In this document: positions 1-64,000 of the stretch, one piece after another
Layout of the letters: every line of letters starts with the position of its first letter
Numbering within the stretch: the stretch's first letter is position 1
Origin: Candidatus Methylomirabilota bacterium
GTDB lineage: Bacteria; Methylomirabilota; Methylomirabilia; Methylomirabilales; 2-02-FULL-66-22
DNA length: 64,000 bases
Direction of reading: 5' to 3'
NCBI GenBank assembly: GCA_016209735.1
Contig: JACQVN010000009.1
Span: 113,986-177,985, forward strand
Position numbers and translations under genes: made by a program
The notes under the pieces: generated by a model
What the model was told of the DNA's origin: nothing
Seen by the model: the letters and a program-made list of their open reading frames with translations, nothing else
Database searches by the model: none

Positions 1-375
1 GACGTTCCGCGTATATCGGGTGGCGGTGACGGTGCAAGTGGCCAGGTGCCGGTGGTCCTGATGGGTATCGTCAGGGTGGTGGGAGAAGATGAAGCTGGGG
101 TTGATGTCCTTGATGGCGGCCTCCAGCCGCTGAATGAGTTCCCGGTTTAGCGGGAGGGCGGTATCCGGGTAATCCCCCCAGAAGAGCTTCGACACATGGA
201 GAATGTCCGCAGCGGCTTCCTGCTCCTTCTGCCGAACGGCGGCGTCGCCGCCGCCGCCGCCTTGCGTCATGACAAGGAGGAACACCTCGTGGCCCTGCGC
301 TGCGTACTTGACGAGGGTTCCCCCGCAGCCGAATTCGACGTCATCGGGGTGTGCGCCGATCGCCAGAATGCGCAT
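1..375 (-). CDS. PIG-L/LmbE-family deacetylase, 5' part (cut by window edge)
   Basis: Zn-dependent N-acetylglucosaminyl deacetylase family (PIG-L/LmbE), expected to remove acetyl groups from sugar substrates. The ORF track misses it because it runs off the window; I read 125 codons open to base 1. The start MRILAIGAHPDDVEF carries the family AHPDD metal-binding motif, and a second family motif, SHHPDDTHQDH, lies near residue 100. The ATG at 373-375 has a GAGAAAGG ribosome site a few bases upstream. It is the last gene seen of the polysaccharide locus, so a role in deacetylating a surface-glycan precursor is the natural inference. The C-terminal half is outside the window. Confidence 0.9.
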   Translation of the reverse strand, partial: MRILAIGAHPDDVEFGCGGTLVKYAAQGHEVFLLVMTQGGGGGDAAVRQKEQEAAADILHVSKLFWGDYPDTALPLNRELIQRLEAAIKDINPSFIFSHHPDDTHQDHRHLATCTVTATRYTRNV

Positions 376-394
376 GGGATGCCTTTCTCCCGCA

Positions 395-417
395 GGGACG
401 CAGAGACGCAGAGGAAA
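395..417. repeat. Octamer repeat CGCAGAGA, left flank of GxxExxY gene
   Basis: Reads CGCAGGGACGCAGAGACGCA on the plus strand, a period-8 array (CGCAGAGA). It lies between the PIG-L start and the stop of the GxxExxY gene. The right flank (about 800-823) has the same units in inverted orientation, so the gene is bracketed by inverted copies. Confidence 0.85.
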
Positions 418-418
418 G

Positions 419-799
419 CTAGAGCCTATTCACGATCCGGCGAATTCCGTTCTTGATGATTGGGGCGCCAAAGTTGAGAAGCAGACCGAGCCGGTAATCG
501 AGCAGACGAAGATAGGTCAAGCGCTGCTTCGAGTGGACTGGAGAAAGCTCTTCAACGGATTTCAGCTCGACAACGATACCGCTCTCCACGACGAGATCTG
601 CTCGAAAACCGACCTCGAAATGAACTCCATCATAATCGATAGGAACAGGCGTCTGCCGCTCCACCTTCAAGCCCCGTTTTTCCAGCTCGTGAGCCAATAC
701 AACTTCGTAGACAGACTCCAGCAAACCTGGCCCGAGTGTAGAGTGGATATGAAAGGCTGCATCCACGATCGCACCTGAAATTGAATTGAGGTCCTTCAC
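419..799 (-). CDS. GxxExxY family protein
   Basis: Small protein of 126 aa. It matches the family named for its motif: here GPGLLESVYE, followed by LAHELEKRGL, then FRADLVVESGIVVELKSVE and LGLLLNFG near the end, the usual GxxExxY order. The family function is not established; the (D/E)...ExK-like spacing in DLVVESGIVVELKSV recalls a PD-(D/E)XK nuclease core, which is an inference. I choose the GTG at 797-799 (start VKDLNS): it overlaps the WbqC stop as GTGA and gives the normal family length. The longer 255-aa ORF in the track reads through wbqC in another frame and is not credible. The gene is bracketed by inverted CGCAGAGA octamers. Confidence 0.85.
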   Translation of the reverse strand: MKDLNSISGAIVDAAFHIHSTLGPGLLESVYEVVLAHELEKRGLKVERQTPVPIDYDGVHFEVGFRADLVVESGIVVELKSVEELSPVHSKQRLTYLRLLDYRLGLLLNFGAPIIKNGIRRIVNRL

Positions 800-1536
800 C
801 TCCGCGTCTCTGCGTCTCTGCGTGAGTAATCGGTGAGGAATTCCGCTCTCTCCCAGTTCCTTCCCGACCGAAGAATCTCCAGGCTCTTGGGACCGCAGTT
901 GAAGAGTAAGTCTACCACCGAGAGATGGGAAACAAAAGGCTGGTATCGCTGGGAATAGCTCGGGTGCCGGTAGGCCTGAACCTCCATCAGAAGACCGGAG
1001 TCGCGAAAGCGGTCGAGGTCCATGTAGTTCACACCGCCCTGTCCGGCGAGATACGTGGACCCGCCCACGGCGCGACAGAGGTCGATGAGCCGTTCTGTGG
1101 GCTCTTCGTGTGCAATAAGCGTGGAAGCGAGGATTCGAGGAGTCGTGATCCCGAGGTACCGGCAGAGCAGATCGAGGACGGCGCAATTCAGCTCGGCGAG
1201 CCGGGACCAGGGTCGCTCGATGAGGCCGAGAAGGTCAGGACCGACCGGCTCCCAGAATTGCGCCTTCGCGTAGTGAAGGCGCAAGGCCTGGCAGTGCTTC
1301 CGCTGCCAGTCCGTCCGGGAGTTGATCTCGACACGATCGATCCGCTCCGGAAAGCGATCGATGACGGGTACCGTGAGCCACTGCCACTCGTCTTTGGTCC
1401 GGATGCGATTGCGGTTCTGCCACTCGTGCTTCTTGAACTGGACCGTATCCAGGAGAACAAAGACATCCGCCGAATCAATCTTGTCTGCATAGCCGAGCCA
1501 CGGCAGGTACTGGGGCTGATGGATGGCGACTTTCAT
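796..1536 (-). CDS. WbqC-like family protein
   Basis: About 246 aa. The start MKVAIHQPQYLPWLGYADKI is the hallmark of the WbqC-like family, small proteins in O-antigen and capsule clusters with a proposed transferase or amino-sugar modifying role that is not settled. VFVLLDTVQFKKHEWQNRNRI is also typical. I start at the ATG at 1534-1536, not the ORF-track start at 1560, since the extra eight residues are not family-like. The last nine residues (SRRDAETRR) are encoded by the octamer repeat, so the native C-terminus has probably been replaced by repeat sequence. It belongs to the minus-strand polysaccharide locus. Confidence 0.88.
   Translation of the reverse strand: MKVAIHQPQYLPWLGYADKIDSADVFVLLDTVQFKKHEWQNRNRIRTKDEWQWLTVPVIDRFPERIDRVEINSRTDWQRKHCQALRLHYAKAQFWEPVGPDLLGLIERPWSRLAELNCAVLDLLCRYLGITTPRILASTLIAHEEPTERLIDLCRAVGGSTYLAGQGGVNYMDLDRFRDSGLLMEVQAYRHPSYSQRYQPFVSHLSVVDLLFNCGPKSLEILRSGRNWERAEFLTDYSRRDAETRR
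800..823. repeat. Octamer repeat CGCAGAGA, right flank of GxxExxY gene
   Basis: Plus strand reads TCCGCGTCTCTGCGTCTCTG, the inverted copy of the array at 395-417. On the minus strand it is translated as the last residues of WbqC (SRRDAETRR), so the array forms the C-terminal tail of that protein and the start region of the GxxExxY gene. Confidence 0.85.
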
Positions 1537-1559
1537 GTCGGCACAATGGCAATCAGGCA

Positions 1560-1675
1560 ATTAGGCACCTGGGCACCTGGGCACCTGGGCACCTGGGCGA
1601 CTGGGCGAATGGGAGCATCGGGAGTCTTTTCCAGGCTGCCAGATTGCCCAATTGCCAAATTGCCAAGTCGCCAGG
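1560..1675. repeat. Period-8 tandem array (GCACCTGG) and related octamers
   Basis: Four near-perfect GCACCTGG units from about 1565, degrading to GCGACTGG and GCGAATGG. They are followed by an oppositely oriented run (GCCCAATT, GCCAAATT, GCCAAGTC, GCCAGGCT). The two halves are roughly complementary, so the spacer between wbqC and the next gene could fold on itself. Confidence 0.85.
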
Positions 1676-1677
1676 CT

Positions 1678-3189
1678 CTACTTGTCCATCGTGACGAAGA
1701 TCGGGTTCGAGAGGATCTGGTGCCCGCCGGGACCTTGCACCTCGAGGCGGTAGTAGGTGCGGCCGGAAGGCTGGAGCGCTGCGTCCTGCCAGGTGATCGT
1801 CAGAGGCGTCTCTCCCTTCACGCTGTGAACCGTGGCGCCCGAACGCATCAGCCTGACCTCAACCTGCATAGGCGCTGAAGTCGTTGCGCGAACGACTGCA
1901 CGGACGAGCGGCAGACTCCCGCGGCGAGCTGTCAGCCGGCCGCCGGCCTCCGCGGCTGCCTCGCCGGAGGCGGAGACCTGGAATTGATCCAGCGCCAAAC
2001 CAGCCTCGCCGGTGCGCCGCAGGGCGTACATGCGGCCGGCCTTGAATGCTTCAAGGAGGCTCGTGGCATCTTTTCGCCTCTCCAGGATGACCGTTTGTAC
2101 CTCGCCGAACCGCTTGCCTGCCTGGCCTTCCCGGTGGTAAGCCGCCTCACCTAAGGCCCAGGCGGGGGTTTTTCTCCGCCCGGCCAGGTACTCCAGCAAA
2201 AGGTGATCCCACCCGCCGCCTGGATTGGTGAAGGTCGTTGTGTCTTCGTAGACGCCCCCAAAGGCCGTGAATCCTTCCGTCCTGAGCAAGTCCTCGGCAT
2301 ACGGCTCCGTTCGTATGGTTGCTTTCAGGCCTGCCACCTGGACAACCTGATAGTCGCGCGCCTCGGGCAGCGACCACACGGTCAACCCGCCATGCTGAGC
2401 GACGTAGTCAATGACGGACTGATGCGGGCGGACACCCTGACTCGCATTGTAGGGGGAGAGCGCCTGGACCTGGAATGGATAATTGTTCAGGAAGAAGAAA
2501 ATGCCGGCAGCGGAACAGGCGAAGGCGGGAATTACCCGTCGCCGTCTTTGCACCACGCGGAAACGCTGAAAATGCACCACTCGCTGTCGCCGATGCGTGA
2601 ATAGCCAGGCCCCCAGCGAGAGCAGGAGCACCGGCAGGAGGAGCAAGACGGGAGACTGCCACCCCCAACGGGCAGCACCGGGGTTGCCGATGACCGGCAG
2701 CCTCTGGTAGTCCTCCGGACGTTGCAGGCCAACGACCAGAATGTTCTTCTGGCCGTCGTGCATGGTCAGCGTTCCACCCAGAAGACTCCCGGTCCAGTAA
2801 TAATAGGGGAGGGTCTCGGCGCCCGGGATGAAGAGGACATCCGGCTGACGGGCATTGGCCTGTCGTACGGCGGCCAGAAACTTCCTCGGACTCTTCTGGA
2901 GGAGTGAGGGGTATTCCACCCGGTGCCGTAGGAAACTCCGCAGCGGTGGCAGGCCGTACTCGAACTGCTGGAGGAGATTCTCCGTCAGGATCACCGCCCG
3001 GACCCCCCGCGCCTTGGCCAGCGAGACGAGCTGCTCGAGCGACTGGTCCCCCGTGCTCCAGGTCGAGTGAGCATGGACCACGGTGGGGATCTGCAATGGG
3101 GGCGCATCGGCCATGGCGGGAGTGGCAAGCATGAAAATTCCCAGCATGGACAAAGAATCCAGGCGGATCAATTGTACAACTCGTCGCAT
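1678..3189 (-). CDS. Membrane-associated PHP-domain protein
   Basis: About 503 aa. After a hydrophobic signal-like N-terminus (LDSLSMLGIFMLATPAMA) comes VVHAHSTWSTGDQSLEQLV, an HxH-type metal-binding start of a PHP domain (polymerase and histidinol phosphatase superfamily), then RGVRAVILTEN and LFIPGAE. Two strongly hydrophobic stretches (SPVLLLLPVLLLSLGAWLF and FACSAAGIFFFL) interrupt the middle and suggest membrane anchoring; the rest may be extracytoplasmic. Substrate unknown. The ATG at 3187-3189 is preferred over the ORF-track start because the first 18 residues of the longer form come from repeat sequence. It sits between glycosyltransferase and WbqC genes, so a glycan-related hydrolase role is an inference. 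Confidence 0.65.
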   Translation of the reverse strand: MRRVVQLIRLDSLSMLGIFMLATPAMADAPPLQIPTVVHAHSTWSTGDQSLEQLVSLAKARGVRAVILTENLLQQFEYGLPPLRSFLRHRVEYPSLLQKSPRKFLAAVRQANARQPDVLFIPGAETLPYYYWTGSLLGGTLTMHDGQKNILVVGLQRPEDYQRLPVIGNPGAARWGWQSPVLLLLPVLLLSLGAWLFTHRRQRVVHFQRFRVVQRRRRVIPAFACSAAGIFFFLNNYPFQVQALSPYNASQGVRPHQSVIDYVAQHGGLTVWSLPEARDYQVVQVAGLKATIRTEPYAEDLLRTEGFTAFGGVYEDTTTFTNPGGGWDHLLLEYLAGRRKTPAWALGEAAYHREGQAGKRFGEVQTVILERRKDATSLLEAFKAGRMYALRRTGEAGLALDQFQVSASGEAAAEAGGRLTARRGSLPLVRAVVRATTSAPMQVEVRLMRSGATVHSVKGETPLTITWQDAALQPSGRTYYRLEVQGPGGHQILSNPIFVTMDK

Positions 3190-3214
3190 ATTTGCGTGCG
3201 GTAGGAACCCGTTC

Positions 3215-3300
3215 CCTCTCGCCACGCACGCAAAGTTCGCCAAGAAAAGCCCAAGGTTTTGTTCTGCTTTGCGTCTTGTGCGTCTTTGCGAGGGAGAGGC
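3215..3300. repeat. Inverted ACGCAAAG-type repeats
   Basis: CACGCACGCAAAGTTCGCCAAG and, about 50 bp on, CTTTGCGTCTTGTGCGTCTTTGCG form an imperfect inverted pair of ACGCAAAG-like octamers. The same family recurs at 45.23-45.35 kb. No gene lies between the arms here. Confidence 0.75.
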
Positions 3301-3311
3301 ATCGTAGCCCT

Positions 3312-3388
3312 CTAACCCAATAGCCCGGTTGCCTGGTTGCCGGATTGCCTGGTTGAAGGCCTCACCAATCGACCAGTCGACTAGTCGA
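3312..3388. repeat. Period-8 array (CCTGGTTG / ACCAGTCG)
   Basis: CCCGGTTG, CCTGGTTG, CCGGATTG, CCTGGTTG in tandem, then ACCAATCG, ACCAGTCG, ACTAGTCG. It runs to the stop of the GT4 gene, whose last residues (GKVD) are encoded by it. Confidence 0.8.
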
Positions 3389-4511
3389 CTTTTCCCATAA
3401 CATCCCGATAAAGCTCCGCGAGCGATTTGACCATCTTGTCCGCGCTGTACTGTGGGGCCCTGCGGCGGCCGGCCTCGGCGATAGCTCTGAGGCGAACGGG
3501 GTCCTGGAGGAGGCTGCAGATCGCCCCCGCCAGGGCGGCTGGATCCGCAGGTGGCACCAGAAGTCCCGCCTCCCCCTCGCCGAGAAGCTCCGGGACTCCC
3601 CCGACCCGGGTCGCCACGATGGGCTTCCCTCGAGCCATGGCCATGACAAGAACGCGCCCCATTCCCTCGTTCAGGGATGGAAGGACGAAGAAGTCCATGC
3701 CGGCGATGAGCGCCGGGACATCCTCGCGGAAGCCGGTGAAGTGGATCCGATCCGCCAGGCCGAGGTCGCGCGCCTCGCGCTCCAGCGCCATCCGCTGTTC
3801 GCCGTCCCCGACGATCAGGAAGCGGGCGTCGGGGACGGATGCGAGGACCCGCGGGGCCGCCCGGACCAGGTATGCGATCCCCTTGACCGGAGCGAGCCGG
3901 GCCACGGTTCCCACGACCGGCCTGCCAGTCGCGATATGCAAAGGCTGCGCCCCGATGACCGGGCCGAGATCCACGCCGCTGGGAATCGTCACGAACTGCT
4001 CCGGCTGTCCTATGCCGTGACGCAGGTGATCCCGGGCCTCATCGTCGCTCAAGGTGACAAACCGGTCGGTCCAGCGGGCGGCGACCTGCTCGAGACCGAT
4101 GAAGGTCTTGGTGGCAGCCGGAGAAAAGTAGCCGTCGAAGATGTGGCCATGGGGGGTGTAGACGATATGTCGGACGCCGGCCAGACGTGCAGCGAGGCGG
4201 CCGAGGAACCCGGCCTTGGAGGAGTGGGTGTGGACGATGTCCGGCCGGATGCGCTTGATCAGTCGCCGGAGGCCAAAAAGGGCGGCGACATCCAGGACCG
4301 GATTCACTTCCCGCCGAAGCTGTGGGAGCTGGACCCACTCAACGTCCGCGGCTGCAAGCGTCGCAAGCATCCCGGGTGGCGGGTCGGTGGTCCGCCCCGA
4401 CAGAATACTGCAGGAGAACTCTCCTTTCGGCATCCGGCTGGCCGAGATGACCGTGTTCTCCGTGGAGCCCCCCACGTCGAGGCGGGTGATCAGATGAAGC
4501 ACGCGGATCAT
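3381..4511 (-). CDS. Glycosyltransferase family 4 (GT-B fold)
   Basis: 376 aa, the usual length for GT4 enzymes that move a sugar from a nucleotide sugar to a lipid-linked acceptor in the cytoplasm. The N-terminal domain opens with VLHLITRLDVGGSTENT (glycine-rich loop), has DIVHTHSSKAGFLGRLAAR, and the C-terminal domain has GTVARLAPVKGIAYLV, FLIVGDGEQR, and the donor-site segment FFVLPSLNEGMGRVLVMAMARGKPIVAT with its glutamate. It is part of the minus-strand polysaccharide locus but separated from the next gene upstream by the nucleotidyltransferase pair. Donor and acceptor cannot be read from sequence. Confidence 0.92.
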   Translation of the reverse strand: MIRVLHLITRLDVGGSTENTVISASRMPKGEFSCSILSGRTTDPPPGMLATLAAADVEWVQLPQLRREVNPVLDVAALFGLRRLIKRIRPDIVHTHSSKAGFLGRLAARLAGVRHIVYTPHGHIFDGYFSPAATKTFIGLEQVAARWTDRFVTLSDDEARDHLRHGIGQPEQFVTIPSGVDLGPVIGAQPLHIATGRPVVGTVARLAPVKGIAYLVRAAPRVLASVPDARFLIVGDGEQRMALEREARDLGLADRIHFTGFREDVPALIAGMDFFVLPSLNEGMGRVLVMAMARGKPIVATRVGGVPELLGEGEAGLLVPPADPAALAGAICSLLQDPVRLRAIAEAGRRRAPQYSADKMVKSLAELYRDVMGKVD

Positions 4512-4666
4512 CGGGGCGTCCCGGTCGACTGGAACGTCGGATTGACATGTCGATCGTCATTTGGCATGACGAATGACGACAATGGCGACACCACTGTGCG
4601 CCTGAAACCCCGCGCACGGAAGATCGGCGGAGTCACGGCCTTGCCCTGTCGACCTTCCGCAAAGCC

Positions 4667-5047
4667 CTACTCCGCATCCAGGCGGCACACGGGGAAGCCT
4701 TCCACCTCGATCCGCCGGCTCCATGCATCCTCGAAGCGCTCGATCCCGTCCGGGGCAAACACCAGGTCGAGGTCAAAGGGGCCGTTCCTGAGCTGAATCA
4801 AGTCCTTGCCGTGAATGATTTCTTGGGATTGGTCTTCGCTCAGGGCGAAGCCAAGCGCCAGCAAAGCGGCCACCAATGCCCGGCCGTTGTCAGGGTGTCT
4901 GTCTATGAACAGGTCCGCATCCTGCGTCGTGTCAGGAAATCCGAGCAGGATCGCGCCGGACTTGCCGATGAAGAGGTAGCGGACGCCATGGCGGGCCAGG
5001 GCGTCGCGGACCTGCTCTGCCTGGCGGTAGTCAACGGCTGCGACCAT
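4667..5047 (-). CDS. Small nucleotidyltransferase-fold protein (AbiEii/DUF6036-like)
   Basis: 126 aa starting MVAAVDYRQAEQVRDALARHG at the ATG 5045-5047; the 184-aa ORF in the track adds an out-of-context N-terminus. FIGKSGAILLGFPDTTQDADLFID shows the GS-like turn and a D-x-D pair of the nucleotidyltransferase fold, and FDLDLVFAPDGIERFEDAWSRR is the typical end of AbiEii-like minimal transferases. The gene overlaps its upstream partner (5031..5288) by 17 nt, so the two are co-translated, a common arrangement in toxin-antitoxin-like nucleotidyltransferase pairs. Whether it is a toxin, an antitoxin or something else cannot be told from this. Confidence 0.7.
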   Translation of the reverse strand: MVAAVDYRQAEQVRDALARHGVRYLFIGKSGAILLGFPDTTQDADLFIDRHPDNGRALVAALLALGFALSEDQSQEIIHGKDLIQLRNGPFDLDLVFAPDGIERFEDAWSRRIEVEGFPVCRLDAE

Positions 5048-5288
5048 AGCCCAACCAGGACGGCAGGGAACGCTCACACCAGGCGCGGTAGTCGGCCATG
5101 CTGTCGAAGGAGCGATACTCGGCGTCATCCAGCACTGGACGATACGTGCGAATGAAGGCGTAGCGCAGGCGTGTAGCCAGTGGACGGCGGCGGGCGGCCT
5201 CAAAGTCGGCCCAGAGTTCACCCATCTCCTCGGGTGAAAGAGGGGACTCCTCGCCCTGCGCCGTCTCCCTGAGGAGAGTTGGTTTCAT
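5031..5288 (-). CDS. Small protein co-encoded with nucleotidyltransferase
   Basis: 85 aa, start MKPTLLRETAQGEESPLSPEE at ATG 5286-5288; it is hidden at the end of the 444-aa shadow ORF 5031..6365. It is acidic at the N-terminus, then has RRRPLATRLRYAFIRTY and ends RSFDSMADYRAWCERSLPSWLGYGRSR. I do not recognise the family by name. Small proteins of this type ahead of an AbiEii/DUF6036-like transferase are common and would be the regulatory or antitoxin partner; this is inference from position and the 17-nt overlap. Confidence 0.6.
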   Translation of the reverse strand: MKPTLLRETAQGEESPLSPEEMGELWADFEAARRRPLATRLRYAFIRTYRPVLDDAEYRSFDSMADYRAWCERSLPSWLGYGRSR

Positions 5289-5359
5289 GGGCTTTCTCCA
5301 TCGACAAGCTGAAACGCTGCAGTCCTCGTCGAGGCGGGTGGTGATGTGCGGGAAGCGGA

Positions 5360-7492
5360 TCACGCGACGTTGCTTGGCGGGGAAGGCCGTTCGGCATGCA
5401 ATTCGATGGAGGGCCCCACCAACCACCGCCCTCCGGAGAGAACCCGGAGGCCCCCGCCGATCCCACTTATGACGGCGCGGAGCGCTGGAGGAGCCAGGGC
5501 GCCAAGCCAGCCGTCGGTAGACCGTACCCCCTCGGCGGCCAACGGGGAATTCTGCATTGCGACTACCCGGAAGCCGACACGGGTGACCAAGCGTCGAAGA
5601 CTGGTCGGCGTGAAGGCGAAGAGGTGCAGGATGGGATAGCCATCCCAACCAAGCCGGCGCACGGGGGGTCCGAGGGAGGTGAGGAGTTTCACCCACGGCC
5701 GGTGGAAAGACGCGTTGGGGATCCGGATCACCAGGCGGCCTCCCGGGCGGAGGACGCGGTACGCCTCGTGGACCGTCCGGAGAGGATCCAGGCCGTGGTC
5801 CAAGACGTTGATAAGGGAAACAGCCTCGACGCAGCCGTCCCGAAAAGGCAGCTCCGCGCAGTCGGCTTGCAGCGCCGTGAGGCCCGAGCTGCGCGTGACG
5901 CCGCAAGCCTGGTAGGAGAGATCCGTCCCGAGGCCGGACCATCCCCGTTCTGCGGCGGCGGCGAGCAGGTGGCCGCCGCCGCAGCCGACGTCCAGCAGGC
6001 GCCCCAGAGGGCCGGGGGGCCGGAGGCGATCGAGCAGGGAGGCGAACATCGTGGCCCGACGATCTGCGACCCTCTCGTGGCGGTACTGCAAGGGATACTC
6101 GCGATTGTAGAACTGCCGCAGGCTGGCCTGCGTGGGGAGCGTCGCAACGACCCCCACCCGGCAGGCCGGGCAGCAAAGGAATGGTTTTCCCTGGTATGCC
6201 AGGTCTGCCTCCCACCGCTGGCCGCCACAGGCCGGGCAGCAGCAGGAAGGTGCGGCTCCCGCGGGAGACCGAGAGGCCAGATCGGCTAAGGTCCCCTCCA
6301 GCACGTCCACGGAACGTTCCCAGGTATACTGCCTCTCCACATGACGACGGCACGCCTGCCGGCAAGCCTGGGCGGCGGGAGTGTTCCGGGGGTGCGCCGC
6401 GAAGAATCGCCGGATGCTCTCCGCCATCGCTTCCGGGGTGGCCTCGGGCATCAAGAGCACGGGGTCGAGCGGGGCCAGGATTTCCGGAGTGGCCCCTACG
6501 GTGGTCCCCAGGACCGGTGTGCCGCAGGCCAACGCCTCGACCGTGATGAGGCCGAATCCCTCCAGCTCGCGCGTGGGCAGCACGAATAGGTCCGCCGCCT
6601 GGTAGTGGAGAGGGAGTGTCGCTTCCGGGATGTACCCCAGGAACCGGACGTGATTCTGGAGCTGCAGCGATTCCACGAGGGCCTGGAGGCTCTCCCGCAG
6701 GCTGCCCGCTCCTCCGACCAGCAGGAGAGCCTCCGGGAGGCTTTGACGCAGGCAGTTCAGCGCGTGGATCAGGGTGTCCAGGCCCATGCGTGCCTCGAGA
6801 TTGCGAATGGTCAGCAGGAGCGGCCGGTCGGGGGGCAGCTCGAGCGCGTTGCGCGCGGCAAGGCGGTCCGCCGCCGGCCGGAAGCGCTCAGCGTCCACAC
6901 CGCCGGGAATCCTAACGATCCGCGAAGTCGGGATCCCGTAAAGCTGCCAGAGTTGGAAGGCAGAGAAATCACTGAGGACGTGAATGCGGTCCACCTTCCG
7001 CAGGCAGGCCCGTTCGATCCCCCAGATCATGGCCTGGGCCACCCGGCCGGCGACGCCGGGACGGTGGTGGCGGGTCATGCCGGCCCGAGAGATGTATTCC
7101 AGGGGCGCCGGCGAGAGAAACGTGTAGAGGACGGGCAGGCCTTTGGCGCGCGGAGAGCGCAAGGCGCCATATCCTGCGAAGGGTTGATAGAGCTGGAGAA
7201 CGTCGGCGGGGGAGTGGGCCAGAGCGCCGGTGAGGGCACACCGCGCGGCCAGTATCGAGCTCAGCAGGAAACGCAGGGAGGATCCTTGGGAGACGGGGAA
7301 ATGGCGGATGAGGACCCCCTGCCGGTCGAGGCTATCCGTGGACGCGCCAAGCGTGGTTCGGCTGAGGACGCGAACCGCATGGCCGCGAGCCGCCAGGCGG
7401 GAGGCCTGCTCCCACAGCACGCGCTCACCCCCCCCTTCGATGCGCAAGGGAGAGACATCCGAGACCATGACCATGCGGAGCGGGGAGGTCAT
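5360..7492 (-). CDS. Fusion: GT4 glycosyltransferase + zinc ribbon + SAM methyltransferase
   Basis: 710 aa. Residues 1 to about 400 are a complete GT4 glycosyltransferase (SDVSPLRIEGGGERVLWEQ, then LLLTIRNLEARMGLDTLI and the donor-site stretch LFVLPTRELEGFGLITVEALACGTPV). Residues about 416-446 carry two CxxC pairs (CPACGGQRWEADL and CCPACRVG), a zinc ribbon. From about 455 follows a class I methyltransferase: FYNREYPLQYRHERV, then LLDVGCGGGHLLAAA (SAM motif I), AVSLINVLDHGLDPLRTVHEAYRVLRPGGRLVI. The order zinc ribbon plus methyltransferase is typical of sugar methyltransferases, so one polypeptide probably adds a sugar and methylates a glycan. It starts 7 nt after the AsnB stop. Confidence 0.9.
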   Translation of the reverse strand: MTSPLRMVMVSDVSPLRIEGGGERVLWEQASRLAARGHAVRVLSRTTLGASTDSLDRQGVLIRHFPVSQGSSLRFLLSSILAARCALTGALAHSPADVLQLYQPFAGYGALRSPRAKGLPVLYTFLSPAPLEYISRAGMTRHHRPGVAGRVAQAMIWGIERACLRKVDRIHVLSDFSAFQLWQLYGIPTSRIVRIPGGVDAERFRPAADRLAARNALELPPDRPLLLTIRNLEARMGLDTLIHALNCLRQSLPEALLLVGGAGSLRESLQALVESLQLQNHVRFLGYIPEATLPLHYQAADLFVLPTRELEGFGLITVEALACGTPVLGTTVGATPEILAPLDPVLLMPEATPEAMAESIRRFFAAHPRNTPAAQACRQACRRHVERQYTWERSVDVLEGTLADLASRSPAGAAPSCCCPACGGQRWEADLAYQGKPFLCCPACRVGVVATLPTQASLRQFYNREYPLQYRHERVADRRATMFASLLDRLRPPGPLGRLLDVGCGGGHLLAAAAERGWSGLGTDLSYQACGVTRSSGLTALQADCAELPFRDGCVEAVSLINVLDHGLDPLRTVHEAYRVLRPGGRLVIRIPNASFHRPWVKLLTSLGPPVRRLGWDGYPILHLFAFTPTSLRRLVTRVGFRVVAMQNSPLAAEGVRSTDGWLGALAPPALRAVISGIGGGLRVLSGGRWLVGPSIELHAERPSPPSNVA

Positions 7493-7499
7493 GAACGCC

Positions 7500-9398
7500 T
7501 CAGGCGATCCTCCGGGACCCCCGGGGGTCGAGGATTTCCCGCATCCACAGCTCCAGCATCATGAGCGCCCACAAGCGGTCGCCGTGGTTGCGGGCACCGC
7601 TGAGGTGTTCCTGCTTCAAGCCATCGACGGTCGCGGCGACCAAGAGGCCTCGTCCGCGCACCCGTCGGGCCGAGAGAAGATCCTCCATGACCTCTCGGAG
7701 GTCCGTCCGCAGCCATTGCCCAAGAGGAATCATGAAGCCTTGTTTCCGGTGGTTGAGCACTTCGGGGGGCAGCAGGGCGGCGAAGGCCTGTTTCAGGAGT
7801 CCCTTCAGCCGAAAGCCGGGCAGCTTGACGGCGGGCGGGATCCTCAGGCTCTCCTCGATGACTCCGTGGTCGCAAAATGGGGCGCGGAGTTCGAGGGAGT
7901 GTGCCATGCTCATCCGGTCTGCCATGGTCAAGAGATCGTCCGGGAGGTAAGTGGCGAGATCGATCCGAAAAGCCCCGTCCACGACCCCATCATGCCCGTG
8001 CGTCGCATAGGCATCTCGCTGTGCCGCCTCGACGTCCGAAATCCAGCGGGCGCGAACCTCCGGCGCGACAAGACGCTCCAGCTCCGCTTCGCGAAAGAAG
8101 CGGGTCCAGCCGATGTACCGATCAGGCATGGACTCTTCTGCCCCCCTGGCGAAGCGGCGGACCCAATCGCCCCAGTTCCGGCTGGCGTCGGTGTCGGAGA
8201 TCAGGCGCGAGCCAATGGAGCTGACCGGGCTCCGGAGCCATCCGGGCGTCCTGGCATACCACTCCGCAAGTCGAACGCCGAGGTAGCGGGGATATCCGGC
8301 GAAGGTTTCGTCTCCGCCGATGCCAGAAAGGGCAACCTTGACGTGCCGTGCCGTGGCTTGTGCGACCACGTAAGTCGGGATGGCCGAAGAATCCGCGAAC
8401 GGTTCGTCGAACTGGCGGACAATGGGGGTCAGGAGGTCGACCGCCTTGGGGGCCAGGATCTCTTCATGGTGATCCGTCTCAAAACGCCGCGCCACCGCGC
8501 GGGCATACGGAAGTTCGTTGAAGGAAGGGGCGGAAGGCCCGAAGCCGATCGAGAAGGTCGCGATGCGCTGGCTGGTGACCTCACGCATGGTGGCAACGAC
8601 TGCGCTGGAGTCGATCCCACCGCTCAGGAAGACTCCCAGCGGGACATCGCTCTCGAGGCGAAGGCGAACGGCCTCCCGCAGTATGTGTCGGATGCGGGCA
8701 GCCGCCTCGGCGGGAGACGGGGCCGGCACGAACTCCCCTTGGGGAAGGCCCCAGTATCGTTCGACGGCCAGGCTCCCCTGTCTGAAAGTGGCCCTGTGCC
8801 CTGGCGGAAGCTTGCAGATGTCAGAGAATATCGACCGATCAGCCGGCGTGTACCCGAAGGCGAGATAGTGATGGAAGGCCTCCCAGTCGATGTTTCCCCC
8901 CGCCTCGGGATGGCAGAGGAGCGCCTTGATCTCCGAGGCGAAGAGGAACAGACCATCCCGCTGCCAGTAAAAGAGGGGTTTCTTTCCCATCCGGTCCCGG
9001 GCGAGGAAAAGGCGCCGCCTCCCGGCATCCCAGATGGCGAAGGCAAACATCCCCCGGAGGGTCTCGACGCAGTGCTCCCCCGCCTCTTCGTACAGATGGA
9101 GGATCGCCTCGGTATCGCTCCGGGTCCGGAACAGATGCCCCCGGCTCTCGAGATCTCCCCGGAGGTCGCGGTGATTGTAGATCTCGCCGTTGAAGACGAT
9201 GTGGAGGGAGCCATCCTCGTTCGTCATGGGTTGGCGACCGCCGGCGAGATCGATGATGGAGAGACGCCGCATCCCCAGTCCAACTTCGGGACCGACCCAT
9301 ACCCCCTCATCGTCCGGTCCGCGGTGCGCGAGAACGCCAACCATCTGCTCCAGCACGGCGCGATCCCTCTCTCCAACGAAACCGGCGATGCCGCACAC
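7500..9398 (-). CDS. asnB: Asparagine synthase-type glutamine amidotransferase
   Basis: 632 aa, full length for the family. MCGIAGFVGERD places the nucleophilic Cys2 at the processed N-terminus; RGPDDEGVW and FNGEIYNHRDLR complete the class II glutaminase site. The C-terminal ATP-pyrophosphatase domain has VPLGVFLSGGIDSSAVVA (PP-loop, about residue 254) and ALSGIGGDETFAGYPRY. It may make asparagine, but AsnB paralogues inside polysaccharide loci are thought to amidate uronic acids or other glycan carboxylates, which the location favours. It is embedded between GT genes on the minus strand. It was considered as a lasso cyclase and rejected. Confidence 0.93.
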   Translation of the reverse strand: MCGIAGFVGERDRAVLEQMVGVLAHRGPDDEGVWVGPEVGLGMRRLSIIDLAGGRQPMTNEDGSLHIVFNGEIYNHRDLRGDLESRGHLFRTRSDTEAILHLYEEAGEHCVETLRGMFAFAIWDAGRRRLFLARDRMGKKPLFYWQRDGLFLFASEIKALLCHPEAGGNIDWEAFHHYLAFGYTPADRSIFSDICKLPPGHRATFRQGSLAVERYWGLPQGEFVPAPSPAEAAARIRHILREAVRLRLESDVPLGVFLSGGIDSSAVVATMREVTSQRIATFSIGFGPSAPSFNELPYARAVARRFETDHHEEILAPKAVDLLTPIVRQFDEPFADSSAIPTYVVAQATARHVKVALSGIGGDETFAGYPRYLGVRLAEWYARTPGWLRSPVSSIGSRLISDTDASRNWGDWVRRFARGAEESMPDRYIGWTRFFREAELERLVAPEVRARWISDVEAAQRDAYATHGHDGVVDGAFRIDLATYLPDDLLTMADRMSMAHSLELRAPFCDHGVIEESLRIPPAVKLPGFRLKGLLKQAFAALLPPEVLNHRKQGFMIPLGQWLRTDLREVMEDLLSARRVRGRGLLVAATVDGLKQEHLSGARNHGDRLWALMMLELWMREILDPRGSRRIA

Positions 9399-9437
9399 GT
9401 CGAATTCCTTCCGTCTACCGGCGTTCGGATGCGGATC

Positions 9438-10262
9438 TCAAGGGATGGGGGGCTCCCCGGGTTTGCCTTTCGGCCCAGGAGGCTCCTCCCTTGCGCCTGC
9501 CTGCATTTCCCACAATTTGGCGTAGGAGACGAAGTAGCTCATGGCGCGGAAGACATACCACAGGAAACCGGGCAGGCCCTGGCGGAAACCTCGTTTCAGG
9601 ATGTAACGCTGAAAGAAAACCAACAGGGGTTTCAGGAAGAAGTACCAGGCATAATTGCGCGGACGGAGCACCACGCCCTTCTCTCGCATGTCCTGGGCGG
9701 TGAGGGACGTGTACCGGTTGAACTTGTCGAAGTAGACGCCAAGGGATGAATAGGCTTCCGAGTGGACGAGCGGAGTCTTGAGGGTTAGGACCCGGCCCTG
9801 TACAACGATCTCTTCATCCACGTGAGAGTTCGTAAAACGCCCGCAATCGCGGCGAAAGCCCCGGACAAGAGGGGCGGTGAAGACGCCCCGGTAGGCGAAA
9901 GTCTGGCCGAGGAATGCCCCTGGCCGGTGAACGGCGACCCCCTCCCCCCGTCCCGACGCGATGGCCTCCAGAATCTCGTCCCGCAACCCGGGCGGGACCC
10001 GCTCGTCGGCATCGAGGTTGAAGATCCACTCGCCGGTACTGCGGTCCACTGCGAACTGCTTCTGTTCGCCGAACCGCGTCAACTCGCGCTGATACACCCG
10101 TGCGCCGAACTCCCGGCAAATGTCGGGCGTCCCGTCCTGGCTGAACTGGTCGACGACGATGACCTCAGCCGCCCAGCGCACCGAGTCGAGGCACGCCCGA
10201 ATGCGGGAGGCCTCGTTCCGGGTAATGATCACTACGGAGACGCTGGGACTAGCCTCGTTCAT
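9438..10262 (-). CDS. Glycosyltransferase family 2 (WaaE/KdtX-like)
   Basis: 274 aa, GT-A fold. SVVIITRNEASRIRACLDSVRWAAEVIVVDQFSQDGTPDI is the nucleotide-sugar binding start, and IFNLDADERVPPGL holds the DxD metal motif. The length and the C-terminal region with aromatic/hydrophobic segments (YFFLKPLLVFFQRYIL) resemble the WaaE/KdtX-like lipopolysaccharide core glucosyltransferases. It overlaps the upstream methyltransferase stop by 14 nt. Substrate not determinable. Confidence 0.9.
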   Translation of the reverse strand: MNEASPSVSVVIITRNEASRIRACLDSVRWAAEVIVVDQFSQDGTPDICREFGARVYQRELTRFGEQKQFAVDRSTGEWIFNLDADERVPPGLRDEILEAIASGRGEGVAVHRPGAFLGQTFAYRGVFTAPLVRGFRRDCGRFTNSHVDEEIVVQGRVLTLKTPLVHSEAYSSLGVYFDKFNRYTSLTAQDMREKGVVLRPRNYAWYFFLKPLLVFFQRYILKRGFRQGLPGFLWYVFRAMSYFVSYAKLWEMQAGAREEPPGPKGKPGEPPIP

Positions 10263-11004
10263 CGTCGACCCGCCTTGCCTTCAGGACGAGATTCTCTCCC
10301 CGGAGGAGCACGGGGCTGCGCAGGGATTGGGCATTCCTGTCCCCAGGATACTTCCACGCCGTGGCGCAGCGGATGGGGAGGGAGAGGGCGACTTCTGCGA
10401 GGCGCGTTGCCAAATGGGCGATGGGGCGGACGGCCAGAGCACGGCTCACCAACCGGTTCGTCGCCACCCTTTCGAGCGTGAATCCGGCGGCATTCAACGC
10501 GTGCCGCAAGACAGGGAAGGGAAGAGGGCTGATGTGGCCCCGTTGCGCCCAGAACGCGCCGGGGCATGGGGACATGGTATCGAAGAAGTCAAAGGTGCCG
10601 AACAGCAAGAAATGGAGGCGCGAGTAGACGCTCTGGATGTTCGGTGTTGAGACAATGAGACAGCCGTCACGTCGCACAACGCGGCCGAATTCCTGGACAG
10701 TGAAGCGGGGATGGAGCAGATGTTCGAGCGCTTCGAGGCAGATGATCCCGTCCAGCGAATTCGTCGCGTAGGGGAGGGGCTGGTTCAGGTCGACCTGACG
10801 GCAGGGCGGCTGCTGAGGAACATAGGCGGCTGGATCGATGTCGCAGGCTTCGACTGAGAATCCTCGCGAGAGAAGGCGCGGGACGAGAGCGCCCACGCCG
10901 GCTGCCGCGTCGAGGAAGCACCCCCGCGGCTCATCCTCCAGCAGGTGCAGCACGACGTCATGCATCCCCCAAGCCGAATGCTGTTGGAGGCTCGGACCGC
11001 TCAT
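10249..11004 (-). CDS. Class I SAM-dependent methyltransferase
   Basis: 251 aa. CFLDAAAGVGALVPRLLSRGFSVEACDIDP is SAM motif I with the acidic ribose-binding residue; YATNSLDGIICLEALEHLLHPRFTVQEFGRVVRRDGCLIVSTPN gives motifs II-III. It lies between GT9 and GT2 genes with overlaps at both ends (4 nt with the GT9 stop, 14 nt with the GT2 start), so it is co-translated and probably methylates a sugar or lipid intermediate. Confidence 0.88.
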   Translation of the reverse strand: MSGPSLQQHSAWGMHDVVLHLLEDEPRGCFLDAAAGVGALVPRLLSRGFSVEACDIDPAAYVPQQPPCRQVDLNQPLPYATNSLDGIICLEALEHLLHPRFTVQEFGRVVRRDGCLIVSTPNIQSVYSRLHFLLFGTFDFFDTMSPCPGAFWAQRGHISPLPFPVLRHALNAAGFTLERVATNRLVSRALAVRPIAHLATRLAEVALSLPIRCATAWKYPGDRNAQSLRSPVLLRGENLVLKARRVDDERG

Positions 11005-12068
11005 CGCTTGCCGGCGGGTTCAGCCATTCCTTGGCCTGCGAGAGCTGTCTTGACCGCTGAGAACATACGCTCTACCGGGATCTCTTGGACGGTTGCCGCC
11101 CGGACGACGCTCGCCCGGTCCGATACGGGCCAGAAACGCACCGGGTCGGTCGGCCCCATGGTCGAAACGGACGGGAGGCCCAACGCGCAGGCGAGGTGCA
11201 GCGGCCCCGAGTTGTTCCCGACGAAGAGAGCGGCTCGGCTCATGACCGCGCCGCAAACGCCGAGACCTTCTCCGCAGATCACCACCGGTCTGGTGCGCAT
11301 CTTGCCCGTGACCTCGCGCAGGAGTCGCGCGTCTCCCGCGTCCCCCAGCAACAGGGGCGCGAGCCCCAAGGCAACCGTGCGGTCGGCGAGCTCCGCGAAG
11401 CGTGGACCGGGCCACCGCTGTGCGGCGTAGAAGCCGCCGGGATGGAATACCGCATAGGGGCCCCGGACACCCGACCGGGCCAGCAGCGCGTCCGCCGCTC
11501 GGTGCTGTTCGGGCCGGAGAGAGATCTCAGGGGGGCAGGTCTCGGGCCGGAGGCCGAGGGCGCGAAGGAGGTCGAATGACTCCTGGACAAAGTGCTTCTT
11601 GCGCCCCGGACGGACGGCGAGGTCAAAGAGATGCCCCCTTCCCCCGATGTCGAATCCCACCGTAAACCGGGCACGGACGCGGCGGAGCACCAAGGCGGGG
11701 CGGAGGATATAGTCGCAGTGCATGTCGATTCCGAGATCGAAAGGCTCACCGGCCAGAGCGGCGGCGGTCTCGACTTCTCGCCCCGGCTCGAGGGGTACGA
11801 TCTCATCCACGAGCCCGGTGGCCGAAAGCAGTTCGGCAGCGAAGGGCCGCGCCGCAAGCACGATCCGAGCGGTTGGATAGAAAGTCCGGAGGTTGCCGAG
11901 GAAGGGGGTAGATAGCACGAGGTCTCCGATCCGATCCAGCCGAAGCACGAGCACTCTGCGGAGCTCCGTCGGCGGGGAGGCTCGGCGGCGCCTGAGCGCG
12001 AGGGGCGCCAGCAGGGCGGCACGTGTCACCAGGTAGCTGTCCCGAAGGAAGTCGCGTGCGCCGCTCAT
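11001..12068 (-). CDS. Glycosyltransferase family 9 (heptosyltransferase-like)
   Basis: 355 aa. RVLVLRLDRIGDLVLSTPFLGNLR is the GT9 signature start, FHPGGFYAAQRWPGPRFAELAD the central donor-binding segment, and FVGNNSGPLHLACALGLPSV the conserved C-terminal block seen in WaaC/WaaF/RfaQ. GT9 enzymes add heptose to the lipopolysaccharide core. A gmhA gene for the heptose precursor pathway is present at 45.6 kb in this window, which fits. ATGA overlap with the next gene downstream. Confidence 0.92.
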   Translation of the reverse strand: MSGARDFLRDSYLVTRAALLAPLALRRRRASPPTELRRVLVLRLDRIGDLVLSTPFLGNLRTFYPTARIVLAARPFAAELLSATGLVDEIVPLEPGREVETAAALAGEPFDLGIDMHCDYILRPALVLRRVRARFTVGFDIGGRGHLFDLAVRPGRKKHFVQESFDLLRALGLRPETCPPEISLRPEQHRAADALLARSGVRGPYAVFHPGGFYAAQRWPGPRFAELADRTVALGLAPLLLGDAGDARLLREVTGKMRTRPVVICGEGLGVCGAVMSRAALFVGNNSGPLHLACALGLPSVSTMGPTDPVRFWPVSDRASVVRAATVQEIPVERMFSAVKTALAGQGMAEPAGKR

Positions 12069-12080
12069 GCCTACCAGCCC

Positions 12081-13190
12081 TCAAGGACACAGGTGGGGAG
12101 CGGGATCACCGTGCACCTCATCGTACAGCTCTTCGATTCTTCGCATGGCGGCGGCGGCATCAAATCGCTTCGCCACATGATCCCTCGCGGCAGCACCCAT
12201 CTCTCGGCGTTTTTTCGGATCCTGGGCCAGCTCGCGGAGTCCCCGCCAAAGCGCATGGGTGTCCCCTGCGGGCACGAACATGCCAGACTCTCCGTCGCGA
12301 AAGGTCTCGGCATTGCCGCCGAGGGGGGTGGCCACGCATGGGATGCCGCTGGCCATCGCTTCCAGGAGCGCGCGCGAGAGGCCCTCGCGGAGGAGCGTCG
12401 GAAGGGCAAAGACGTCCAGGGCGGCATAAAAGGCCGCCAGGGACTCCGAGAATGGCAGGAAGATCACCCGAGCGGGAGCGACGGCCCTGAGGGCCGTTTC
12501 GTCCTTACCCCGGCCGGCGATGAGCAGTCTGGCGTCCGGGGATTCATGTCGCAGCCGCTCAAATGCTGCGAAGAGAACGTCAAGGCCTTTCTCGCGGATC
12601 AACTGCCCGCTATAGCCGATGACGAAGGCACGATCCGCGATGCCGAGTTCTTTTCGCAGTGCGGCCCCCGCTGCCGTTGTCTGATATTCCCCGATATCGA
12701 CGCCGTTGGGAATCACGCACAGCTTGTTTCGGTGCCATCGCGGGAATCGGGAAGCGACGGCGCGGGAAACGCATATGATCCTCTTGCACAATGGGGGGAC
12801 GAGGAAATCCCACGCTCCGCCGGATTCCGAGGTCCTGGCATGAAAGATGACAGGGGATCTTGGATGGGCGGTGAACGCCAGGCCGCTTATCATCGCGGTA
12901 TAGAGCGTGTCGCAGTGAACGATATCGGGCCGCAGCGCGCGGGCCCGCCGGCGAAACGATCCGGCGGCACGTATCGCGCACGCCGAATCGACGGGGGCGT
13001 TCGCGCCGAGGAACCCTACCTCGGCCCCGAGGACCCGTGCGCGGCGTGCCACTTCGCCCTCGGTCGGGCAGAGCACGAGTGGCATGAACCGCTTCCGATC
13101 GAGGTGCCGCAGCAGCAGGAAGAGACTTATCTGCCCGCCGCCCACGATATCCGCGTAGCCACTCACATAGAGAATCCGTATCGGTTGCAT
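12081..13190 (-). CDS. Glycosyltransferase family 4
   Basis: 369 aa, start MQPIRILYVSGYADIVGGGQISLFLLLRHL. PDIVHCDTLYTAMISGLAF and FHARTSESGG in the acceptor domain, then FVIGYSGQLIREKGLDVLFAAF and LLIAGRGKDETALR, with the donor-site run VFALPTLLREGLSRALLEAMASGIPCVAT in the C-terminal domain. A typical GT-B retaining enzyme. It ends 12 nt before the GT9 start and is preceded by another GT4 only 2 nt upstream, so this is an uninterrupted operon. Confidence 0.92.
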   Translation of the reverse strand: MQPIRILYVSGYADIVGGGQISLFLLLRHLDRKRFMPLVLCPTEGEVARRARVLGAEVGFLGANAPVDSACAIRAAGSFRRRARALRPDIVHCDTLYTAMISGLAFTAHPRSPVIFHARTSESGGAWDFLVPPLCKRIICVSRAVASRFPRWHRNKLCVIPNGVDIGEYQTTAAGAALRKELGIADRAFVIGYSGQLIREKGLDVLFAAFERLRHESPDARLLIAGRGKDETALRAVAPARVIFLPFSESLAAFYAALDVFALPTLLREGLSRALLEAMASGIPCVATPLGGNAETFRDGESGMFVPAGDTHALWRGLRELAQDPKKRREMGAAARDHVAKRFDAAAAMRRIEELYDEVHGDPAPHLCP

Positions 13191-13192
13191 GG

Positions 13193-14281
13193 TCAGGATC
13201 GGTAAAGCTGCTCGATGTCTGCGATCATCCGCTGGGGAGTGAACCGCTCGCGGTACAGCTTCCTTCCGGCCTCGCCCATGGAGCGGGCTCGTTCGGAGTC
13301 GCCCAGGACTGCGACGAGACAGGCCGCCGCATGTGTGGGATCACCGGGAGCACAGAGCAGTCCATTGACGCCATCCCGGATTACCTCCGGAATCCCGCCA
13401 ACCGCCGCGCCGATCAAAGGTTTAGAAGCCGCCATCCCCTCGATGAGGGCCAAGGACAGCCCCTCCTGCCTCGGGGGAAGCAGGGATAGGGCGTCCATGG
13501 CGGCCAAGGCTTCTCCGATGTTCGGGAGCAGCCCCGTGAAGATGGCGGCGACCTTGGCCTGACAGGCCCGCTGTTCCAGTTCCTGTCGAAGCGGTCCATC
13601 GCCCACGACGAGCAGGACCAGGTTCGGGATGGCCTCTTGAGCCATCCGGACTGCGTCCAGCAGGACGGTGTGCCCTTTGTGGGGGGCCAGAGAAGCCACG
13701 CACCCCAGCACCTTCATACCGTCCGCGATCCCGAAACGCCTGCGCGCGAGCGTCGAGTCCGGAAGCACGGGCTCGGGTGCACCGTTGTAAACGACCTGCG
13801 TCCTGGAGGGGGAGATTCGCTCGTGTTCGACAACGAAGGCCCGGACCGATTCCGAGACACAAAGCACCTTCGTCGTCGCGAAGGAGAGGAGCCGTTCGAA
13901 TCGCCGCTGGCGGGGCTGAAGGTGGTAGCCGTGGGAGTGCACGTGGGCGAAGATCGCAGGCGTGCGCGCCAGGACCGCAGCGACTCGTCCGACGGCACAG
14001 GCCGTGTAACCATGACAGTGCGCGATCTCGACTCGGGTCCGCCGCATTCGAAGGGCGAGCGCAAGCACGAAGCCGATCGAGGGGCGTGCCTCCATGTGGA
14101 AGAGCTCCACAGGCGTGCCACTGCAGCGAATCTCGCCGGCGATGTCTCCGCCACCAGCGAGACACCAGACCGCAGGGGAGAAGAGGCGGCGATCCAACCC
14201 GGTGACGATGTGCCGCACGACTGTCTCGAGCCCTCCTCGTCTGAGGTCTTCGACAAGATGAACCACGACGGCCGGAGACAT
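13193..14281 (-). CDS. Glycosyltransferase family 4
   Basis: About 362 aa from the ATG at 14279-14281 (MSPAVVVHLVEDLRRGGLETVV); the ORF track's extra 26 residues are arginine-rich and not family-like. IAHCHGYTACAVGRVAAVLA marks the acceptor domain, MKVLGCVASLAPHKGHTVLLDAV, LVVGDGPLRQEL and LSLLPPRQEGLSLALIEGMAASKPLIG the donor domain. Stop lies 2 nt before the next GT4 gene. Confidence 0.9.
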   Translation of the reverse strand: MSPAVVVHLVEDLRRGGLETVVRHIVTGLDRRLFSPAVWCLAGGGDIAGEIRCSGTPVELFHMEARPSIGFVLALALRMRRTRVEIAHCHGYTACAVGRVAAVLARTPAIFAHVHSHGYHLQPRQRRFERLLSFATTKVLCVSESVRAFVVEHERISPSRTQVVYNGAPEPVLPDSTLARRRFGIADGMKVLGCVASLAPHKGHTVLLDAVRMAQEAIPNLVLLVVGDGPLRQELEQRACQAKVAAIFTGLLPNIGEALAAMDALSLLPPRQEGLSLALIEGMAASKPLIGAAVGGIPEVIRDGVNGLLCAPGDPTHAAACLVAVLGDSERARSMGEAGRKLYRERFTPQRMIADIEQLYRS

Positions 14282-14465
14282 CCCGTGCCGGTCATCCCCG
14301 CCGCTGGGGGTTGTGGGCGCATACCAGGACTGATGCCTTCCCGCGCAGGAAGTCCTCACGCGTCTGCTCTCAGGTCACGGGTCAGCCGTGGTCCGCGCGC
14401 GGCCCGTCCCCTTCCACGCCTCGGGGACGGGGTCTGGCGAAGCGGCGTAAAGCCTGGGCAGGGAT

Positions 14466-16043
14466 TCAACGAATTCGATAGATGAGGATCCGGCGCCCCG
14501 CACGGTCTTCCACGCGGTGCACGAGCTCGAGATCGGGAGAGGCCGGCGGCTTCTCGCCGAGCAAACCCGCGAGGTCGGGGCGCGATTGGGGCAAGCGATA
14601 GTTGTCGGCAAGCAGATATCGAACGCCAGCGCGGCGTCCCGCCTGGATCAAGCTCTCCAGGGAGTGCAGGGCAAAGGGAATCGCATGCGATTCTGTGTAA
14701 TAGATGGCTGACCCGTAGGAGCCGATGAAGGGGACCTTCGGTCCCCCCGTCCGCCGTAACCACATCCCCGCGGCCTTCTCGACCGCGGCCGGGTCCTGCC
14801 GGAACCACGGGCGCACGATCCACGGCACGAAACTGATCAGTACCAGGGTGAGCCACAAGAGGCTCCGTCTCGACAGACGGCCCCGCGGCGAGCCGCCCGC
14901 CGCGGGCAGACGCGCCAGCCCGATGCCACCAAGAATGGCGAACACGGGAATCAGCGATACAAAATAGCGCGCGTCCACCAAATAGACAAGGACCCCCGCC
15001 AGGGGCAAGGGAACCACTGCCAGGATCCACTCGGGTGGCCCGGGCGGCCGACGGAAGCGCAACTGCACGATCCCGAGGACGAGGAGAGCGAATCCGCCAC
15101 CCGCCAGCAGCGACGAGATCACATACTTGTCGATGAGATGCAAGTTTATCGCCACGCGTTTCGCCATCGCGCCCGGGTGCGCGAGGGCGTAGGCGAGAAC
15201 ACCGGAAGGGACGTCTTCGCTCCGCAGCTCGGCCAGGCGTCGCTCGTAGAAACTGGCTTGCTGTTCGTCGCCCACGCTCTCGCCGAAGACCAGCGAAACT
15301 CCCCCCTTCCCGCTCCAGTGCCAGTGGCCAGTGTGACTCCGCACCAGCGCCATGTACGGAGAGACGATGGCGATCCAACAGACCGTGACAATCGCCAGGC
15401 GAGCCAGAACCAATCGTCTCGTCCAAAGCGAACCGAAGAGGGCAGGAGCAAGAATCAGCAGCACCCACGCCAGCGCGAGATACGCCATCCCTTCGGGCCT
15501 GGCGAGGGTCGAGAGGCCCCCCAGGATGCCGGTTGCGACGGCCAGCCCCCACGACCCGACCCGGAGGGTGCGAACGAGAACAAAGAGAAAGAGGGTGAGG
15601 CACAGACCAAAGGTGGCCTCCGCCAGCACCTTCGTGCTGGCCTCGATTGCCGACGGCGTCAGCGCGACGAGGAGCCCGGCGGTCCACAGCACCGCCTCGT
15701 CAGTCGTTTCATCGGCGAGCCAAAGTGTCGGCCAAATCCAAAGGCCACCGAGAACCGCGGAAAGCACTCGAGCGGTCCACTCAGGATCGTTCCAGACCCC
15801 CAGGAATGGCGCGAGCAGGAGAGAATACAGCGGCGGGTGCAGGACATTGACCTCCCGCCAGTTCGCGAACAGCGCCGTGGCGTTCTGCAGGTAGGCTATC
15901 CCGTCAGACTCGATTCCCTCGCGTCGTGTCGCAACGAGTAATCGTATGGCGATCGCCAGGGCGCATAGAAGCGCGCCGGGAAGCCACGTTTTCCTCCAGG
16001 TTTCCCGCCACAGGGCGCCTGCCACCATAGCCCCGTTCCCCAT
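14466..16043 (-). CDS. GT-C glycosyltransferase, PMT_2/ArnT-like membrane protein
   Basis: 525 aa, multi-spanning. The N-terminal membrane helix is followed by ATRREGIESDGIAYLQNA, where the aspartate sits in the first external loop as in dolichyl/undecaprenyl-phosphate-mannose family enzymes, and LHPPLYSLLLAPFLG. Around ten hydrophobic helices follow, then a soluble C-terminal tail from about residue 400 (FVPWIVRPWFRQDP). It would move a lipid-linked sugar on the outer face of the inner membrane. About 180 nt separate it from the GT4 gene downstream, and no gene fits there. Confidence 0.85.
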   Translation of the reverse strand: MGNGAMVAGALWRETWRKTWLPGALLCALAIAIRLLVATRREGIESDGIAYLQNATALFANWREVNVLHPPLYSLLLAPFLGVWNDPEWTARVLSAVLGGLWIWPTLWLADETTDEAVLWTAGLLVALTPSAIEASTKVLAEATFGLCLTLFLFVLVRTLRVGSWGLAVATGILGGLSTLARPEGMAYLALAWVLLILAPALFGSLWTRRLVLARLAIVTVCWIAIVSPYMALVRSHTGHWHWSGKGGVSLVFGESVGDEQQASFYERRLAELRSEDVPSGVLAYALAHPGAMAKRVAINLHLIDKYVISSLLAGGGFALLVLGIVQLRFRRPPGPPEWILAVVPLPLAGVLVYLVDARYFVSLIPVFAILGGIGLARLPAAGGSPRGRLSRRSLLWLTLVLISFVPWIVRPWFRQDPAAVEKAAGMWLRRTGGPKVPFIGSYGSAIYYTESHAIPFALHSLESLIQAGRRAGVRYLLADNYRLPQSRPDLAGLLGEKPPASPDLELVHRVEDRAGRRILIYRIR

Positions 16044-16219
16044 GGGCTGTCACCCGAGGTCAGACTGCGAAGGGGGCCGACTGCGGCTCCCAGGACCTGC
16101 CGACATCCCTGCGGGCGGTCCCGCGTGGGTCGCGGGATGGCAACGACTCCAACGCCCTCCCGCCTTCTCGCCGCCGGCGTGGCTGCGCCACCGCGCCCGA
16201 GGTCCTCGCGTGCCGCGGG

Positions 16220-17236
16220 TCAGGCCTGGCCAAGCGTCTCCAGCAGGCGTCGTACGCGATGGCTGTACGTGTGGCTGGCCAGAACGGTTGCCTGCCCATG
16301 ACGCGCCACCTCGTCGCGCTCGGTCTCGTGAGCCAGGTAGTGGAGGGCTTTGTGGCGCAGTGCGGCCGGGTCTTTGAATATGGAAAGATCGACGCCATCC
16401 TGAAACAGTGCCCGAACGTCTTTGCGATCGTCGCAGAGAAGAAAGGCCCCGCAGGCCAAGGCCTCGTAGACCCGAGGTGAGGCCTGGTGGCTTTGTGGGC
16501 CGGGCCCCGCGTAGTGGGCGCAGAGCACAATCCTGGAGGCGCTGTAGACCCGGGTCCAGACCTCATGGCGGGCCTCCGCCCCCCGCACCTTGCGGCGGAG
16601 CCCGGGGTTCCCGAGCTCTTGCGCCCCGGGTCCCCAGATGGCCAGATCCAGATCCGCGAGCGCCTCCAGCATCTCGATCCGGTTCGGGTACATGTCGGCG
16701 TGCAGGCTTCCCACAAAGGCGATGTCATGACCGTATCGATGTTGCTCCTCTGAAGAAAGCGGGACCGAGCGGTGGAGATCCGGGTCGCAGGCGAAGGGGA
16801 GCCAGCAGGCCGGCCGCCGCAGCGGCGCGTGCCGGAGTGCCTCGATCATCTCGGTGCCGCCGCAAAACACGAAGTCGAAGTGTGGGGCCAGGGCGATCCG
16901 GGGATCGGCGGGCTTCACGGGGTCAATGGTCCAGAGTGCCGTGACGACTCCAGCTCGACGCGCAGCCTCGATTGTCCCGGGGAAGATCCGCTCGCCGCCG
17001 GCGCAAAGGAGAATGCTCGGCCGGGTTCGCCGTACGGTCTCCACGAGTCGCCGGTTGAGCCGGGCAAGGTCCAAACGGCCGACGAGCGGGACTGCGGCGC
17101 GAAGCCTCCCGGGGAGAGCGAAGGCTCGATCGTCGAATGGGACAGTCTCATGGCCCAGCGCCCGGATGGCCCCCTCGACGTACTCGGTAATCGTCGGGAA
17201 ATGGGGGTTTCGGGCTGTGGCAAAGACGATCCGCAT
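16220..17236 (-). CDS. CgeB-family glycosyltransferase
   Basis: 338 aa. MRIVFATARNPHFPTITEYVEGAIRALGHE, RPSILLCAGGERIFPGTIEAARRAGVVTALWTIDP and FDFVFCGGTEMIEAL fit the N-terminal domain of the CgeB-like GT-B group. The C-terminal part has SPRVYEALACGAFLLCDDRKDVRALFQDG, the donor-binding block of that group. Spacer 16044-16219 shows no gene. Role in glycan assembly inferred from the locus. Confidence 0.82.
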   Translation of the reverse strand: MRIVFATARNPHFPTITEYVEGAIRALGHETVPFDDRAFALPGRLRAAVPLVGRLDLARLNRRLVETVRRTRPSILLCAGGERIFPGTIEAARRAGVVTALWTIDPVKPADPRIALAPHFDFVFCGGTEMIEALRHAPLRRPACWLPFACDPDLHRSVPLSSEEQHRYGHDIAFVGSLHADMYPNRIEMLEALADLDLAIWGPGAQELGNPGLRRKVRGAEARHEVWTRVYSASRIVLCAHYAGPGPQSHQASPRVYEALACGAFLLCDDRKDVRALFQDGVDLSIFKDPAALRHKALHYLAHETERDEVARHGQATVLASHTYSHRVRRLLETLGQA

Positions 17237-17307
17237 GGGGGCGAGGGGTGCTCTCCGGCACCAGGAGCGCCTGCTACGCTGGCAGCGAGGCTTTCCGGAA
17301 GATCAAA

Positions 17308-18108
17308 TCAGGAGGCCTTCGGCTTGACGAGGCCGAAACTGATGGCCTCGGAGCAGTTCTGGGTGAATGGCACCAGATCCAGGAGCCGGTCGATCAGGAG
17401 GATGAGTGCGAACAGGGCGGGGTGACGGTTGTATTTCGGCCCGCCGAACAGGAGCGCGCCCCGACGGGCGGCGGTGACCCAAAACCCCGCTTCCGCGGCG
17501 AGGCGCCGCCACTCCCGAAAGCCCTTGGTGGAGATGTGGACTTGGTCGTCCTCGATGGGACGGGGTGCGCCTCGATGTACGACTCTGGCGAGGGCCTTGA
17601 CCCAACTGCTCTCGTTCGGGGTGGTCAGAATGGCCATGCCTCCAGGTTTCACGACCCTGAACATCTCCGCCAGGCAGCGCTCGGGCCGCGGCAGGTGCTC
17701 GATGACGTCGCTGCAGAGCGCGATGTCAAAGCAGGAGTCGGGGAAAGCGAGCTCCTCGGCAGCGCACGTCACGTGCCGAATGTTGTCGTACGAAAGCGCC
17801 CCCGCGAGAGCGCGGGCGAGCCAGAGGTCAGTCCGGGAGACGTCGATCGCCGTGAAGGCGACTCTCTCCCGCACGGCCGGGATCGAGTTGAACAGGCAGA
17901 TGTGATACCCGTCTCCGCAGCCGACATCGAGCACGCGGGGGTCGGGACGATCGCGGAGCGCGCGCAGGAAGAGCTGCTCGATGTTCGAGACGCGCCGGTG
18001 CAGCTCATAGCTCTTGGTATAGTTGCCGAAGGCCCGCTGGAGGACGGCATGCTGGAACCGTGCCACGGTGGCATCCAGCACGGCGTCGCGCAGGTCACCG
18101 CCCGGCAT
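17308..18108 (-). CDS. Class I SAM-dependent methyltransferase
   Basis: About 266 aa from ATG 18106-18108 (MPGGDLRDAVLDATVARFQ), which overlaps the GT4 stop by 14 nt; the track's 333-aa version adds 67 residues read from the GT4 gene. RVLDVGCGDGYHICLF is motif I, AIDVSRTDLWLARAL the ribose-binding turn, DIALCSDVIEHLPRPERCLAEMFRVVKPGGMAILTTPNE motifs II-III. Probably glycan methylation; substrate unknown. Confidence 0.88.
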   Translation of the reverse strand: MPGGDLRDAVLDATVARFQHAVLQRAFGNYTKSYELHRRVSNIEQLFLRALRDRPDPRVLDVGCGDGYHICLFNSIPAVRERVAFTAIDVSRTDLWLARALAGALSYDNIRHVTCAAEELAFPDSCFDIALCSDVIEHLPRPERCLAEMFRVVKPGGMAILTTPNESSWVKALARVVHRGAPRPIEDDQVHISTKGFREWRRLAAEAGFWVTAARRGALLFGGPKYNRHPALFALILLIDRLLDLVPFTQNCSEAISFGLVKPKAS

Positions 18109-19357
18109 GGTTGCGCGCTCTCCCTGCGACCGGCGTGCCGGCGCCAACCTTGCCTTCGCCGAGGAGCTCGGCGTACACCGCCTCCCACCCGGCCCAGACC
18201 CGCTCCCTGCTGTACACACGCTCCACGGTGGCGCGGGCGTTCCTGCCAATCTGCCGCCCCGCTTCCGGATGCGCGAGCAGGAAGCACACCTTCTCCGCGA
18301 AGCTCGCATCGTCGTCCGCGATCAGCAGGTTCTCGCCGTCCTGGTACTCCAGCCCGTCGGCGCCCAGGGAAGTGGACACCACGGGTCGCGCGAGCGCCCA
18401 GGCCTCGAGGATCTTGGTCCGCATTCCGGCGCCCGTGAGGAGCGGAACGACGATCACGTCGGCCCGGAGGAGATACGGCGCGACCTCGTCCACCTCTCCG
18501 GTGACGATCACGCGCGGATCGGCGCAGGCCCGGACCTCCGCCGTCGGATTGCGGCCTACGACGTAGCATTTGAGTCCCGGGAACCGCGCCCTCACCAGCG
18601 GCAAAATGGATGCCGCCAGGCGAAGGACGGCCTCTGCATTCGGGGGATAGCTCATCGTCCCGCAAAACGCGATGCAGGGGGAGTCTGGGACGAGCGGCCG
18701 GGGAAGGAGCCGATCGGTGTCCACCAGCAGAGGAATCCGGTGGATTCGCAACGCCGGAGCCATGGCCCGGGCCTGGTCGTACTCGCTGCGCGTCAGCACC
18801 ACCGCGGCCGGGAAACCCGAGAGCACCCGGCGCTCAAACCGGCGCACCCACCGGCATTCGATGGCTGCGGCTAGCCTCTGTGCCACCGTAGATCGGTAGC
18901 AGGCAATGCGGGCGAAGTAGGCGGTCAGCAGGTTGTGCAGCACGAGCAGGGATGGCGGATCCTGCGGAAGGTCGGCGATGAGGGGCCCGGCGATCACGTC
19001 CTCGACCTGGATCAGGTCGAAGCGTTCGCGCTCGGCGAGCGCGCACACGAGGGGCCGCAGCGCCCCAACAATGTCCGTGATGCGGGCGAGGACGCTGAGC
19101 CTGCCGAGCAGGATGCCCCACGCCTGGGTGATGCGCGACGCAGGAGAGCGGCGGGGCGGGACCGCCGGCGCGAGGGCCGCGGAGACGCCAAGCGCCTCGA
19201 GGATCTCCCGGCGCTGATGGGGATCGGCAAAGGTCACCACGCTGACGTCCGCGCAGCGCGACAGGGACTCCAGCCGGTTCTGGAGCCATGCGGATGATCC
19301 GCTGGGTCCGAGAACGAAGGGGTTGTAGGGAGAGACCATGAGGATTCGGGGCTTCAT
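18095..19357 (-). CDS. Glycosyltransferase family 4
   Basis: About 420 aa from ATG 19355-19357 (MKPRILMVSPYNPFVLGPSGSSAWLQNRLESL), forming an ATGA overlap with the GT2 stop. PSLLVLHNLLTAYFAR and AVVLTRSEYDQARAM are in the acceptor domain; CIAFCGTMSYPPNAEAVL, CYVVGRNPTAEVRACADPRVIVTGEVDEVAPYL and VPLLTGAGMRTKILEAWALARPVVST mark the donor domain. The last motif places it near the GT4 enzymes known in exopolysaccharide loci as the sugar-transferring TIGR03087-like group, a family guess only. Confidence 0.88.
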   Translation of the reverse strand: MKPRILMVSPYNPFVLGPSGSSAWLQNRLESLSRCADVSVVTFADPHQRREILEALGVSAALAPAVPPRRSPASRITQAWGILLGRLSVLARITDIVGALRPLVCALAERERFDLIQVEDVIAGPLIADLPQDPPSLLVLHNLLTAYFARIACYRSTVAQRLAAAIECRWVRRFERRVLSGFPAAVVLTRSEYDQARAMAPALRIHRIPLLVDTDRLLPRPLVPDSPCIAFCGTMSYPPNAEAVLRLAASILPLVRARFPGLKCYVVGRNPTAEVRACADPRVIVTGEVDEVAPYLLRADVIVVPLLTGAGMRTKILEAWALARPVVSTSLGADGLEYQDGENLLIADDDASFAEKVCFLLAHPEAGRQIGRNARATVERVYSRERVWAGWEAVYAELLGEGKVGAGTPVAGRARNHAGR

Positions 19358-20388
19358 TCTCCCCCCTCGACATGGGCGACCCTGCGGTAGAGCGTCTTGA
19401 GCCGGCGTGTCACGTCGGCCGGCAAGAGGAGACATGCCAGGAGCCTCCACGCCAGGCTCCAGTTCCGGAGGTGCCAGGGAGCCAGCTTGACCGCTTCCAG
19501 GAGTCGGCGCGCGGCGCAGGGGTAGTCGGCCGTGCCATAGGAGACCTCGGAGAGGTAGAGAGCGGTGGAGTGGGCGACCCGGCGAACGTTCCGAGGGGTC
19601 CGGGGAAGGAGGCGTTCGAGCAGACTGTCCAGTTCCGGATCGGCGAGCCTATCCAGGCTGTCGCATCCGAGGCGCTGTCGCTCCTGCGCGAGGTACCGGA
19701 CCAGCAAGGCGGCCCGGAGCTGATCGAAGCGTCTGGCGAGCGTGATGCCCGTGGGGGTCACCCGCACCTGGTGCAAGGAGCGCGGAATGTTGGAGAGCCG
19801 GAACCGCTCAGAGATCCGGAACCACAGGTCATAGTCCTCGGCGGGGCCGATGCGCTCGCGATAGCCGCCGACGGCGTCGATGCACGCTCGGCGGAACATG
19901 ACCAGCGAGTGACACATCGGGCAGTCAGACCAGAGCGCCCGCCGGATCTCTTCGTGATGGGTCGGATAGGTGTATCGCTTAACGGTCCTGCCGCCATCGT
20001 CGATGTTCTCGTAATAGGCGCCAAGAAGTCCGACCTCCGGATGGCCGTCGAGAAACTCCACCTGCGTCCGCAGCCTCTCGGGGTCGGAGACGTCGTTGCC
20101 GTCCATGCGTGCCAGATACCGGGCGGAGGCCAGGGAGAGGCACCGGTTGAGGGAGGGGCTCAATCCAGCGTTGGGCTGCGAGAAGACGCGGATGCGCGGG
20201 TCGGCATAGGACCGAAGGATGTCCGGCGTGCCGTCGGTCGAACCGTCATCCAGAATGATGAACTCAAAATCGGTGAACGTCTGGCGCAGAATGCTGTCCA
20301 CGGCCTGCCGGACGTACCGCTCCTCGTTGTAGACCGGCATGATGACGCTCACCCTCGGCCTATTGCCCTGCCCGTCCGGACCGATCAT
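19354..20388 (-). CDS. Glycosyltransferase family 2
   Basis: About 344 aa, GT-A fold. VSVIMPVYNEERYVRQAVDSILRQTFTDFEFIILDDGSTDGT and ARMDGNDVSDPERL (DxD-like) are clear; CHSLVMFRRACIDAVGGYRERIGPAEDYDLWFRI is the usual catalytic segment with ED. I prefer the ATG at 20386-20388 because it overlaps the upstream stop as ATGA; the track start (20415) is nine codons longer and also possible. A helical tail of about 100 residues follows the domain. Confidence 0.9.
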   Translation of the reverse strand: MIGPDGQGNRPRVSVIMPVYNEERYVRQAVDSILRQTFTDFEFIILDDGSTDGTPDILRSYADPRIRVFSQPNAGLSPSLNRCLSLASARYLARMDGNDVSDPERLRTQVEFLDGHPEVGLLGAYYENIDDGGRTVKRYTYPTHHEEIRRALWSDCPMCHSLVMFRRACIDAVGGYRERIGPAEDYDLWFRISERFRLSNIPRSLHQVRVTPTGITLARRFDQLRAALLVRYLAQERQRLGCDSLDRLADPELDSLLERLLPRTPRNVRRVAHSTALYLSEVSYGTADYPCAARRLLEAVKLAPWHLRNWSLAWRLLACLLLPADVTRRLKTLYRRVAHVEGGE

Positions 20389-21614
20389 GGCTCGTCCGCT
20401 GTCTTCAGCGAGCATCGGCCCCGTGCGGCGAACGCCTGCTGCGCACGCCGGTACAGCGCTACCCGTCGCGCGGCGATCCGATCGGGATCCAGGTGGGTCC
20501 GCACCGCTGAATACCCAGCTTGTCCGACATCATGCGCATGGTTCGCGTCTCGGAGAAAAGGTCGCAGGGACTCGGCCAGCGCTTCGGCATTGTCGGACGG
20601 CACGACCCGGCCACCGCCCGCCTCCCGGACGAACTCGGCCACACCGGTCTGCTCGGTAACGACAACGGGCCTCCCAGCGGCCATGGCCTCGACGGCCACC
20701 ATGCCATAGCTGTCGAACCAAGACGGCAGGGCGAGCACGCGTGCGCTCGCCAACACCCCTCGGAGTTCATGGCGGGGCATCTGCTCGACGTGAACACAGC
20801 CACTCGCGCTATCCCTGGCAAGACCTTTGATCCAGTCGGCGTAAGATGTGTCTCCGTAACGACCCCCGCATCGGCCCACGAACATCGCTCGCGCGTCGGG
20901 TATGTCGGCACGCAGTATCCGGATCGCGCTTGCCAGCACTTCGGGCGCCTTGCGCCGCTCGAGGCGGCCGAGGTAGAGCACCGTTGGGTTCGTATTCAAC
21001 ACGTCCGGCACATCCTGCCAGCGTATCCAGTCCACGGCGTAGGGAATGACTTCCACCGTTCGCGCCTTCAGCCATCCGATGTCGCCCAAGGCGGAGACGA
21101 GCAGTTGTGAAGACGAAGAGATGACATGGGCACGCCGCACCGACAGACGTTCCAAAAAGGTTGCGATACGGCTGTCCCGATCGAGCCGCAATCCGTTGTG
21201 CTGTTGGATCAACGGGAGTGGCGTGTGCAACTGGGCCACCAGGGGCACCGGGCGGGCGAGGGCAAAGACCCAACCTTCCGCGCCCCAGTCCGGATACTCG
21301 ATGACGTCGAACTTGGCCTGCAACCGATGGAACTCGATAAACGCGGAGAGGCCGGCGCGAATTCGCGCGGTAGTATGCGGCGCTCTCAAACGACCCAGCC
21401 CGCGCACGCGGGTTTGGCCGCGACGGTGGATGGTCACGCCGTGGTCGACGTAGTCTCGGGACGCCTGGCCGTGGACTGCCGACAGGACGTGCACGTCGTG
21501 GCCCAGTGCGGCGAGGGCCGGTGCGATGGAAACCAGATAGGATCCTATGCCCCCGCCGCCGGTCTCTGGCGGGTACTCCATGGAGATGAAGAGAATCTTC
21601 AGTCGGTCGCCCAT
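20385..21614 (-). CDS. Glycosyltransferase family 4
   Basis: About 409 aa from ATG 21612-21614 (MGDRLKILFISMEYPPETGGGGIGSYL), 10 nt after the wzt stop; the extra 28 residues of the track ORF read out of the wzt 3' end. FDVIEYPDWGAEGWVFALA and HVISSSSQLLVSAL in the acceptor domain, VLYLGRLERRKAPEVLASAI, AMFVGRCGG and VLALPSWFDSYGMVAVEAMAAGRPVVVTEQTGVAEFV in the donor domain. Confidence 0.92.
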   Translation of the reverse strand: MGDRLKILFISMEYPPETGGGGIGSYLVSIAPALAALGHDVHVLSAVHGQASRDYVDHGVTIHRRGQTRVRGLGRLRAPHTTARIRAGLSAFIEFHRLQAKFDVIEYPDWGAEGWVFALARPVPLVAQLHTPLPLIQQHNGLRLDRDSRIATFLERLSVRRAHVISSSSQLLVSALGDIGWLKARTVEVIPYAVDWIRWQDVPDVLNTNPTVLYLGRLERRKAPEVLASAIRILRADIPDARAMFVGRCGGRYGDTSYADWIKGLARDSASGCVHVEQMPRHELRGVLASARVLALPSWFDSYGMVAVEAMAAGRPVVVTEQTGVAEFVREAGGGRVVPSDNAEALAESLRPFLRDANHAHDVGQAGYSAVRTHLDPDRIAARRVALYRRAQQAFAARGRCSLKTADEP

Positions 21615-21624
21615 GCGTGGCGAT

Positions 21625-22920
21625 TCACTCGGATTGGCCGACGCGCCAGTGCGCCCTGTTCCAGAACAGTCCGTACTTGTGTACGGTGCTCGCCGCATCC
21701 GTTACCGAGAAGGGGAGCCGCTGCTGGGCGAGGAGGTTGTCTTCCCCTTCCGCCGAGCAGATGGCCCCCCACAGTAAGTATTCGCCGGGGAGGAGCATGA
21801 GGTGCGGGATGCTCGCCTCACACGCAATTCGCTTGCCCGGCGGCACGGCGTGCAGGTCGCTGTAAACGGTGAAATAGGGCAGTCCGTCGGAGCTGGTGAC
21901 GCGGATGAGGAACTTCACTGCCGGGTGGTGAGGGCACTCCCCCGCCATCTCCACGCGAAGGCCGGCATCCGGGGAGGCCTCTTTCTCGGACAGCCAGCCT
22001 CTTTCCCGGTGGACGCGAAAGACGTCGAGTCGCGTCTCCCCCGGCGGCGGCGGGTCGTCCCGTTGCGAGCGGGTGTCCAGGAGGGCCGCCACCCTGTGCT
22101 GGTATGTCTGGATGACGTGGAGGGGACTGCCGTCCGCGACGGCCTCGCCCTTCTCGAGGCAGATGGCGCGCACGCAGGCGGTCTGCACGAGCCACATGTT
22201 GTGGGTCACGAGTAAGACCGTCATCCCTTGATTCTGCAACTCGCGAATTCGATTGATCGACTTCGTCCAGAAGGGCGCGTCTCCGACCGCCAGGACTTCA
22301 TCCACCAGCAGGACGCTCGGCTCCAGGTGGGCAGCGACTGCAAAACCCAATCGGACGTACATGCCGCTGGAGTAGTGTTTCACCGGCGTATCGATGAACT
22401 CTTCGATTTCGGCGAATGCCACGATCTCGTCGAATTTTCGGTCGATTTCTGCTCGACTCATGCCGAGGATCGCACCGTTCAGATAGGTGTTCTCCCGGCC
22501 GGTCAGCTCCGGATGGAATCCGGTGCCAACCTCGAGGAGGCTCCCGACCCGGCCGTAGATCTCGGCTCGTCCCCGCGTCGGCCGCGTGACGCGCGAGAGG
22601 AGCTTGAGCAGCGTGCTCTTCCCCGCGCCATTGCGGCCGATGATGCCGACCACCTCGCCGGACTTGATTTCGAAGGAGAGGTCCTTGAGGGCCCAGATGT
22701 AGCCATCGGTAGACGGCTGACCGGAGACCGAGGACCGGGGACCGGGGGCGGAGGATGGGGGCTCGGTCTTCCGTCCCCTGTCTCCCGTCCGTTGGAGGCG
22801 GCGGAAGGGGGCGGTGAAGGCACTCGTCAGGGACTCGCGGAGGGTCTTGTAGCCGGCTTGCCGGGCGCCAATCCGATACCGCTTGGAGAGGTTCTCGACG
22901 CGGATGGCGAGGTTATTCAT
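21625..22920 (-). CDS. wzt: Polysaccharide ABC exporter ATPase with Wzt C-terminal domain
   Basis: 431 aa. ATP-binding subunit that with Wzm exports an undecaprenyl-linked polysaccharide. VVGIIGRNGAGKSTLLKLLS is the Walker A, YSSGMYVRLGFAVAAHLEPSVLLVDEVLAVGD the signature and Walker B, VLLVTHNM the H-loop. Residues about 280-431 form the extra Wzt carbohydrate-binding-type domain, which reads the modified chain end in O9a-like systems. Odd feature: between the N-terminal helix and the Walker A strand there is a segment, RTGDRGRKTEPPSSAPGPRSSVSGQ, encoded by a heptamer repeat array (see 22735..22800) and absent from a normal Wzt. It keeps the frame, so the protein is probably still made. Confidence 0.93.
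   Translation of the reverse strand: MNNLAIRVENLSKRYRIGARQAGYKTLRESLTSAFTAPFRRLQRTGDRGRKTEPPSSAPGPRSSVSGQPSTDGYIWALKDLSFEIKSGEVVGIIGRNGAGKSTLLKLLSRVTRPTRGRAEIYGRVGSLLEVGTGFHPELTGRENTYLNGAILGMSRAEIDRKFDEIVAFAEIEEFIDTPVKHYSSGMYVRLGFAVAAHLEPSVLLVDEVLAVGDAPFWTKSINRIRELQNQGMTVLLVTHNMWLVQTACVRAICLEKGEAVADGSPLHVIQTYQHRVAALLDTRSQRDDPPPPGETRLDVFRVHRERGWLSEKEASPDAGLRVEMAGECPHHPAVKFLIRVTSSDGLPYFTVYSDLHAVPPGKRIACEASIPHLMLLPGEYLLWGAICSAEGEDNLLAQQRLPFSVTDAASTVHKYGLFWNRAHWRVGQSE
22735..22800. repeat. Heptamer array inserted in frame inside wzt
   Basis: Plus strand GACCGAG GACCGGG GACCGGG followed after a short centre by CGGTCTT CCGTCCC CTGTCTC CCGTCCG: tandem 7-mers then their reverse complements. The same family is intergenic at 22930-22975, 23425-23522 and 50012-50070. 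In wzt it encodes a low-complexity linker. Confidence 0.85.
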
Positions 22921-22929
22921 GCGGCATGG

Positions 22930-22975
22930 CCGACAGGGGACTGGAGACAGGAGACCGGGGACGGGAGATTCGCCA
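22930..22975. repeat. Heptamer array (GGAGACC type) downstream of four-helix gene
   Basis: GGACTGG AGACAGG AGACCGG GGACGGG in tandem with period 7. It lies between the S23-family stop and the wzt start. Confidence 0.8.
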
Positions 22976-22994
22976 TACTATGTTGCTCCTGCAC

Positions 22995-23396
22995 CTATTG
23001 CAGACTCTTTCGAAAGGCCTGCAACTTGACGAAGACCTTATGACCGAGTTGTCGAACGCCGATCAGTGCGTGCTGCGGTAAATACTGGCGGCGTTCAATC
23101 AAGTCCAAGCACGCGACAGACTCAAGGAAAGACCTGATCGAAAAGGACAGAAAGCGTAGTTGCTCTGGATTGCTTTGCCCGGTGGATCCCTCGGCGATAT
23201 TCAGAACAATAGAAATTGCAGCACCTTCAATCTGTGCCTTAAGATTAAACCTCTCGGCTTCTGGGAGCTTCCTGGCAAGAGTATACAGGAGATCAACGTA
23301 GTCGAGGGCGAGCCTGTAGACCTCCAATTTCTGAAACTTGTAGAGCGGTATTGGTATGGCTTCATCACCAGTCTTCGCGCTCTTCTCTGCTATCAT
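22995..23396 (-). CDS. Four-helix bundle protein (S23 / 23S rRNA intervening-sequence family)
   Basis: 133 aa from ATG 23394-23396, with a strong AGGAGG ribosome site six bases upstream. It has KFQKLEVYRLALDYVDLLYTLARKLPEAERFNLKAQIEGAAISIVLNIAEGS then NPEQLRFLSFSIRSFLESVACLDLIERRQYL, the standard helix pattern (FxxLxVYxxA; lxxQlrrAaxSi..NIAEG; flxxa.gSl.Ele) of the S23 family. Function in bacteria unknown; the related Avd protein acts in diversity-generating retroelements, but no reverse transcriptase or variable repeat is visible here. It sits between wzm and wzt, where no such gene is expected, and has heptamer arrays on both sides. Confidence 0.9.
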   Translation of the reverse strand: MIAEKSAKTGDEAIPIPLYKFQKLEVYRLALDYVDLLYTLARKLPEAERFNLKAQIEGAAISIVLNIAEGSTGQSNPEQLRFLSFSIRSFLESVACLDLIERRQYLPQHALIGVRQLGHKVFVKLQAFRKSLQ

Positions 23397-23424
23397 TACA
23401 ACCTCCTGCCGCGGATTGAAGCCC

Positions 23425-23522
23425 GGGGACTGGGGGTTGGATGGAGGACCGAGGACCGAGGACCGGAGACCGCCGGTCTCCCGTCCTCCCCTCCGTCTCC
23501 TGTCGCCCGTCTTCCGTCCGGT
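23425..23522. repeat. Palindromic heptamer array (GGACCGA) upstream of four-helix gene
   Basis: GGACCGA GGACCGA GGACCGG AGACCGC then CGGTCTC CCGTCCT ... CCGTCTT CCGTCCG, tandem 7-mers meeting their reverse complements near 23475. It begins within 30 bp of the four-helix gene ribosome site and ends at the wzm stop. Confidence 0.88.
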
Positions 23523-23526
23523 ATAC

Positions 23527-24366
23527 TCAGACGACATCCGCGAACGTCTGCTCCATTCGGTTGAAATACCACAAGCCGCCAAGCAGGAGGACAAGGACGG
23601 CAAGGATGGAGACGGCGAGCTGGGGGCCTGGAGAGCTGGCTCCGCCCAGCAAAGCCCATCGGAATCCTTCGACAACACCCGCCATGGGATTCAGGCCGTA
23701 AAGGCTGCGCCACGGTTCGGGCAGGAGGCTGCTCGGATACGCGACTGGCGTCGCGAATAGCCAGAGCTGGGTCAGAAAGGGAATGGTGTAGCGAACGTCG
23801 CGGTATTGGACGTTGAGCGCCGAAAGCCAGATCCCTACCGCGAGGGCTGTCGCCAGGGCCAGGCCGATGAAAAAAGGGAGAAGGAAGCCAGCGGGGCCGG
23901 GTACAAGCCCGTAGTATGCCATCAGGGCAAGGAGAACGGCAAAGGCGACAGCGAAATCCACCAGCCCGACAAAGAGCGGAGCGATAGGAACGATGAGTCG
24001 CGGGAAGTACACCTTTGTGAGGAGTTGCTGATTGTTCACCAGACTGTTGCTGGACTCCCCCAGGGCATGCGCAAAGAGGGACCAAGGAAGGAGCCCGCAA
24101 TAGGCAAAGACTGGATATGAGATGCCATCCGACGGGATCTTTGCCAGATAGCCGAAGAAGATGGAGAAGACGATCATGGTTAGGAAGGGTTGAAGGACGG
24201 CCCAGGCTGCTCCCAGAACGGTCTGTTTGTAGCGGACTTTGAAATCCCGCCAGGCAAGGAAGTAGAGCAGATCGCGGTACGCCCAGAGGTCGCGGAATTG
24301 CCCTGCAACGCGATTCTCTCCTGCCTCGATGACCAGGAGGGGCCGTGCCTCGTCCGGGATACTCAT
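23527..24366 (-). CDS. wzm: Polysaccharide ABC exporter permease
   Basis: 279 aa, six-helix ABC-2 type permease that forms the inner-membrane pore for Wzt. YRDLLYFLAWRDFKVRYKQTVLGAAWAVLQPFLTMIVFSIFFGYLAK is the family N-terminus, GLLPWSLFAHALGESSNSLVNNQQLLTKVYFPRLIVP the central conserved block, and LNVQYRDVRYTIPFLTQLWLFATPVAYP the C-terminal one. ATGA overlap with the polymerase/ligase stop. It is separated from wzt by the four-helix-bundle gene and two repeat arrays. Confidence 0.94.
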   Translation of the reverse strand: MSIPDEARPLLVIEAGENRVAGQFRDLWAYRDLLYFLAWRDFKVRYKQTVLGAAWAVLQPFLTMIVFSIFFGYLAKIPSDGISYPVFAYCGLLPWSLFAHALGESSNSLVNNQQLLTKVYFPRLIVPIAPLFVGLVDFAVAFAVLLALMAYYGLVPGPAGFLLPFFIGLALATALAVGIWLSALNVQYRDVRYTIPFLTQLWLFATPVAYPSSLLPEPWRSLYGLNPMAGVVEGFRWALLGGASSPGPQLAVSILAVLVLLLGGLWYFNRMEQTFADVV

Positions 24367-25847
24367 GGCGATCCGCGCATGTCCGAGCGAGGCTGGCTTG
24401 GCGGCGTCGGTCGCCGGGACTCCAGATAGCCCCGAGAGGGCGTGGTGGTCGTCGAGGCGGCCTCGCCTGGCGACTCCACGAGGGACGGGAGGATGACAAC
24501 GATTCCCGTCAAGAACCAGAACGGCTCCATGATGCGGACAATGATGAACGTGTTCGCGCCTATGGCGTGTACCAACAAGGCCACGAGGCCGGCCGGATAC
24601 CCCAAAGCAAGGCCCTCATACGGCGTTCCGGACACGCGTTTGTAGGTGTTCCGGGCAGTCCGAAAAATGGACCAAACGAGCCAGAGGAAGGCGCAAAAAC
24701 CGACGAGCCCGGACTCGACCAGGACGCGGACATACTGGGCGTCCATGAAGGTAAAACCGGTGACACCATAGCCGAGGAACGGTCGCTGCGTCCACGCCAC
24801 AAGGCCAAATTCGAAGCTCTCGAAACGGGCGCTGGTGGAAGTATCGAACCGCGCGCCGCCCAGGCGGTATTCGCCGCGGTCGAACTTCTCCTGCAACGTG
24901 TACCGGTATCTCTTGAGGACTGCGTCCGGCAGCAGGATAGGTCCGAAGGCCACACCCAGGGCGAGAGGGACGATAAGCAAAAATCGTCGGCGACTCAGGA
25001 GGATCAGCGTGAAAAGCATGGGAAGAGCCGCCAGCCAGGAGGATCGGGAGAGGGTGAAGAGCAGGGGGATTCCCGTCAGGCCGGCAAAGGTAAACCCCCC
25101 TATCCGGGCGGGGAGGCTGTTCACGGTGAGGGTCAGCCCCAAGATCAGGGCCAACATGAACACCAGGTAGCCGCCCAGGGTATTCGGCTCGCCGTATTTT
25201 CCCTCGAAGGGGGCACTGACGCGCTCTCCCGATGGAATCTGGCCGATGCCGATGAGGGAAACGACGGCGCAGGTCACGAAAGCGGTGGTGATCAGGCGGA
25301 GGAGCTGCCGCTCGTCGCGAATGTGATTGACGGCAATGAAGTACACCACGAAGTACTCGATATATTTCAGCAGGAAGAAAAAGCCCCGGAGTGGGCGGAC
25401 GTTCCCGAAGAAGATGCCGAACAGCGTGGCGACGAGAAGCGAGGCGATGTAGGTGAAGATGGCGGGGTTGAGCGCTGTTCGCCGGATGAGGCCCAACTCC
25501 TTGAAGATTGCCGTGCGGGCGATCCAGGCCAGGGTGACCGCAGACAGGATCAGGTCCTCGATGCGGAGGACGAGCAGGTCGCCCTTGGTGTCCGGCTTCC
25601 CGATCGACACGCCGCCCATTCCCCCGACGACAATCTCCGGTGAGAGCAACATGGAGAGGAGGATGATATGCAGCCCCAGTTCCGCGTTGAGGAAGGCAGC
25701 GAAGATGACGCTTGCGAGCAGAGTGGCCCCCAGGCTGAGACCGGCCGAGGTCTGGGTGACTAAGAGGCCGCCGCCGGCAGCCAGCACCAGCACGAATGCA
25801 ACAAGCGGAACCGGTCCCAGTGCGGATTGGTATTTTTCTGTCGACAT
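24363..25847 (-). CDS. O-antigen ligase/polymerase (WaaL/Wzy-like)
   Basis: 494 aa with about a dozen membrane segments. The long periplasmic loop and the LLFTLSRSSWLAALPMLF helix match the Wzy_C domain; ARFESFEFGLVAWTQRPFLGYGVTGF with its RxxxxxxxxxxxPxxGxG pattern is the conserved catalytic loop. It joins polysaccharide to lipid A core or polymerises repeats. With a Wzm/Wzt export pair the ligase role is more likely. The 5' end lies near octamer repeats. Confidence 0.85.
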   Translation of the reverse strand: MSTEKYQSALGPVPLVAFVLVLAAGGGLLVTQTSAGLSLGATLLASVIFAAFLNAELGLHIILLSMLLSPEIVVGGMGGVSIGKPDTKGDLLVLRIEDLILSAVTLAWIARTAIFKELGLIRRTALNPAIFTYIASLLVATLFGIFFGNVRPLRGFFFLLKYIEYFVVYFIAVNHIRDERQLLRLITTAFVTCAVVSLIGIGQIPSGERVSAPFEGKYGEPNTLGGYLVFMLALILGLTLTVNSLPARIGGFTFAGLTGIPLLFTLSRSSWLAALPMLFTLILLSRRRFLLIVPLALGVAFGPILLPDAVLKRYRYTLQEKFDRGEYRLGGARFDTSTSARFESFEFGLVAWTQRPFLGYGVTGFTFMDAQYVRVLVESGLVGFCAFLWLVWSIFRTARNTYKRVSGTPYEGLALGYPAGLVALLVHAIGANTFIIVRIMEPFWFLTGIVVILPSLVESPGEAASTTTTPSRGYLESRRPTPPSQPRSDMRGSP

Positions 25848-25854
25848 GCTTTCA

Positions 25855-25962
25855 GTCAGCCAATTGGCGGTTGACGTGTCGGCTTATCGATTGGGCAACT
25901 CGGCAGCGCGGCGACGTGGCAACTGGGCAATCATGCGACTTGGCAGGCAGACCCTCTGGCAA
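25855..25962. repeat. Period-8 array (GGCAACTG-like)
   Basis: Between the ligase start and the protease stop, units GGCAACTC, GGCAGCGC, GGCGACGT, GGCAACTG, GGCAATCA, TGCGACTT, GGCAGGCA follow each other every 8 nt, degenerate but in register. Confidence 0.7.
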
Positions 25963-26027
25963 GCCGGCGACGGGGCAGTGGCACTCCGGGGCCGTGCGGA
26001 CCATCAGCCTTCCGCTTTGCGGCATCA

Positions 26028-26381
26028 TCAGACCAGAAGCATGCGCATGGGCTGTAACGTCCGGGAGAACGGGTGCAGAATGAGACCGAGCATTTCCAGC
26101 GTGACGCCACCCAAGAGGGGCTCATCGCCGGGCTGTCCGATGATGACAGGGGTGTGGCCGTCTCCTTGAGGGAGGCAGACATGGCATTCTGAAACTTCCC
26201 GCTCAACGGTTGAACCGTCCGCCAGGGTGAAGGTAACCGACCGTTTTGGGACGAGCCCAAGCAGCTTGGACTCCTGCGCGGGGAGCAGGGTATAGGTTGC
26301 CCCGGTGTCAACCAGGAAACGGACGGTTGCCCGCATTCCTGTGGGGCCCGTTGCGGTTCCTTCTATGTACGTGATGCCCAC
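26028..26381 (-). CDS. Retropepsin-like aspartyl protease
   Basis: 117 aa, a single-domain clan AA aspartic protease that must dimerise. RFLVDTGATYTLLP is the active-site DTG motif, and PVIIGQPGDEPLLGGVTLEMLGL is the flap/second conserved Gly block. GTG start at 26381 with GGAGG eight bases upstream. No signal peptide, so cytoplasmic. It sits between the chain-length kinase and the ligase; its substrate is unknown and a role in the export system is speculation. Confidence 0.85.
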   Translation of the reverse strand: MGITYIEGTATGPTGMRATVRFLVDTGATYTLLPAQESKLLGLVPKRSVTFTLADGSTVEREVSECHVCLPQGDGHTPVIIGQPGDEPLLGGVTLEMLGLILHPFSRTLQPMRMLLV

Positions 26382-26401
26382 AGCAGAATCCTCCGCATCC
26401 G

Positions 26402-28660
26402 CTACGAGAGTCCGAAAAGCCTCTTAACCAGGCTGGAAGCCTTGGCGGCGTTCCGGGACGCCCGGCCCGACATGCGCCGCGGCTCGTGGCCGTAGGCATA
26501 CCGGTAGTATTCCAACTCTTCATAATCCGGGCTGATTTCGGCCTTCAGGCCGGTGAGGACTATGCCAAGAACGGTCCCGCGGACGTTCTCGAGCAACGTC
26601 TTGGCGCGCTTCAGGGCGGAGCGGGCGATCTTGCCGACCCGATAGACGATGAGCGTGCCGTCGGTCTTGGAGGCCAGGATGGCCGCATCGGTCACCGGCA
26701 GGATGGGCGGGCAGTCGAAGATGACGAAGTCAAACTCTTGTCGAAACCCGGCGATGAGTTCCGTCATGCGTTGGGAGTTGAGAAACTCGGTCGGATTCGG
26801 GGGCGGCGTGCCGCTGGTCAACATGAAGAGCTTGTCCAGGTTCGGCGCCGCCATCACTCTGTCGACCCCCAGGGGGCCCAGCATGAGGTCGGTGGCAGAG
26901 CGGAGGCAGGCTCGCCAGTCGCCGTTGCCCACGATGACCTCCGTGAGACCCGGCTCGCGCGGGATCCCGAAGGCGTGGTGGAGGAAGGGCTTCCGCAGGT
27001 CGGCCTCCACCAAGAGCGTCCGCTTGCCCATCTGCGCGACGGTGGTGGCCAGGTTGATGGCCGTCGTGGTCTTGCCCTCCATCAAGGAGGCACTGGTGAC
27101 GCAGATCGCCTTCGCTTTCTTCTCCAGGGACAGGAACTCCACGTTGGTGCGAAGAGAGCGGTAGGATTCTGCCACCGTGGACCGGGGGCTCAGGAGAGTG
27201 ATGAGGAACGGCCGAAGCCTGTCAAGGGCTTCGTCTTCCTCACCCGGAGTGGGTGCGATGTATGGGTCCTTCGGGTCGATATTCGGGATGAGCCCAAGGA
27301 CTGGAGTCTCGAGATAACTCTCGACGTCCTGAATGGTGCCGATGGAGGTGTCGAGCGATTCGAAAACGAAGGCCAGGACGAAACCAACCGTCAGCCCGAT
27401 CAGGAATCCCACGACGGTCTTCCCAGTCGTCCCGGGCGGATTGATGGGGGCGGTCGGAATCGTGGCAGGCCGGACGATGGAGACCTCGTCGGCCTGTTCT
27501 TTCTCGCGGATCTGAACCTCCTGGAGCTTGGTGCGGAGATTGGCGTACAGGTTCTCGTTCAAGGTCAATTCCCGTTGGAATTGGGCGTACTGGCGGGACA
27601 CATCGGGAATGTTGCGCTGCTGCTGTCTGATCTGCTGGATGGTCTGCTGCAACTCGGCTTCCCGGGCTTGCATGACCCGCTCTTTCGCCCGCAATTCCCG
27701 GGTGAGAGCAGCGCGGGTTGCCGCAACGTGGTTCTCGAGGTTTTTTCGCATCGTGGCGATGCGTGCCTCGATGTCCTGCACATGGGGATGGCGGGGGGTG
27801 AGGGTGACCAGCAGGTTCTCGCGCTCGATGGTCAGGTCCACCAGGGCGGTTGACAGCTTGGCGTACATCGGATCGGAGCCGCCGGCAAGGAGTTGGGGTG
27901 GAAGGCCCTCCCCGTAGGCCTGAGCCTCCTGGAGGGATCGAAGCTGGCTGGCGGTCTCCTCGCGAGCGGCGCGGGCCTTTTCCAGTTCGGCTTCCAGGGC
28001 ATTCACCCGGGTGAGGGAGGCGGCGGTTTCCTCGGACAACGACACGATGCCTCGCCGTTCCTTGAGGCTGCGGAGGCCGTCCTCGGCCTGCTGAATGCGG
28101 GCGGTATTCTCGGCCAACTGCTCCTCGATGAACCGGCGCGCCTCGCGGATCTGCTGGCTCCGGACGGTGACGTTTTCTTCGTGATACCCCTGCGCGACCG
28201 CATTGGCAACCCTGGTCGCCTCGGCAGGGACCGGAGAGGTTACGGAGATATTGATCAGGCTCGTGTTTTCCTCGGGCTTGGCATCGATGCGCCCCCGGAT
28301 GTCGCTCAGGCGTTGGATATAATTGGGATTCTGGCGAACCGCCTCGCTATCCAGGTCAGGAGGAATGAGGCGGAGGATCTTGGCCGCACGTTCGATGACG
28401 GTGAAGCTGCGGATCACGGCGGCTTGAGTCGCCGTCGAGTCGCCCGTCCCGAAGGAGAGGCTCTGCACCAAGAGCCCCACCAGGTTCGTCGACCGCTCGA
28501 ACTTCACCACGGCGGTGGACTGGTAGATCGGATCGGGCTGCTGGACCTCGGCATAGGCAAACGCCATGGCGCCGAAGGCCACCGTGATGAGGACGACGGT
28601 CCATTTCCGTTTCCGGATGATCCGCCAGTAGTCGCGAAGATTCAGGTCGTACTGCGTCAT
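26402..28660 (-). CDS. Chain-length determinant / BY-kinase fusion (Wzc-like)
   Basis: 752 aa. Residues 1-400: Wzz domain with membrane helices near 20-38 and 425-445, a long coiled-coil periplasmic part, and the proline-rich PTAPINPPG at the second helix. Residues about 500-752: bacterial tyrosine kinase with Walker A CVTSASLMEGKTTTAINLA, Walker A' LLVEADLRKP, Walker B FDFVIFDCPP, and a C-terminal tyrosine cluster YEELEYYRYAYG. The A motif departs from the usual PGEGKS (MEGKTT), yet K and T are kept. It controls glycan length and the export gate with the neighbouring Wza-like protein, 10 nt away. Confidence 0.93.
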   Translation of the reverse strand: MTQYDLNLRDYWRIIRKRKWTVVLITVAFGAMAFAYAEVQQPDPIYQSTAVVKFERSTNLVGLLVQSLSFGTGDSTATQAAVIRSFTVIERAAKILRLIPPDLDSEAVRQNPNYIQRLSDIRGRIDAKPEENTSLINISVTSPVPAEATRVANAVAQGYHEENVTVRSQQIREARRFIEEQLAENTARIQQAEDGLRSLKERRGIVSLSEETAASLTRVNALEAELEKARAAREETASQLRSLQEAQAYGEGLPPQLLAGGSDPMYAKLSTALVDLTIERENLLVTLTPRHPHVQDIEARIATMRKNLENHVAATRAALTRELRAKERVMQAREAELQQTIQQIRQQQRNIPDVSRQYAQFQRELTLNENLYANLRTKLQEVQIREKEQADEVSIVRPATIPTAPINPPGTTGKTVVGFLIGLTVGFVLAFVFESLDTSIGTIQDVESYLETPVLGLIPNIDPKDPYIAPTPGEEDEALDRLRPFLITLLSPRSTVAESYRSLRTNVEFLSLEKKAKAICVTSASLMEGKTTTAINLATTVAQMGKRTLLVEADLRKPFLHHAFGIPREPGLTEVIVGNGDWRACLRSATDLMLGPLGVDRVMAAPNLDKLFMLTSGTPPPNPTEFLNSQRMTELIAGFRQEFDFVIFDCPPILPVTDAAILASKTDGTLIVYRVGKIARSALKRAKTLLENVRGTVLGIVLTGLKAEISPDYEELEYYRYAYGHEPRRMSGRASRNAAKASSLVKRLFGLS

Positions 28661-28670
28661 GCACTCCCCC

Positions 28671-29759
28671 TCACTGGCTGAGGTCGCTGAGGGCCTTGAT
28701 CTGGAGGACCGTGGAGACGGGCTGGTTGATGAGGGTGAAGGTGGGGAGAATCTGGCTCACGAAGGCATTCCAGCTCGCGATCTTCGTCCGGGGGACGAAC
28801 ACGATATCGTTGGGCCTCAAGTACTGGTCGATTTGCTTGTCCCCTTCGAGGAGAAGCTGCCGGAGGTCGACGGTGAGAATCTCGGTCACCTCCGGCGCCG
28901 CGCGGATTACTGCGGCCTCTTCGTAAAGTGCCCCATCGGTCCAGCCCCCCACCTGGGCGATCAATTGCCCCATGGTGAGATTGGGGAAGTAGGGAACAGG
29001 GCCGGGAGCCTTGACCTCGCCCAGCAAGTACACACGCTGCTCCGGAGCCTTGACCTGTGTTGGGACGAATACGGTGTCCCCGGCATCCAGGGGGAATTCC
29101 AGGGACGGATCGCCCTCCTGCAGGTACCGGAACATGTTCACGAAATAGACCTTGCCGTTCGCCCTGGTCACCCTGACACGTTCCATGTTGGCGTTGGCGG
29201 AAAAGCCGCCGGCTTTCGCGATGGCCTCCGGGAGGGTCAATCGGCCGGTCAGGGGGAGGACGGCGCCCAACGCCAGGGCCGAGGTGCCCACGGCGCCGAA
29301 CACGCGGAGCTTCTTGCTGTTGAACTCTTTCACCTGCACATCGACTCGTGGGTTCTTGAAGAATGCCGCCAGTTGCTTGGAGATGGCCCCGGCCGCCTGC
29401 TCGGTCGTCAGGCCGTCCACCGGAATCTCCGCGAGCAGGACGAAAATCGTGCCATCCGAGCGAACGGTCGTTTGAAGTTTTTCCTGCGAGGGGCCGCGGG
29501 TGACGGTCAGGTCCAGCACGTCCCCAACGCCGATTCTGTATTGGGGCACTCCCCTCACCAGGACGAAGGCTTGATTCTCCGAAACGGGAGGGGGAAGCTC
29601 TGTCGGGAGGTCTTTCGGCGCGGGTCGGACAACCGCCGGGGGCTGCGGAAACGTCGGCGCATTGGCGGAGGTTGAACGGGAGGGCTTCCACAGGCCGCCG
29701 CAGCCGGCGATGATTATCGCAGCGAGAATCAGCAAGGAAGAGGCTAGAGATCGCTTCAC
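28671..29759 (-). CDS. Polysaccharide export outer-membrane lipoprotein (Wza-like)
   Basis: About 362 aa from the GTG at 29757-29759, with GAGAGGAAAT upstream; the track adds 32 out-of-context residues. LASSLLILAAIIIAGC is a lipobox signal peptide. YRIGVGDVLDLTVTRGP begins the Poly_export domain; LPLTGRLTLPEAIAKAGGFS and YLLGEVKAPGPVPYFPNLTMGQLIAQVGGW are SLBB repeats. It forms the outer-membrane conduit for the glycan. First gene of the polysaccharide operon in transcription order. Confidence 0.93.
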   Translation of the reverse strand: MKRSLASSLLILAAIIIAGCGGLWKPSRSTSANAPTFPQPPAVVRPAPKDLPTELPPPVSENQAFVLVRGVPQYRIGVGDVLDLTVTRGPSQEKLQTTVRSDGTIFVLLAEIPVDGLTTEQAAGAISKQLAAFFKNPRVDVQVKEFNSKKLRVFGAVGTSALALGAVLPLTGRLTLPEAIAKAGGFSANANMERVRVTRANGKVYFVNMFRYLQEGDPSLEFPLDAGDTVFVPTQVKAPEQRVYLLGEVKAPGPVPYFPNLTMGQLIAQVGGWTDGALYEEAAVIRAAPEVTEILTVDLRQLLLEGDKQIDQYLRPNDIVFVPRTKIASWNAFVSQILPTFTLINQPVSTVLQIKALSDLSQ

Positions 29760-29887
29760 CGTATTTCCTCTCACACCGCCCGCAGAAATGCTACAGAACG
29801 TTGGCAAACATGTCAAAGAGGAACAAGGATCCAGCCTGATCCGCAGCAATAACACTCTCGCCAGGACGCAAAAGCCGCCCAGAGGGA

Positions 29888-31222
29888 TCAGCTTCTGTCA
29901 GGGGACTGCCCAGCGCGGAAGACGCCACCTCGAGGCGGCAGGCATGCGCTCTCTGGGCCCGTATTGTGCGTATCAGCCCTGGTGGTCCGGGCATCCAACC
30001 CCGGCGTTCGGTGATCCTGGCGAGGGGCAGAATGCCGGGTGAAGGTGGGGGATGGCCCACCCATGAGGTGGAGGGCGAGACTCCGCAGCACCCCGAGCCC
30101 CAAACGCCAGATGGTTCCCCATCCCGTCTTCTTATTGCCTGCGTCGGAGAAGCCGGTCCGAAACGCATCGGAATGAGGGAAGAGGATCTGCCGGAGGTAG
30201 AGGAGCTTATGCCTCCAGCCGGCGAGGCCGCACAAGGTAAACGCGTAGCGAACTGCCTCGGGCAGTGTCCCGCGGGAGGCGGCCGCCACGAGTCTCCGCT
30301 CGCCAGCGTACAGAGATCGGGGGCGGACCCGGTCCTGCAAGTCGGGGGAGGGCAGGCCCCGGATGGTCATGGCCTCCAAACAATACCAGAGGCTTCGACG
30401 GACGGAAGCGGGCATGGCAGCCAGATCGTTCGCTGGCAAGGGCCATTTCTCCATGCACTGCAAGAGGTCGGCCATCCAAAGGGACCCCGCCAGCCCATGG
30501 TGGTGAACGGCGTGGACGGCCAGGTGAATGGCGGTGTCAAGGGGCCCCAATGTCTGGATCGGCGTGCCCACGAGCCGGAATGTCCGATGGCGGCCCCAGA
30601 GCTCTGCAAAAGATACGGGCCAGAGCGCCCGCCGGGCGGGGATGCGCGTGACGTTCATCGGGGCGGTGTGCACGTCCAGGCTGAATTCCCGAGACGGGGG
30701 GAAGAAATCCTCCTCGCCCCGCAGGTCGTTCCGGTAGCCCCGCGTCCGCAGAATCTCCGCCAGCCCGTCCCTGTCGTTCTCCCGCACGAGAAGGTCGATG
30801 TCATCCATGGGGCGCGGGATCCCTGGGGGATAGACGGTGGCGGCGAGGGCAACTCCTTTCAGCACGAGAAGGGGAATCCCGGCCCCCGTCGCGTGGTCGA
30901 CAACCTCCACACACGCCTGCTCGAGGCGCGAAAGCCGGATCCCTGCCCGGAGCGTTTCGCGCCGCGCTTCCCGGAGGCACTCGGCCGGAACCCCGCTCGT
31001 CTTTGCCAGGCCCCGCGTGAGTCCGGCATAGACGAAAGGGGTCAGGCGGTTCGCCCGGGACTCGCGAAGGAGCGCCGGCCATTCCACGTGCCCGTCGAGG
31101 CGCGCCGCGAGCCGCAGAGAGGCGTCCTGGTGGCCCAGACCCGCCAGGGCGGCATCCCACATCAGGCGCGCGGTACTTTCTTTTTGACTTCCCGCCGCGC
31201 TGACCGTATGCTCCCGTGCCAT
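29888..31222 (-). CDS. NTP_transf_5 nucleotidyltransferase family protein
   Basis: About 444 aa. LLVLKGVALAATVYPPGIPRPMDDIDLLVRENDRDGL has the GS-like turn and D-x-D metal ligands (DDIDLL) of the uncharacterised nucleotidyltransferase family (PF14907-like), and FSLDVHTAPMN the third conserved segment. This family accompanies PqqD-like and HprK-like genes in several genomes (the HPr-rel-A type gene set), and all three are here. It starts at the palindrome CCATGG shared with the divergent PqqD gene; a GTG eight codons further up (31246) is an alternative. The last 50 residues are low-complexity. The reaction is unknown. Confidence 0.85.
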   Translation of the reverse strand: MAREHTVSAAGSQKESTARLMWDAALAGLGHQDASLRLAARLDGHVEWPALLRESRANRLTPFVYAGLTRGLAKTSGVPAECLREARRETLRAGIRLSRLEQACVEVVDHATGAGIPLLVLKGVALAATVYPPGIPRPMDDIDLLVRENDRDGLAEILRTRGYRNDLRGEEDFFPPSREFSLDVHTAPMNVTRIPARRALWPVSFAELWGRHRTFRLVGTPIQTLGPLDTAIHLAVHAVHHHGLAGSLWMADLLQCMEKWPLPANDLAAMPASVRRSLWYCLEAMTIRGLPSPDLQDRVRPRSLYAGERRLVAAASRGTLPEAVRYAFTLCGLAGWRHKLLYLRQILFPHSDAFRTGFSDAGNKKTGWGTIWRLGLGVLRSLALHLMGGPSPTFTRHSAPRQDHRTPGLDARTTRADTHNTGPESACLPPRGGVFRAGQSPDRS

Positions 31223-31520
31223 GGTTGGGTTATCCGATTCCGCCACCTACCGGCAAGCCGAGGACTTTGTCTCCAGGAACATCGCCGGCGAGACGGTCCT
31301 CGTGCCCCTCCGCCGGCAGATCGGGGACTTGGATTCCATCTACACCCTGAACGAGGTCGCCACCTTCATCTGGGAATGCCTGGCCCAACCCAGCACAGTG
31401 GGCCAGCTCACCCAGGCCCTCGGGGAAGCCTTCGACGCCCCGCCGGCCACGATCCGGCAGGATCTCGAGGAGCATCTCGGCCAGCTCCTGGCTATCGGGG
31501 CCATCCGGCCAGCCGCCTGA
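31221..31520 (+). CDS. PqqD family peptide-binding protein
   Basis: 99 aa. YRQAEDFVSRNIAGETVLVPLRRQ, IYTLNEVATFIWECLAQPSTVGQLTQALGEAFDAPPATIRQDLEEHLGQLLAIGAI matches PqqD, a winged-helix RiPP recognition domain that binds leader peptides for a partner enzyme. It is on the plus strand while all neighbours are on the minus strand: its ATG (31221-31223) shares CCATGG with the start of the nucleotidyltransferase gene, and its last 29 nt overlap the peptidase 3' end. No strong ribosome site precedes it. Confidence 0.88.
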   Translation: MVGLSDSATYRQAEDFVSRNIAGETVLVPLRRQIGDLDSIYTLNEVATFIWECLAQPSTVGQLTQALGEAFDAPPATIRQDLEEHLGQLLAIGAIRPAA

Positions 31521-31980
31521 CCCCTTTCCGCAGCCGTTCCCCGCTTTCCCCGATCACCCCGCCGCCCAGGGACCGCACTCCGCGGAGGATGCCGGCGATC
31601 CGCGGCCAGCCCCGGTCCAGCGCGATCACCGCTTCCCCTCGGACACGCGCCGCAACGATCGCTGCCACACGGTCTGCCGGGAAGGGAGGATCGAATCGCC
31701 AGAGGCTGTCCCCCTTGGTGAGAAGCCAAGGCTCGCCGTTCCGCCGCAGGCGGCCCACCAGGCGATGGGTGCGGGGCCCCGAGGCGCCGAGCCAGACGAC
31801 GACGGTCCCGAACCGTAGTCCTCCGGAGGCTGCCGGGACGAGCCGGAGGGTGTCTCCGTGCTGGAAGGCGGGGGACATGCTGGACCCGCGGAGGCGAATC
31901 TCCGCCCGCCGCTCGGCCCTGTCCAGCGCCTCGACCACCGGGCCCAGGAGTTCCGGCCGCAGTCGCAGATGATGAGTCAT
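31492..31980 (-). CDS. S24/S26-type serine peptidase (signal-peptidase-like)
   Basis: 162 aa from ATG 31978-31980, ATGA overlap with the HprK-like stop; the track ORF is longer only by reading the kinase in another frame. IRLRGSSMSPAFQHGDTLRL has the nucleophile in the SM motif and WLLTKGDSLWRFDPPF the lysine general base, as in signal peptidase I and LexA-like proteases. No membrane helix is seen, so it is cytoplasmic, unlike true leader peptidases. Within this gene set a leader- or self-cleaving role is plausible but unproved. Confidence 0.78.
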   Translation of the reverse strand: MTHHLRLRPELLGPVVEALDRAERRAEIRLRGSSMSPAFQHGDTLRLVPAASGGLRFGTVVVWLGASGPRTHRLVGRLRRNGEPWLLTKGDSLWRFDPPFPADRVAAIVAARVRGEAVIALDRGWPRIAGILRGVRSLGGGVIGESGERLRKGVRRLAGWPR

Positions 31981-32855
31981 CCCTGCGCCAGCACCCATTC
32001 CACCGCCCGCTCGTCCGGTGGAACCATGAGCCAGCCGGACGGGACGTCTCGGCAGGCCGCCTCCAGCACCTCGAGGGTGCGGGCGAGCCGCTCGGGATCC
32101 CACAGGGGCGGGAAGGACTTGGCGAACAAGAGGGCGGCAGCGGCGACCGGCCGGAGCGGTTCGAACGCCACGTCGGGTCCCTGGCGCAAGAAGAAGATAG
32201 CGTGAAGCGGAGTCGCCGTTCCGCCCACATCCGGATGCTGGCCGAACCAGGGGGTGGCGTGGATTCGAATGCCGCCGGGCGAGGCTTCGAGGATGGTGCG
32301 ATCGTCGTTCAGCATTGTCCCACCGGCCGCCTTCCACAATCCGGCCGTGGTGCTCTTCCCCGCCCCGGACGAGCCCACGAACAGATACCCCCGCCCCTGC
32401 CAGGAAATCCCGCAGGCATGGAGCAAGACGCTGCCGAAATCTGCCAGCAGGTGACGGAACAGCAGTTCTTCCAGGGGGTATTGAAGCGGATAGACGCTCT
32501 GGAGTTCCGGCGACTGCTCGATATCCAGGTCGAGTGTCCCCCCCGCTCCGGAAGCGTCCAGGGTGGCGGCCCTATCCGGTCGAATCTCGGCATCATCTCC
32601 GCCGACTTGAAATCGCCAGGTGCGACCGTTCAGGTACACGCCGGCCAGACCGCCTAGGCGAAACACCGGCCACCGGCGCGTGCCGGCGAGGGAAATGTAG
32701 CGCAGCCGAACCGTCAGGTCGGGACTTGGCGTGGATTCCAGGAACCGATGGTGAGCGGGATCGAGCGGCCATCGGGACCCGTCGAATTCACCCTCCAGGG
32801 CGATGCAGGGTGGCCCGATGCGAAGGCTGATTCGCTGATATGGCGGGGGACTCAC
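31977..32855 (-). CDS. HPr kinase-like protein (HprK-related)
   Basis: 292 aa, GTG start 25 nt after the precursor-like gene. VLLHACGISWQGRGYLFVGSSGAGKSTTAGLWKAAGGTMLNDDRTIL is the HprK P-loop fold with NDD as in HprK, and IHATPWFGQHPDVG, AIFFLRQGP complete the C-terminal domain. The N-terminal half is unlike HprK and resembles the HprK-related-A type. True HPr phosphorylation is unlikely with no PTS genes near. Such kinases also occur in lasso-peptide clusters, where they phosphorylate the peptide. Confidence 0.86.
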   Translation of the reverse strand: MSPPPYQRISLRIGPPCIALEGEFDGSRWPLDPAHHRFLESTPSPDLTVRLRYISLAGTRRWPVFRLGGLAGVYLNGRTWRFQVGGDDAEIRPDRAATLDASGAGGTLDLDIEQSPELQSVYPLQYPLEELLFRHLLADFGSVLLHACGISWQGRGYLFVGSSGAGKSTTAGLWKAAGGTMLNDDRTILEASPGGIRIHATPWFGQHPDVGGTATPLHAIFFLRQGPDVAFEPLRPVAAAALLFAKSFPPLWDPERLARTLEVLEAACRDVPSGWLMVPPDERAVEWVLAQG

Positions 32856-32880
32856 GTCTGTGGGTATTCTTTGCGTCCCT

Positions 32881-33075
32881 TCATGAGCCCGTGCTGTCTC
32901 TGCACCGACCAGGTCCTGAAATCGTGCACGGGGTCGGCGGCGTCACGTTCCTTCCGCCGCCCCCTGGCGGGAAGGTGCTCTTGCAGTTGGGGGTGCCCGC
33001 CATCTCTTCCCCCACGAGGTTCACCCGCTCGATGCTCGGCTTGGCGTAGGGCCTCTTCCGTCCTTCATTGCTCAT
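32881..33075 (-). CDS. Candidate RiPP precursor peptide
   Basis: 64 aa, start MSNEGRKRPYAKPSIERVNL at ATG 33073-33075, with GGAG eight bases upstream. It is hidden at the end of the longer ORF 32881..33330. RPYAKPSI fits the YxxP-x-(L/I) leader motif read by PqqD-type domains in lasso and radical-SAM peptides. After a GEEMAGTP segment the tail has three Cys, a PPGGGGR run and many Pro, Thr, Ser, Gly: NCKSTFPPGGGG, TPPTPCT, GRCRD. It is followed by the HprK-like gene and preceded by the radical SAM gene. Maturation type and cleavage site cannot be read; an unrelated short protein is possible. Confidence 0.65.
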   Translation of the reverse strand: MSNEGRKRPYAKPSIERVNLVGEEMAGTPNCKSTFPPGGGGRNVTPPTPCTISGPGRCRDSTGS

Positions 33076-33091
33076 AGCGTGCTCCTGCGCA

Positions 33092-33330
33092 GGTCCCCGA
33101 TTGACCAGTTGACCAATCCACGAATCGACTAACGATCTGACCCAACCTGGCCCCCTCCGGCTCTCTCGCTCCGCCTCTCGCGAGGATGAGCAGGATGCTG
33201 AATCCCCCTCCGTTCGCCCTTCGATCCCGCCTGGGCGGGACTCAGGCTGAGCGGAGGATAGCTCGAAATCCATGGTGTAGTCCCGCTCATGCTGAGCCCG
33301 TCGAAGCATGGAAAATTTCGTTTTTAGCAT
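33092..33330. repeat. Spacer with octamer and CTGAGCCCGTCGAAG-type repeats
   Basis: Between the precursor and radical SAM genes: GACCAGTT GACCAATC octamers at about 33100, an imperfect inverted pair near 33220-33260, and CATGCTGAGCCCGTCGAAGC at 33290-33310, a member of the CTGAGCCCGTCGAAG family also seen at 52757 and 57413. No gene found. Confidence 0.65.
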
Positions 33331-33334
33331 CCTG

Positions 33335-34441
33335 CTAGAAGAGGGGAGGCTTGGTTTCCCCGAAGGCTCGAGCCCGAGCCCGCGTGACCTCGCACAGAAA
33401 CGGAATCAAGCCCTCCGGATCTCCGGTTTCGATCTGCGACCACCCGATACACCTATCGCAGGCGGCATTGTACGCGCAACCATCGCACGGGACGGCTCTG
33501 GTGCGGAGCCGGGCCCGCATGGCCGGGAAAAATTCCTCCCACCCCTGCCGTAGCGAGCCTTCCTGCAGATTATAGGCCGGCCAGCGGACCAGCATGCAGG
33601 GGAAGAGATTCCCGTAGGGATCGATATGGAAGGTATTGAGGTATGCGCCGCAGGTGACCAGGTCCTCGGGGGGGTCGAACCGGTGCCGCTCCCGGAATTC
33701 CTTGCGGAAGTGCTCCGCCCGGACTGGTTCTTGAGCATCCAGGGCGGCAATCTGCTCGCCGCTGAGCCGGACTGCGGCCGGACCGGTGCCGCCGTCCACG
33801 CGGCAGTTGATCAGCGGATCCCAATGGAATTTCAGCCCGAACCAGGCGGCCAGGGACCGCATCCCGTCCATGTCGTGGCTGTTCAAGGTCATGGGGATGG
33901 TCTTGAGGCAGACGCGAAGTTTCCGGTTCAGGAGCCGTTCGATGCCCTCGATGCATCGGCGGTAGGAGCCAGGAATGCCGGTGACCGCCTCGTAGACGGG
34001 CTGGGTGCTCCCGTAAACGGTGATCTCCACCGAGAAGGGGGGCCATTCCGCCAGGAAGTCTGCGACGCGCGGGGTGAGCATCGTGCCGTTGGTGAACAGG
34101 GTGGGCACCACCCCCCTCCGCTTCATGTGGAGGTAGATGTCCATGAAGTCGGATCGGAGGAGCGGCTCGCCGCCCGTGAGGAGCAGGTAGAGGCACCCCA
34201 GATCTACGGCCTCGTCGGTGATGCGATGAATCTCTCTAGTCGAGAGTTCCTCGTGCCTGACGCGGCGGGCCCCAGGTGGCTCGTTCACATAGCAGTGGAC
34301 GCACCGCAAATTGCAGCGGAACGTCAGCTCGATGCTGCCGTCGAGCGGGATGCGTTCCCTGCTGACACGGGTCGCGATCCGCGCGTAGAATCCCTCGTAA
34401 CGGATTGTCGGGACCGAGCGCCTGGGGCAGATTGCCGTCAT
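33335..34441 (-). CDS. Radical SAM/SPASM protein, peptide-modifying type
   Basis: 368 aa. ELTFRCNLRCVHCYVNE holds the CxxxCxxC [4Fe-4S] site, LYLLLTGGEPLLR the SAM-binding GGEP. The C-terminal SPASM region has CGAYLNTFHIDPYGNLFPCMLV and CDGCAYNAACDRC, giving further cluster ligands. These are the features of enzymes that make thioether or C-C links in peptides. It starts with an ATGA overlap after the small ORF 34438..34725 and sits upstream of the Cys-bearing peptide gene. Substrate link to that peptide is inference. Confidence 0.9.
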   Translation of the reverse strand: MTAICPRRSVPTIRYEGFYARIATRVSRERIPLDGSIELTFRCNLRCVHCYVNEPPGARRVRHEELSTREIHRITDEAVDLGCLYLLLTGGEPLLRSDFMDIYLHMKRRGVVPTLFTNGTMLTPRVADFLAEWPPFSVEITVYGSTQPVYEAVTGIPGSYRRCIEGIERLLNRKLRVCLKTIPMTLNSHDMDGMRSLAAWFGLKFHWDPLINCRVDGGTGPAAVRLSGEQIAALDAQEPVRAEHFRKEFRERHRFDPPEDLVTCGAYLNTFHIDPYGNLFPCMLVRWPAYNLQEGSLRQGWEEFFPAMRARLRTRAVPCDGCAYNAACDRCIGWSQIETGDPEGLIPFLCEVTRARARAFGETKPPLF

Positions 34442-34725
34442 GGCAACGGAAGGACCGAATCCGGGATGTTGACCACGCCGACAAAGTTGCTGCCGACGTC
34501 GGTGACGATCAGCCGGACCGCGCCAGGGATGGCCGGGATGTGGAACGCATCGGCGACAACGGCGAGGGGGGTGTCCCGATGGATGGCGACACTCCGCAGT
34601 TCGCAGAGCGTCAGCGTCCCGATTTTCGCAAACGTCTGCACCTCAGCCACCCCGAAAATTCCGTACGGCGTGGTAATTGCCGCGACGCCGTTGGGATATC
34701 CAGGTGAGCGCGGCAGGACCGCCAC
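34438..34725 (-). CDS. Hypothetical protein, unassigned
   Basis: About 95 aa if the GTG at 34725 is used (VAVLPRSPGYPNGVAAITTPYG); the ORF is open further up to 34884 and overlaps the HD-GYP 3' end. It is rich in beta-forming segments with repeated GVAAI, GIFGVAE, GAVRLIVTDVGSNFVGVVNIPDS, faintly like a propeller blade but too short for one. An ATGA overlap with the radical SAM start argues that it is translated. Family not recognised. It could be the degraded end of a larger gene. Confidence 0.45.
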   Translation of the reverse strand: MAVLPRSPGYPNGVAAITTPYGIFGVAEVQTFAKIGTLTLCELRSVAIHRDTPLAVVADAFHIPAIPGAVRLIVTDVGSNFVGVVNIPDSVLPLP

Positions 34726-34768
34726 CCCTTCGGGGTAGTCTATCCCGGCGAGTCGCCCCTCCCCGGGG

Positions 34769-35794
34769 TTAAGATCCGGGCCGTTCTGTATTCGGAGCTG
34801 TGCCCATGACGTACAGGAGAGTGTTGGTCGAGAGATCGACGCGTCGGGCCGGCACCGACCCGTCCTTCTTGGTGGCCGCGACAATCTCTACGACCGGGCG
34901 CAGAGGGAAGGCCGGATTCGTGGCGACGATCTGGGCAATCTCCCCGGTGTTCAACCGAACCAAGCTTCCGACGGGAAACGTGGACAGCCCGCGGATGAAT
35001 CCCTTGAGGACGTGGCTGGGGAACCGCTGCCGCTCCGTGTTGATGATTTCTTTGACGGCTTCCAGGGGGAATCGGGCCTGCGGTCGGTGGGGGCGCGGAT
35101 GGGTGAGGGCTTCGTAGGTGTCGGCCACGCCGATGATCTTGGAGAAATCGTGAATCTCTTCCCCTTTGAGGCGCCGGGGATATCCGCTCCCGTCCTCGCG
35201 CTCGTGGTGCTGGATGACGACATTGGCCAGCCACTCGTATTCCGGACCCAGTCCCTGCAAGAGACGATAGCCCTTTTCCGGGTGCATCCGGACCAAGTCC
35301 CGCTCTTCGGCGGTCAGCGCCGAAGGCTTGCTCAGGATGCGGGGGGGCACGATGACCATTCCGATGTCGTGGAGACCTCCCGCCAGGGCCAACCAGGGCA
35401 ACTCCTCCTCGCGCGCTTCGAGACCCTGCCCGATCTTGACGGCGAAGATGGCAGTATTGAGCATGTGGCGCGGCCGGTCGAGCTGGGTCTCCCTTGGCTC
35501 CAAGGCTTTGAGGAGCAGGTCGTCGGCTGCTGTCAGATCCCTGACGAGTGCTGCCATGATGCGCTGGAGGTTGCCGATACGGATAGCCGTCCCGTCGGCG
35601 GCCGCCTGGAACAACCGGGCAATCTCTTGCACGGCGACATCATAGTACAGAGATTCCGTTTGCGCGGGGGCGGCGGCCCGCGTGGGCAGGCCCGTCTCCT
35701 GGGCCGGAAGTTCCTGCCGCGGCGTCGCCATCTCGGCGAAAGAAATGGGGGAATCCTGCTGCGGCTTGACGGTCCCAGCCCCTTTCCTGACCAA
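34769..35794 (-). CDS. HD-GYP domain phosphodiesterase
   Basis: 341 aa. LAGGLHDIGMVIVPPRILSKPSALTAEERDLVRMHPEKGYRLLQ, VVIQHHEREDGSGYPRRLKG and KIIGVADTYEALTHPR give HD and GYP motifs (GYP kept as SGYP), metal ligands complete. Such enzymes break down cyclic di-GMP. The N-terminal 110 residues are a variable helical region. The C-terminal segment KDGSVPARRVDLSTN is the usual end domain. TTG start at 35794 or ATG at 35731 are both possible. Probably tunes polysaccharide or surface-behaviour genes nearby. Confidence 0.9.
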   Translation of the reverse strand: MVRKGAGTVKPQQDSPISFAEMATPRQELPAQETGLPTRAAAPAQTESLYYDVAVQEIARLFQAAADGTAIRIGNLQRIMAALVRDLTAADDLLLKALEPRETQLDRPRHMLNTAIFAVKIGQGLEAREEELPWLALAGGLHDIGMVIVPPRILSKPSALTAEERDLVRMHPEKGYRLLQGLGPEYEWLANVVIQHHEREDGSGYPRRLKGEEIHDFSKIIGVADTYEALTHPRPHRPQARFPLEAVKEIINTERQRFPSHVLKGFIRGLSTFPVGSLVRLNTGEIAQIVATNPAFPLRPVVEIVAATKKDGSVPARRVDLSTNTLLYVMGTAPNTERPGS

Positions 35795-35862
35795 GTCGCT
35801 GAGGCGAACGATGGCCGCTCCTCCTTCGCGCTATTTCATTCCGTCCGTAGGGCGCCTCGCCG

Positions 35863-36660
35863 CTAAACGGCGGCGGCGACCACGCGCTTCACCATGGCGA
35901 CGTCAACCGTTTGAGCCCCTGTGGTGCACCCGTCCAGGAGGCACAGGTCGCATAAGGTGTTGATGCTCCGGGGGACCCCCTGGGACTTCTCCCAGACGAT
36001 GGTCAAGGCCTCCTCGGTAAAGAACGGTCGGGTGGCGCCGGCCCGCTCCAACCGGAAGGCGATGTATCGGGCAGTCTCCCTTCGGTCCAGTGGCCGCAGA
36101 ACGTATCGGATGGCAATCCGTTGGTCCAGTTGGCGGATCCGGCTGATGGTGTCCTTGATCTCCGGCTGGGCCATGAGGATCAGGGTCATCAGGAACCGCT
36201 CGTTCAACTGGAAGTTCAAGAGCATGCGCAGTTCCTCGAAGACCTCGGGATCGTGGATCGCATGCGCCTCGTCCACGATGAGGACCGTATCCTTTCCGTC
36301 GTCCAGATTCCTGAGCAGTCGCTCGTTCAGTGCCCGCAGCAGGGCCACCTTGGAGGTGGAGGCGGGAATGATTCCCAACTGGAGGTCGATTTCTTCCAAA
36401 AAATCGTTCCTGGGTAAGGAGGGGTTGGTGATCAACCCGATGTCGAATTTTTCCTCGGCGAGCTGGACGATAAGGGCGCGACTGAGCGTAGTCTTGCCGC
36501 AGCCCACGTCACCGATGAGCAGCGCGGCCCCTTTGTTGTGCCGAACCGTGTAAAGCAGCCGGGCCAGTCCTTCCCGGTGTTGGTCGGAGAGGAAAAAGAA
36601 GTTCGGGTCAGGGACGTTTTGGAAGGGGGGCTTTGTCAATCCCCAGTGGCTTTCATACAC
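35863..36660 (-). CDS. ExeA/general-secretion AAA ATPase
   Basis: 265 aa from the GTG at 36658-36660 with GGAAGGAGCC upstream; the ORF-track start adds 115 residues of non-coding character. VYESHWGLTKPPFQNVPDPNFFFLSDQHREGLARLLYTVRHNKGAALLIGDVGCGKTTLSRAL is the ExeA/TIGR03015-like N-terminus with Walker A, TVLIVDEAHAIHDPEVFEELRMLLNFQ the Walker B, and LMTLILMAQPEI, LDQRIAIRYVLRPLDR complete it. In polysaccharide and exosortase loci this ATPase goes with assembly proteins. No exosortase is in the window. Confidence 0.88.
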   Translation of the reverse strand: MYESHWGLTKPPFQNVPDPNFFFLSDQHREGLARLLYTVRHNKGAALLIGDVGCGKTTLSRALIVQLAEEKFDIGLITNPSLPRNDFLEEIDLQLGIIPASTSKVALLRALNERLLRNLDDGKDTVLIVDEAHAIHDPEVFEELRMLLNFQLNERFLMTLILMAQPEIKDTISRIRQLDQRIAIRYVLRPLDRRETARYIAFRLERAGATRPFFTEEALTIVWEKSQGVPRSINTLCDLCLLDGCTTGAQTVDVAMVKRVVAAAV

Positions 36661-37012
36661 GCTTGGCTCCTTCCGCGGCACACCTGTCTTTCTTGCCCCA
36701 GGGGGAGGACCGACACATCCGGCCCACCACGGCATCAAACACCATGGGGCCGAAAGCCAAAAACACCCTCCGGGAGCCTCCGTCCGGCCGCACCGGGCAC
36801 GGCAGAGCCTTGGAATTAGCCACAAAACCGCAGCGAAACTAGCATACAATACCATAAAAGCAAGGAAAAACTTGAGGTTGTCCCAAACATTCGGCCGAAA
36901 AGCCGGAAGCCGCCAGGGGCGTCCTGACGCTCGCGGAGAACCCTGCGGCGGCGGGCGGCCGCCACCGCCCTCTTTGCGGAACCGGTTTTTTTCCGTCGGC
37001 CCCATTTTTCTC
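36661..37012. other. Intergenic region without a gene
   Basis: No convincing coding region on either strand (the track ORFs here are low-quality N-terminal extensions of ExeA). It holds the 5' region of the ExeA-type gene and, at its right end, the promoter region of speD. Confidence 0.6.
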
Positions 37013-37040
37013 TTGCAATTAAGGGGAAATGATCTATAAG
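37013..37040 (+). promoter_or_regulatory. Sigma-70-like promoter of speD
   Basis: TTGCAA at 37013-37018 and TATAAG at 37035-37040, spacing 16, in an AT-rich patch of an otherwise GC-rich window. It lies about 57 nt before the speD start. Confidence 0.6.
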
Positions 37041-37096
37041 CAACTAGAAAATTTAGGCCGGTGCGGCGACGCTCGGGGAGGAAAGGGGGTAGTTCA

Positions 37097-37540
37097 TTGC
37101 ACGCACTGGGCAGGCACCTGCTGGTTGAACTCCATGGATGTCAGCCCGAACTGCTCAAGCGAGTCGATCTCGTCCGGGATATCCTTGTCGGCGCCGCTCG
37201 CGCCTGCGGGGCCACCATCGTCGATGTGGCGTTTCACGAGTTCAACCCCTTCGGCGTGAGCGGGGTGGTGGTGATCGCGGAATCCCATCTGTCAATTCAC
37301 ACCTGGCCGGAATACCGCTACGCTGCGGTGGATGTCTTCACCTGCGGCGATGTGATCAAGCCGGATGCTGCCGTGGCTTACCTGGCCTCTCGGTTCCGCT
37401 GCAAGAATCCTTCGGTGGTGGAGATGAGGCGGGGGATCGTCCCCGGCCTCACCGGCAAAGTGACTCACAAGATTACCGCCGAGGAGAAGACCGGCCAGGG
37501 CGCGTCCCATGACGCCCCGGAACTCTCTTTGGTTCATTGA
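37097..37540 (+). CDS. speD: S-adenosylmethionine decarboxylase proenzyme
   Basis: About 147 aa. AdoMet decarboxylase makes the aminopropyl donor for spermidine; it self-cleaves to make a pyruvoyl group. ESHLSIHTWPEYRYAAVDVFTCGD has the cleavage site between Glu and Ser (ES) and the conserved His and Cys. I choose the TTG at 37097 (MHALGRHLLVELHGC): it has GGAGGAAAGGGGG just upstream and gives the normal N-terminus; the track start at 37061 adds 12 residues across the ribosome site. It is the first gene of a polyamine module with speE and a decarboxylase. Confidence 0.93.
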   Translation: MHALGRHLLVELHGCQPELLKRVDLVRDILVGAARACGATIVDVAFHEFNPFGVSGVVVIAESHLSIHTWPEYRYAAVDVFTCGDVIKPDAAVAYLASRFRCKNPSVVEMRRGIVPGLTGKVTHKITAEEKTGQGASHDAPELSLVH

Positions 37541-37559
37541 GCGTCGCAATACCCGCGAA

Positions 37560-37601
37560 GGGCACCTCTCCGCAGGCTGGCCGGGAGGTGCCCTTTGGTT
37601 T
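37560..37601 (+). terminator. Rho-independent terminator after speD
   Basis: GGGCACCTC (37560-37568) pairs with GAGGTGCCC (37585-37593), followed by TTTGGTTTTT. It overlaps the first hairpin of the repeat module below. Confidence 0.85.
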
Positions 37602-37845
37602 TTGCGCTGAGCGCGCAAAAACCATATTGAAAGACATCAGGGGAACCCTGTGGGATTGGCTGGGAGTAAACGGCGACCACCCCCGCAGGAGATACCCCCG
37701 AAGGTGACGCACGGCGGAACACGGCCCGAATCGCAGGGGGTCACCTCCCATCATGCGTCCCCTTGATGAGACTGGTCGGAAGCCCTGTGCAAAAATTCTT
37801 TGCTTCACCAAGTTTGGTTTTTGCGCTCCCAAGCGCAAAAACCAA
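37597..37845 (+). repeat. Repeat module A flanked by GGTTTTTGCGC hairpins
   Basis: Left hairpin GGTTTTTGCGC-TGAGC-GCGCAAAAACC (37597-37623), right hairpin TTGGTTTTTGCGCT-CCCA-AGCGCAAAAACCAA (37814-37845). Between them segments such as GGGGAACCC, TGGGATTG, GGAGTAAAC and TGTGCAAAAATTCTTTGC also occur, in the same order but on the other strand, in the copy at 62620-62850. It lies directly before speE. Confidence 0.8.
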
Positions 37846-37858
37846 GGTGGAGGGAGCC

Positions 37859-38776
37859 ATGCCATTGCAGGACCACCAATTGTTCATCGAGGCCTTCAGC
37901 CCGCACGAAGGCCATGTGCACGGGGTGACCGGCATCCTGGCGAGCCGCCGCTCTCCGTTCCAGCTTATCGAGGTGGTTGAGCTGGGAAGCTACGGGAGAG
38001 CGCTCATCCTGGACGGGAAGGTTCAGTCCACGACATTGGACGAGTTCATCTACCATGAGAGCATCATCCACCCGGCGATGCTCTGCCACCCAAACCCCCG
38101 TCGGGTATTTGTGGTGGGGGGAGGGGAAGGAACGCCCCTCCGCGAGATCCTCAAGCACCGGGGCGTAGAGCACGCCCTCCTGGTGGATATCGACAGTGAG
38201 GTGGTAGAGCTTTGCCGGCGCCATCTTCCGGAAATGAGTGCGGGGGCCTTCGACGACCCGCGCGTTCGCGTGGAGTTCATGAACGCGCGCACGTTTCTCG
38301 AAACCTCCGAGGAAACCTTCGACACCATGATCATCGACATCTCCGAGCCGGTCGAAGAGGGGCCCGCCTATCTCCTGTATACGCAGGAGTTCTACCGGAT
38401 TGTCTATGATCGCTTGACCGAGCACGGCACCCTGGCGGTGCAGGCGGGAACGATCAGTCTCGCCGATCTGGAGTGTTTCGCCACCATCCACTCGACGATC
38501 CGGAGCGTGTTTCCGGTGGTCGCCCCGTATTTCGCGGATATCCCCTCCTTCGGCAGGCCCTGGGGGTTCGTGCTGGCGAGCAAGGGACGGAATCCCGCAG
38601 CGGCGGACCGTGGGGAAATCGATCGGATGGTCGAGGCACGGCTCCGCGGACCGCTCCGGTACTACGACGGCGAGACGCATACCATGATGTTTGCGTTGCC
38701 CAAGCACGTGCGGGAACGCCTGGCGGCAGAGACCCGCGTCATCGAGGATAACCACCCCCTCTTCGCGTTCCGCTAG
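37859..38776 (+). CDS. speE: Spermidine synthase
   Basis: 305 aa from ATG 37859 with GGAGGG upstream; the ORF-track start reads through the repeat hairpin. HESIIHPAMLCHPNPRRVFVVGGGEGTPLREILKHRGVEHALLVDIDSEVVELCRRHLPEM is the aminopropyltransferase core, with the GGGEG motif and the acidic substrate residues; DTMIIDISEPVEEGPAYLLYTQEFY follows. A C-terminal helical extension (VIEDNHPLFAFR end) is normal. It uses decarboxylated AdoMet from SpeD. Confidence 0.94.
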   Translation: MPLQDHQLFIEAFSPHEGHVHGVTGILASRRSPFQLIEVVELGSYGRALILDGKVQSTTLDEFIYHESIIHPAMLCHPNPRRVFVVGGGEGTPLREILKHRGVEHALLVDIDSEVVELCRRHLPEMSAGAFDDPRVRVEFMNARTFLETSEETFDTMIIDISEPVEEGPAYLLYTQEFYRIVYDRLTEHGTLAVQAGTISLADLECFATIHSTIRSVFPVVAPYFADIPSFGRPWGFVLASKGRNPAAADRGEIDRMVEARLRGPLRYYDGETHTMMFALPKHVRERLAAETRVIEDNHPLFAFR

Positions 38777-38786
38777 GAGGGCGCGC

Positions 38787-40301
38787 GTGACCGACATCGC
38801 CGAGCGGCAGTATCGCACCCCTCTGTTCGACGCCATGGTCGCGCTGGCCGAGGCGCGGAAGGTTTCTTTCCACACCCCCGGCCACAAGAGTGGCAAGGGC
38901 ATTTCCACCCGGTTCCGCAAATTCGTCGGGAGCAAGATCTTCACCATCGACCTGACCACGCTGGACGAGGTGGATTGCCTGCAGAAGCCGGTGGGCGTCA
39001 TCAAGGAGGCCCAGGAGCTGGCCGCCGAGGCCCACGGGGCGGATCGCTCTTTCTTCCTCGTCAACGGAACGACGGTGGGAAACCACGCGATGGTCCTGTC
39101 CACGGCCCGACCGGGAGACGAGATCCTCATTGCCCGCAACGCGCACAAGTCCATCTTGGCCGGCGTGATACAGAGCGGCGCGCTGCCGCGTTTCTTCCTG
39201 CCGCGCTTCGATGCCGATCTGGGGATCGCGGTGAACGTGACGGCGGCCGCGGTCGAGATGGCCATGCGGGCCCACCCGAATGCCCGCGTGGTCACCCTGA
39301 CCAGCCCCAATTATTACGGCATAGCCGCGGACATGCCCGCCATCGTGGCGGCCGCCCACAGGCTGGACAGGGTGCTCCTGGTGGACGAGGCCCATGGCCC
39401 CCATCTCCATTTCCATCCGGCGCTGCCCCCCTCGGCGGTGGATGCCGGGGCGGATTTGACCGTGCAGAGCACCCACAAGATCGTGGGGGGCATGACCCAG
39501 GCCTCCATGCTCCACGTGAAGGGGAAGCGCGTGGACGGATCGCGCGTGGCCCGGGTCCTCCAGATGCTGCAAAGCACGAGCCCCTCCTACATCCTCATGG
39601 CCTCCCTCGATCTGGCGCGCATGCAGATGGCGACGGAGGGTCGGAAACTCCTGGCGAAGGCCATTGACCTGGCGGAGGAGGCCCGCCGCCGGATCAACCG
39701 CATTCCGGGTCTCCGCTGCCTGGAGGAGCGAGAGGTGCGGACCTGGGCCGATTTCCGCCTGGACGTCACCAAGCTGACCATCTCCGTCAAGCAGTTGGGA
39801 CTCACCGGCTACGAGGCGTCCACGCTCCTCAACGGCGAGTTCGGCATCCAGGTGGAGATGGCGGACCTGTGGAACATTCTGGTCATCGTCAGTATCGGGG
39901 ATCGCCGGGACGACCTCGGTCGCCTGGTGGGGGGTCTGGAGGCGCTCGCCCGCCGCCACTTCGCCTCGGCGAACCGTCACCCTTTGACCGAGATACCCCC
40001 CATGCCGCGGCTGGAGGATGCCACCCTGGCCTGTTCGCCCCGGGAGGCCTATTTCGGGCCCTCCAGCCCCATCCCCCTCTCCGAGGCGGCCGGGCGGATC
40101 AGCAGCGACATCATCACGATCTATCCCCCCGGCATTCCGGTCGTCGTCCCCGGCGAGTTGTTCGTCCCCGACACCGTCGCCTACCTTGAATATATGGGGG
40201 CGCACGGCGCCCGCATCGACGGCGTCCTGGGCCCCGGCGGGGGGGAGGAGCCCGGCGGGGCAGAGCGGCCGGAGCCCTGGGTCAAGGTCCTGGAGGCCTA
40301 A
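38787..40301 (+). CDS. Orn/Lys/Arg-type PLP decarboxylase
   Basis: 504 aa from GTG 38787, 10 nt after speE with AGGAGGGCGC upstream. FFLVNGTTVGNHAMVLSTARPGDEILIARNAHKSI and VVTLTSPNYYGIAADMPAIVAAAH, then LLVDEAHGPHLHFHP (PLP-binding Asp) and LTVQSTHKIVGGMTQASMLHVKG (Schiff-base Lys in STHK) define fold type I decarboxylases of the SpeA/CadA/LdcC group, with the C-terminal domain at the end (IYPPGIPVVVPGE). It would make putrescine, agmatine or cadaverine for SpeE. The exact substrate cannot be told. Confidence 0.92.
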   Translation: MTDIAERQYRTPLFDAMVALAEARKVSFHTPGHKSGKGISTRFRKFVGSKIFTIDLTTLDEVDCLQKPVGVIKEAQELAAEAHGADRSFFLVNGTTVGNHAMVLSTARPGDEILIARNAHKSILAGVIQSGALPRFFLPRFDADLGIAVNVTAAAVEMAMRAHPNARVVTLTSPNYYGIAADMPAIVAAAHRLDRVLLVDEAHGPHLHFHPALPPSAVDAGADLTVQSTHKIVGGMTQASMLHVKGKRVDGSRVARVLQMLQSTSPSYILMASLDLARMQMATEGRKLLAKAIDLAEEARRRINRIPGLRCLEEREVRTWADFRLDVTKLTISVKQLGLTGYEASTLLNGEFGIQVEMADLWNILVIVSIGDRRDDLGRLVGGLEALARRHFASANRHPLTEIPPMPRLEDATLACSPREAYFGPSSPIPLSEAAGRISSDIITIYPPGIPVVVPGELFVPDTVAYLEYMGAHGARIDGVLGPGGGEEPGGAERPEPWVKVLEA

Positions 40302-40328
40302 AGGCCGCCGCCGCGGCGCACTTTAGGA

Positions 40329-40356
40329 TTGCTTTTTCCGCTCACCCTGCTATAGT
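40329..40356 (+). promoter_or_regulatory. Sigma-70-like promoter of secD
   Basis: TTGCTT at 40329-40334 and TATAGT at 40351-40356, spacing 16. About 100 nt of leader lead to the secD GTG. Confidence 0.5.
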
Positions 40357-40454
40357 GCGCCGGCGGTTCTCTCACCGATATTTTTCCCGCGGGCGGAGAC
40401 GGGGCGGGGCATGCCTACGGCTTCGGCCCGTGCGTTGTTTGAGGAGGCAGGCGC

Positions 40455-42056
40455 GTGCGCAAGAAACTCCGAGGGCGCGTGATCCTTCTGCTGGCGGTCA
40501 CGTCCCTCACGGGGTATTACCTCGTCCCCAGCCTGGGGCTGGTGGACAGCCTCCCTTCCCTGGTTCCCGGCCTTCTGCCGCGGGTGGAGCGGGTGAACCT
40601 CGGGCTGGATCTCCAGGGGGGAATGTACCTCGTCCTCGAGGTGCAGGCGGAAAAGGCCGTGGAGGCCGCCGTCGAGCGAATGATAGACGACGCCCGGCGG
40701 CTGCTGGAGAAGGAGAAGGTCGAGGTGGCCAGCTTCGCCCCGCAAGGGGTGAACGGGCTCGTGCTGAAGGTGGCCAAGGGGGACGAGCGCGACAAGGCCC
40801 AGAAGGCCCTGGGGGAGCTGGTGACCATGGAGAAGCTCCCGGGGGCGACGCCCGACGAGCTGCGCCTCACCCTGTACAGCAAGGAGGCTGCCCGCATCCA
40901 GGACTTGGCGGTACGCCAGAGCCTGGAGACGATCCGGAACCGTGTGGACCAATTCGGCGTCTCCGAGCCGCACATCGTGCCCGAGGGGGACCGGCGGATC
41001 GTCGTCCAGCTTCCGGGCATCAAGGATCCCCAGCGGGCCATCAATCTGATCGGGAAGACGGCCCAGCTCGAGCTGAAGGCCGTAGACACCAAGTACAATC
41101 CCGTCGAGGTTGCCCAGAAGAAGGTCGAGCTGCCGCCGGATCTCCAGCTCCTGGACCTGCGGGAGGTCGATGACAAGCGGCAGGTGATCGGCAAACAGCC
41201 CATCGTCGTGGAGCGAAAGCCGGTGATCACGGGGGCGTCGCTCACCTCGGCGGAGGTCCGGCCGGACGACCAGGGGGGATGGCTGGTCGCCTTCGGTCTC
41301 GACAGCCAGGGCGCGCGGGTCTTCGGCGATTTCACCGGGGCCAACGTCGGCCGCCAGTTGGCCATTGTCCTGGATGACACGGTCTACAGCGCGCCGGTCA
41401 TCCGGTCGAAGATCGGCGAGGGGCGCGGCCAGATCGAGGGCAATTTCACCGCCGAGACGGCCCGGGATCTCGCCATCGTCCTCCGGGCGGGCGCGCTCCC
41501 GGCCCCGGTGAAGATCATCGCCAACCTGACCGTCGGCCCGTCGCTGGGGCAGGACTCTATCGAGAAGGGGATCCGGGCGGCCATCCTGGGGGCCGCGCTC
41601 GTGGTCCTGCTGATGGCGATGTACTACAAGTTCTCCGGGGTGATCGCCAACTTCGCCCTGCTCTTGAACTGCATCATCCTGGTGGGCACCCTGGTGGCGA
41701 TTCGCGCCACGTTGACCCTGCCGGGTATCGCGGGCATCGCCCTCGGCATCGGGATGGCGGTGGACAGCAACGTCCTCATCCTGGAGCGGATCCGGGAGGA
41801 GCTGAAGCTGGGCAAGACCGTTCGCTCCGCCATCGACGCCGGCTACGACAAGGCGTTTGTGACCATCGTGGACTCCCACGTGACCACCCTGATCACGGCG
41901 GCGGCCCTGTTCCTCTTCGGGACGGGTCCCATCAAGGGGTTCGCGGTCACGCTCAGCCTGGGGGTGGCCATCAACCTCTTCTCCGCGCTGGTGGGTACGC
42001 GCGTGGTCTACGACTACATGATCTCCCGGCGCGAGTTGAAGACGCTGAGCATCTAG
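40455..42056 (+). CDS. secD: Protein translocase subunit SecD
   Basis: 533 aa, GTG start with GAGGAGGCAGG upstream. The N-terminal helix ([20 protein letters not shown]) is followed by the D1 motif [15 protein letters not shown] and the large periplasmic region (residues about 60-370), ending in six membrane helices with [28 protein letters not shown] and the D4-type [26 protein letters not shown]. Works with SecF to pull exported proteins out of the Sec channel using the proton gradient. Confidence 0.96.
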   Translation: [533 protein letters not shown]

Positions 42057-42112
42057 CCCGGCTGATTCACCAAATTGCCGGTGAATCATCCGGGCTTAAT
42101 GGGCAAGGGCCA

Positions 42113-42408
42113 ATTGGTCAAAGTGGGGTATCGGGTTGACTCCAGTGGCCACTACGGGTTGTGGTATCGAGGGGCGGCCAGGGGCTCCCGGAGCGCCGGG
42201 CGCCCGCGGGCGAGCCCGTCGCCGGCCCGGAGGCCGCCGTTCTGTGGCGGCCGACCCGGTGTAAGGGCGAGCCGGCCTCGACGAGGCGCCAGGCGTCGGA
42301 GGGAGGCCCTGGCCGCCCCGGCGAAGGGCCTCCGAGCCAGGCTCGGGCCGAAGCCAGCAATAAGATGTTGTGGCCACTTGAATCAACCCGATACCCCACA
42401 TTGGTCAA
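42113..42408. mobile_element. Palindromic element with 30-bp inverted ends, between secD and secF
   Basis: Inverted ends 42123-42152 and 42370-42399 (start GTGGGGTATCGGGTTGA, end TCAACCCGATACCCCAC) differ at only 2 of 30 positions. ATTGGTCAA occurs at 42113-42121 and 42400-42408, like a 9-bp target duplication, with one extra base on the left. The GC-rich interior holds more inverted pairs (GGGGCGGCCAGGG with CCCTGGCCGCCCC; GGCCGCC with GGCGGCC). No plausible gene; looks like a MITE or a large structured element. Confidence 0.7.
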
Positions 42409-42512
42409 TTCGGCAATTGGGCAGTTGGGAAAAGCGGGCGTTACCCCGGTTGCCTTGACGACCCTCGGCCGGGCAGTGCCCAGTCGCCCAGTCGCCCAGT
42501 CGTCTGATTGAC
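42409..42512. repeat. Period-8 repeats upstream of secF
   Basis: CGGCAATT GGGCAGTT GGGAAAAG, then CCCAGTCG CCCAGTCG CCCAGTCG TCTGATTG: octamers in two orientations that could pair. They run to within 20 nt of the secF start. Confidence 0.75.
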
Positions 42513-42530
42513 GGTTCTTCGGAGCGGATC

Positions 42531-43448
42531 GTGGAAATCCTCGGCAAGACCAACGTCGATTTCATCGGGAAGCGGCACATCGCCTATACCATCTCCTGCG
42601 TGCTCGTCCTCCTGGGCATTGTCGCTTTCGTCCAGATCTCGCGCGGGGCGGCCAACATGGGCATCGATTTCGCCGGCGGCACCTCGGTCCAGGTCAAGTT
42701 CGCCAAGCCGGTCGAGCTGGGAGACGTGCGGAATGCCCTGACCAAGAACGGCATCAAGGATAGCGAGCCGCAGCAGTTTGCCGACGGCCGCAGCGTGATG
42801 ATCCGGCTGAAGCGGGGCGCCGGGGAGGTGGCCGGCACCTCCCAGCAGGTGGAGACGGCCCTGCGCAAGGAGTTCGGCGACCAGGCCTTCACGCTGGAGG
42901 CCTCCACCGAGATCGGGCCTGCCATCGGCAAAGAGCTCCAGCGGAAGGCCGTCCTCGCCATCGCCATCTCCCTGGCGGGGATCATCGTGTACATCGCCTG
43001 GCGCTTCGAGTTCCGCTTCGGCGTGGCGGCGACCATCGCCACCTTCCACGATGTCCTGGCGGTCCTGGGCGTCTTCTTCGCGCTGAACAAGGAGATCACC
43101 CTCCTGATCGTCACGGCGCTCCTCACCGTCGCGGGGTACTCGCTCACCGACACCGTCGTGGTCTATGACCGGATCCGCGAGAACCTCCGCCTCCGCCGGC
43201 GCGAGTCGCTGGGCGAGGTGATGAACGCCAGCATCAACCAGGTCCTGAGCCGGACCGCCATGACCTCGCTCACCACCATATTGGCCTCCATGTCGCTCCT
43301 CTTGCTGGGGGGTGAAGTCCTCCACGACTTCGCCCTGGCCCTCTCCCTCGGGATCGTCGTCGGCACCTACTCCTCCTGGTTCGTGGCGTCGCCCATCATT
43401 TACGAATGGCGCACGCGGGTCGATGAGCGGCGGAGGGCCCGCCGCTGA
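42531..43448 (+). CDS. secF: Protein translocase subunit SecF
   Basis: 305 aa, GTG start. NVDFIGKRHIAYTISCVLVLLGIV then MGIDFAGGTSVQVKF is the SecF start; six membrane segments with YIAWRFEFRFGVAATIATFHDVLAVLGVFFALN and YSLTDTVVVYDRIRENLRLRRRESLGEVMNASINQVLSRTAMTSLTT carry the proton path. Partner of SecD; the pair is interrupted by about 470 nt of repeat and element sequence, which is unusual. Confidence 0.96.
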   Translation: MEILGKTNVDFIGKRHIAYTISCVLVLLGIVAFVQISRGAANMGIDFAGGTSVQVKFAKPVELGDVRNALTKNGIKDSEPQQFADGRSVMIRLKRGAGEVAGTSQQVETALRKEFGDQAFTLEASTEIGPAIGKELQRKAVLAIAISLAGIIVYIAWRFEFRFGVAATIATFHDVLAVLGVFFALNKEITLLIVTALLTVAGYSLTDTVVVYDRIRENLRLRRRESLGEVMNASINQVLSRTAMTSLTTILASMSLLLLGGEVLHDFALALSLGIVVGTYSSWFVASPIIYEWRTRVDERRRARR

Positions 43449-45216
43449 GGCGGGAATCCTGTCCGTGGGTCCGGGGCGCTGGCAGGTTCGGCCGATCGAA
43501 CCGGCGGCGGTTCACGATCTGGCTCGCGCCCTCCGCATCCCTCCTCTCCTGGCCACGCTCCTGATCCACCGCGGCTGCGCCTCGGCAGAGGCTGCCCGCC
43601 TCTTCCTGGAGGCCCCCCTCGACGCCCTCCCCGATCCCTGGCGGATGGCGGGGATGCCGGCCGCCGTCACGCGCCTCCGGTCGGCCATCGCCCGCGGGGA
43701 GCCGATCCGCGTCTGCGGCGACTTCGACGTGGACGGCGTGTGCGGGACCGCCCTCTTGGCGGCGGGCCTCGCGGAACTGGGTGCGACCGTCAGCTATCGG
43801 ATTCCGCATCGCCTGCAGGACGGCTACGGCCTGCCACGCCGCTTCGTGGCGGAGGCGCGAGCCGACGGCATTCCCGTGCTGGTGGCCGTGGATACGGGGA
43901 GCACCGCCCAGGCCTCGGCCGAGCTGGCGAAGTCGCTGGGCATCGACCTCATCGTCTGCGATCATCACCAGCCGCCCCCCAGGGTCCCGCCGGCCCTGGC
44001 CATCCTGAATCCCCGCCAGCGGGGCTGCGAGTACCCCTTCAAGGATCTCTGCGGCGCCGGAATCGCCTTCAAGCTGCTGCAGGCTCTGGGGGGCAGGGAA
44101 GGGTGCTCCGGCGGGGCGGCGGGGCTGGATTTGGTGGCACTCGCCACCATCGCCGACGCGGTCCCGCTCCTGGGGGAGAACCGCATCCTGGTCCGGAACG
44201 GGCTGCCCCAGATCCGGGCCAGACGCCGGTCCGGTCTGATGGCCCTGGCGGAGGTCGCCGGCCTCGATCTCGCCGAGCGGGAGCTGAAGCCGGGGCACGT
44301 TGCTTTTGTCCTGGCGCCCCGCCTGAATGCGGCCGGACGGATGGAGGAGGCCACGGCAGCCATCCGTCTTCTCTTGACCGAAGATGCGGCCGAGGCCGCG
44401 GCGCTGGCCGGCCAGCTCGATATGCTCAACCGAAAACGGCAGGCGGTGGAGGGCGGAATGCTCGACGAGGCCACGGCGCTCGTGGAGGCCGCCAGGGCCG
44501 GAGGGATCGGTCCTCGCGCCATCGTCCTGGCCTCGGTGGACTGGCACCCCGGCGTGCTGGGGATCGTGGCGTCCCGTCTGGTCGAGCGATACGGACTGCC
44601 GACGGCCCTCATCGCCGTGCGGGGTGAAGAGGCGCGCGGTTCCATCCGGTCTCCCACCGGCTGGCACGTGGCCGAAGGGCTGGCGCAATGCGCGGATCTC
44701 CTCCTGCGCTTCGGCGGTCACGAGGCGGCCGGAGGCTTCTCGCTCGCCCCCGAGCGGATCGCGGCGTTTCGCGCCCGCCTCCAGGTGCTGGTGGACGCGC
44801 AGGTCCCCCAGGGTCGTCTCGAGCCGGTCTTGACCGCCGACGCCGAGGCGGACTTCAGCGCCTTGGACCTCGACTTGGTCGACATGCTGAGCCGGTTGGC
44901 CCCCCATGGGATGGGGAACCCGGAGCCGCTCTTCGTGGCCCGCCGGGTCCAGGCCATGCGCTCGCCCCGTCGGGTGGGGCGGAACCATCTGAAGATGCGG
45001 CTCCGGCAGACCGCGGTGGACAGCCGGGTGCTGGATTCCATCGGTTTCAACCTGGGGGACCTGGTGGAGAGTTTGGATCGACCGGACTCGCCCACGTTCG
45101 ATCTGGCCTTCAGTCCAGAACGTAATGTCTGGAACGGACGGGAGACTCTGCAGCTTCGAGTCCGCGACATACATGTCCACTCTTCCGACGAGTCGGCCGG
45201 TCATGTTTCTCGGTGA
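43423..45216 (+). CDS. recJ: Single-stranded-DNA exonuclease RecJ
   Basis: About 597 aa; DHH-superfamily 5'-3' exonuclease. VCGDFDVDGVCGTALLAAGL is motif I, DLIVCDHHQPP the DHH motif, DLVALATIADAVPLLGENR motif IV, VLAPRLNAAGRMEEATAA and ASVDWHPGVLGIVASRLVERYGLPTALI the DHHA1 part, FGGHEAAGGFSLAPERI its RNA/DNA-binding loop. Start chosen at the ATG 43423, overlapping secF by 26 nt; a GTG inside is an alternative. Confidence 0.94.
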   Translation: MSGGGPAAEAGILSVGPGRWQVRPIEPAAVHDLARALRIPPLLATLLIHRGCASAEAARLFLEAPLDALPDPWRMAGMPAAVTRLRSAIARGEPIRVCGDFDVDGVCGTALLAAGLAELGATVSYRIPHRLQDGYGLPRRFVAEARADGIPVLVAVDTGSTAQASAELAKSLGIDLIVCDHHQPPPRVPPALAILNPRQRGCEYPFKDLCGAGIAFKLLQALGGREGCSGGAAGLDLVALATIADAVPLLGENRILVRNGLPQIRARRRSGLMALAEVAGLDLAERELKPGHVAFVLAPRLNAAGRMEEATAAIRLLLTEDAAEAAALAGQLDMLNRKRQAVEGGMLDEATALVEAARAGGIGPRAIVLASVDWHPGVLGIVASRLVERYGLPTALIAVRGEEARGSIRSPTGWHVAEGLAQCADLLLRFGGHEAAGGFSLAPERIAAFRARLQVLVDAQVPQGRLEPVLTADAEADFSALDLDLVDMLSRLAPHGMGNPEPLFVARRVQAMRSPRRVGRNHLKMRLRQTAVDSRVLDSIGFNLGDLVESLDRPDSPTFDLAFSPERNVWNGRETLQLRVRDIHVHSSDESAGHVSR

Positions 45217-45229
45217 AAAGGGGCGCGCC

Positions 45230-45350
45230 TTCCCGCGATTTCTTTCACGCAAGGACCGCAATGGAGGCAAAAAGGGAACGTGAGAGCTGTTGTTCTTGGC
45301 GAGAGGGAACGGACCCCTGTCTCACGCAAAGACGCAAAGGGCGCCAAGAA
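45230..45350. repeat. ACGCAAAG-type repeats downstream of recJ
   Basis: TCACGCAAGGACCGCAATGG and, 90 bp on, CTCACGCAAAGACGCAAAGGGCGCC, the same octamer family as 3215-3300. No GxxExxY gene here. The remainder of the 410-nt spacer to gmhA (45350-45580) shows no gene. Confidence 0.7.
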
Positions 45351-45586
45351 GAACAAGAACCAGGTTTTCCTTAGCGGGCTTGTCCGGCCTGTCCGCATCC
45401 GACTGGGGCGGACGGAGACCCGTGGGGTGGCGTGCTTGGCGAGAGAGCTGCGCATTTTCTGGCGCCGGAACGGGTCCGAGGGAAGCGTCGAGCCAAATGT
45501 CTATTTCCCTCAAGCAAATCATGAGGTTGGCCCCTCAAGGCATGGCAAAGTCAGGGCCTTATAATGATTACCCGGGCGCTTTTTTC

Positions 45587-45616
45587 TTGACAAGCGCGAA
45601 TCCTGCGGTTTAATTA
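45587..45616 (+). promoter_or_regulatory. Sigma-70-like promoter of gmhA
   Basis: TTGACA (45587-45592) and TAATTA (45611-45616), spacing 18. It lies only 11 nt before the ATG at 45628, so initiation would be too close for that ATG and favours the GTG at 45652. Confidence 0.6.
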
Positions 45617-45651
45617 CGCGAAAAATAATGCTGCACAGACGAGGGGGCTCG

Positions 45652-46227
45652 GTGAGGGATCGGATTCGGCGAATCTTCGACGAGAGCGCGGCGGTCAAGC
45701 GGCGGTTCGCCGAAGAGAATGCGCCACGCATCGAGTCGGCGGCGCGACAGATGGCGGAGGTGCTTCGACGCGGCAACAAGCTCCTGTTTTTCGGGAACGG
45801 GGGCAGTGCCGCCGATGCTCAGCACCTGGCCGCCGAGTTCGTCAATCGGTTCCTCGTAAGCCGGCGCGCCCTGGCCGCTATTGCGCTCACCACGGATACT
45901 TCCGCGCTGACCGCCATCGGCAACGACCTGGGATTCGATACGGTGTTCGCCCGCCAGATTGAGGCGCTCGGGCGACCGGGCGACCTCGTGGTGGCCATCA
46001 GTACGAGCGGGGACTCCCCGAACGTCCTGCGGGCCGTGGAGACGGCGAAGCGGCTGGGGCTGGAAAGCATCGGGCTGGCAGGGGGGACGGGCGGCCAACT
46101 GGCGAGTCTGGTGGATATGGCATTTGTCGTCCCGAGTAACGAGACGCCCCGGGTCCAGGAGACGCACATCACGCTGGGGCATGCGCTGTGCGGCTTGGTG
46201 GACGATCTTCTTTTCGGGCAAGCTTGA
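45652..46227 (+). CDS. gmhA: D-sedoheptulose-7-phosphate isomerase
   Basis: About 191 aa from GTG 45652 (GAGGGGG upstream); ATG 45628 is a longer alternative. KLLFFGNGGSAADAQHLAAEFVNRF with the SIS-domain phosphosugar loop and DLVVAISTSGDSPNVLRAVETAKRLGLESIGLAGGTGGQL, then QETHITLGHALC, match GmhA, the first step to ADP-heptose. The heptosyltransferase at 11-12 kb is a likely end user. Confidence 0.92.
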   Translation: MRDRIRRIFDESAAVKRRFAEENAPRIESAARQMAEVLRRGNKLLFFGNGGSAADAQHLAAEFVNRFLVSRRALAAIALTTDTSALTAIGNDLGFDTVFARQIEALGRPGDLVVAISTSGDSPNVLRAVETAKRLGLESIGLAGGTGGQLASLVDMAFVVPSNETPRVQETHITLGHALCGLVDDLLFGQA

Positions 46228-46267
46228 AAGCGCAGGGGGAATTGGCCATGCAGTGGAGTCTGGAATC

Positions 46268-47302
46268 ATGAAGGGGGGGCTCAAGCGTCTCGCGCTGGCG
46301 TGCGTCATCCTGTTGGCTGTGGAGAGTGCCGTCCCGAGAGTCCTTCTGCTCTCCGAGGCGGTCGGACGACACGGGAAGACGGCAGGCAGGCGGGTCGATC
46401 GCCCGGCCGGGCCGGCCCCGATCACGGAATACCTCGACCTGCCGCGACCGAGCCCGGGTCTGGAGCCGGGCTGGGAGGCGTCCCCGGGAGCCCCGAGCGA
46501 CATTGGCGCCGCCTCCGCCATCCTGGTGGACGGAAATTCCGGAGAGGTACTGTTCGCCCGCAATCCCAACGAACCCCGCCCCCCCGCGAGCGTGACCAAG
46601 ATCCTGACCGCGCTGGTGATCCTGGAGCGGGGCCGTCTGGACGATGCCGTGACGGTGAGTGCCGGGGCCGCCGGGGTCGGGGGATACCAGCTTGGCCTGC
46701 GGCGCGGTCAGCGGGCATCCTTGCAGGACCTCTTGGCGGCGATCTTGATCATGTCGGCGAACGATGCGGCCGTGGCCGCTGCCGAGCATGTCGGCGGAAG
46801 CGTGGCGGGGTTCGCGGGAATGATGAATGCGATCGCCCGGCGTATCGGCATGACCCAGAGCCGATTCGTGAATCCCCACGGCCTCCATGAGCCGGGGCAT
46901 TACACCACGGCGCTGGATCTGGCCCTCCTCACCCGGGTTGCCCTGGATAATCCGACGTTCGCCGGCTTGGTGCGCAGCCGTGAGGCGACCATCACGGTCT
47001 GGAAGCCGGGACGGCGAGGCTTGGTGCCCCAGGCGCGCGTCGTTCGCAGTCACAACCGGCTGCTGGGACGCGTCGAGGGCGTGGATGGAGTGAAGACGGG
47101 CTACACGGACGCGGCGGGACGCTGCCTGGTGGCGTCGGCCAGTCGGGGGGCGGAGCGTATGATCGCCGTTCTCCTGAATGACCCGCAACGATGGAGCGAC
47201 GCAACGATTCTGCTGGAGTTCGGCTTCGAGGCTGCCGCGGTCCGGGCAGAGGCATTGCCGGCGCCCGGACCGATGCCGTGGCGCGAGGCTTCGCGTCGCT
47301 AA
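46268..47302 (+). CDS. D-alanyl-D-alanine carboxypeptidase (S11, DacA-like)
   Basis: 344 aa from ATG 46268, with a hydrophobic export segment LKRLALACVILLAVESAV. PPASVTKILTALVILE gives SxxK, IMSANDAAVAAAEHVGG gives SxN, and EGVDGVKTGYTDAAGRCLV gives KTG. It trims stem peptides of peptidoglycan in the periplasm. The C-terminal end is short and lacks the second beta domain of PBP5. Confidence 0.9.
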   Translation: MKGGLKRLALACVILLAVESAVPRVLLLSEAVGRHGKTAGRRVDRPAGPAPITEYLDLPRPSPGLEPGWEASPGAPSDIGAASAILVDGNSGEVLFARNPNEPRPPASVTKILTALVILERGRLDDAVTVSAGAAGVGGYQLGLRRGQRASLQDLLAAILIMSANDAAVAAAEHVGGSVAGFAGMMNAIARRIGMTQSRFVNPHGLHEPGHYTTALDLALLTRVALDNPTFAGLVRSREATITVWKPGRRGLVPQARVVRSHNRLLGRVEGVDGVKTGYTDAAGRCLVASASRGAERMIAVLLNDPQRWSDATILLEFGFEAAAVRAEALPAPGPMPWREASRR

Positions 47303-47330
47303 GCTCCGCGGAGAGCTTGGAGGGGCTGCC

Positions 47331-48449
47331 ATGACACGCAGGGGATGGTTCTACGTCGGAGGATTCGGGCTGCTCGTGCTCTGCCTGCCGCTCCGCGTCT
47401 TGGCGGCCGAACCACAGGCGCCCCAGGGGCCCTCCGCCGAGGGGTACGTGGTGAAGAGAGGGGATACCCTCTGGGGGATCTCCAGGGATCTCTTCGACGA
47501 TCCGTTCCTCTGGCCGCGGATCTGGGAACGGAACCCGTTCATTAAGGACCCCAACCGCATCTATCCCGGGGATGCCCTGGCGCTGCCGGGCAAAGAATTG
47601 GTGCCGGCCCCGGAGCCGCCGAGGGTCGAGCCGCCGAAGCCCGCGGTCCCGGTTGCCAAGGCGCCGGAGCCTCCGTCCCCCCCGCCCGCCCCGGCTCCCC
47701 CGCCGCAGCCGGTAGTGGTTCCGCAGCCGCCACAGCCCCCGCTGAGCGAGTACGCCTTGGCGTGCATGCCGGTGGTGATGGACGAGGCGACATTGCTGGA
47801 GGGCTCCACCGGGAGAATCGTGCGCAGCGACAAAGACCAGTTGCTGATCTCCCAGCTCGACTCCGTCTTCGTCGCCCTGGCGGGAACCCAGACCTATTCG
47901 CCCGGCGACCGGCTGGTGGTGGTGCGGCCCGCGCAGCGGGTTGTGCAGCCCCTGTCCCAGAAGTCCTTGGGCCGTGCCATGTTGAGCCTTGGTATCCTCG
48001 AGGTCGCCGAGGTGAACGGATCCACCCTGAAGGCACGGGTGAGCTACACCTGCGGGGCCATGGCGATCGGGGATCTGGTCCAAACCTATCAACTGCCGCC
48101 GTATCCGATCGGAAAAGAGACGGAGCCGGCCACGCGGATGCTGGAGGGAATGATCGTGGAGCCCCTCCGGGGGGAGCTGTTGCTCGGCATGTATAGCATC
48201 GTCTTTGTGGATCTGGGGGCATCCCAGGGCACGGTGCCCGGGGATGTCTTCACCATCCTTCGGCCCAGCGCGGCGGTCATCGATGGGTCGGTCAGGAGCG
48301 GCCGGGTCTACCCCATGCCGCCAGAGCGGGTGGGCCAGGGGGTGGCCGTCCGGATCGGCCAGCAAGCGGCAACGGTGGTGCTGACCGTGACGGCCAAAGA
48401 GACGGCGACCGGGGACATGGTCGTTCTCAGCCGCCAGGCCAAGCCTTAG
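47331..48449 (+). CDS. LysM-domain exported protein
   Basis: 372 aa from ATG 47331 with TTGGAGGGG upstream. Signal peptide FYVGGFGLLVLCLPLRVLAAEP, then VVKRGDTLWGISRDLFDDPFLWPRIWERNPFIKDPNRIYPGDALALP, a LysM peptidoglycan-binding domain with a WPRIWERN insertion. A proline-rich linker (EPPRVEPPKPAVPVAKAPEP) leads to a C-terminal domain of about 230 residues with no family name that I recognise. It is probably a periplasmic wall-binding protein. Confidence 0.87.
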   Translation: MTRRGWFYVGGFGLLVLCLPLRVLAAEPQAPQGPSAEGYVVKRGDTLWGISRDLFDDPFLWPRIWERNPFIKDPNRIYPGDALALPGKELVPAPEPPRVEPPKPAVPVAKAPEPPSPPPAPAPPPQPVVVPQPPQPPLSEYALACMPVVMDEATLLEGSTGRIVRSDKDQLLISQLDSVFVALAGTQTYSPGDRLVVVRPAQRVVQPLSQKSLGRAMLSLGILEVAEVNGSTLKARVSYTCGAMAIGDLVQTYQLPPYPIGKETEPATRMLEGMIVEPLRGELLLGMYSIVFVDLGASQGTVPGDVFTILRPSAAVIDGSVRSGRVYPMPPERVGQGVAVRIGQQAATVVLTVTAKETATGDMVVLSRQAKP

Positions 48450-48488
48450 CCCGCAACGTTCGCGAAAAGGACTCGCGAACATTGCGGG
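48450..48488. repeat. Hairpin with GTTCGCGA core after LysM gene
   Basis: CCCGCAACGTTCGCGA pairs with TCGCGAACATTGCGGG around AAAGGAC, one mismatch. No T run follows, so terminator function is uncertain. Confidence 0.75.
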
Positions 48489-48643
48489 CGTACATGACCA
48501 ATGACCAATCCCGCCTATCCGCAAGATCCCGGACCGGGACGGCGGGATGACGAATGGTGGTGGGCGGAAAACAGCGCGCCGTCGAGACGGAACAGCAACG
48601 CCGGATCCATCATTCGGTCAGTGATCACGAGGGCTTCTATTAA

Positions 48644-48684
48644 GCCTGCATTGTTCGCGAGCTGTATTCGCGAACAATGCAGGC
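48644..48684. repeat. Hairpin with GTTCGCGA core before dprA
   Basis: GCCTGCATTGTTCGCGA (48644-48660) is a perfect reverse complement of TCGCGAACAATGCAGGC (48668-48684), loop of 7. It shares its core with the hairpin at 48450. Confidence 0.85.
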
Positions 48685-48698
48685 TGGGGGGGAGCGCC

Positions 48699-49853
48699 GT
48701 GGTCCGCGGGTCCCCGCCGCGGGGCGCCGCGATGCCGGCGGCTGCGGCCGAATGCACGGAACGCGAGGCCCGCTGGGCCCTGGGGCTCGTCCCCCATCTG
48801 GGTGGGGTGGCGCTGGCAGGCCTGCTGGAGGCGTTCGGGTCCGCCCGGGGAGTATGGGAGGCCCCCCGGGATCGGCTGCGGGCCGTTCCCGGCGTGGGGC
48901 CTGCCACCGCCTTCGCCATTGCGGCGTTCCCCTGGGCCAAGAACCTCCGGGACGATCAACGGCGGGCCGCGGAAGCGGGTCTGGCCATCATCGTCTGGGG
49001 TGACGCCGATTATCCTGTCCTGCTGAACCGCATTGCCTCGCCACCTCCTGTGCTCTATCTGCGGGGTCACCTCTCCCCCGAGGATGCCGTCGCCATCGCC
49101 ATCGTGGGGGCGCGGCGCGCCACGGCCTATGGTCAGGATATGGCAGGGGAGATGGCCGGCGAGCTGGCGCGGCGGGGAGTGACGATCGTGAGCGGGCTGG
49201 CGCGCGGAATCGATGGCGCGGCGCACCAGGGCGCTCTCCAGGCGGCCGGGCGCACCGTGGCCGTTCTCGGCTGCGGGCTCGACACCGTCTATCCGCCCGA
49301 GCACGGCAGCCTGGCGAAGGAGGTGGAGCGGGCCGGGGCGCTCCTCAGCGAGTTTCCCGTCGGCACGCCGCCCGTTCGCCTCAACTTCCCGCGGCGGAAC
49401 CGCATCATCAGCGGGCTCAGCCTCGGGGTCGTCGTGGTCGAGGCGGGAATCGAGAGCGGGGCCCTGATCACCGCCCATCACGCCCTGGAGCAGGGGCGCG
49501 AAGTCTTCGCCGTTCCCGGGCGGGTTCATGCCCGCTACAGCGAGGGCTGTCACCGACTGATCAAGGCCGGCGCCAAACTCGTGGAGAGCTGGGAGGACGT
49601 GCTGGCGGAGCTGGTGCCCCAACTGAAGCGCGGCAGGCGCCTGAAGGGGGCCGCAGCACCTCTCCCGCCCTTGACGGCGGAGGAGTTACGGGTTTACGAT
49701 CTCTTGGCGCTGGGGTCCCGACACATCGACGTCCTCATTGGGGAGGCGGGTCTTCCCGGCGGCCGCGTTGCGTCAGTTCTCGTCACCCTGGAGATGAAGG
49801 GGGTCGTGCGGCAACTGGGCGGCAAGGTGTTCGAACGGCTGGACATCGGTTGA
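48699..49853 (+). CDS. dprA: DNA-processing protein DprA
   Basis: About 384 aa. AIAIVGARRATAYGQDMAGEMAGELARRGVTIVSGLARGIDGAAHQGAL is the Rossmann-like DprA core, ESGALITAHHALEQGREVFAVPGRVHARYSEGCHRLIKAGAKLV the second half, ending in a winged-helix. It loads RecA on incoming single strands in transformation. The ORF is open from 48501 through the hairpin; I take the GTG at 48699, which has GGGGGGAGCGCC just upstream; ATG 48732 is the alternative. Confidence 0.92.
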   Translation: MVRGSPPRGAAMPAAAAECTEREARWALGLVPHLGGVALAGLLEAFGSARGVWEAPRDRLRAVPGVGPATAFAIAAFPWAKNLRDDQRRAAEAGLAIIVWGDADYPVLLNRIASPPPVLYLRGHLSPEDAVAIAIVGARRATAYGQDMAGEMAGELARRGVTIVSGLARGIDGAAHQGALQAAGRTVAVLGCGLDTVYPPEHGSLAKEVERAGALLSEFPVGTPPVRLNFPRRNRIISGLSLGVVVVEAGIESGALITAHHALEQGREVFAVPGRVHARYSEGCHRLIKAGAKLVESWEDVLAELVPQLKRGRRLKGAAAPLPPLTAEELRVYDLLALGSRHIDVLIGEAGLPGGRVASVLVTLEMKGVVRQLGGKVFERLDIG

Positions 49854-49885
49854 TCCGCGGCGCGTTCCGGATGGCGGATCGGGCA

Positions 49886-49912
49886 CCCAAGGCTGTGACG
49901 GCCTTGGGTTTT
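49886..49912 (+). terminator. Rho-independent terminator after dprA
   Basis: CCCAAGGC pairs with GCCTTGGG around TGTGACG, followed by TTTTC. Confidence 0.8.
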
Positions 49913-49949
49913 CGCATCTGGGAGGGGCGGGCTCAGCCCAAGGATTGCA

Positions 49950-50125
49950 GTTGAACCACAAAGCGTGTAGCACACGCAGAGAAGGGCTGCATGCCGCCGG
50001 GGTGACTGACGGGAGACGGAGGACCGAGGACGGGAGGCCGGTCCACGGTCTTCCGTCCTCGGTCAGAGGACATGCATCGCCTCTCGGCGGTTTCTGCGAT
50101 CTCTGCGGTGAAGCATCCCTGTTGA
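49950..50125. repeat. Nested repeats between dprA and topA
   Basis: Outer arms with octamer-like CACGCAGAGAAGG and the inverted TTTCTGCGATCTCTGCGGTGAA, around a heptamer array GGAGACG GAGGACC GAGGACG then GGTCTTC CGTCCTC GGTC. Two repeat families are nested. Confidence 0.75.
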
Positions 50126-50141
50126 ATAGGAGTCTGGAAGC

Positions 50142-52637
50142 GTGGCCAAGTCGCTAGTCATCGTCGAATCGCCGGCCAAGGCGAAGACCATCAACAAGTT
50201 CCTGGGGGCGCGCTACGTGGTCAAGGCGTCCATGGGGCACGTTCGCGATCTGCCGACCAAGACACTGGCAGTGGACGTCGAGCGGAATTTCAAGCCCGAG
50301 TACAAGGTGGTGCCGGGACGCGAAAAGGTCCTGACCGAGCTGAAGAAGGCCGCCAAGGCGGCGGAGTCCATCTATCTCGCCGCTGACCCCGACCGGGAGG
50401 GGGAGGCCATCTGCTGGCACCTGGCCCAGGAGTTGAAGGCGGCGAAGAAGCCCGTCCATCGCGTGACCTTCAACGAGATCACCAAGCGGGCGGTGCAAGA
50501 GGCCTTCGAGCATCCCATGCATATCGACCAGCGCAAAGTGGACGCCCAGCAGGCCCGGCGGATCCTGGACCGGCTGGTGGGGTACAAGATCAGCCCGCTG
50601 CTCTGGGAAAAAGTTCGGCGGGGAATCTCCGCCGGCCGCGTCCAGTCGGTGGCGCTCCGGCTGGTGGTAGACCGCGAGCGCGAGGTCCGGGCCTTTGTGC
50701 CCACCGAGTACTGGAGCATCACGGCCCGGTGTGCGCGCCCGGACGGGAGCGGCCCCGAGTTCCCGGCCCGCCTCCTGCGCGTGGCCGGGGAGAAGGTCCA
50801 GATTCCCTCGCAGGCCGCCGCGGAGGCGCTGCTGGCCGAGCTCACGCCGCTCCGCGAGGCCTTTCGGGTCTCCGCGCTGGTCAAGAAGCAGAAGCGGCGA
50901 AATCCCGTGCCGCCCTTCACGACCAGCAAGCTCCAGCAGGAGGCGGCCCGGAAGCTCCGGTTTCCCGCCAGAAAGACCATGCAGGTGGCTCAGCAGCTTT
51001 ACGAAGGGATCGAGCTGGACGGAGGCGAGGCCATGGGCCTCATCACCTACATGCGGACCGACTCCACCCGCGTCTCGCCGGAGGCACAGGGCGAAGGCCG
51101 GGACTATATCGCCCGGCGGTACGGCGCCGAGTTCCTGCCGGAGCGGCCGCCGGTCTACCGGAGCGGCCAGGGGGCCCAGGAGGCGCACGAGGCCATCCGG
51201 CCCACCTCCGTGTTGCGCGAGCCCTCGCAGGTCGCGTCCGGCCTGACGCGGGATCAGCTCGCCCTGTATACCTTGATCTGGAATCGATTCGTGGCCTCCC
51301 AGATGCGCCCGGCCCTCTTCGACGCCACCACGGTGGACATCGCCGCCGGACGGATGCTCTTCCGGGCCACCGGCCAGCACATGACCTTCGCCGGCTTCAT
51401 GCAGGTGTACGTCGAGGGGCACGACGAGCCCGCCGGCGGCAGGGCCGGCGAGCCGCGCGAGGCCGAGGCAGAGGAGGACGACGAGGAGCACGCCCTGCCC
51501 CCGCTGGCGGAAGGAGAGCTGGTGGCCTGCCGCGCCCTGACGCCTCTCCAGCACTTCACCCAGCCGCCGCCCCGCTACACCGAGGCGTCCCTCGTCAAGG
51601 AGCTGGAGGAGCTGGGAATCGGGCGGCCGAGCACCTACGCCGCCATCCTGAGCGTTATCCAGAACCGCGACTACGCGGTCAAGGCGGAGGGGAAGTTCCG
51701 CCCCACGGAGCTGGGGGAGATCGTGACGGATCTCTTGATCGAGGGATTTCCCCGCATCCTGGATCCCGGCTTCACCGCCCAGATGGAGACGAAGCTGGAC
51801 GAGATCGAGGAAGGGACCGCCGACTGGCTAGAGGCCATGCAGACCTTCTATGCGGCCTTCACGCGCTGGCTCGAAAAGGCCCAACAGAAGATGAAGAACG
51901 TGAAGGCCATGGAGGAGCCCACCGACCAGGTCTGCGAGAAGTGCGGCCGCACCATGGTGATCAAGTGGGGCCGGTTCGGGAAGTTCCTGGCCTGCTCCGG
52001 CTACCCGGATTGCAAGAACACCAAGGAGCTGTCGGGCAACGGGAACGGGGAGCCCGCGGCGGGGACGAACGGCCAGGGCACGACCGTGGGGGAGGGGCAA
52101 CCCTGCGAGAACTGCGGGAAGCCCATGGTCTTGAAGCGGGGCCGGTTCGGCCCCTTCCTGGCCTGCTCGGGATACCCGGAGTGCCGGACCGTCGTGCGGG
52201 TTTCCCGGAAGGCCGCGCAGCTTCCGCCGGAGCCCACCAACGAGACCTGCGAGGCGTGCGGGGCGCCCATGGTCATTCGCACGGGCCGCTTCGGCCGGTT
52301 CATCTCCTGCAGCAGCTACCCCAAGTGCAAGACGGTGAAGCCCATTCCCATCGGCGTCAACTGCCCCAAGTGCGGGGCGGCCTTGTCCGAGCGACGAAGC
52401 AAGCGCGGGCGCACCTTCTACGGCTGCACCGCCTATCCGAAGTGCGACTTCACCCTCTGGAACCGGCCGGTCCCGGAAGCCTGCCCGACCTGCCACGCCC
52501 CCTTCCTGCTGGAGAAGCGCCTCAAGGCCGGCCTGACCCTCCAGTGCGCCACCGAGGGCTGCAAGTACAAGCGCCTGGTGGAAGCGCCGGCGCCTACCGG
52601 GGCAATGCCCAGTGAGGCAATGGCTAAGAGCAACTGA
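50142..52637 (+). CDS. topA: DNA topoisomerase I
   Basis: 831 aa, GTG start. SLVIVESPAKAKTINKFLG starts the Toprim domain with ADPDREGEAICWHLAQEL, and GLITYMRTDSTRVSPEA holds the catalytic tyrosine near residue 302. After residue 595 five Cys4 zinc ribbons follow (CEKCGRTMVIKWGRFGKFLAC, CENCGKPMVLKRGRFG, CEACGAPMVIRTGRFG, CPKCGAALSERRSKRG, CPTCHAPFLLEKRL), more than the three usual in E. coli. Relaxes negative supercoils. Confidence 0.97.
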   Translation: MAKSLVIVESPAKAKTINKFLGARYVVKASMGHVRDLPTKTLAVDVERNFKPEYKVVPGREKVLTELKKAAKAAESIYLAADPDREGEAICWHLAQELKAAKKPVHRVTFNEITKRAVQEAFEHPMHIDQRKVDAQQARRILDRLVGYKISPLLWEKVRRGISAGRVQSVALRLVVDREREVRAFVPTEYWSITARCARPDGSGPEFPARLLRVAGEKVQIPSQAAAEALLAELTPLREAFRVSALVKKQKRRNPVPPFTTSKLQQEAARKLRFPARKTMQVAQQLYEGIELDGGEAMGLITYMRTDSTRVSPEAQGEGRDYIARRYGAEFLPERPPVYRSGQGAQEAHEAIRPTSVLREPSQVASGLTRDQLALYTLIWNRFVASQMRPALFDATTVDIAAGRMLFRATGQHMTFAGFMQVYVEGHDEPAGGRAGEPREAEAEEDDEEHALPPLAEGELVACRALTPLQHFTQPPPRYTEASLVKELEELGIGRPSTYAAILSVIQNRDYAVKAEGKFRPTELGEIVTDLLIEGFPRILDPGFTAQMETKLDEIEEGTADWLEAMQTFYAAFTRWLEKAQQKMKNVKAMEEPTDQVCEKCGRTMVIKWGRFGKFLACSGYPDCKNTKELSGNGNGEPAAGTNGQGTTVGEGQPCENCGKPMVLKRGRFGPFLACSGYPECRTVVRVSRKAAQLPPEPTNETCEACGAPMVIRTGRFGRFISCSSYPKCKTVKPIPIGVNCPKCGAALSERRSKRGRTFYGCTAYPKCDFTLWNRPVPEACPTCHAPFLLEKRLKAGLTLQCATEGCKYKRLVEAPAPTGAMPSEAMAKSN

Positions 52638-52639
52638 CC

Positions 52640-53265
52640 AATTTGCGATTTGCGATTTCCGATTTGCGATTCGGACCCGATCCGCCCCCGCGTCCTTCAA
52701 ATCGAAAATCGCAAATCGCAAATCGCAAATGCCCTCCTGCCCCCTGGTTCTTCCCGCCCACCCTGAGCCCGTCGAAGGGTGGCCTCTGGCCTCTGACCAC
52801 TGGCCTCCGCCCTTCCCATTCCGCATTCATCATTCCGCATTCGGTACTGCCCCCTGCCTTCCCGCCTTCGGCGGGATTTCGTCACGCCATGGCGTGACTC
52901 AACCTGCTGCCCCCTGGTTCTGATCCCTGCCCGCTGCCCGCTGCCTCCTGCCCCCTGATCCCCGTCCTTCCCATTCCGCATTCCGTCCCTCGACACGCTC
53001 GGGACGCCCTGAGCTAGTCGAAGGGCGCATTCATCATTCCGCATTCGACCCTGCCCCCTACTCCCCTGGACGGGGCTCATGGCTCATAGCTCATGGCCAA
53101 GACCGGTCCCCCATGAGCCATCAGCCATCAGCCACGAGCGAGTTACCGTCCATGGTCCATCGTCCATCGTCCATGGTTCCGACCTCTGCCCTCGGACCTC
53201 GGACCTCCGACCTCTGGTTCCTGCCATTCCGCATTCATCATTCCGCATTCGGTACTGCCCCCTGC
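52640..53265. repeat. Compound period-7 repeat tract downstream of topA
   Basis: Starts as ATTTGCG ATTTGCG ATTTCCG and its reverse complement TCGCAAA (n=3) around a GC-rich centre (52640-52735). Then CACCCTGAGCCCGTCGAAGGGTG (52757), CATTCCG CATTCAT CATTCCG (52815, 53223), CTGCCCG (n), CTCATGG CTCATAG CTCATGG (53080), AGCCATC (n), TCCATCG TCCATCG TCCATGG (53150), GGACCTC (n) near 53190. No gene; all tracts have a 7-nt period and several are self-complementary. Confidence 0.85.
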
Positions 53266-53271
53266 CCCCGC

Positions 53272-54777
53272 TTAGCTCTCCTCGACGAACACCTCTTCTC
53301 GCTTCTTGCGTATGGCTGGGACGACGATGAGAATCAATAGGGCGGCGGCCATCAGCAACATGGTCAGCGAGATCGGTCGCCGGAAGAACACCGTGAAGTC
53401 GCCGCGGGACAGCACCAGGGCGCGCCGCAGGTTCTCCTCCAGCATCGGGCCGAGGATGAACCCCAGCAGCAGCGGGGCCGGCTCGCAGCCCAACTTTGCG
53501 AAGATGTAACCAAGGATTCCGAAGGCAATGGCGACCCAGACCTCGAACACATTGTTGTTGGCGGTGTAGGAACCGACGGTGCAGATCAGCACGATGGCCG
53601 GGTACAGCAGCCGATAGGGCACCCGGAGCAGCTTGACCCAGATGCCGATCAACGGCAGATTCAGAACCACCAGCATCAGGTTGCCGATCCACATGCTGAC
53701 GATCAGCCCCCAGAAGAGGTCCGGCGGCTTGTTCATGACCTGGGGCCCGGGCTGGATGTTGTGGATCATCAGGGCACCGACCATCAGCGCCATCACGGCG
53801 TTCGAAGGGATGCCCAGCCTCAAGAGCGGGATGAAGGAGGTCTGAGCACCGGCGTTGTTGGCCGATTCCGGGCCGGCCACCCCCTCGATGGCGCCCTTGC
53901 CGAACCGGGACGGGTCCTTGGCGAGCTTCTTCTCCACGGTGTAGGACGCAAAGGCGGACAGGGTCGCACCGCCGCCCGACAGAATCCCGAGCATCGTGCC
54001 CAGGGCGGTCCCCCGCAAGATCGCCGGAAACACCTGCTTGAATTCGGCCCATGTCATCCACAAGCCCGTGACGTTTTCGGTGAATACGTGGCGGCCACTT
54101 TTCTGTTCGAGATTGACAGCGATCTCGGCAAAGGCAAAGAGACCCATCGCCAGCCCGACGAAGCCGATCCCGTCAGTGAGTTCCGGCGCCTCAAAGGAGA
54201 AGCGGGCCATGCCGGATTCCACGTCGGTGCCAACAATCCCCAGCAGCAGGCCGAGGATGATCATCAAGATGGCCTTCAGCACCGAGCCGTGGGCCAGCAC
54301 CACGGCGGAGAGCAGGCCGAGCACCATCAGCGAAAAATACTCCGCGGCGTCGAACTTGAGCGCCAATTCGACCAGTGGCGGGGCAAAGGCGGCGATCACC
54401 ACCGTCGCCACGTATCCGGCAAAGAACGACCCCAGAGCGGAAACGCACAGCGCCGCGCCGGCCCGCCCCTGCCGGGCCATCTGGTGGCCATCGAGGACGG
54501 TGACGACCGACGAGATCTCGCCGGGAATATTGACCAGGATGGCGTTCGTCGAGCCGCCATAGGACGCGCCGTAGTAAATGCCGGCGAGCATGATCAGTGC
54601 CGACACCGGCGGCAGATAATAGGTTATGGGCAGCAGCATGGCGATCGTCGGGACCGGGCCAATGCCGGGGAGGACCCCGATCAGCGTGCCCAGCAGGGTG
54701 CCGACAAATGCATAGAACAAGTTGAGCGGCGTCACCGCCACGCCTAAGCCTAGGGCGAGGTTGCCGAACAAATCCAT
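53272..54777 (-). CDS. tctA: Tripartite tricarboxylate transporter membrane protein TctA
   Basis: About 501 aa from ATG 54775-54777, which overlaps the tctB stop by one base (TGATG). GTLLGTLIGVLPGIGPVPTIAMLLPITY and YGGSTNAILVNIPGEISSVVT are TctA signatures, NNAGAQTSFIPLLRLGIPSNAVMALMVGALMIHNIQPGPQVM another. About a dozen helices. The C-terminal SRGDFTVFFRRPISLT is typical. The large membrane subunit for carboxylate uptake. Confidence 0.95.
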   Translation of the reverse strand: MDLFGNLALGLGVAVTPLNLFYAFVGTLLGTLIGVLPGIGPVPTIAMLLPITYYLPPVSALIMLAGIYYGASYGGSTNAILVNIPGEISSVVTVLDGHQMARQGRAGAALCVSALGSFFAGYVATVVIAAFAPPLVELALKFDAAEYFSLMVLGLLSAVVLAHGSVLKAILMIILGLLLGIVGTDVESGMARFSFEAPELTDGIGFVGLAMGLFAFAEIAVNLEQKSGRHVFTENVTGLWMTWAEFKQVFPAILRGTALGTMLGILSGGGATLSAFASYTVEKKLAKDPSRFGKGAIEGVAGPESANNAGAQTSFIPLLRLGIPSNAVMALMVGALMIHNIQPGPQVMNKPPDLFWGLIVSMWIGNLMLVVLNLPLIGIWVKLLRVPYRLLYPAIVLICTVGSYTANNNVFEVWVAIAFGILGYIFAKLGCEPAPLLLGFILGPMLEENLRRALVLSRGDFTVFFRRPISLTMLLMAAALLILIVVPAIRKKREEVFVEES

Positions 54778-55241
54778 CAGCGCCCTCCCCCGAGGAAGAC
54801 CGGCCACACCGGCAATGGCACCCCCAGACCGTAGATGAACACCGCGACCATGGATGCCGCCTGAATGGCGCCGCTGAGGAGCGCCTCCCTCCACCCGAAC
54901 TCGTCGCTGGCCACGGAAGATACGAAAACCAAGGCCAGGCTGGCGACCACCAGCCCCAGCCACTGGGCCGCCAGACCCCAGACCAGCACGCTCAGTAAGA
55001 CAATACTCAGCGGTCGCCAGTGCCAGCGGGACATCGGCTCGCCCCCGGATCGACAACCAGAGAGGCTGAGGAGGCTGCCCAACCCGAGAAGCAGGATGCC
55101 GAGGATACGGGGAAAATAACCGGGACCCATGCGGGAGGCGGTGCCCAGGGGGTAGGACCGTGCGATCACCAGCGCCGCCAGACCGAACGCCATGAATAAC
55201 AGCCCGGCGGCAAAGTCCTTGGGGTTGCGAATCAGCGGCAT
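54777..55241 (-). CDS. tctB: Tripartite tricarboxylate transporter small subunit TctB
   Basis: 154 aa, four helices. DFAAGLLFMAFGLAALVIARSYPLGTASRMGPGYFPRILGILLLGLG is the usual TctB start (with MGPGYFP). Small membrane partner of TctA. Only five nt separate it from the tctC stop. Confidence 0.92.
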   Translation of the reverse strand: MPLIRNPKDFAAGLLFMAFGLAALVIARSYPLGTASRMGPGYFPRILGILLLGLGSLLSLSGCRSGGEPMSRWHWRPLSIVLLSVLVWGLAAQWLGLVVASLALVFVSSVASDEFGWREALLSGAIQAASMVAVFIYGLGVPLPVWPVFLGGGR

Positions 55242-55246
55242 GCCGG

Positions 55247-56206
55247 CTACTCCGCCTTGGCGCCGGAGGTCTTCACGACGTCGGCAAAGCGCTTGAGCTC
55301 GGAGATCATGAACTGCTCAAACTCCTCCGGCGTGCCGCCACGGATCTGCGCCGCGAATTCCAGTATGCGCTTCTTTATTTCCGGGGTTTGCAGAACCGCA
55401 TTGGCCTCTTTGTTCACCCGATTGACGATTTCCCTGGGGGTCCCCGCCGGGCCCACAATACCGTACCAGACTTCCATGTACACGCCGGGGATGCCGAGTT
55501 CGTCGAACGTTGGCACATTCGGGATCGCCGGGTTCCGCGACTTGGAGGTCACCGCAAGCGCCTTGAGTCGTCCGGCAGCGACGTGGACCAGGGCCGGCGG
55601 GGTATCGAGCATCAGGTCCAGATGGCCCGCAACCAGGGCCGTCCCTGCGGGGCCGGCGCCCTTGAAGGCCACATGAACCATGTCGATCTTCGCAGCGGTA
55701 CTGAGCATGACGCCCGACAGATGCTGGGAGGACCCGACGCCGCCCGAACCGAAGTTGAGCTTGCCGGGATTGGCCTTCGCATACGCGACCAGTTCCTGCG
55801 CCGAGTTGAAGCGTGAGGCGGCCGGAACCACCAGGATGTTCGGCACAGTCCACAGGAGCACGATCGGCGTGAAGCTCTTGATGGGATCGAAGCCGAGCCG
55901 GGAGTAGAGGTACGGGTTGACGGAGTGCGGGCTGAGGGACCCCATGAGCAGGGCGTAGCCATCCGGCTTCTCGCGCGCGGCCAGCTCGGTGCCGACGTTG
56001 CCCCCCGCCCCTGCTCTATTTTCAACGGCAATGGGCTGTCCGAGTCGTTCCGCCAGCGGCTGCGAGATCATCCGCGCCGTGGTGTCTACGCCGCCGCCCG
56101 GGGCGAAGGGCACGATCATTCGGATCGGTTTGGATGGGTAGGTCTGCGCCTGGGCAAGTCCCGCCAGAGCCAAGAGGATCGCGCCAATCCACGCATGCTA
56201 GATCAT
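55247..56206 (-). pseudogene. tctC: tctC (Bug family substrate-binding protein) with amber codon 3
   Basis: About 319 codons in TctC form. KPIRMIVPFAPGGGVDTTARM, VVENRAGAGGNVGTELAAR-like NRAGAGGNVGTELAAREKPDGYALL and NVPTFDELGIPGVYMEVWYG are Bug-family. The natural start is ATG 56204-56206 with AAGGAGGG in front, but the next codons read ATC TAG CAT GCG TGG: codon 3 is amber, then the signal peptide (AILLALAGLAQAQ) continues in frame. The track start TTG 56173 would give only part of a signal peptide. Either a real nonsense mutation, a sequence error, or weak restart at a non-ATG codon. The rest is intact. Confidence 0.75.
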
Positions 56207-56224
56207 GGTTTCCCTCCTTGCTGG

Positions 56225-56653
56225 TCAGTGAACGAGGTGGCGCCGCACTGCCGTGATGTAGGCTTTGGCGTCGGTGATCAGCCGCCGAGAGGCGTGGAAG
56301 AGCAGGCGGGTGTCTAGCCGGTCGTACTGGTGGACAATCAGATTCCGGATCCTCACGTAGCGGTCGATGAATCGCCCGGCCAGAGCGGATGGCAAGATGC
56401 CGAGGTCTCGAACTTGTTCGAATGACCCTCGCGCGTGCGGCGCAGGCGAGCCTCGGGCATGCGCGATAAGCAGGTCGTTCGTGTCGCTCGCCATTTCCAC
56501 AAGAATCTGGGTCAGTCGCTCGACGATGCGCTGGTCGCCTTTGCGACCGGCGTAGCGGGCGTAGGGTTGCCTCAAGTATGGCGAGATTTCGTCTATCGAC
56601 TCGGCCAGGCGCGTCAACTTCTCCTGGATGAGCGCGCGGTGTTCCGGTTCCAT
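56225..56653 (-). CDS. hepT: HEPN-domain toxin HepT
   Basis: 142 aa from ATG 56651-56653. HEPN RNase family (DUF86): YVRIRNLIVHQYDRLDTRLLFH carries the RxxxxHxY catalytic motif (RNLIVHQY). It overlaps the mntA stop by 40 nt. HepT is silenced by polyAMPylation by MntA on the Tyr next to the motif. Confidence 0.9.
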   Translation of the reverse strand: MEPEHRALIQEKLTRLAESIDEISPYLRQPYARYAGRKGDQRIVERLTQILVEMASDTNDLLIAHARGSPAPHARGSFEQVRDLGILPSALAGRFIDRYVRIRNLIVHQYDRLDTRLLFHASRRLITDAKAYITAVRRHLVH

Positions 56654-57054
56654 CGTTTCACCTGGCGATCCAGATAGGCGTCCCGGCGCAGCCGATACTT
56701 GTAATCGTCGTCGTAGCGGCGGGCGGCATAAGACTGAAACTGCCAAAAGAGCATCGGCTGCCGTTCGTAGAGGGCGCGTCCGGTGGTGGCAACCTGGAAG
56801 AGCAGCAGCGAGCCTGCCTCATTCAGAAAGACAACGTCCACTTCGGCGGCCTCGGGAAAGGCCCGCTCCAGCGCAGCGGCAACCTCCAGTCTCAACGAGT
56901 CAGCCTCAAGACGTCCCGGCTGACGCCTCACCGCGACATCCACGTCACTCCCGGCGCGCGCCCGGCCGCTGACATGGGATCCGAATAGCACGACCAAATC
57001 GAGGCCGTACTTGCGCGCCACGCGCTTCACGAGCTTCTCGTCGACCGAAATCAT
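56614..57054 (-). CDS. mntA: MNT-domain antitoxin MntA
   Basis: 146 aa. LVVLFGSHVSGRARAGSDVDVAVR gives the GSx10DxD nucleotidyltransferase motif; DVVFLNEAGSLLLFQVATTGRALYE is the C-terminal part. MntA AMPylates the Tyr of HepT to neutralise it. Promoter at 57061-57089. Confidence 0.9.
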   Translation of the reverse strand: MISVDEKLVKRVARKYGLDLVVLFGSHVSGRARAGSDVDVAVRRQPGRLEADSLRLEVAAALERAFPEAAEVDVVFLNEAGSLLLFQVATTGRALYERQPMLFWQFQSYAARRYDDDYKYRLRRDAYLDRQVKRWNRNTARSSRRS

Positions 57055-57060
57055 GGCGGA

Positions 57061-57089
57061 ATTGTATCAGCCCGTGAACCGCGGAGCAA
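57061..57089 (-). promoter_or_regulatory. mntA promoter
   Basis: On the minus strand TTGCTC (57084-57089) and TACAAT (57061-57066), spacing 17, only 7 nt from the mntA ATG. A diverged copy of this promoter plus start lies at 61434. Confidence 0.55.
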
Positions 57090-57114
57090 GTGCGGGCGCA
57101 CGTGCTGCTTTGGT

Positions 57115-57500
57115 CACTTCCTAACCGCTGCCTCTCCGCACCTCAGACCCCTGACCCTGACCCCTACCCCCCTGCGGCTCTGACGGCTGCCCTCTGCCCT
57201 CTGCCCTCGAACCTCGAACCGGGGACCGGGGGCCAGGGACGGGGGGCCAGGGACCACGGACCCGGAACCGGCTCTCGTCACCCCCGAACCGGAAACCTCG
57301 AACCTTGAACCGGGAACCTTGAACCCCCGACCCCTGCCCTCTGCCCTCGGACCTCGGACCTCGGCCCCCCGACCCCTGCCCTCCGCCTCCTTCCCCCTGG
57401 TTCTTTCCGCTCACCCTGAGCCCGTCGAAGGGTGACCTCTGCCCTCTGACCTCGAAACTGAAACCTGAAACCTCGAACCCCGAACCTCGGACTCGCCTTT
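57115..57500. repeat. Heptamer-rich repeat tract upstream of the second tctC
   Basis: CTCTGCC CTCTGCC CTCGAAC CTCGAAC then GGGACCG and repeated CTCGGAC CTCGGAC CTCGGCC units, with GAGCCCGTCGAAGGGTG at 57418. Period 7. Antisense ORFs across it are not genes. Confidence 0.85.
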
Positions 57501-57504
57501 CCCC

Positions 57505-57534
57505 TTGACAGCCGTCTCCGGCACGCCGGATACT
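57505..57534 (+). promoter_or_regulatory. Promoter of second tctC (TTGACA-N18-GATACT)
   Basis: TTGACA (57505-57510), GATACT (57529-57534), with a CCGG...CCGG spacer. Same design as 60596-60625 and 61391-61419. Confidence 0.7.
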
Positions 57535-57560
57535 CCAGGCCAACCCAAGGAGGCGACATC

Positions 57561-58622
57561 ATGAGTAGAGGAGTGTTGCGGAATGCCGATAGGGGGCAGA
57601 GGGGGGAGGCGCGCCAACCGGCCTGCCTCGGACCGGCGGCGCAGCGGGCTCTTGGGGCCGCCGGCGCGATTCTGGGCGTGGTCCTGTTCGTCGGGGCCAT
57701 GGTGGCGCCGCTCCACGCGCAAACGTATCCGACTCAGTCGATACGACTCATCATACCTTTCGCGCCTGGCGGGGGGACCGATTTTCTGGGACGCATCATC
57801 GGAGCAAAACTTGCCGAACGTCTCGGCCAGCCGGTGGTGCCGGAAAACCGTCCCGGGGGCGGCAGCAATGTCGGCATCGAGTTTGCGGCGAAGGCGCGGC
57901 CCGACGGGTACACCATCGTTATCGCGGCACCGGAGATCGCCACCGGCCCCAGCCTGTACAGGAAGCTCAACTACGACCCAATCAAGGATTTCGCGCCGAT
58001 CTCGCTGGTTGCGCAGAACCCCCTTCTGCTGCTCGTCAAGCCGACCCTTCCGGTCAAGAGCCTCAAGGAATTCGTAGGGTATGCCAAGGCCAATCCCGGA
58101 AAGGTCAGTTACGGCTCGGCCGGCATAGGCTCGGGACCCCACATCGCCGTCGAACTGCTCAAGGGCCTCGCCAAGATCGATATGCTGCACGCGCCGTACA
58201 AAGGCTCGGGTCCGGCGATGATCGGGTTGATAGGCGGTGAAGTCGACATGCTAGTGGCTGGCGTCCCGGTGTCGATGCCGCATATTCAGGCTGGCAAGGT
58301 GAGAGCGCTCGCGGTACTGGGCAACGAGCGCGTGCCGTCGCTGCCCGACGTGCCGACCGCAAAGGAGGCCGGCATAGACAACTTTGTGGTGTATATCTGG
58401 TTCGGGGTCTTTGCGCCTGCAGGGACTCCGCGCGACATCGTCAACCGGTTGAACGCCGAATGGATCAAGATCGCGGCGATGCCCGATACCAAGGAACAGA
58501 TACAGAAGGTCGGACTAGATCCGCTTTCGAGTACGCCCGAAGAGTTCTCCGAATTCATCAAGGCGGAGATCGCTCGCTGGGGAAAGGTCATCAAGGGAGC
58601 CAATATTCCGAGCCTCGATTAG
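57561..58622 (+). CDS. tctC: TctC/Bug-family substrate-binding protein
   Basis: 353 aa, start ATG 57561, AAGGAGG upstream. Long N-terminus before the export helix (GAAGAILGVVLFVGAMVAPLHAQ), then SIRLIIPFAPGGGTDFLGRIIGAKLAERLGQPVVPENRPGGGSNVG and LKEFVGYAKANPGKVSYGSAGIGSGPHIAVELLKG, DVPTAKEAGIDNFVVYIWFGVFAP. A stand-alone periplasmic receptor for a carboxylate or similar ligand; the partner TctAB may be elsewhere. Confidence 0.93.
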   Translation: MSRGVLRNADRGQRGEARQPACLGPAAQRALGAAGAILGVVLFVGAMVAPLHAQTYPTQSIRLIIPFAPGGGTDFLGRIIGAKLAERLGQPVVPENRPGGGSNVGIEFAAKARPDGYTIVIAAPEIATGPSLYRKLNYDPIKDFAPISLVAQNPLLLLVKPTLPVKSLKEFVGYAKANPGKVSYGSAGIGSGPHIAVELLKGLAKIDMLHAPYKGSGPAMIGLIGGEVDMLVAGVPVSMPHIQAGKVRALAVLGNERVPSLPDVPTAKEAGIDNFVVYIWFGVFAPAGTPRDIVNRLNAEWIKIAAMPDTKEQIQKVGLDPLSSTPEEFSEFIKAEIARWGKVIKGANIPSLD

Positions 58623-58641
58623 CCCGGTAAGGAGAGTCGCC

Positions 58642-58767
58642 ATGCTGTTTGCGGACATCGGTGGATACTCGATGCACTACCGGCTGGACGTCTTCACCGA
58701 TCCCTGGACCGAGCCCGAGAGGTGCCCAGAAGCCGTGTTGAGGTTCATCGACCGGCTCGCAAGGTAA
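58642..58767 (+). pseudogene. Alpha/beta hydrolase remnant (N-terminus only)
   Basis: 41 codons, ATG 58642 with AAGGAG upstream, below the track cut-off. MLFADIGGYSMHYRLDVFTDPWTEPE is the start of an alpha/beta-fold hydrolase (oxyanion strand and TDPW), then EAVLRFIDRLAR and a stop; the nucleophile and the rest are missing. Broken gene. Confidence 0.5.
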
Positions 58768-58800
58768 GGGTTCCGGCTGGAGGCAAGCCGCCCTTAACGC

Positions 58801-58944
58801 GGGAGGTCGGCAAACACTTGTCGCAATGTCCCTAATTGCTCCGCCACAGCGCGGGCAGACCAGCGGATCGACCTCGTAGACCTGCGTGATCAGCGGCGCC
58901 CGTCTCGCCCGAGCTCGACGCGGGCAGGCGCGCTTCGCCTCCGA
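58801..58944 (-). pseudogene. IS91-like transposase fragment
   Basis: In the ORF 58591..59061, residues ARRAPLITQVYEVDPLVCPRCGGAIRDIAT match the C-terminal zinc-binding end of IS91-family transposases (KVYEVDPLxCPRCG). Only about 48 codons remain. Confidence 0.65.
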
Positions 58945-58980
58945 TGGGGTTGCCTGACTGCCGCCGCGTGCCGCCGCCCC

Positions 58981-59110
58981 GGGACATGTGAAGAAGCAGT
59001 CGCGTGTGCCTCGCGGGCACCTCGAAATCGCGGTCGTTGTGGAGAACGGTGGCCTGCTCACGGATGGCGACCGCGGCGACCAGACAGTGGTGCTCGGTGC
59101 TACGCGTGTC
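58981..59110 (-). pseudogene. PIN-domain (VapC-like) toxin fragment
   Basis: Reads HHCLVAAVAIREQATVLHND then RDFEVPARHT, the C-terminal half of a PIN nuclease (LIAAxA...VLHxDRDF). No start and no N-terminal acidic residue; it runs into the transposase fragment. Confidence 0.6.
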
Positions 59111-59134
59111 TAGCTGAGCTGTCCGGGCGAAGGG

Positions 59135-59443
59135 CTAGTCGGTGACCGAGCGGTAGATCTCGACCTCGGGCGCCCCCTCGGTGAGGCCTTCCCTCTCCCG
59201 GCGCTCCCGGTAGGCGGCCAGGTGCGGGGCCTTGCGGTGGGCGTCGAAGGCGGCGTCGTCCTTGTACTGCTCATAGAAGATGAAGAGGTCGGGATCCTTG
59301 ATGGACCGGTGCGGCCGGTAAACGAGGCAGCCCGGCTCGGCCTGCCTCACCGCCGCCACCTGCTCCTTGAGGAGGGCCGCCAGCGCGTCGCCCTTGCCCT
59401 TCGCCGCCCGGACCTTCGCCACCACCGTGAGCACGTCAGCCAT
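59135..59443 (-). CDS. ABM-domain monooxygenase-like protein
   Basis: 102 aa. ADVLTVVAKVRAAKGKGDALAALLKEQVAAVRQAEPGCLVYRPHRSIKDPDLFIFYEQYKDDAAFDAHRKAPHLAAY is the antibiotic-biosynthesis-monooxygenase fold (EPGCLxY, FxFYEQYxDxxAFxAH). Substrate unknown; related proteins act on quinone-type compounds or heme. Confidence 0.93.
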   Translation of the reverse strand: MADVLTVVAKVRAAKGKGDALAALLKEQVAAVRQAEPGCLVYRPHRSIKDPDLFIFYEQYKDDAAFDAHRKAPHLAAYRERREREGLTEGAPEVEIYRSVTD

Positions 59444-59533
59444 GGTTCTCGCTCTCCTGTTCGTTGGAAACGTCTCGCTACTGTGATGTCCTCGCGTGTG
59501 AAGACTCGCCCAGGCGACGGCCGCGGGGACGGA

Positions 59534-60424
59534 TCACCCCGCGTCCGGCGGCGTCGCGACCACGTCCTCGTACCGGTGCCGCCTGGTGATCAGGCCGGCA
59601 TGCTGGAACACGTCGAGGGTCACCTCGAAGGCCGGGCGCGTGATCTCCACGTGCGGCGTCCAGCAGCCGAGCTTCTGGTAGTACGCGATGGTCGCGGTGA
59701 GCACGGCCCGGTCGATTTCCGGGAAAAACGAGGCCTCGGCCTCGGCGATCCTGGCGGCCGGCGTGTTGACGATCCAGGCGCGCGCCTTGCGGTAGGCCCG
59801 CATGAAGCGCCTGGCCATGTCGGTCCCCAGCCACTCGCGCGTGGCGGCCAGGCTGGAGAACGCACACGGCCCGATGGCCTCGCCGACGGAGGCCACGACG
59901 TGGCCCGCCCCGTCGTGCTCGAGCTGCTGCGGGGCCGGTCCCTGCTGGTGGATGTAGTCGCCCTGGCCCTTGCGGAAGGCCTGATCCATCTGCCCGCTCG
60001 GAACGTCAATGGCGTTGATGGCCGCGTAATCCAGGCCGCGCCGATGACAGGCGTACTTGAACATGGCCAGCGGTTGCCCGCCGTGGTCGACGAGGACCTT
60101 CTTGCCCCTGAGCTTGTCCCAGGTGAAGGCGGGATCGGGCGCGCGGCCGGTGAGAAAGAAGCCGTCCTTCTCGTTGATCTGGGCGAAGTGCACGGCCGGC
60201 GGCCGCTGGCCCCTCTCCAGCGGACCGAAGCCCTGCGAGGGCGCCGACTGGCAGACGTCCACCGCACCATCCACCAACCCCTCGATGGCCGACCTGCCGG
60301 GCGGGGCGATGGAGTGCTTCGGCTGGAGCCCCTCCTCTTTCAGGAAGCCGCCGGCGATGGTGGCGATCAGCGGCGTGTAGAAGGCCGAGAACCGGGTGAA
60401 CTGGATGCTGATTTCGTCGCTCAA
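59534..60424 (-). CDS. NMT1/THI5-like ABC substrate-binding protein
   Basis: About 296 aa if the TTG at 60424 (GGGAGG five bases before) is used; GTG 60430 is an alternative. The ORF open to 60724 is too long at the 5' end. IQFTRFSAFYTPLIATIAGGFLKEEGLQPKHSIAP, AIEGLVDGAVDVCQSAPSQG and LRGKKVLVDHGGQPLAMFKYA are NMT1-family. No signal peptide, so perhaps it is cytoplasmic or handled by a partner. Region 60425-60852 upstream has the promoter and no gene. Confidence 0.83.
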   Translation of the reverse strand: MSDEISIQFTRFSAFYTPLIATIAGGFLKEEGLQPKHSIAPPGRSAIEGLVDGAVDVCQSAPSQGFGPLERGQRPPAVHFAQINEKDGFFLTGRAPDPAFTWDKLRGKKVLVDHGGQPLAMFKYACHRRGLDYAAINAIDVPSGQMDQAFRKGQGDYIHQQGPAPQQLEHDGAGHVVASVGEAIGPCAFSSLAATREWLGTDMARRFMRAYRKARAWIVNTPAARIAEAEASFFPEIDRAVLTATIAYYQKLGCWTPHVEITRPAFEVTLDVFQHAGLITRRHRYEDVVATPPDAG

Positions 60425-60595
60425 GAACACCTCCCACGGCGTCTGCCGGATTTCATCGAGCGAACCATCCGCGCAGGGGACCCCCCCGCGCCACGACCGC
60501 GCCGCCTCTGGCGGGGCGAGGGCGAGGGAACCGGGCGGGCCGGCCCGGCTTGGCTGCCGGGGTACCCCACTTGCCGGTCCTCTGGGCTGGGGTGG

Positions 60596-60625
60596 AGTAT
60601 CCGGCGGACCGGACGCGGCTGTCAA
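60596..60625 (-). promoter_or_regulatory. Promoter of the NMT1-like gene (TTGACA-N18-GATACT)
   Basis: Minus strand TTGACA (60620-60625), GATACT (60596-60601), spacer with CCGG...CCGG. Same design as 57505-57534. Confidence 0.65.
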
Positions 60626-60852
60626 GCATGAACTCTCCAGGGATTGGAGGCGACGGCATGGGTGGGCTCGGTGGAGGGCAGGCACAGCGTCAGAGGGAGC
60701 CAAGAGTCCGTCGGCTACCCGCAAGATCTCATCTCATCCCGTCGTTCGCGCAGTCATCTGCATTCCGCCGAGCCTACTTGCACCACGAACGCTCGGGCCA
60801 CCAGGGCGCGCGCCCGGCCTCGATCCCGGCAATGGCCGGCCGGAGCGCGCGG

Positions 60853-61221
60853 TCAATAGCGCATCTTGGGTGCGCGGCGGACCGCCACGTCACCCGGCGT
60901 CAGCATCCACTTCCCGCCGCACCCCTCGTCGAGGAAGCCGACGGCGTCACGGTAGGCACTCCCGAGGCTCAGGAGCATAACCCCGGTGCTCGCCAGGACG
61001 CCCGCCCCGCAGATAATGGCCTTGCCCGGGACGTAGACGACGTTCAGGTAGTCGGCCCTGACTCGATCGGCGTCCGTGGGCTCGTAGGGCGCCGTGACGA
61101 TCGGAGCGCGGGCGGGACCCGGCGCCGGGGTCTGTTGCTGCGCCACCGCCGTCGGCAACCCGAGCGCGCCCCACGCCAGCGCCGGGACGAGCACCGCGCA
61201 CAACCACCTCGATCGCTTCAT
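60853..61221 (-). CDS. Small exported hypothetical protein
   Basis: 122 aa. Signal peptide RSRWLCAVLVPALAWGALGLPTAVAQQQ, then a Pro/Ala linker, and a domain with VRADYLNVVYVPGKAIICGAGVLASTGVMLLSLGSAYRDAVGFLDEGCGGKWMLTP containing a glycine-rich hydrophobic helix and WMLTPGDV. I do not know a family name; the domain looks membrane-embedded. Promoter at 61391. Confidence 0.75.
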   Translation of the reverse strand: MKRSRWLCAVLVPALAWGALGLPTAVAQQQTPAPGPARAPIVTAPYEPTDADRVRADYLNVVYVPGKAIICGAGVLASTGVMLLSLGSAYRDAVGFLDEGCGGKWMLTPGDVAVRRAPKMRY

Positions 61222-61390
61222 GTTCGGCCTCCTCGCTCCATCCTATGGATGGGGTGAAGTGATAGTTATTTGCTCCTGGGGCGCGCGGCCAATCCTCCCG
61301 GTGGCCAAGTCGCAACGCGCCAGGAACCCGTCCGACTGCCTCGGGCCACCGCCGCCATCGTTCTCGTCTGGCATTCCTGGGTCGGGGCAG

Positions 61391-61419
61391 AGTATTCGGC
61401 CACAAGCCGCGGCCGTCAA
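61391..61419 (-). promoter_or_regulatory. Promoter of the small exported gene (TTGACG-N17-AATACT)
   Basis: Minus strand TTGACG (61414-61419), AATACT (61391-61396), spacer GCCGCGGCTTGTGGCCG, palindromic. Third copy of the design. Confidence 0.6.
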
Positions 61420-61433
61420 GCAGGGAATCCTCG

Positions 61434-61490
61434 TTAACCGAAATCATGGCGAGATTGTATCGGCTGGCGGGTGGCGGAGCAGGCGCGGGC
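61434..61490 (-). repeat. Diverged copy of the mntA promoter and start
   Basis: On the minus strand CTGCTC-N17-TACAAT then a bridge and ATGATTTCGGTTAA, matching TTGCTC-N17-TACAAT, ATGATTTCGGTCGA of mntA. After about 6 codons similarity ends. Orphan promoter or remnant of a second toxin-antitoxin gene. Confidence 0.65.
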
Positions 61491-61585
61491 TGAAGTACCC
61501 GGCCCCGGCTCCGGCAATGAAAAACGGACAATGAGAAACTGAAAACCGGACAAGGGGGGTGCGGTCACAGCATTGACCGGATATT

Positions 61586-61614
61586 GGTTCTTGCGCGCTC
61601 AGCGCGCCAGAACC
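61586..61614. repeat. GGTTCTTGCGCGCT hairpin
   Basis: GGTTCTTGCGCGCT pairs with AGCGCGCCAGAACC, one mismatch. Member of the GGTTTTTGCGC family, just after the coiled-coil gene stop. Confidence 0.75.
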
Positions 61615-61623
61615 AGGGAAGAT

Positions 61624-62073
61624 CTAGGCGGTCGAGCCGCCGTCGCCCCGGTCCTTGATGAGGGCGTCGAGGCGGGCAATGAGAGCCTTGATGTCGGCAG
61701 AAAGGCCTCGGACTTCCTCGGACATGGCGCGTTGGCTCTGGGCCAGGGAGCGAGGAATCTGGTGGGTCTCGAAATGCTGCTCGCGCATTCGGGCGTCGAG
61801 CTGCGTTGGCCGTTCCTCCTGGAGTCGAATGTTCTCCCGGAGCAGGCGGATCATCTCCTGGCTGTCTTCCCGGGTGGGCATGTTCCGAAAGCCCGTGACG
61901 AGCGTGACCTTCACGTCGGCAATACCAGCCTTCAGGTCGGCGAAGCCGGCCTGGACTTCTCCCTTCAGGTCCGTGAAACCGCCGCGCACCTCACCCTTGA
62001 GGTCGGCGAAGCCGGTCTCAAGATCCTCGTGCAGGGTGCTTACCGTGACCTCTTCCCGATCGCGATCGCCCAT
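61624..62073 (-). CDS. Coiled-coil hypothetical protein
   Basis: 149 aa. Repeats of about 11 residues (FADLKGEVRGGFTDLKGEVQAGFADLKAGIADVKVT) then a long helical region to EVRGLSADIKALIARLDALIKD. A pure coiled-coil; function not recognised. Flanked by hairpins of the GGTTTTTGCGC family on both sides. Confidence 0.75.
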   Translation of the reverse strand: MGDRDREEVTVSTLHEDLETGFADLKGEVRGGFTDLKGEVQAGFADLKAGIADVKVTLVTGFRNMPTREDSQEMIRLLRENIRLQEERPTQLDARMREQHFETHQIPRSLAQSQRAMSEEVRGLSADIKALIARLDALIKDRGDGGSTA

Positions 62074-62129
62074 GGCTCATTTCTTCACGCAGGCACAGGA
62101 TATCACGATCGGCCTGATGGGACAACGCG

Positions 62130-62250
62130 GCACTTGCCGAATCATGGCGTCCATGAGCAGCGTGGGACCCCTCTTTACCCCATCAGGTGATGCAAAGTAT
62201 TTTCTTGCACAGCGATGACTTTGGTTTTTGCGCACCCAGCGCAAAAACCA
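62130..62250. repeat. Repeat module C, partial, with hairpin
   Basis: On the minus strand hairpin GGTTTTTGCGC (62223-62249) is followed by TGTGCAAGAAAATACTTTGCATCACC, related to TGTGCAAAAATTCTTTGC of modules A and B. The rest to the coiled-coil start is not shared. Confidence 0.65.
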
Positions 62251-62326
62251 GCCGCAGGAAAGATGTCGAGCGCAGCAAAGGCGTCGGAGTTGTGAGGGAG
62301 GGCAGATGCAACTGGAGACGCTTCCG

Positions 62327-62500
62327 CTAACCCAGAACGCCAGCAAGGGAAATACGGAGGTCGGGGAAGCTGAGCAGGTTGGCGTGGTCGCCGCGACCCA
62401 GTCGCCGAATGTCCTGGTAGCCATCGGCTGTCGGTCGCCGAAGGATCTCGACGCGAAACTCGTTCACCGTGAAAGACCGTCGCTGGAGCCGGAGAGCCAT
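62327..62500 (-). pseudogene. Uma2-family remnant with internal deletion
   Basis: 57 aa, below the track cut-off. MALRLQRRSFTVNEF is the N-terminal Uma2 (PF05685) signature, then it jumps to VEILRRPTADGYQDIRRLGRGDHANLLSFPDLRISLAGVLG, the C-terminal end; the catalytic middle of about 100 residues is lost. The reading frame is kept. Hairpins of the GGTTTTTGCGC family lie on both sides. Confidence 0.6.
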
Positions 62501-62515
62501 CAACCTTCACCCCTT

Positions 62516-62851
62516 TAGTTTTTGCACGCGCAGCGCGCAAAAACTAGATACGAAATCCCGCGACCCCACGGGTGCGCTGGCTGCCTCCTCCTGGTAGAAC
62601 CTGAATTTTTCACTGCTGTCCGATTTACCTTACCAGGCGGTGCAAAGAATTTTTGCACGACGCTTTCGAGCAATCCCATCAAGGGAACGCGTGGTGGGGG
62701 TCTGATGCGCGAGATTCCGGTCTCCTTGGGTCGTGCATAACCATCGGGGTTACCTCCTTTGGGGTTGGTCGTTGTTTACTCCTAAACAATCCCATATGGG
62801 TTCCCCGATGCTCTTCAATTTTGGTTTTTGCGCGCTCAGCGCAAAAACCAG
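62516..62851 (-). repeat. Repeat module B flanked by hairpins
   Basis: Hairpin 62516-62546 (TAGTTTTTGC...CAAAAACTA), hairpin 62823-62849. On the minus strand it shows GGGGAACCC, TGGGATTG, GGAGTAAAC, AGGAG-TA-CCCCGA, CCCTTGATG, and GTGCAAAAATTCTTTGC in the same order as module A near speE. No gene in 62501-63174. Confidence 0.8.
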
Positions 62852-62984
62852 GTAGAATCCTCGTAACCGCTCACAGAGTACGAGTGATTCTACTGGCATC
62901 CGCTGCCGGCGGCAAGCCGAATCCGGGCCACCGGATGGTGCGGTCCCGGACCCCGCATTCGGCGCTGCCCGCTGCCTACTGTCA

Positions 62985-63060
62985 TTTCCGATTTGCGATT
63001 TGCCCACGATCCGCCCCCGCGTCCTTCAAATCGCAAATCGGAAATTGGAAATCGCAAATG
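62985..63060. repeat. TTTGCGAT heptamer palindrome, second copy
   Basis: TTTCCGA TTTGCGA TTTGCCC, then a centre, then TCAAATC GCAAATC GGAAATT. 27 bases of the centre, from CGATCCGCCCC on, are identical to the copy at 52678-52704. Confidence 0.85.
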
Positions 63061-63174
63061 CCCGACATGCCAAACGCTCTCACTCAACTCCATCCCTTCT
63101 TGCTTCTCCGGGATTGTGTTGACATCCGCAGCCGCACCTGTTAAGAGGAACCAGAACCCCAGGAGAGAGGGGAT

Positions 63175-63549
63175 ATGGCTGAATCGAATGGCGGGTTGAC
63201 GCTAGAAGGGTTGGCCCAGATCCTGCGGGATCACATGGACGGGACGGCGGCCCGGTTTGCCGAGGTCCGCACCAGCATTCAGGACCTCCGGGGCGAGATC
63301 GGCACCGTTGCCACCCTCGTCCGGGACCTGGGCCAGATCGTCCTCCGGCAGGTGGATGAGATCGCAGAGCACCGGCGCGAACTACACGAACACCGGGAGC
63401 AGATCCGCCAGATCTTCTCCCGGATGGAGCAGCAGGATGTCAAGCTTGCGGAACAGAATACTCGCATCGAAGAGATGATCCGAGACATCCGGCGGATCCT
63501 GGATGCCATGGAGCGCCGCGGGGGCGACGGGGGCCGCCAAGAGTCGTAG
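63175..63549 (+). CDS. Coiled-coil hypothetical protein
   Basis: 124 aa. LTLEGLAQILRDHMDGTAARFAEVRTSIQDLRGEIGTVATLVRDLGQIVLRQVDEIAEHRRELHEHREQIRQIF is a continuous heptad-type coiled coil to the end. ATG 63175 after GGAGAGAGGGGAT. Resembles 61624..62073 in kind but not in sequence. Function not recognised. Confidence 0.72.
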   Translation: MAESNGGLTLEGLAQILRDHMDGTAARFAEVRTSIQDLRGEIGTVATLVRDLGQIVLRQVDEIAEHRRELHEHREQIRQIFSRMEQQDVKLAEQNTRIEEMIRDIRRILDAMERRGGDGGRQES

Positions 63550-63589
63550 CCAGCGGTAAAGCAGAGGCAGTCAACCTTCGGCGCGATAG

Positions 63590-64000
63590 CGAATCGGTGA
63601 AATCTGCGGAATCTGCGGAGTAGCGAAGGAGGGTGCCAAAGAGGCGGCAATGGCTGGTGGTGAACGAGGTGTGAGAAAGTATCGAAAGCATCCTACGTCT
63701 CCTCCTACGTGTTCGGTTCCCTCCCGGCTCATGGCTCATGGGCTCTTGCTAGCAGCGATGCGCCATCAGTCATGGGCTTCTTGTGCCCCCCGCTCCCCAG
63801 TCCCTCCGCTCCTCGGCGTTCCCCATCGTCCATCGTCCATGGTCCGTCGTCCGTCGCCCCTGGTGCCGCCCTCTGGCCTCTGACCTCTGGCTCCTCCCAT
63901 TCCCCATTCCGCATTCGTCCCTGCCCGCTGTCCCGCCTCTCGGCGGGATCTCGCTGCGGCTCGACCTGCTGCCCCTGCTCCCTGCCCCCCGACCCCCATC
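63590..64000. repeat. Compound heptamer tract at the right end
   Basis: ATCTGCGG units at 63602, GGCTCAT GGCTCAT GGGCTC near 63727, CCATCGT CCATCGT CCATGGT CCGTCGT CCGTCGC at 63827, CATTCCC CATTCCG CATTCG at 63898, CCTGCCC units to the end. The same families as 52.6-53.3 kb. No gene. Confidence 0.8.

Follow-up and report, generated by a model that had tools for sequence, protein, structure and literature searches.

Period-7 repeat arrays between topA and tctA of a Methylomirabilota bacterium and their likeness to the ends of small insertions

Repeats with a unit of seven nucleotides have been noticed in bacteria of many phyla since about 1990, and we know of no accepted origin for them in over thirty years. 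That they are over-represented in many bacteria is already established. The closest described relatives of the locus considered here are the cyanobacterial STRR sequences, or heptameric SSRs (GGGNATC, TAACTGA), which likewise consist of 7-nt units of many words, are intergenic, and occur in several phyla (PMC4692102, PMC4679880). A polarity of the G-rich strand with respect to genes has been reported for the GGGNATC repeats of Xanthomonas and Nostoc, with G-quadruplexes under discussion (PMC4692102).

The window, namely the whole 64,000-nt stretch of DNA that was analyzed, contains a 634-bp gap between two converging genes, topA and tctA, and a tract of heptamers occupies this gap. Listed below are the features of the gap and of the related tracts in the window.

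50142-52637, + strand: topA, DNA topoisomerase I, left neighbor (TIGR01051, E 5e-259)
52641-52671, + strand: hairpin element 1, G/T-rich 5' arm, ATTTGCG array
52672-52697, no strand: hairpin element 1, non-repetitive interior (loop), common to the copy at 62984-63063
52698-52730, + strand: hairpin element 1, C/A-rich 3' arm, CGCAAAT (CAAATCG) array, an inverted copy of the left arm
52733-52798, + strand: dispersed module with the palindrome CCCTGAGCCCGTCGAAGGG (33 genome copies), 92% identical to 57386-57451
52780-52807, + strand: TGGCCTC array, from the array listing (as are all single arrays below)
52813-52842, + strand: CATTCCG array, first
52861-52875, no strand: CCCGCCTTCGGCGGG hairpin, from folding and module comparison
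52925-52957, + strand: CTGCCCG array
53074 to about 53094-53097, + strand: hairpin element 2, 5' arm, GGCTCAT array
53095-53110, no strand: hairpin element 2, interior GGCCAAGACCGGTCCC, similar in one copy on the same contig
53111-53134, + strand: hairpin element 2, 3' arm, ATGAGCC/ATCAGCC units (AGCCATC array)
53147-53174, + strand: TCCATCG array
53181-53214, + strand: GGACCTC array
53225-53250, + strand: CATTCCG array, second
53255-53269, + strand: CTGCCCC array
53272-55056, - strand: tctA, tripartite tricarboxylate transporter, right neighbor, convergent (PF01970, E 2e-157)
57187-57500, + strand: related tract, approximately 45 heptamers of changing sequence, CC standing in one 7-nt phase in 36
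62984-63059, + strand: second copy of hairpin element 1, from module comparison
63720-64000, + strand: the module series of 53074-53271 again, as a diverged second copy reaching the contig end

The lag-7 self-match of the tract at 52638-53270 is 0.53, whereas 1000 dinucleotide shuffles give 0.289 (z 14, with no shuffle as high), and of the lags from 1 to 21 only 7, 14, and 21 are raised. The original prediction, made from the letters of this DNA, held that several 7-nt words sit side by side at 52640-53265 with a lag-7 signal above that of composition-matched random sequence; both points are borne out, and the arrays that it named were found at their coordinates. With tandem 7-nt units above chance in intergenic DNA, the tract agrees in this respect with the heptameric SSR/STRR kind, and the proposed likeness to the cyanobacterial heptamers is apt. 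The suggestion that it is richer than these is not supported, a comparable mix of words being present within 50 kb of a Nostoc plasmid. The words of the seven units that had been counted are all present, but CTCATGG and AGCCATC belong to a single hairpin, one as each arm, and are not independent families. Several words had been said to meet their reverse complement. Indeed, the TTTGCGA and GGCTCAT/ATGAGCC pairs do so, but these are the only two inverted pairs, and most arrays of the tract are without an inverted partner. The 43 nt surrounding the first CATTCCG array recur exactly at 53224-53266, and a relative of the CCCGCCTTCGGCGGG hairpin also stands after the CATTCCG/CTGCCC modules at the right end of the window.

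Both hairpins display the foldback-like arrangement, in which the inverted arms are themselves tandem arrays of a short repeat, as do many in other phyla. The TTTGCGA pair (52641-52730) has 31-nt arms that are 94% complementary, with an RNA fold of -42.4 kcal/mol (z -7.1). The fold of element 2 has a z of -4.6.

Within this genome the same word was observed in different intergenic regions in 63 exact pairs versus 5.7 expected (maximum of 14 in 200 draws). The words recur in part because whole modules, including their non-repetitive spacer, are dispersed. Tracts resembling that at 52638-53270 lie within the window at 57187-57500, 62984-63059, and 63720-64000. The second copy of element 1 shows 90% identity between 52655-52734 and 62984-63063, and the module order hairpin, TCCATCG, GACCTC, CATTCCG, CTGCCC recurs at 63720-64000. 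The region at 53046-53158 has an 83-85% match approximately 128 kb away, and the hairpin at 53074-53139 on its own has matches on several other contigs. Some paralogous module copies differ in length by exactly 7 nt. A common mechanism for copying 7-nt words, which had been thought necessary, is only partly right: it is not needed for the recurrence within the genome, since composite modules of arms and spacer are dispersed as blocks.

In the tract at 57187-57500 the 7-nt phase is nearly unbroken while the words change, with much substitution and few indels. The strict keeping of a 7-nt frame that it suggested was ruled out, given that paralogous copies show gaps of all sizes. The palindrome CCCTGAGCNNNTCGAAGGG forms a dispersed repeat of its own, positioned at 52761-52779 and 53007-53025 in the window and at 33 places in the genome. 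There are 62 copies in the congener G004 and zero to two in the other congeners; its occurrence in the order is patchy, and no copy was found in the other families sampled from the class. Note that window position 64000, the end of contig C55, falls within a heptamer tract; such tracts probably break assemblies and are probably undercounted in this genome.

A scan of 623 kb of this Methylomirabilota (NC10) genome, the assembly of which is 69% complete, revealed arrays of period 7 at a density of 46.5 per 100 kb between genes versus 5.5 in genes. Intergenic arrays of period 8 amount to 13.2 per 100 kb and those of any further period to 10.1 or less. The excess of period 7 extends over the intergenic DNA of the genome and is carried by many words. 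The period-7 peak is present but lower in the congeners, and it is weak in a 2,752,854-bp single-contig genome of the same order. Arrays stand closer to gene edges than random placement would have them, and they are also common between divergent genes. The word CAAATCGC in 3.7 copies was encountered in named genomes of many phyla, in at least 115 stretches, and in three copies in only 2 of 95 genomes of the NC10 phylum. The vocabulary common to the NC10 and cross-phylum sets comprises 7 shared words versus 5.7 expected, no more than composition predicts, and one vocabulary for all phyla was rejected on this basis. The period is general, and the words are local. Period-8 arrays, a second and rarer class of repeat, are found at 1564-1673 of the window and at loci L075, L083, L084, and L093; in congener G005 such arrays display a fixed core and approximately three free positions (CGAACNNC). 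Two strains of Trichormus variabilis have equal copy numbers at one heptamer array.

The arrangement of arrays was followed in a cross-phylum set of loci picked by the one word CAAATCGC and in a viral-contig set picked by three further words, together with four loci with the first word; genes in unannotated loci were simple ORF calls. Neighboring arrays of the same word are inverted in 31 cases and direct in 9 at the cross-phylum loci; an independent set, assembled by means of other words, has 13 and 4, respectively. Of the 37 pairs that could be scored, 30 have the G-rich arm on the 5' side. The G-rich arm comes first in a ratio of 14:2 for similar words and, more weakly, 23:10 for unrelated neighbors. 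Hairpin 1 of the window follows this rule, and hairpin 2 is neutral with respect to G versus C. For single arrays of other words in the cross-phylum set, the G-rich strand reads away from the closest gene edge and into the intergenic space (52:18), a polarity that is absent from non-array intergenic DNA of that set and not significant in NC10 (48:34) or the viral-contig set (41:28). The inverted arrangement and the polarity occur in several phyla, and the polarity extends to words that are not quadruplex-like, such as ATTTGCG, which weakens G-quadruplex formation as its general reason. Direct repeats of at least 7 nt in the flanks of the cross-phylum hairpins number 3 versus 0.39 expected from shuffled flanks, a weak excess, and the NC10 hairpins show none.

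Among the genomes compared there is no close relative of the NC10 species, and its congeners are too diverged for an empty site to be demonstrated. A natural experiment was therefore sought in the plasmids of one cyanobacterial order, the Nostocales. An array of a Trichormus variabilis plasmid lies within a 107-bp segment with TTAAA at both ends; a Nostoc plasmid that shares 97.5% identity with it in this region lacks the segment. A scan for indels among these plasmids, including a heptamer-rich Nostoc plasmid and its relatives (84-96% identity), gave 21 calls, or approximately 16 events once duplicates were merged. Twelve of these are segments 107-346 bp in length that are bounded by heptamer arrays; the remaining four, which served as controls, contain no heptamer arrays and no lag-7 signal. 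In all 12 segments the lag-7 signal is above shuffles at one or both ends (weakest p 0.03, for A14803). The last 48 nt have more C than G in 12 of 12, and the first 48 nt more G than C in 10 of 12. Nine are flanked by target-site duplications of 4-11 bp: TTAAA, TGAAAATT, GTTAAA, GCACAGTG, TTGT, ATAAA, TTGA, TGATAAC, and CTTGGTCAACC (one mismatch). Heptamer-bounded segments are thus present or absent at plasmid sites that are otherwise alignable, most of them with duplications of variable length. Not all of the indels could be polarized as insertions as opposed to deletions. One intergenic gap is empty in three plasmids, and in two it is occupied by unlike elements whose positions differ slightly, an arrangement that argues for insertion and against deletion. 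Segments C8368 and G6187, at different sites, are 78% alike from end to end, and A9409 and Tv16481 have interiors that are 86% alike and different heptamer words.

Three heptamer-armed segments in the Nostoc plasmids lie inside genes, at 8368-8605 (L395), 15042-15280 (L396), and 12812-12933 (L397), the genes being those for TrbI/VirB10, DUF3854, and TraM. Together with their duplications they lengthen the genes by 243, 243, and 129, all multiples of three, which fits selection for read-through.

The plasmid comparison suggests that heptamer repeats may often be the ends of small mobile pieces of DNA. The best account, to which we give about even odds, is that many arrays are the arms, or terminal inverted repeats, of foldback-like miniature insertions, as the plasmids show, and that the window tract is a pile-up of these. 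Such an element consists of a short interior flanked by two inverted arrays of a single 7-nt word; at the left end the strand that reads inward is rich in G, often in G and T, and the C-rich strand closes the right end. For the window as a whole we infer piled-up, decayed insertions by analogy, on account of the build shared with the plasmid elements. The topA-tctA gap would have been a safe intergenic landing zone for several elements and other dispersed repeats, which may have piled up, been copied as blocks, and decayed such that some arrays lost their partner; the arrays might also gain and lose 7-nt units. As for how the arms might arise, we regard it as quite improbable that they are made at insertion. 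At a staggered break, a telomere-like activity guided by a template would add G-rich heptamers to each 3' end, and filler DNA would be trapped between the ends before these were joined. Joining and gap filling would yield 5'-target duplication-(G-rich)n-filler-(C-rich)n-target duplication-3'. Such a route would account for a polarity that is constant among unrelated words too, for the variable-length duplications, for one word per event, for different words with the same interior, and for the fixed step of 7.

The main alternative is that arrays are made and kept in place, where the sequence can change without harm, by polymerase slippage with a preferred step of approximately 7 nt, the blocks then being spread by ordinary recombination. 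According to PMC4679880, slippage in 7-nt steps was put forward by Mrazek et al. 2007. It would agree with heptamers being the commonest long-unit repeats in many bacteria (PMC4679880), with the rarity of arrays in genes, with diverse words shared across phyla only at the composition level, and with the exact 7-nt length differences noted above. The GGGAATC repeats of Xanthomonas, 83% of which are at conserved positions between two species (PMC4692102), fit old rather than active elements and count against the insertion explanation. The same applies to the many arrays of the window tract that have no partner, to the NC10 hairpins with their lack of an excess of flanking direct repeats, to the weak edge polarity of single arrays in NC10 and the viral-contig set, and to the plasmid events being confined to a single order. 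Slippage does not, however, predict inverted partners and their polarity, clean presence/absence segments with duplications, or nearness to gene edges, and we hold it to be rather unlikely. That the hairpins are functional RNA or DNA structures at gene ends, selected for transcript ending or stability, appears improbable. Element 1 begins 3 nt past the stop codon of topA, its fold is far more stable than those of shuffled sequences, and nearness to gene edges would likewise be in keeping with such a role, but there is no terminator-like T tract, no Rfam family was matched, arrays are common between divergent genes too, and congener G005 lacks such a hairpin downstream of topA. An intrinsic terminator or a known RNA family at the window hairpins was rejected, there being no run of T after the stem and no Rfam match.

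Movement of REP/RAYT-type elements by Y1 transposases is highly improbable. Y1_Tnp genes are present in 7 of 7 genomes of the genus, and the hairpins are dispersed. At the two RAYT-like loci of this genome that were inspected, however, no heptamer hairpins stand alongside, for which reason RAYT mobilization was rejected, and the plasmid segments carry target duplications, which Y1 transposition is not known to leave. The RAYT-like Y1 transposase genes of this genome are located at 84623-84946 of contig C55, 39211-39534 of C61, and 40869-41189 of C60, the first of them just downstream of an apparent phage-type integrase end and a tRNA-like stretch. No RVT_1 genes were found in this genome (69% complete) or in congeners G005 and G001 (93% complete). 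Given their absence from three array-bearing genomes, a cell-encoded reverse transcriptase as the source of the arrays was rejected, and a direct DRT10-like origin is weakened.

What is new here is the recurrence of words within a genome together with dispersed modules, the inverted architecture with the G-rich arm at the 5' side, and the heptamer-bounded plasmid indels. If many arrays are indeed the ends of insertions, this type of repeat would be partly explained and its origin would be open to the comparison of filled and empty sites. Heptamer arrays would then be markers of recent genome change, and a mobilizing or end-extending activity, spread over many phyla, would have to exist.

The eukaryotic foldback transposons (Drosophila FB, Galileo, and Tetris) are alike in their long, internally repetitive inverted repeats and variable interior. 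The heptamer elements, unlike these, are bacterial, approximately 100-350 bp in length, and built of 7-nt units with duplications of variable length. In Nostoc, small dispersed repeats (SDR) are reportedly mobile and embedded in heptameric tandem repeats or minitransposons (Elhai et al. 2008); there the SDR is the mobile part, whereas here the heptamer arrays are the ends of the segment that is present or absent. REP/REPIN sequences with their RAYT are also small, dispersed, intergenic hairpins, but they have a conserved REP sequence and a linked transposase, neither of which was found at the heptamer arrays. The enzyme genes sought for the heptamer elements were RVT_1 and Y1_Tnp only, and no transposase was found. 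The STRR sequences, in the excerpts available of PMC4692102 and PMC4679880, are described as one-word repeats and not as the arms of insertions. The telomerase-like reverse transcriptase DRT10 provides a case in which a bacterial enzyme synthesizes short tandem DNA repeats; in the main system studied the repeats are of 9 nt, as against 7 nt here, and the product was recovered as non-chromosomal DNA (PMC12632851).
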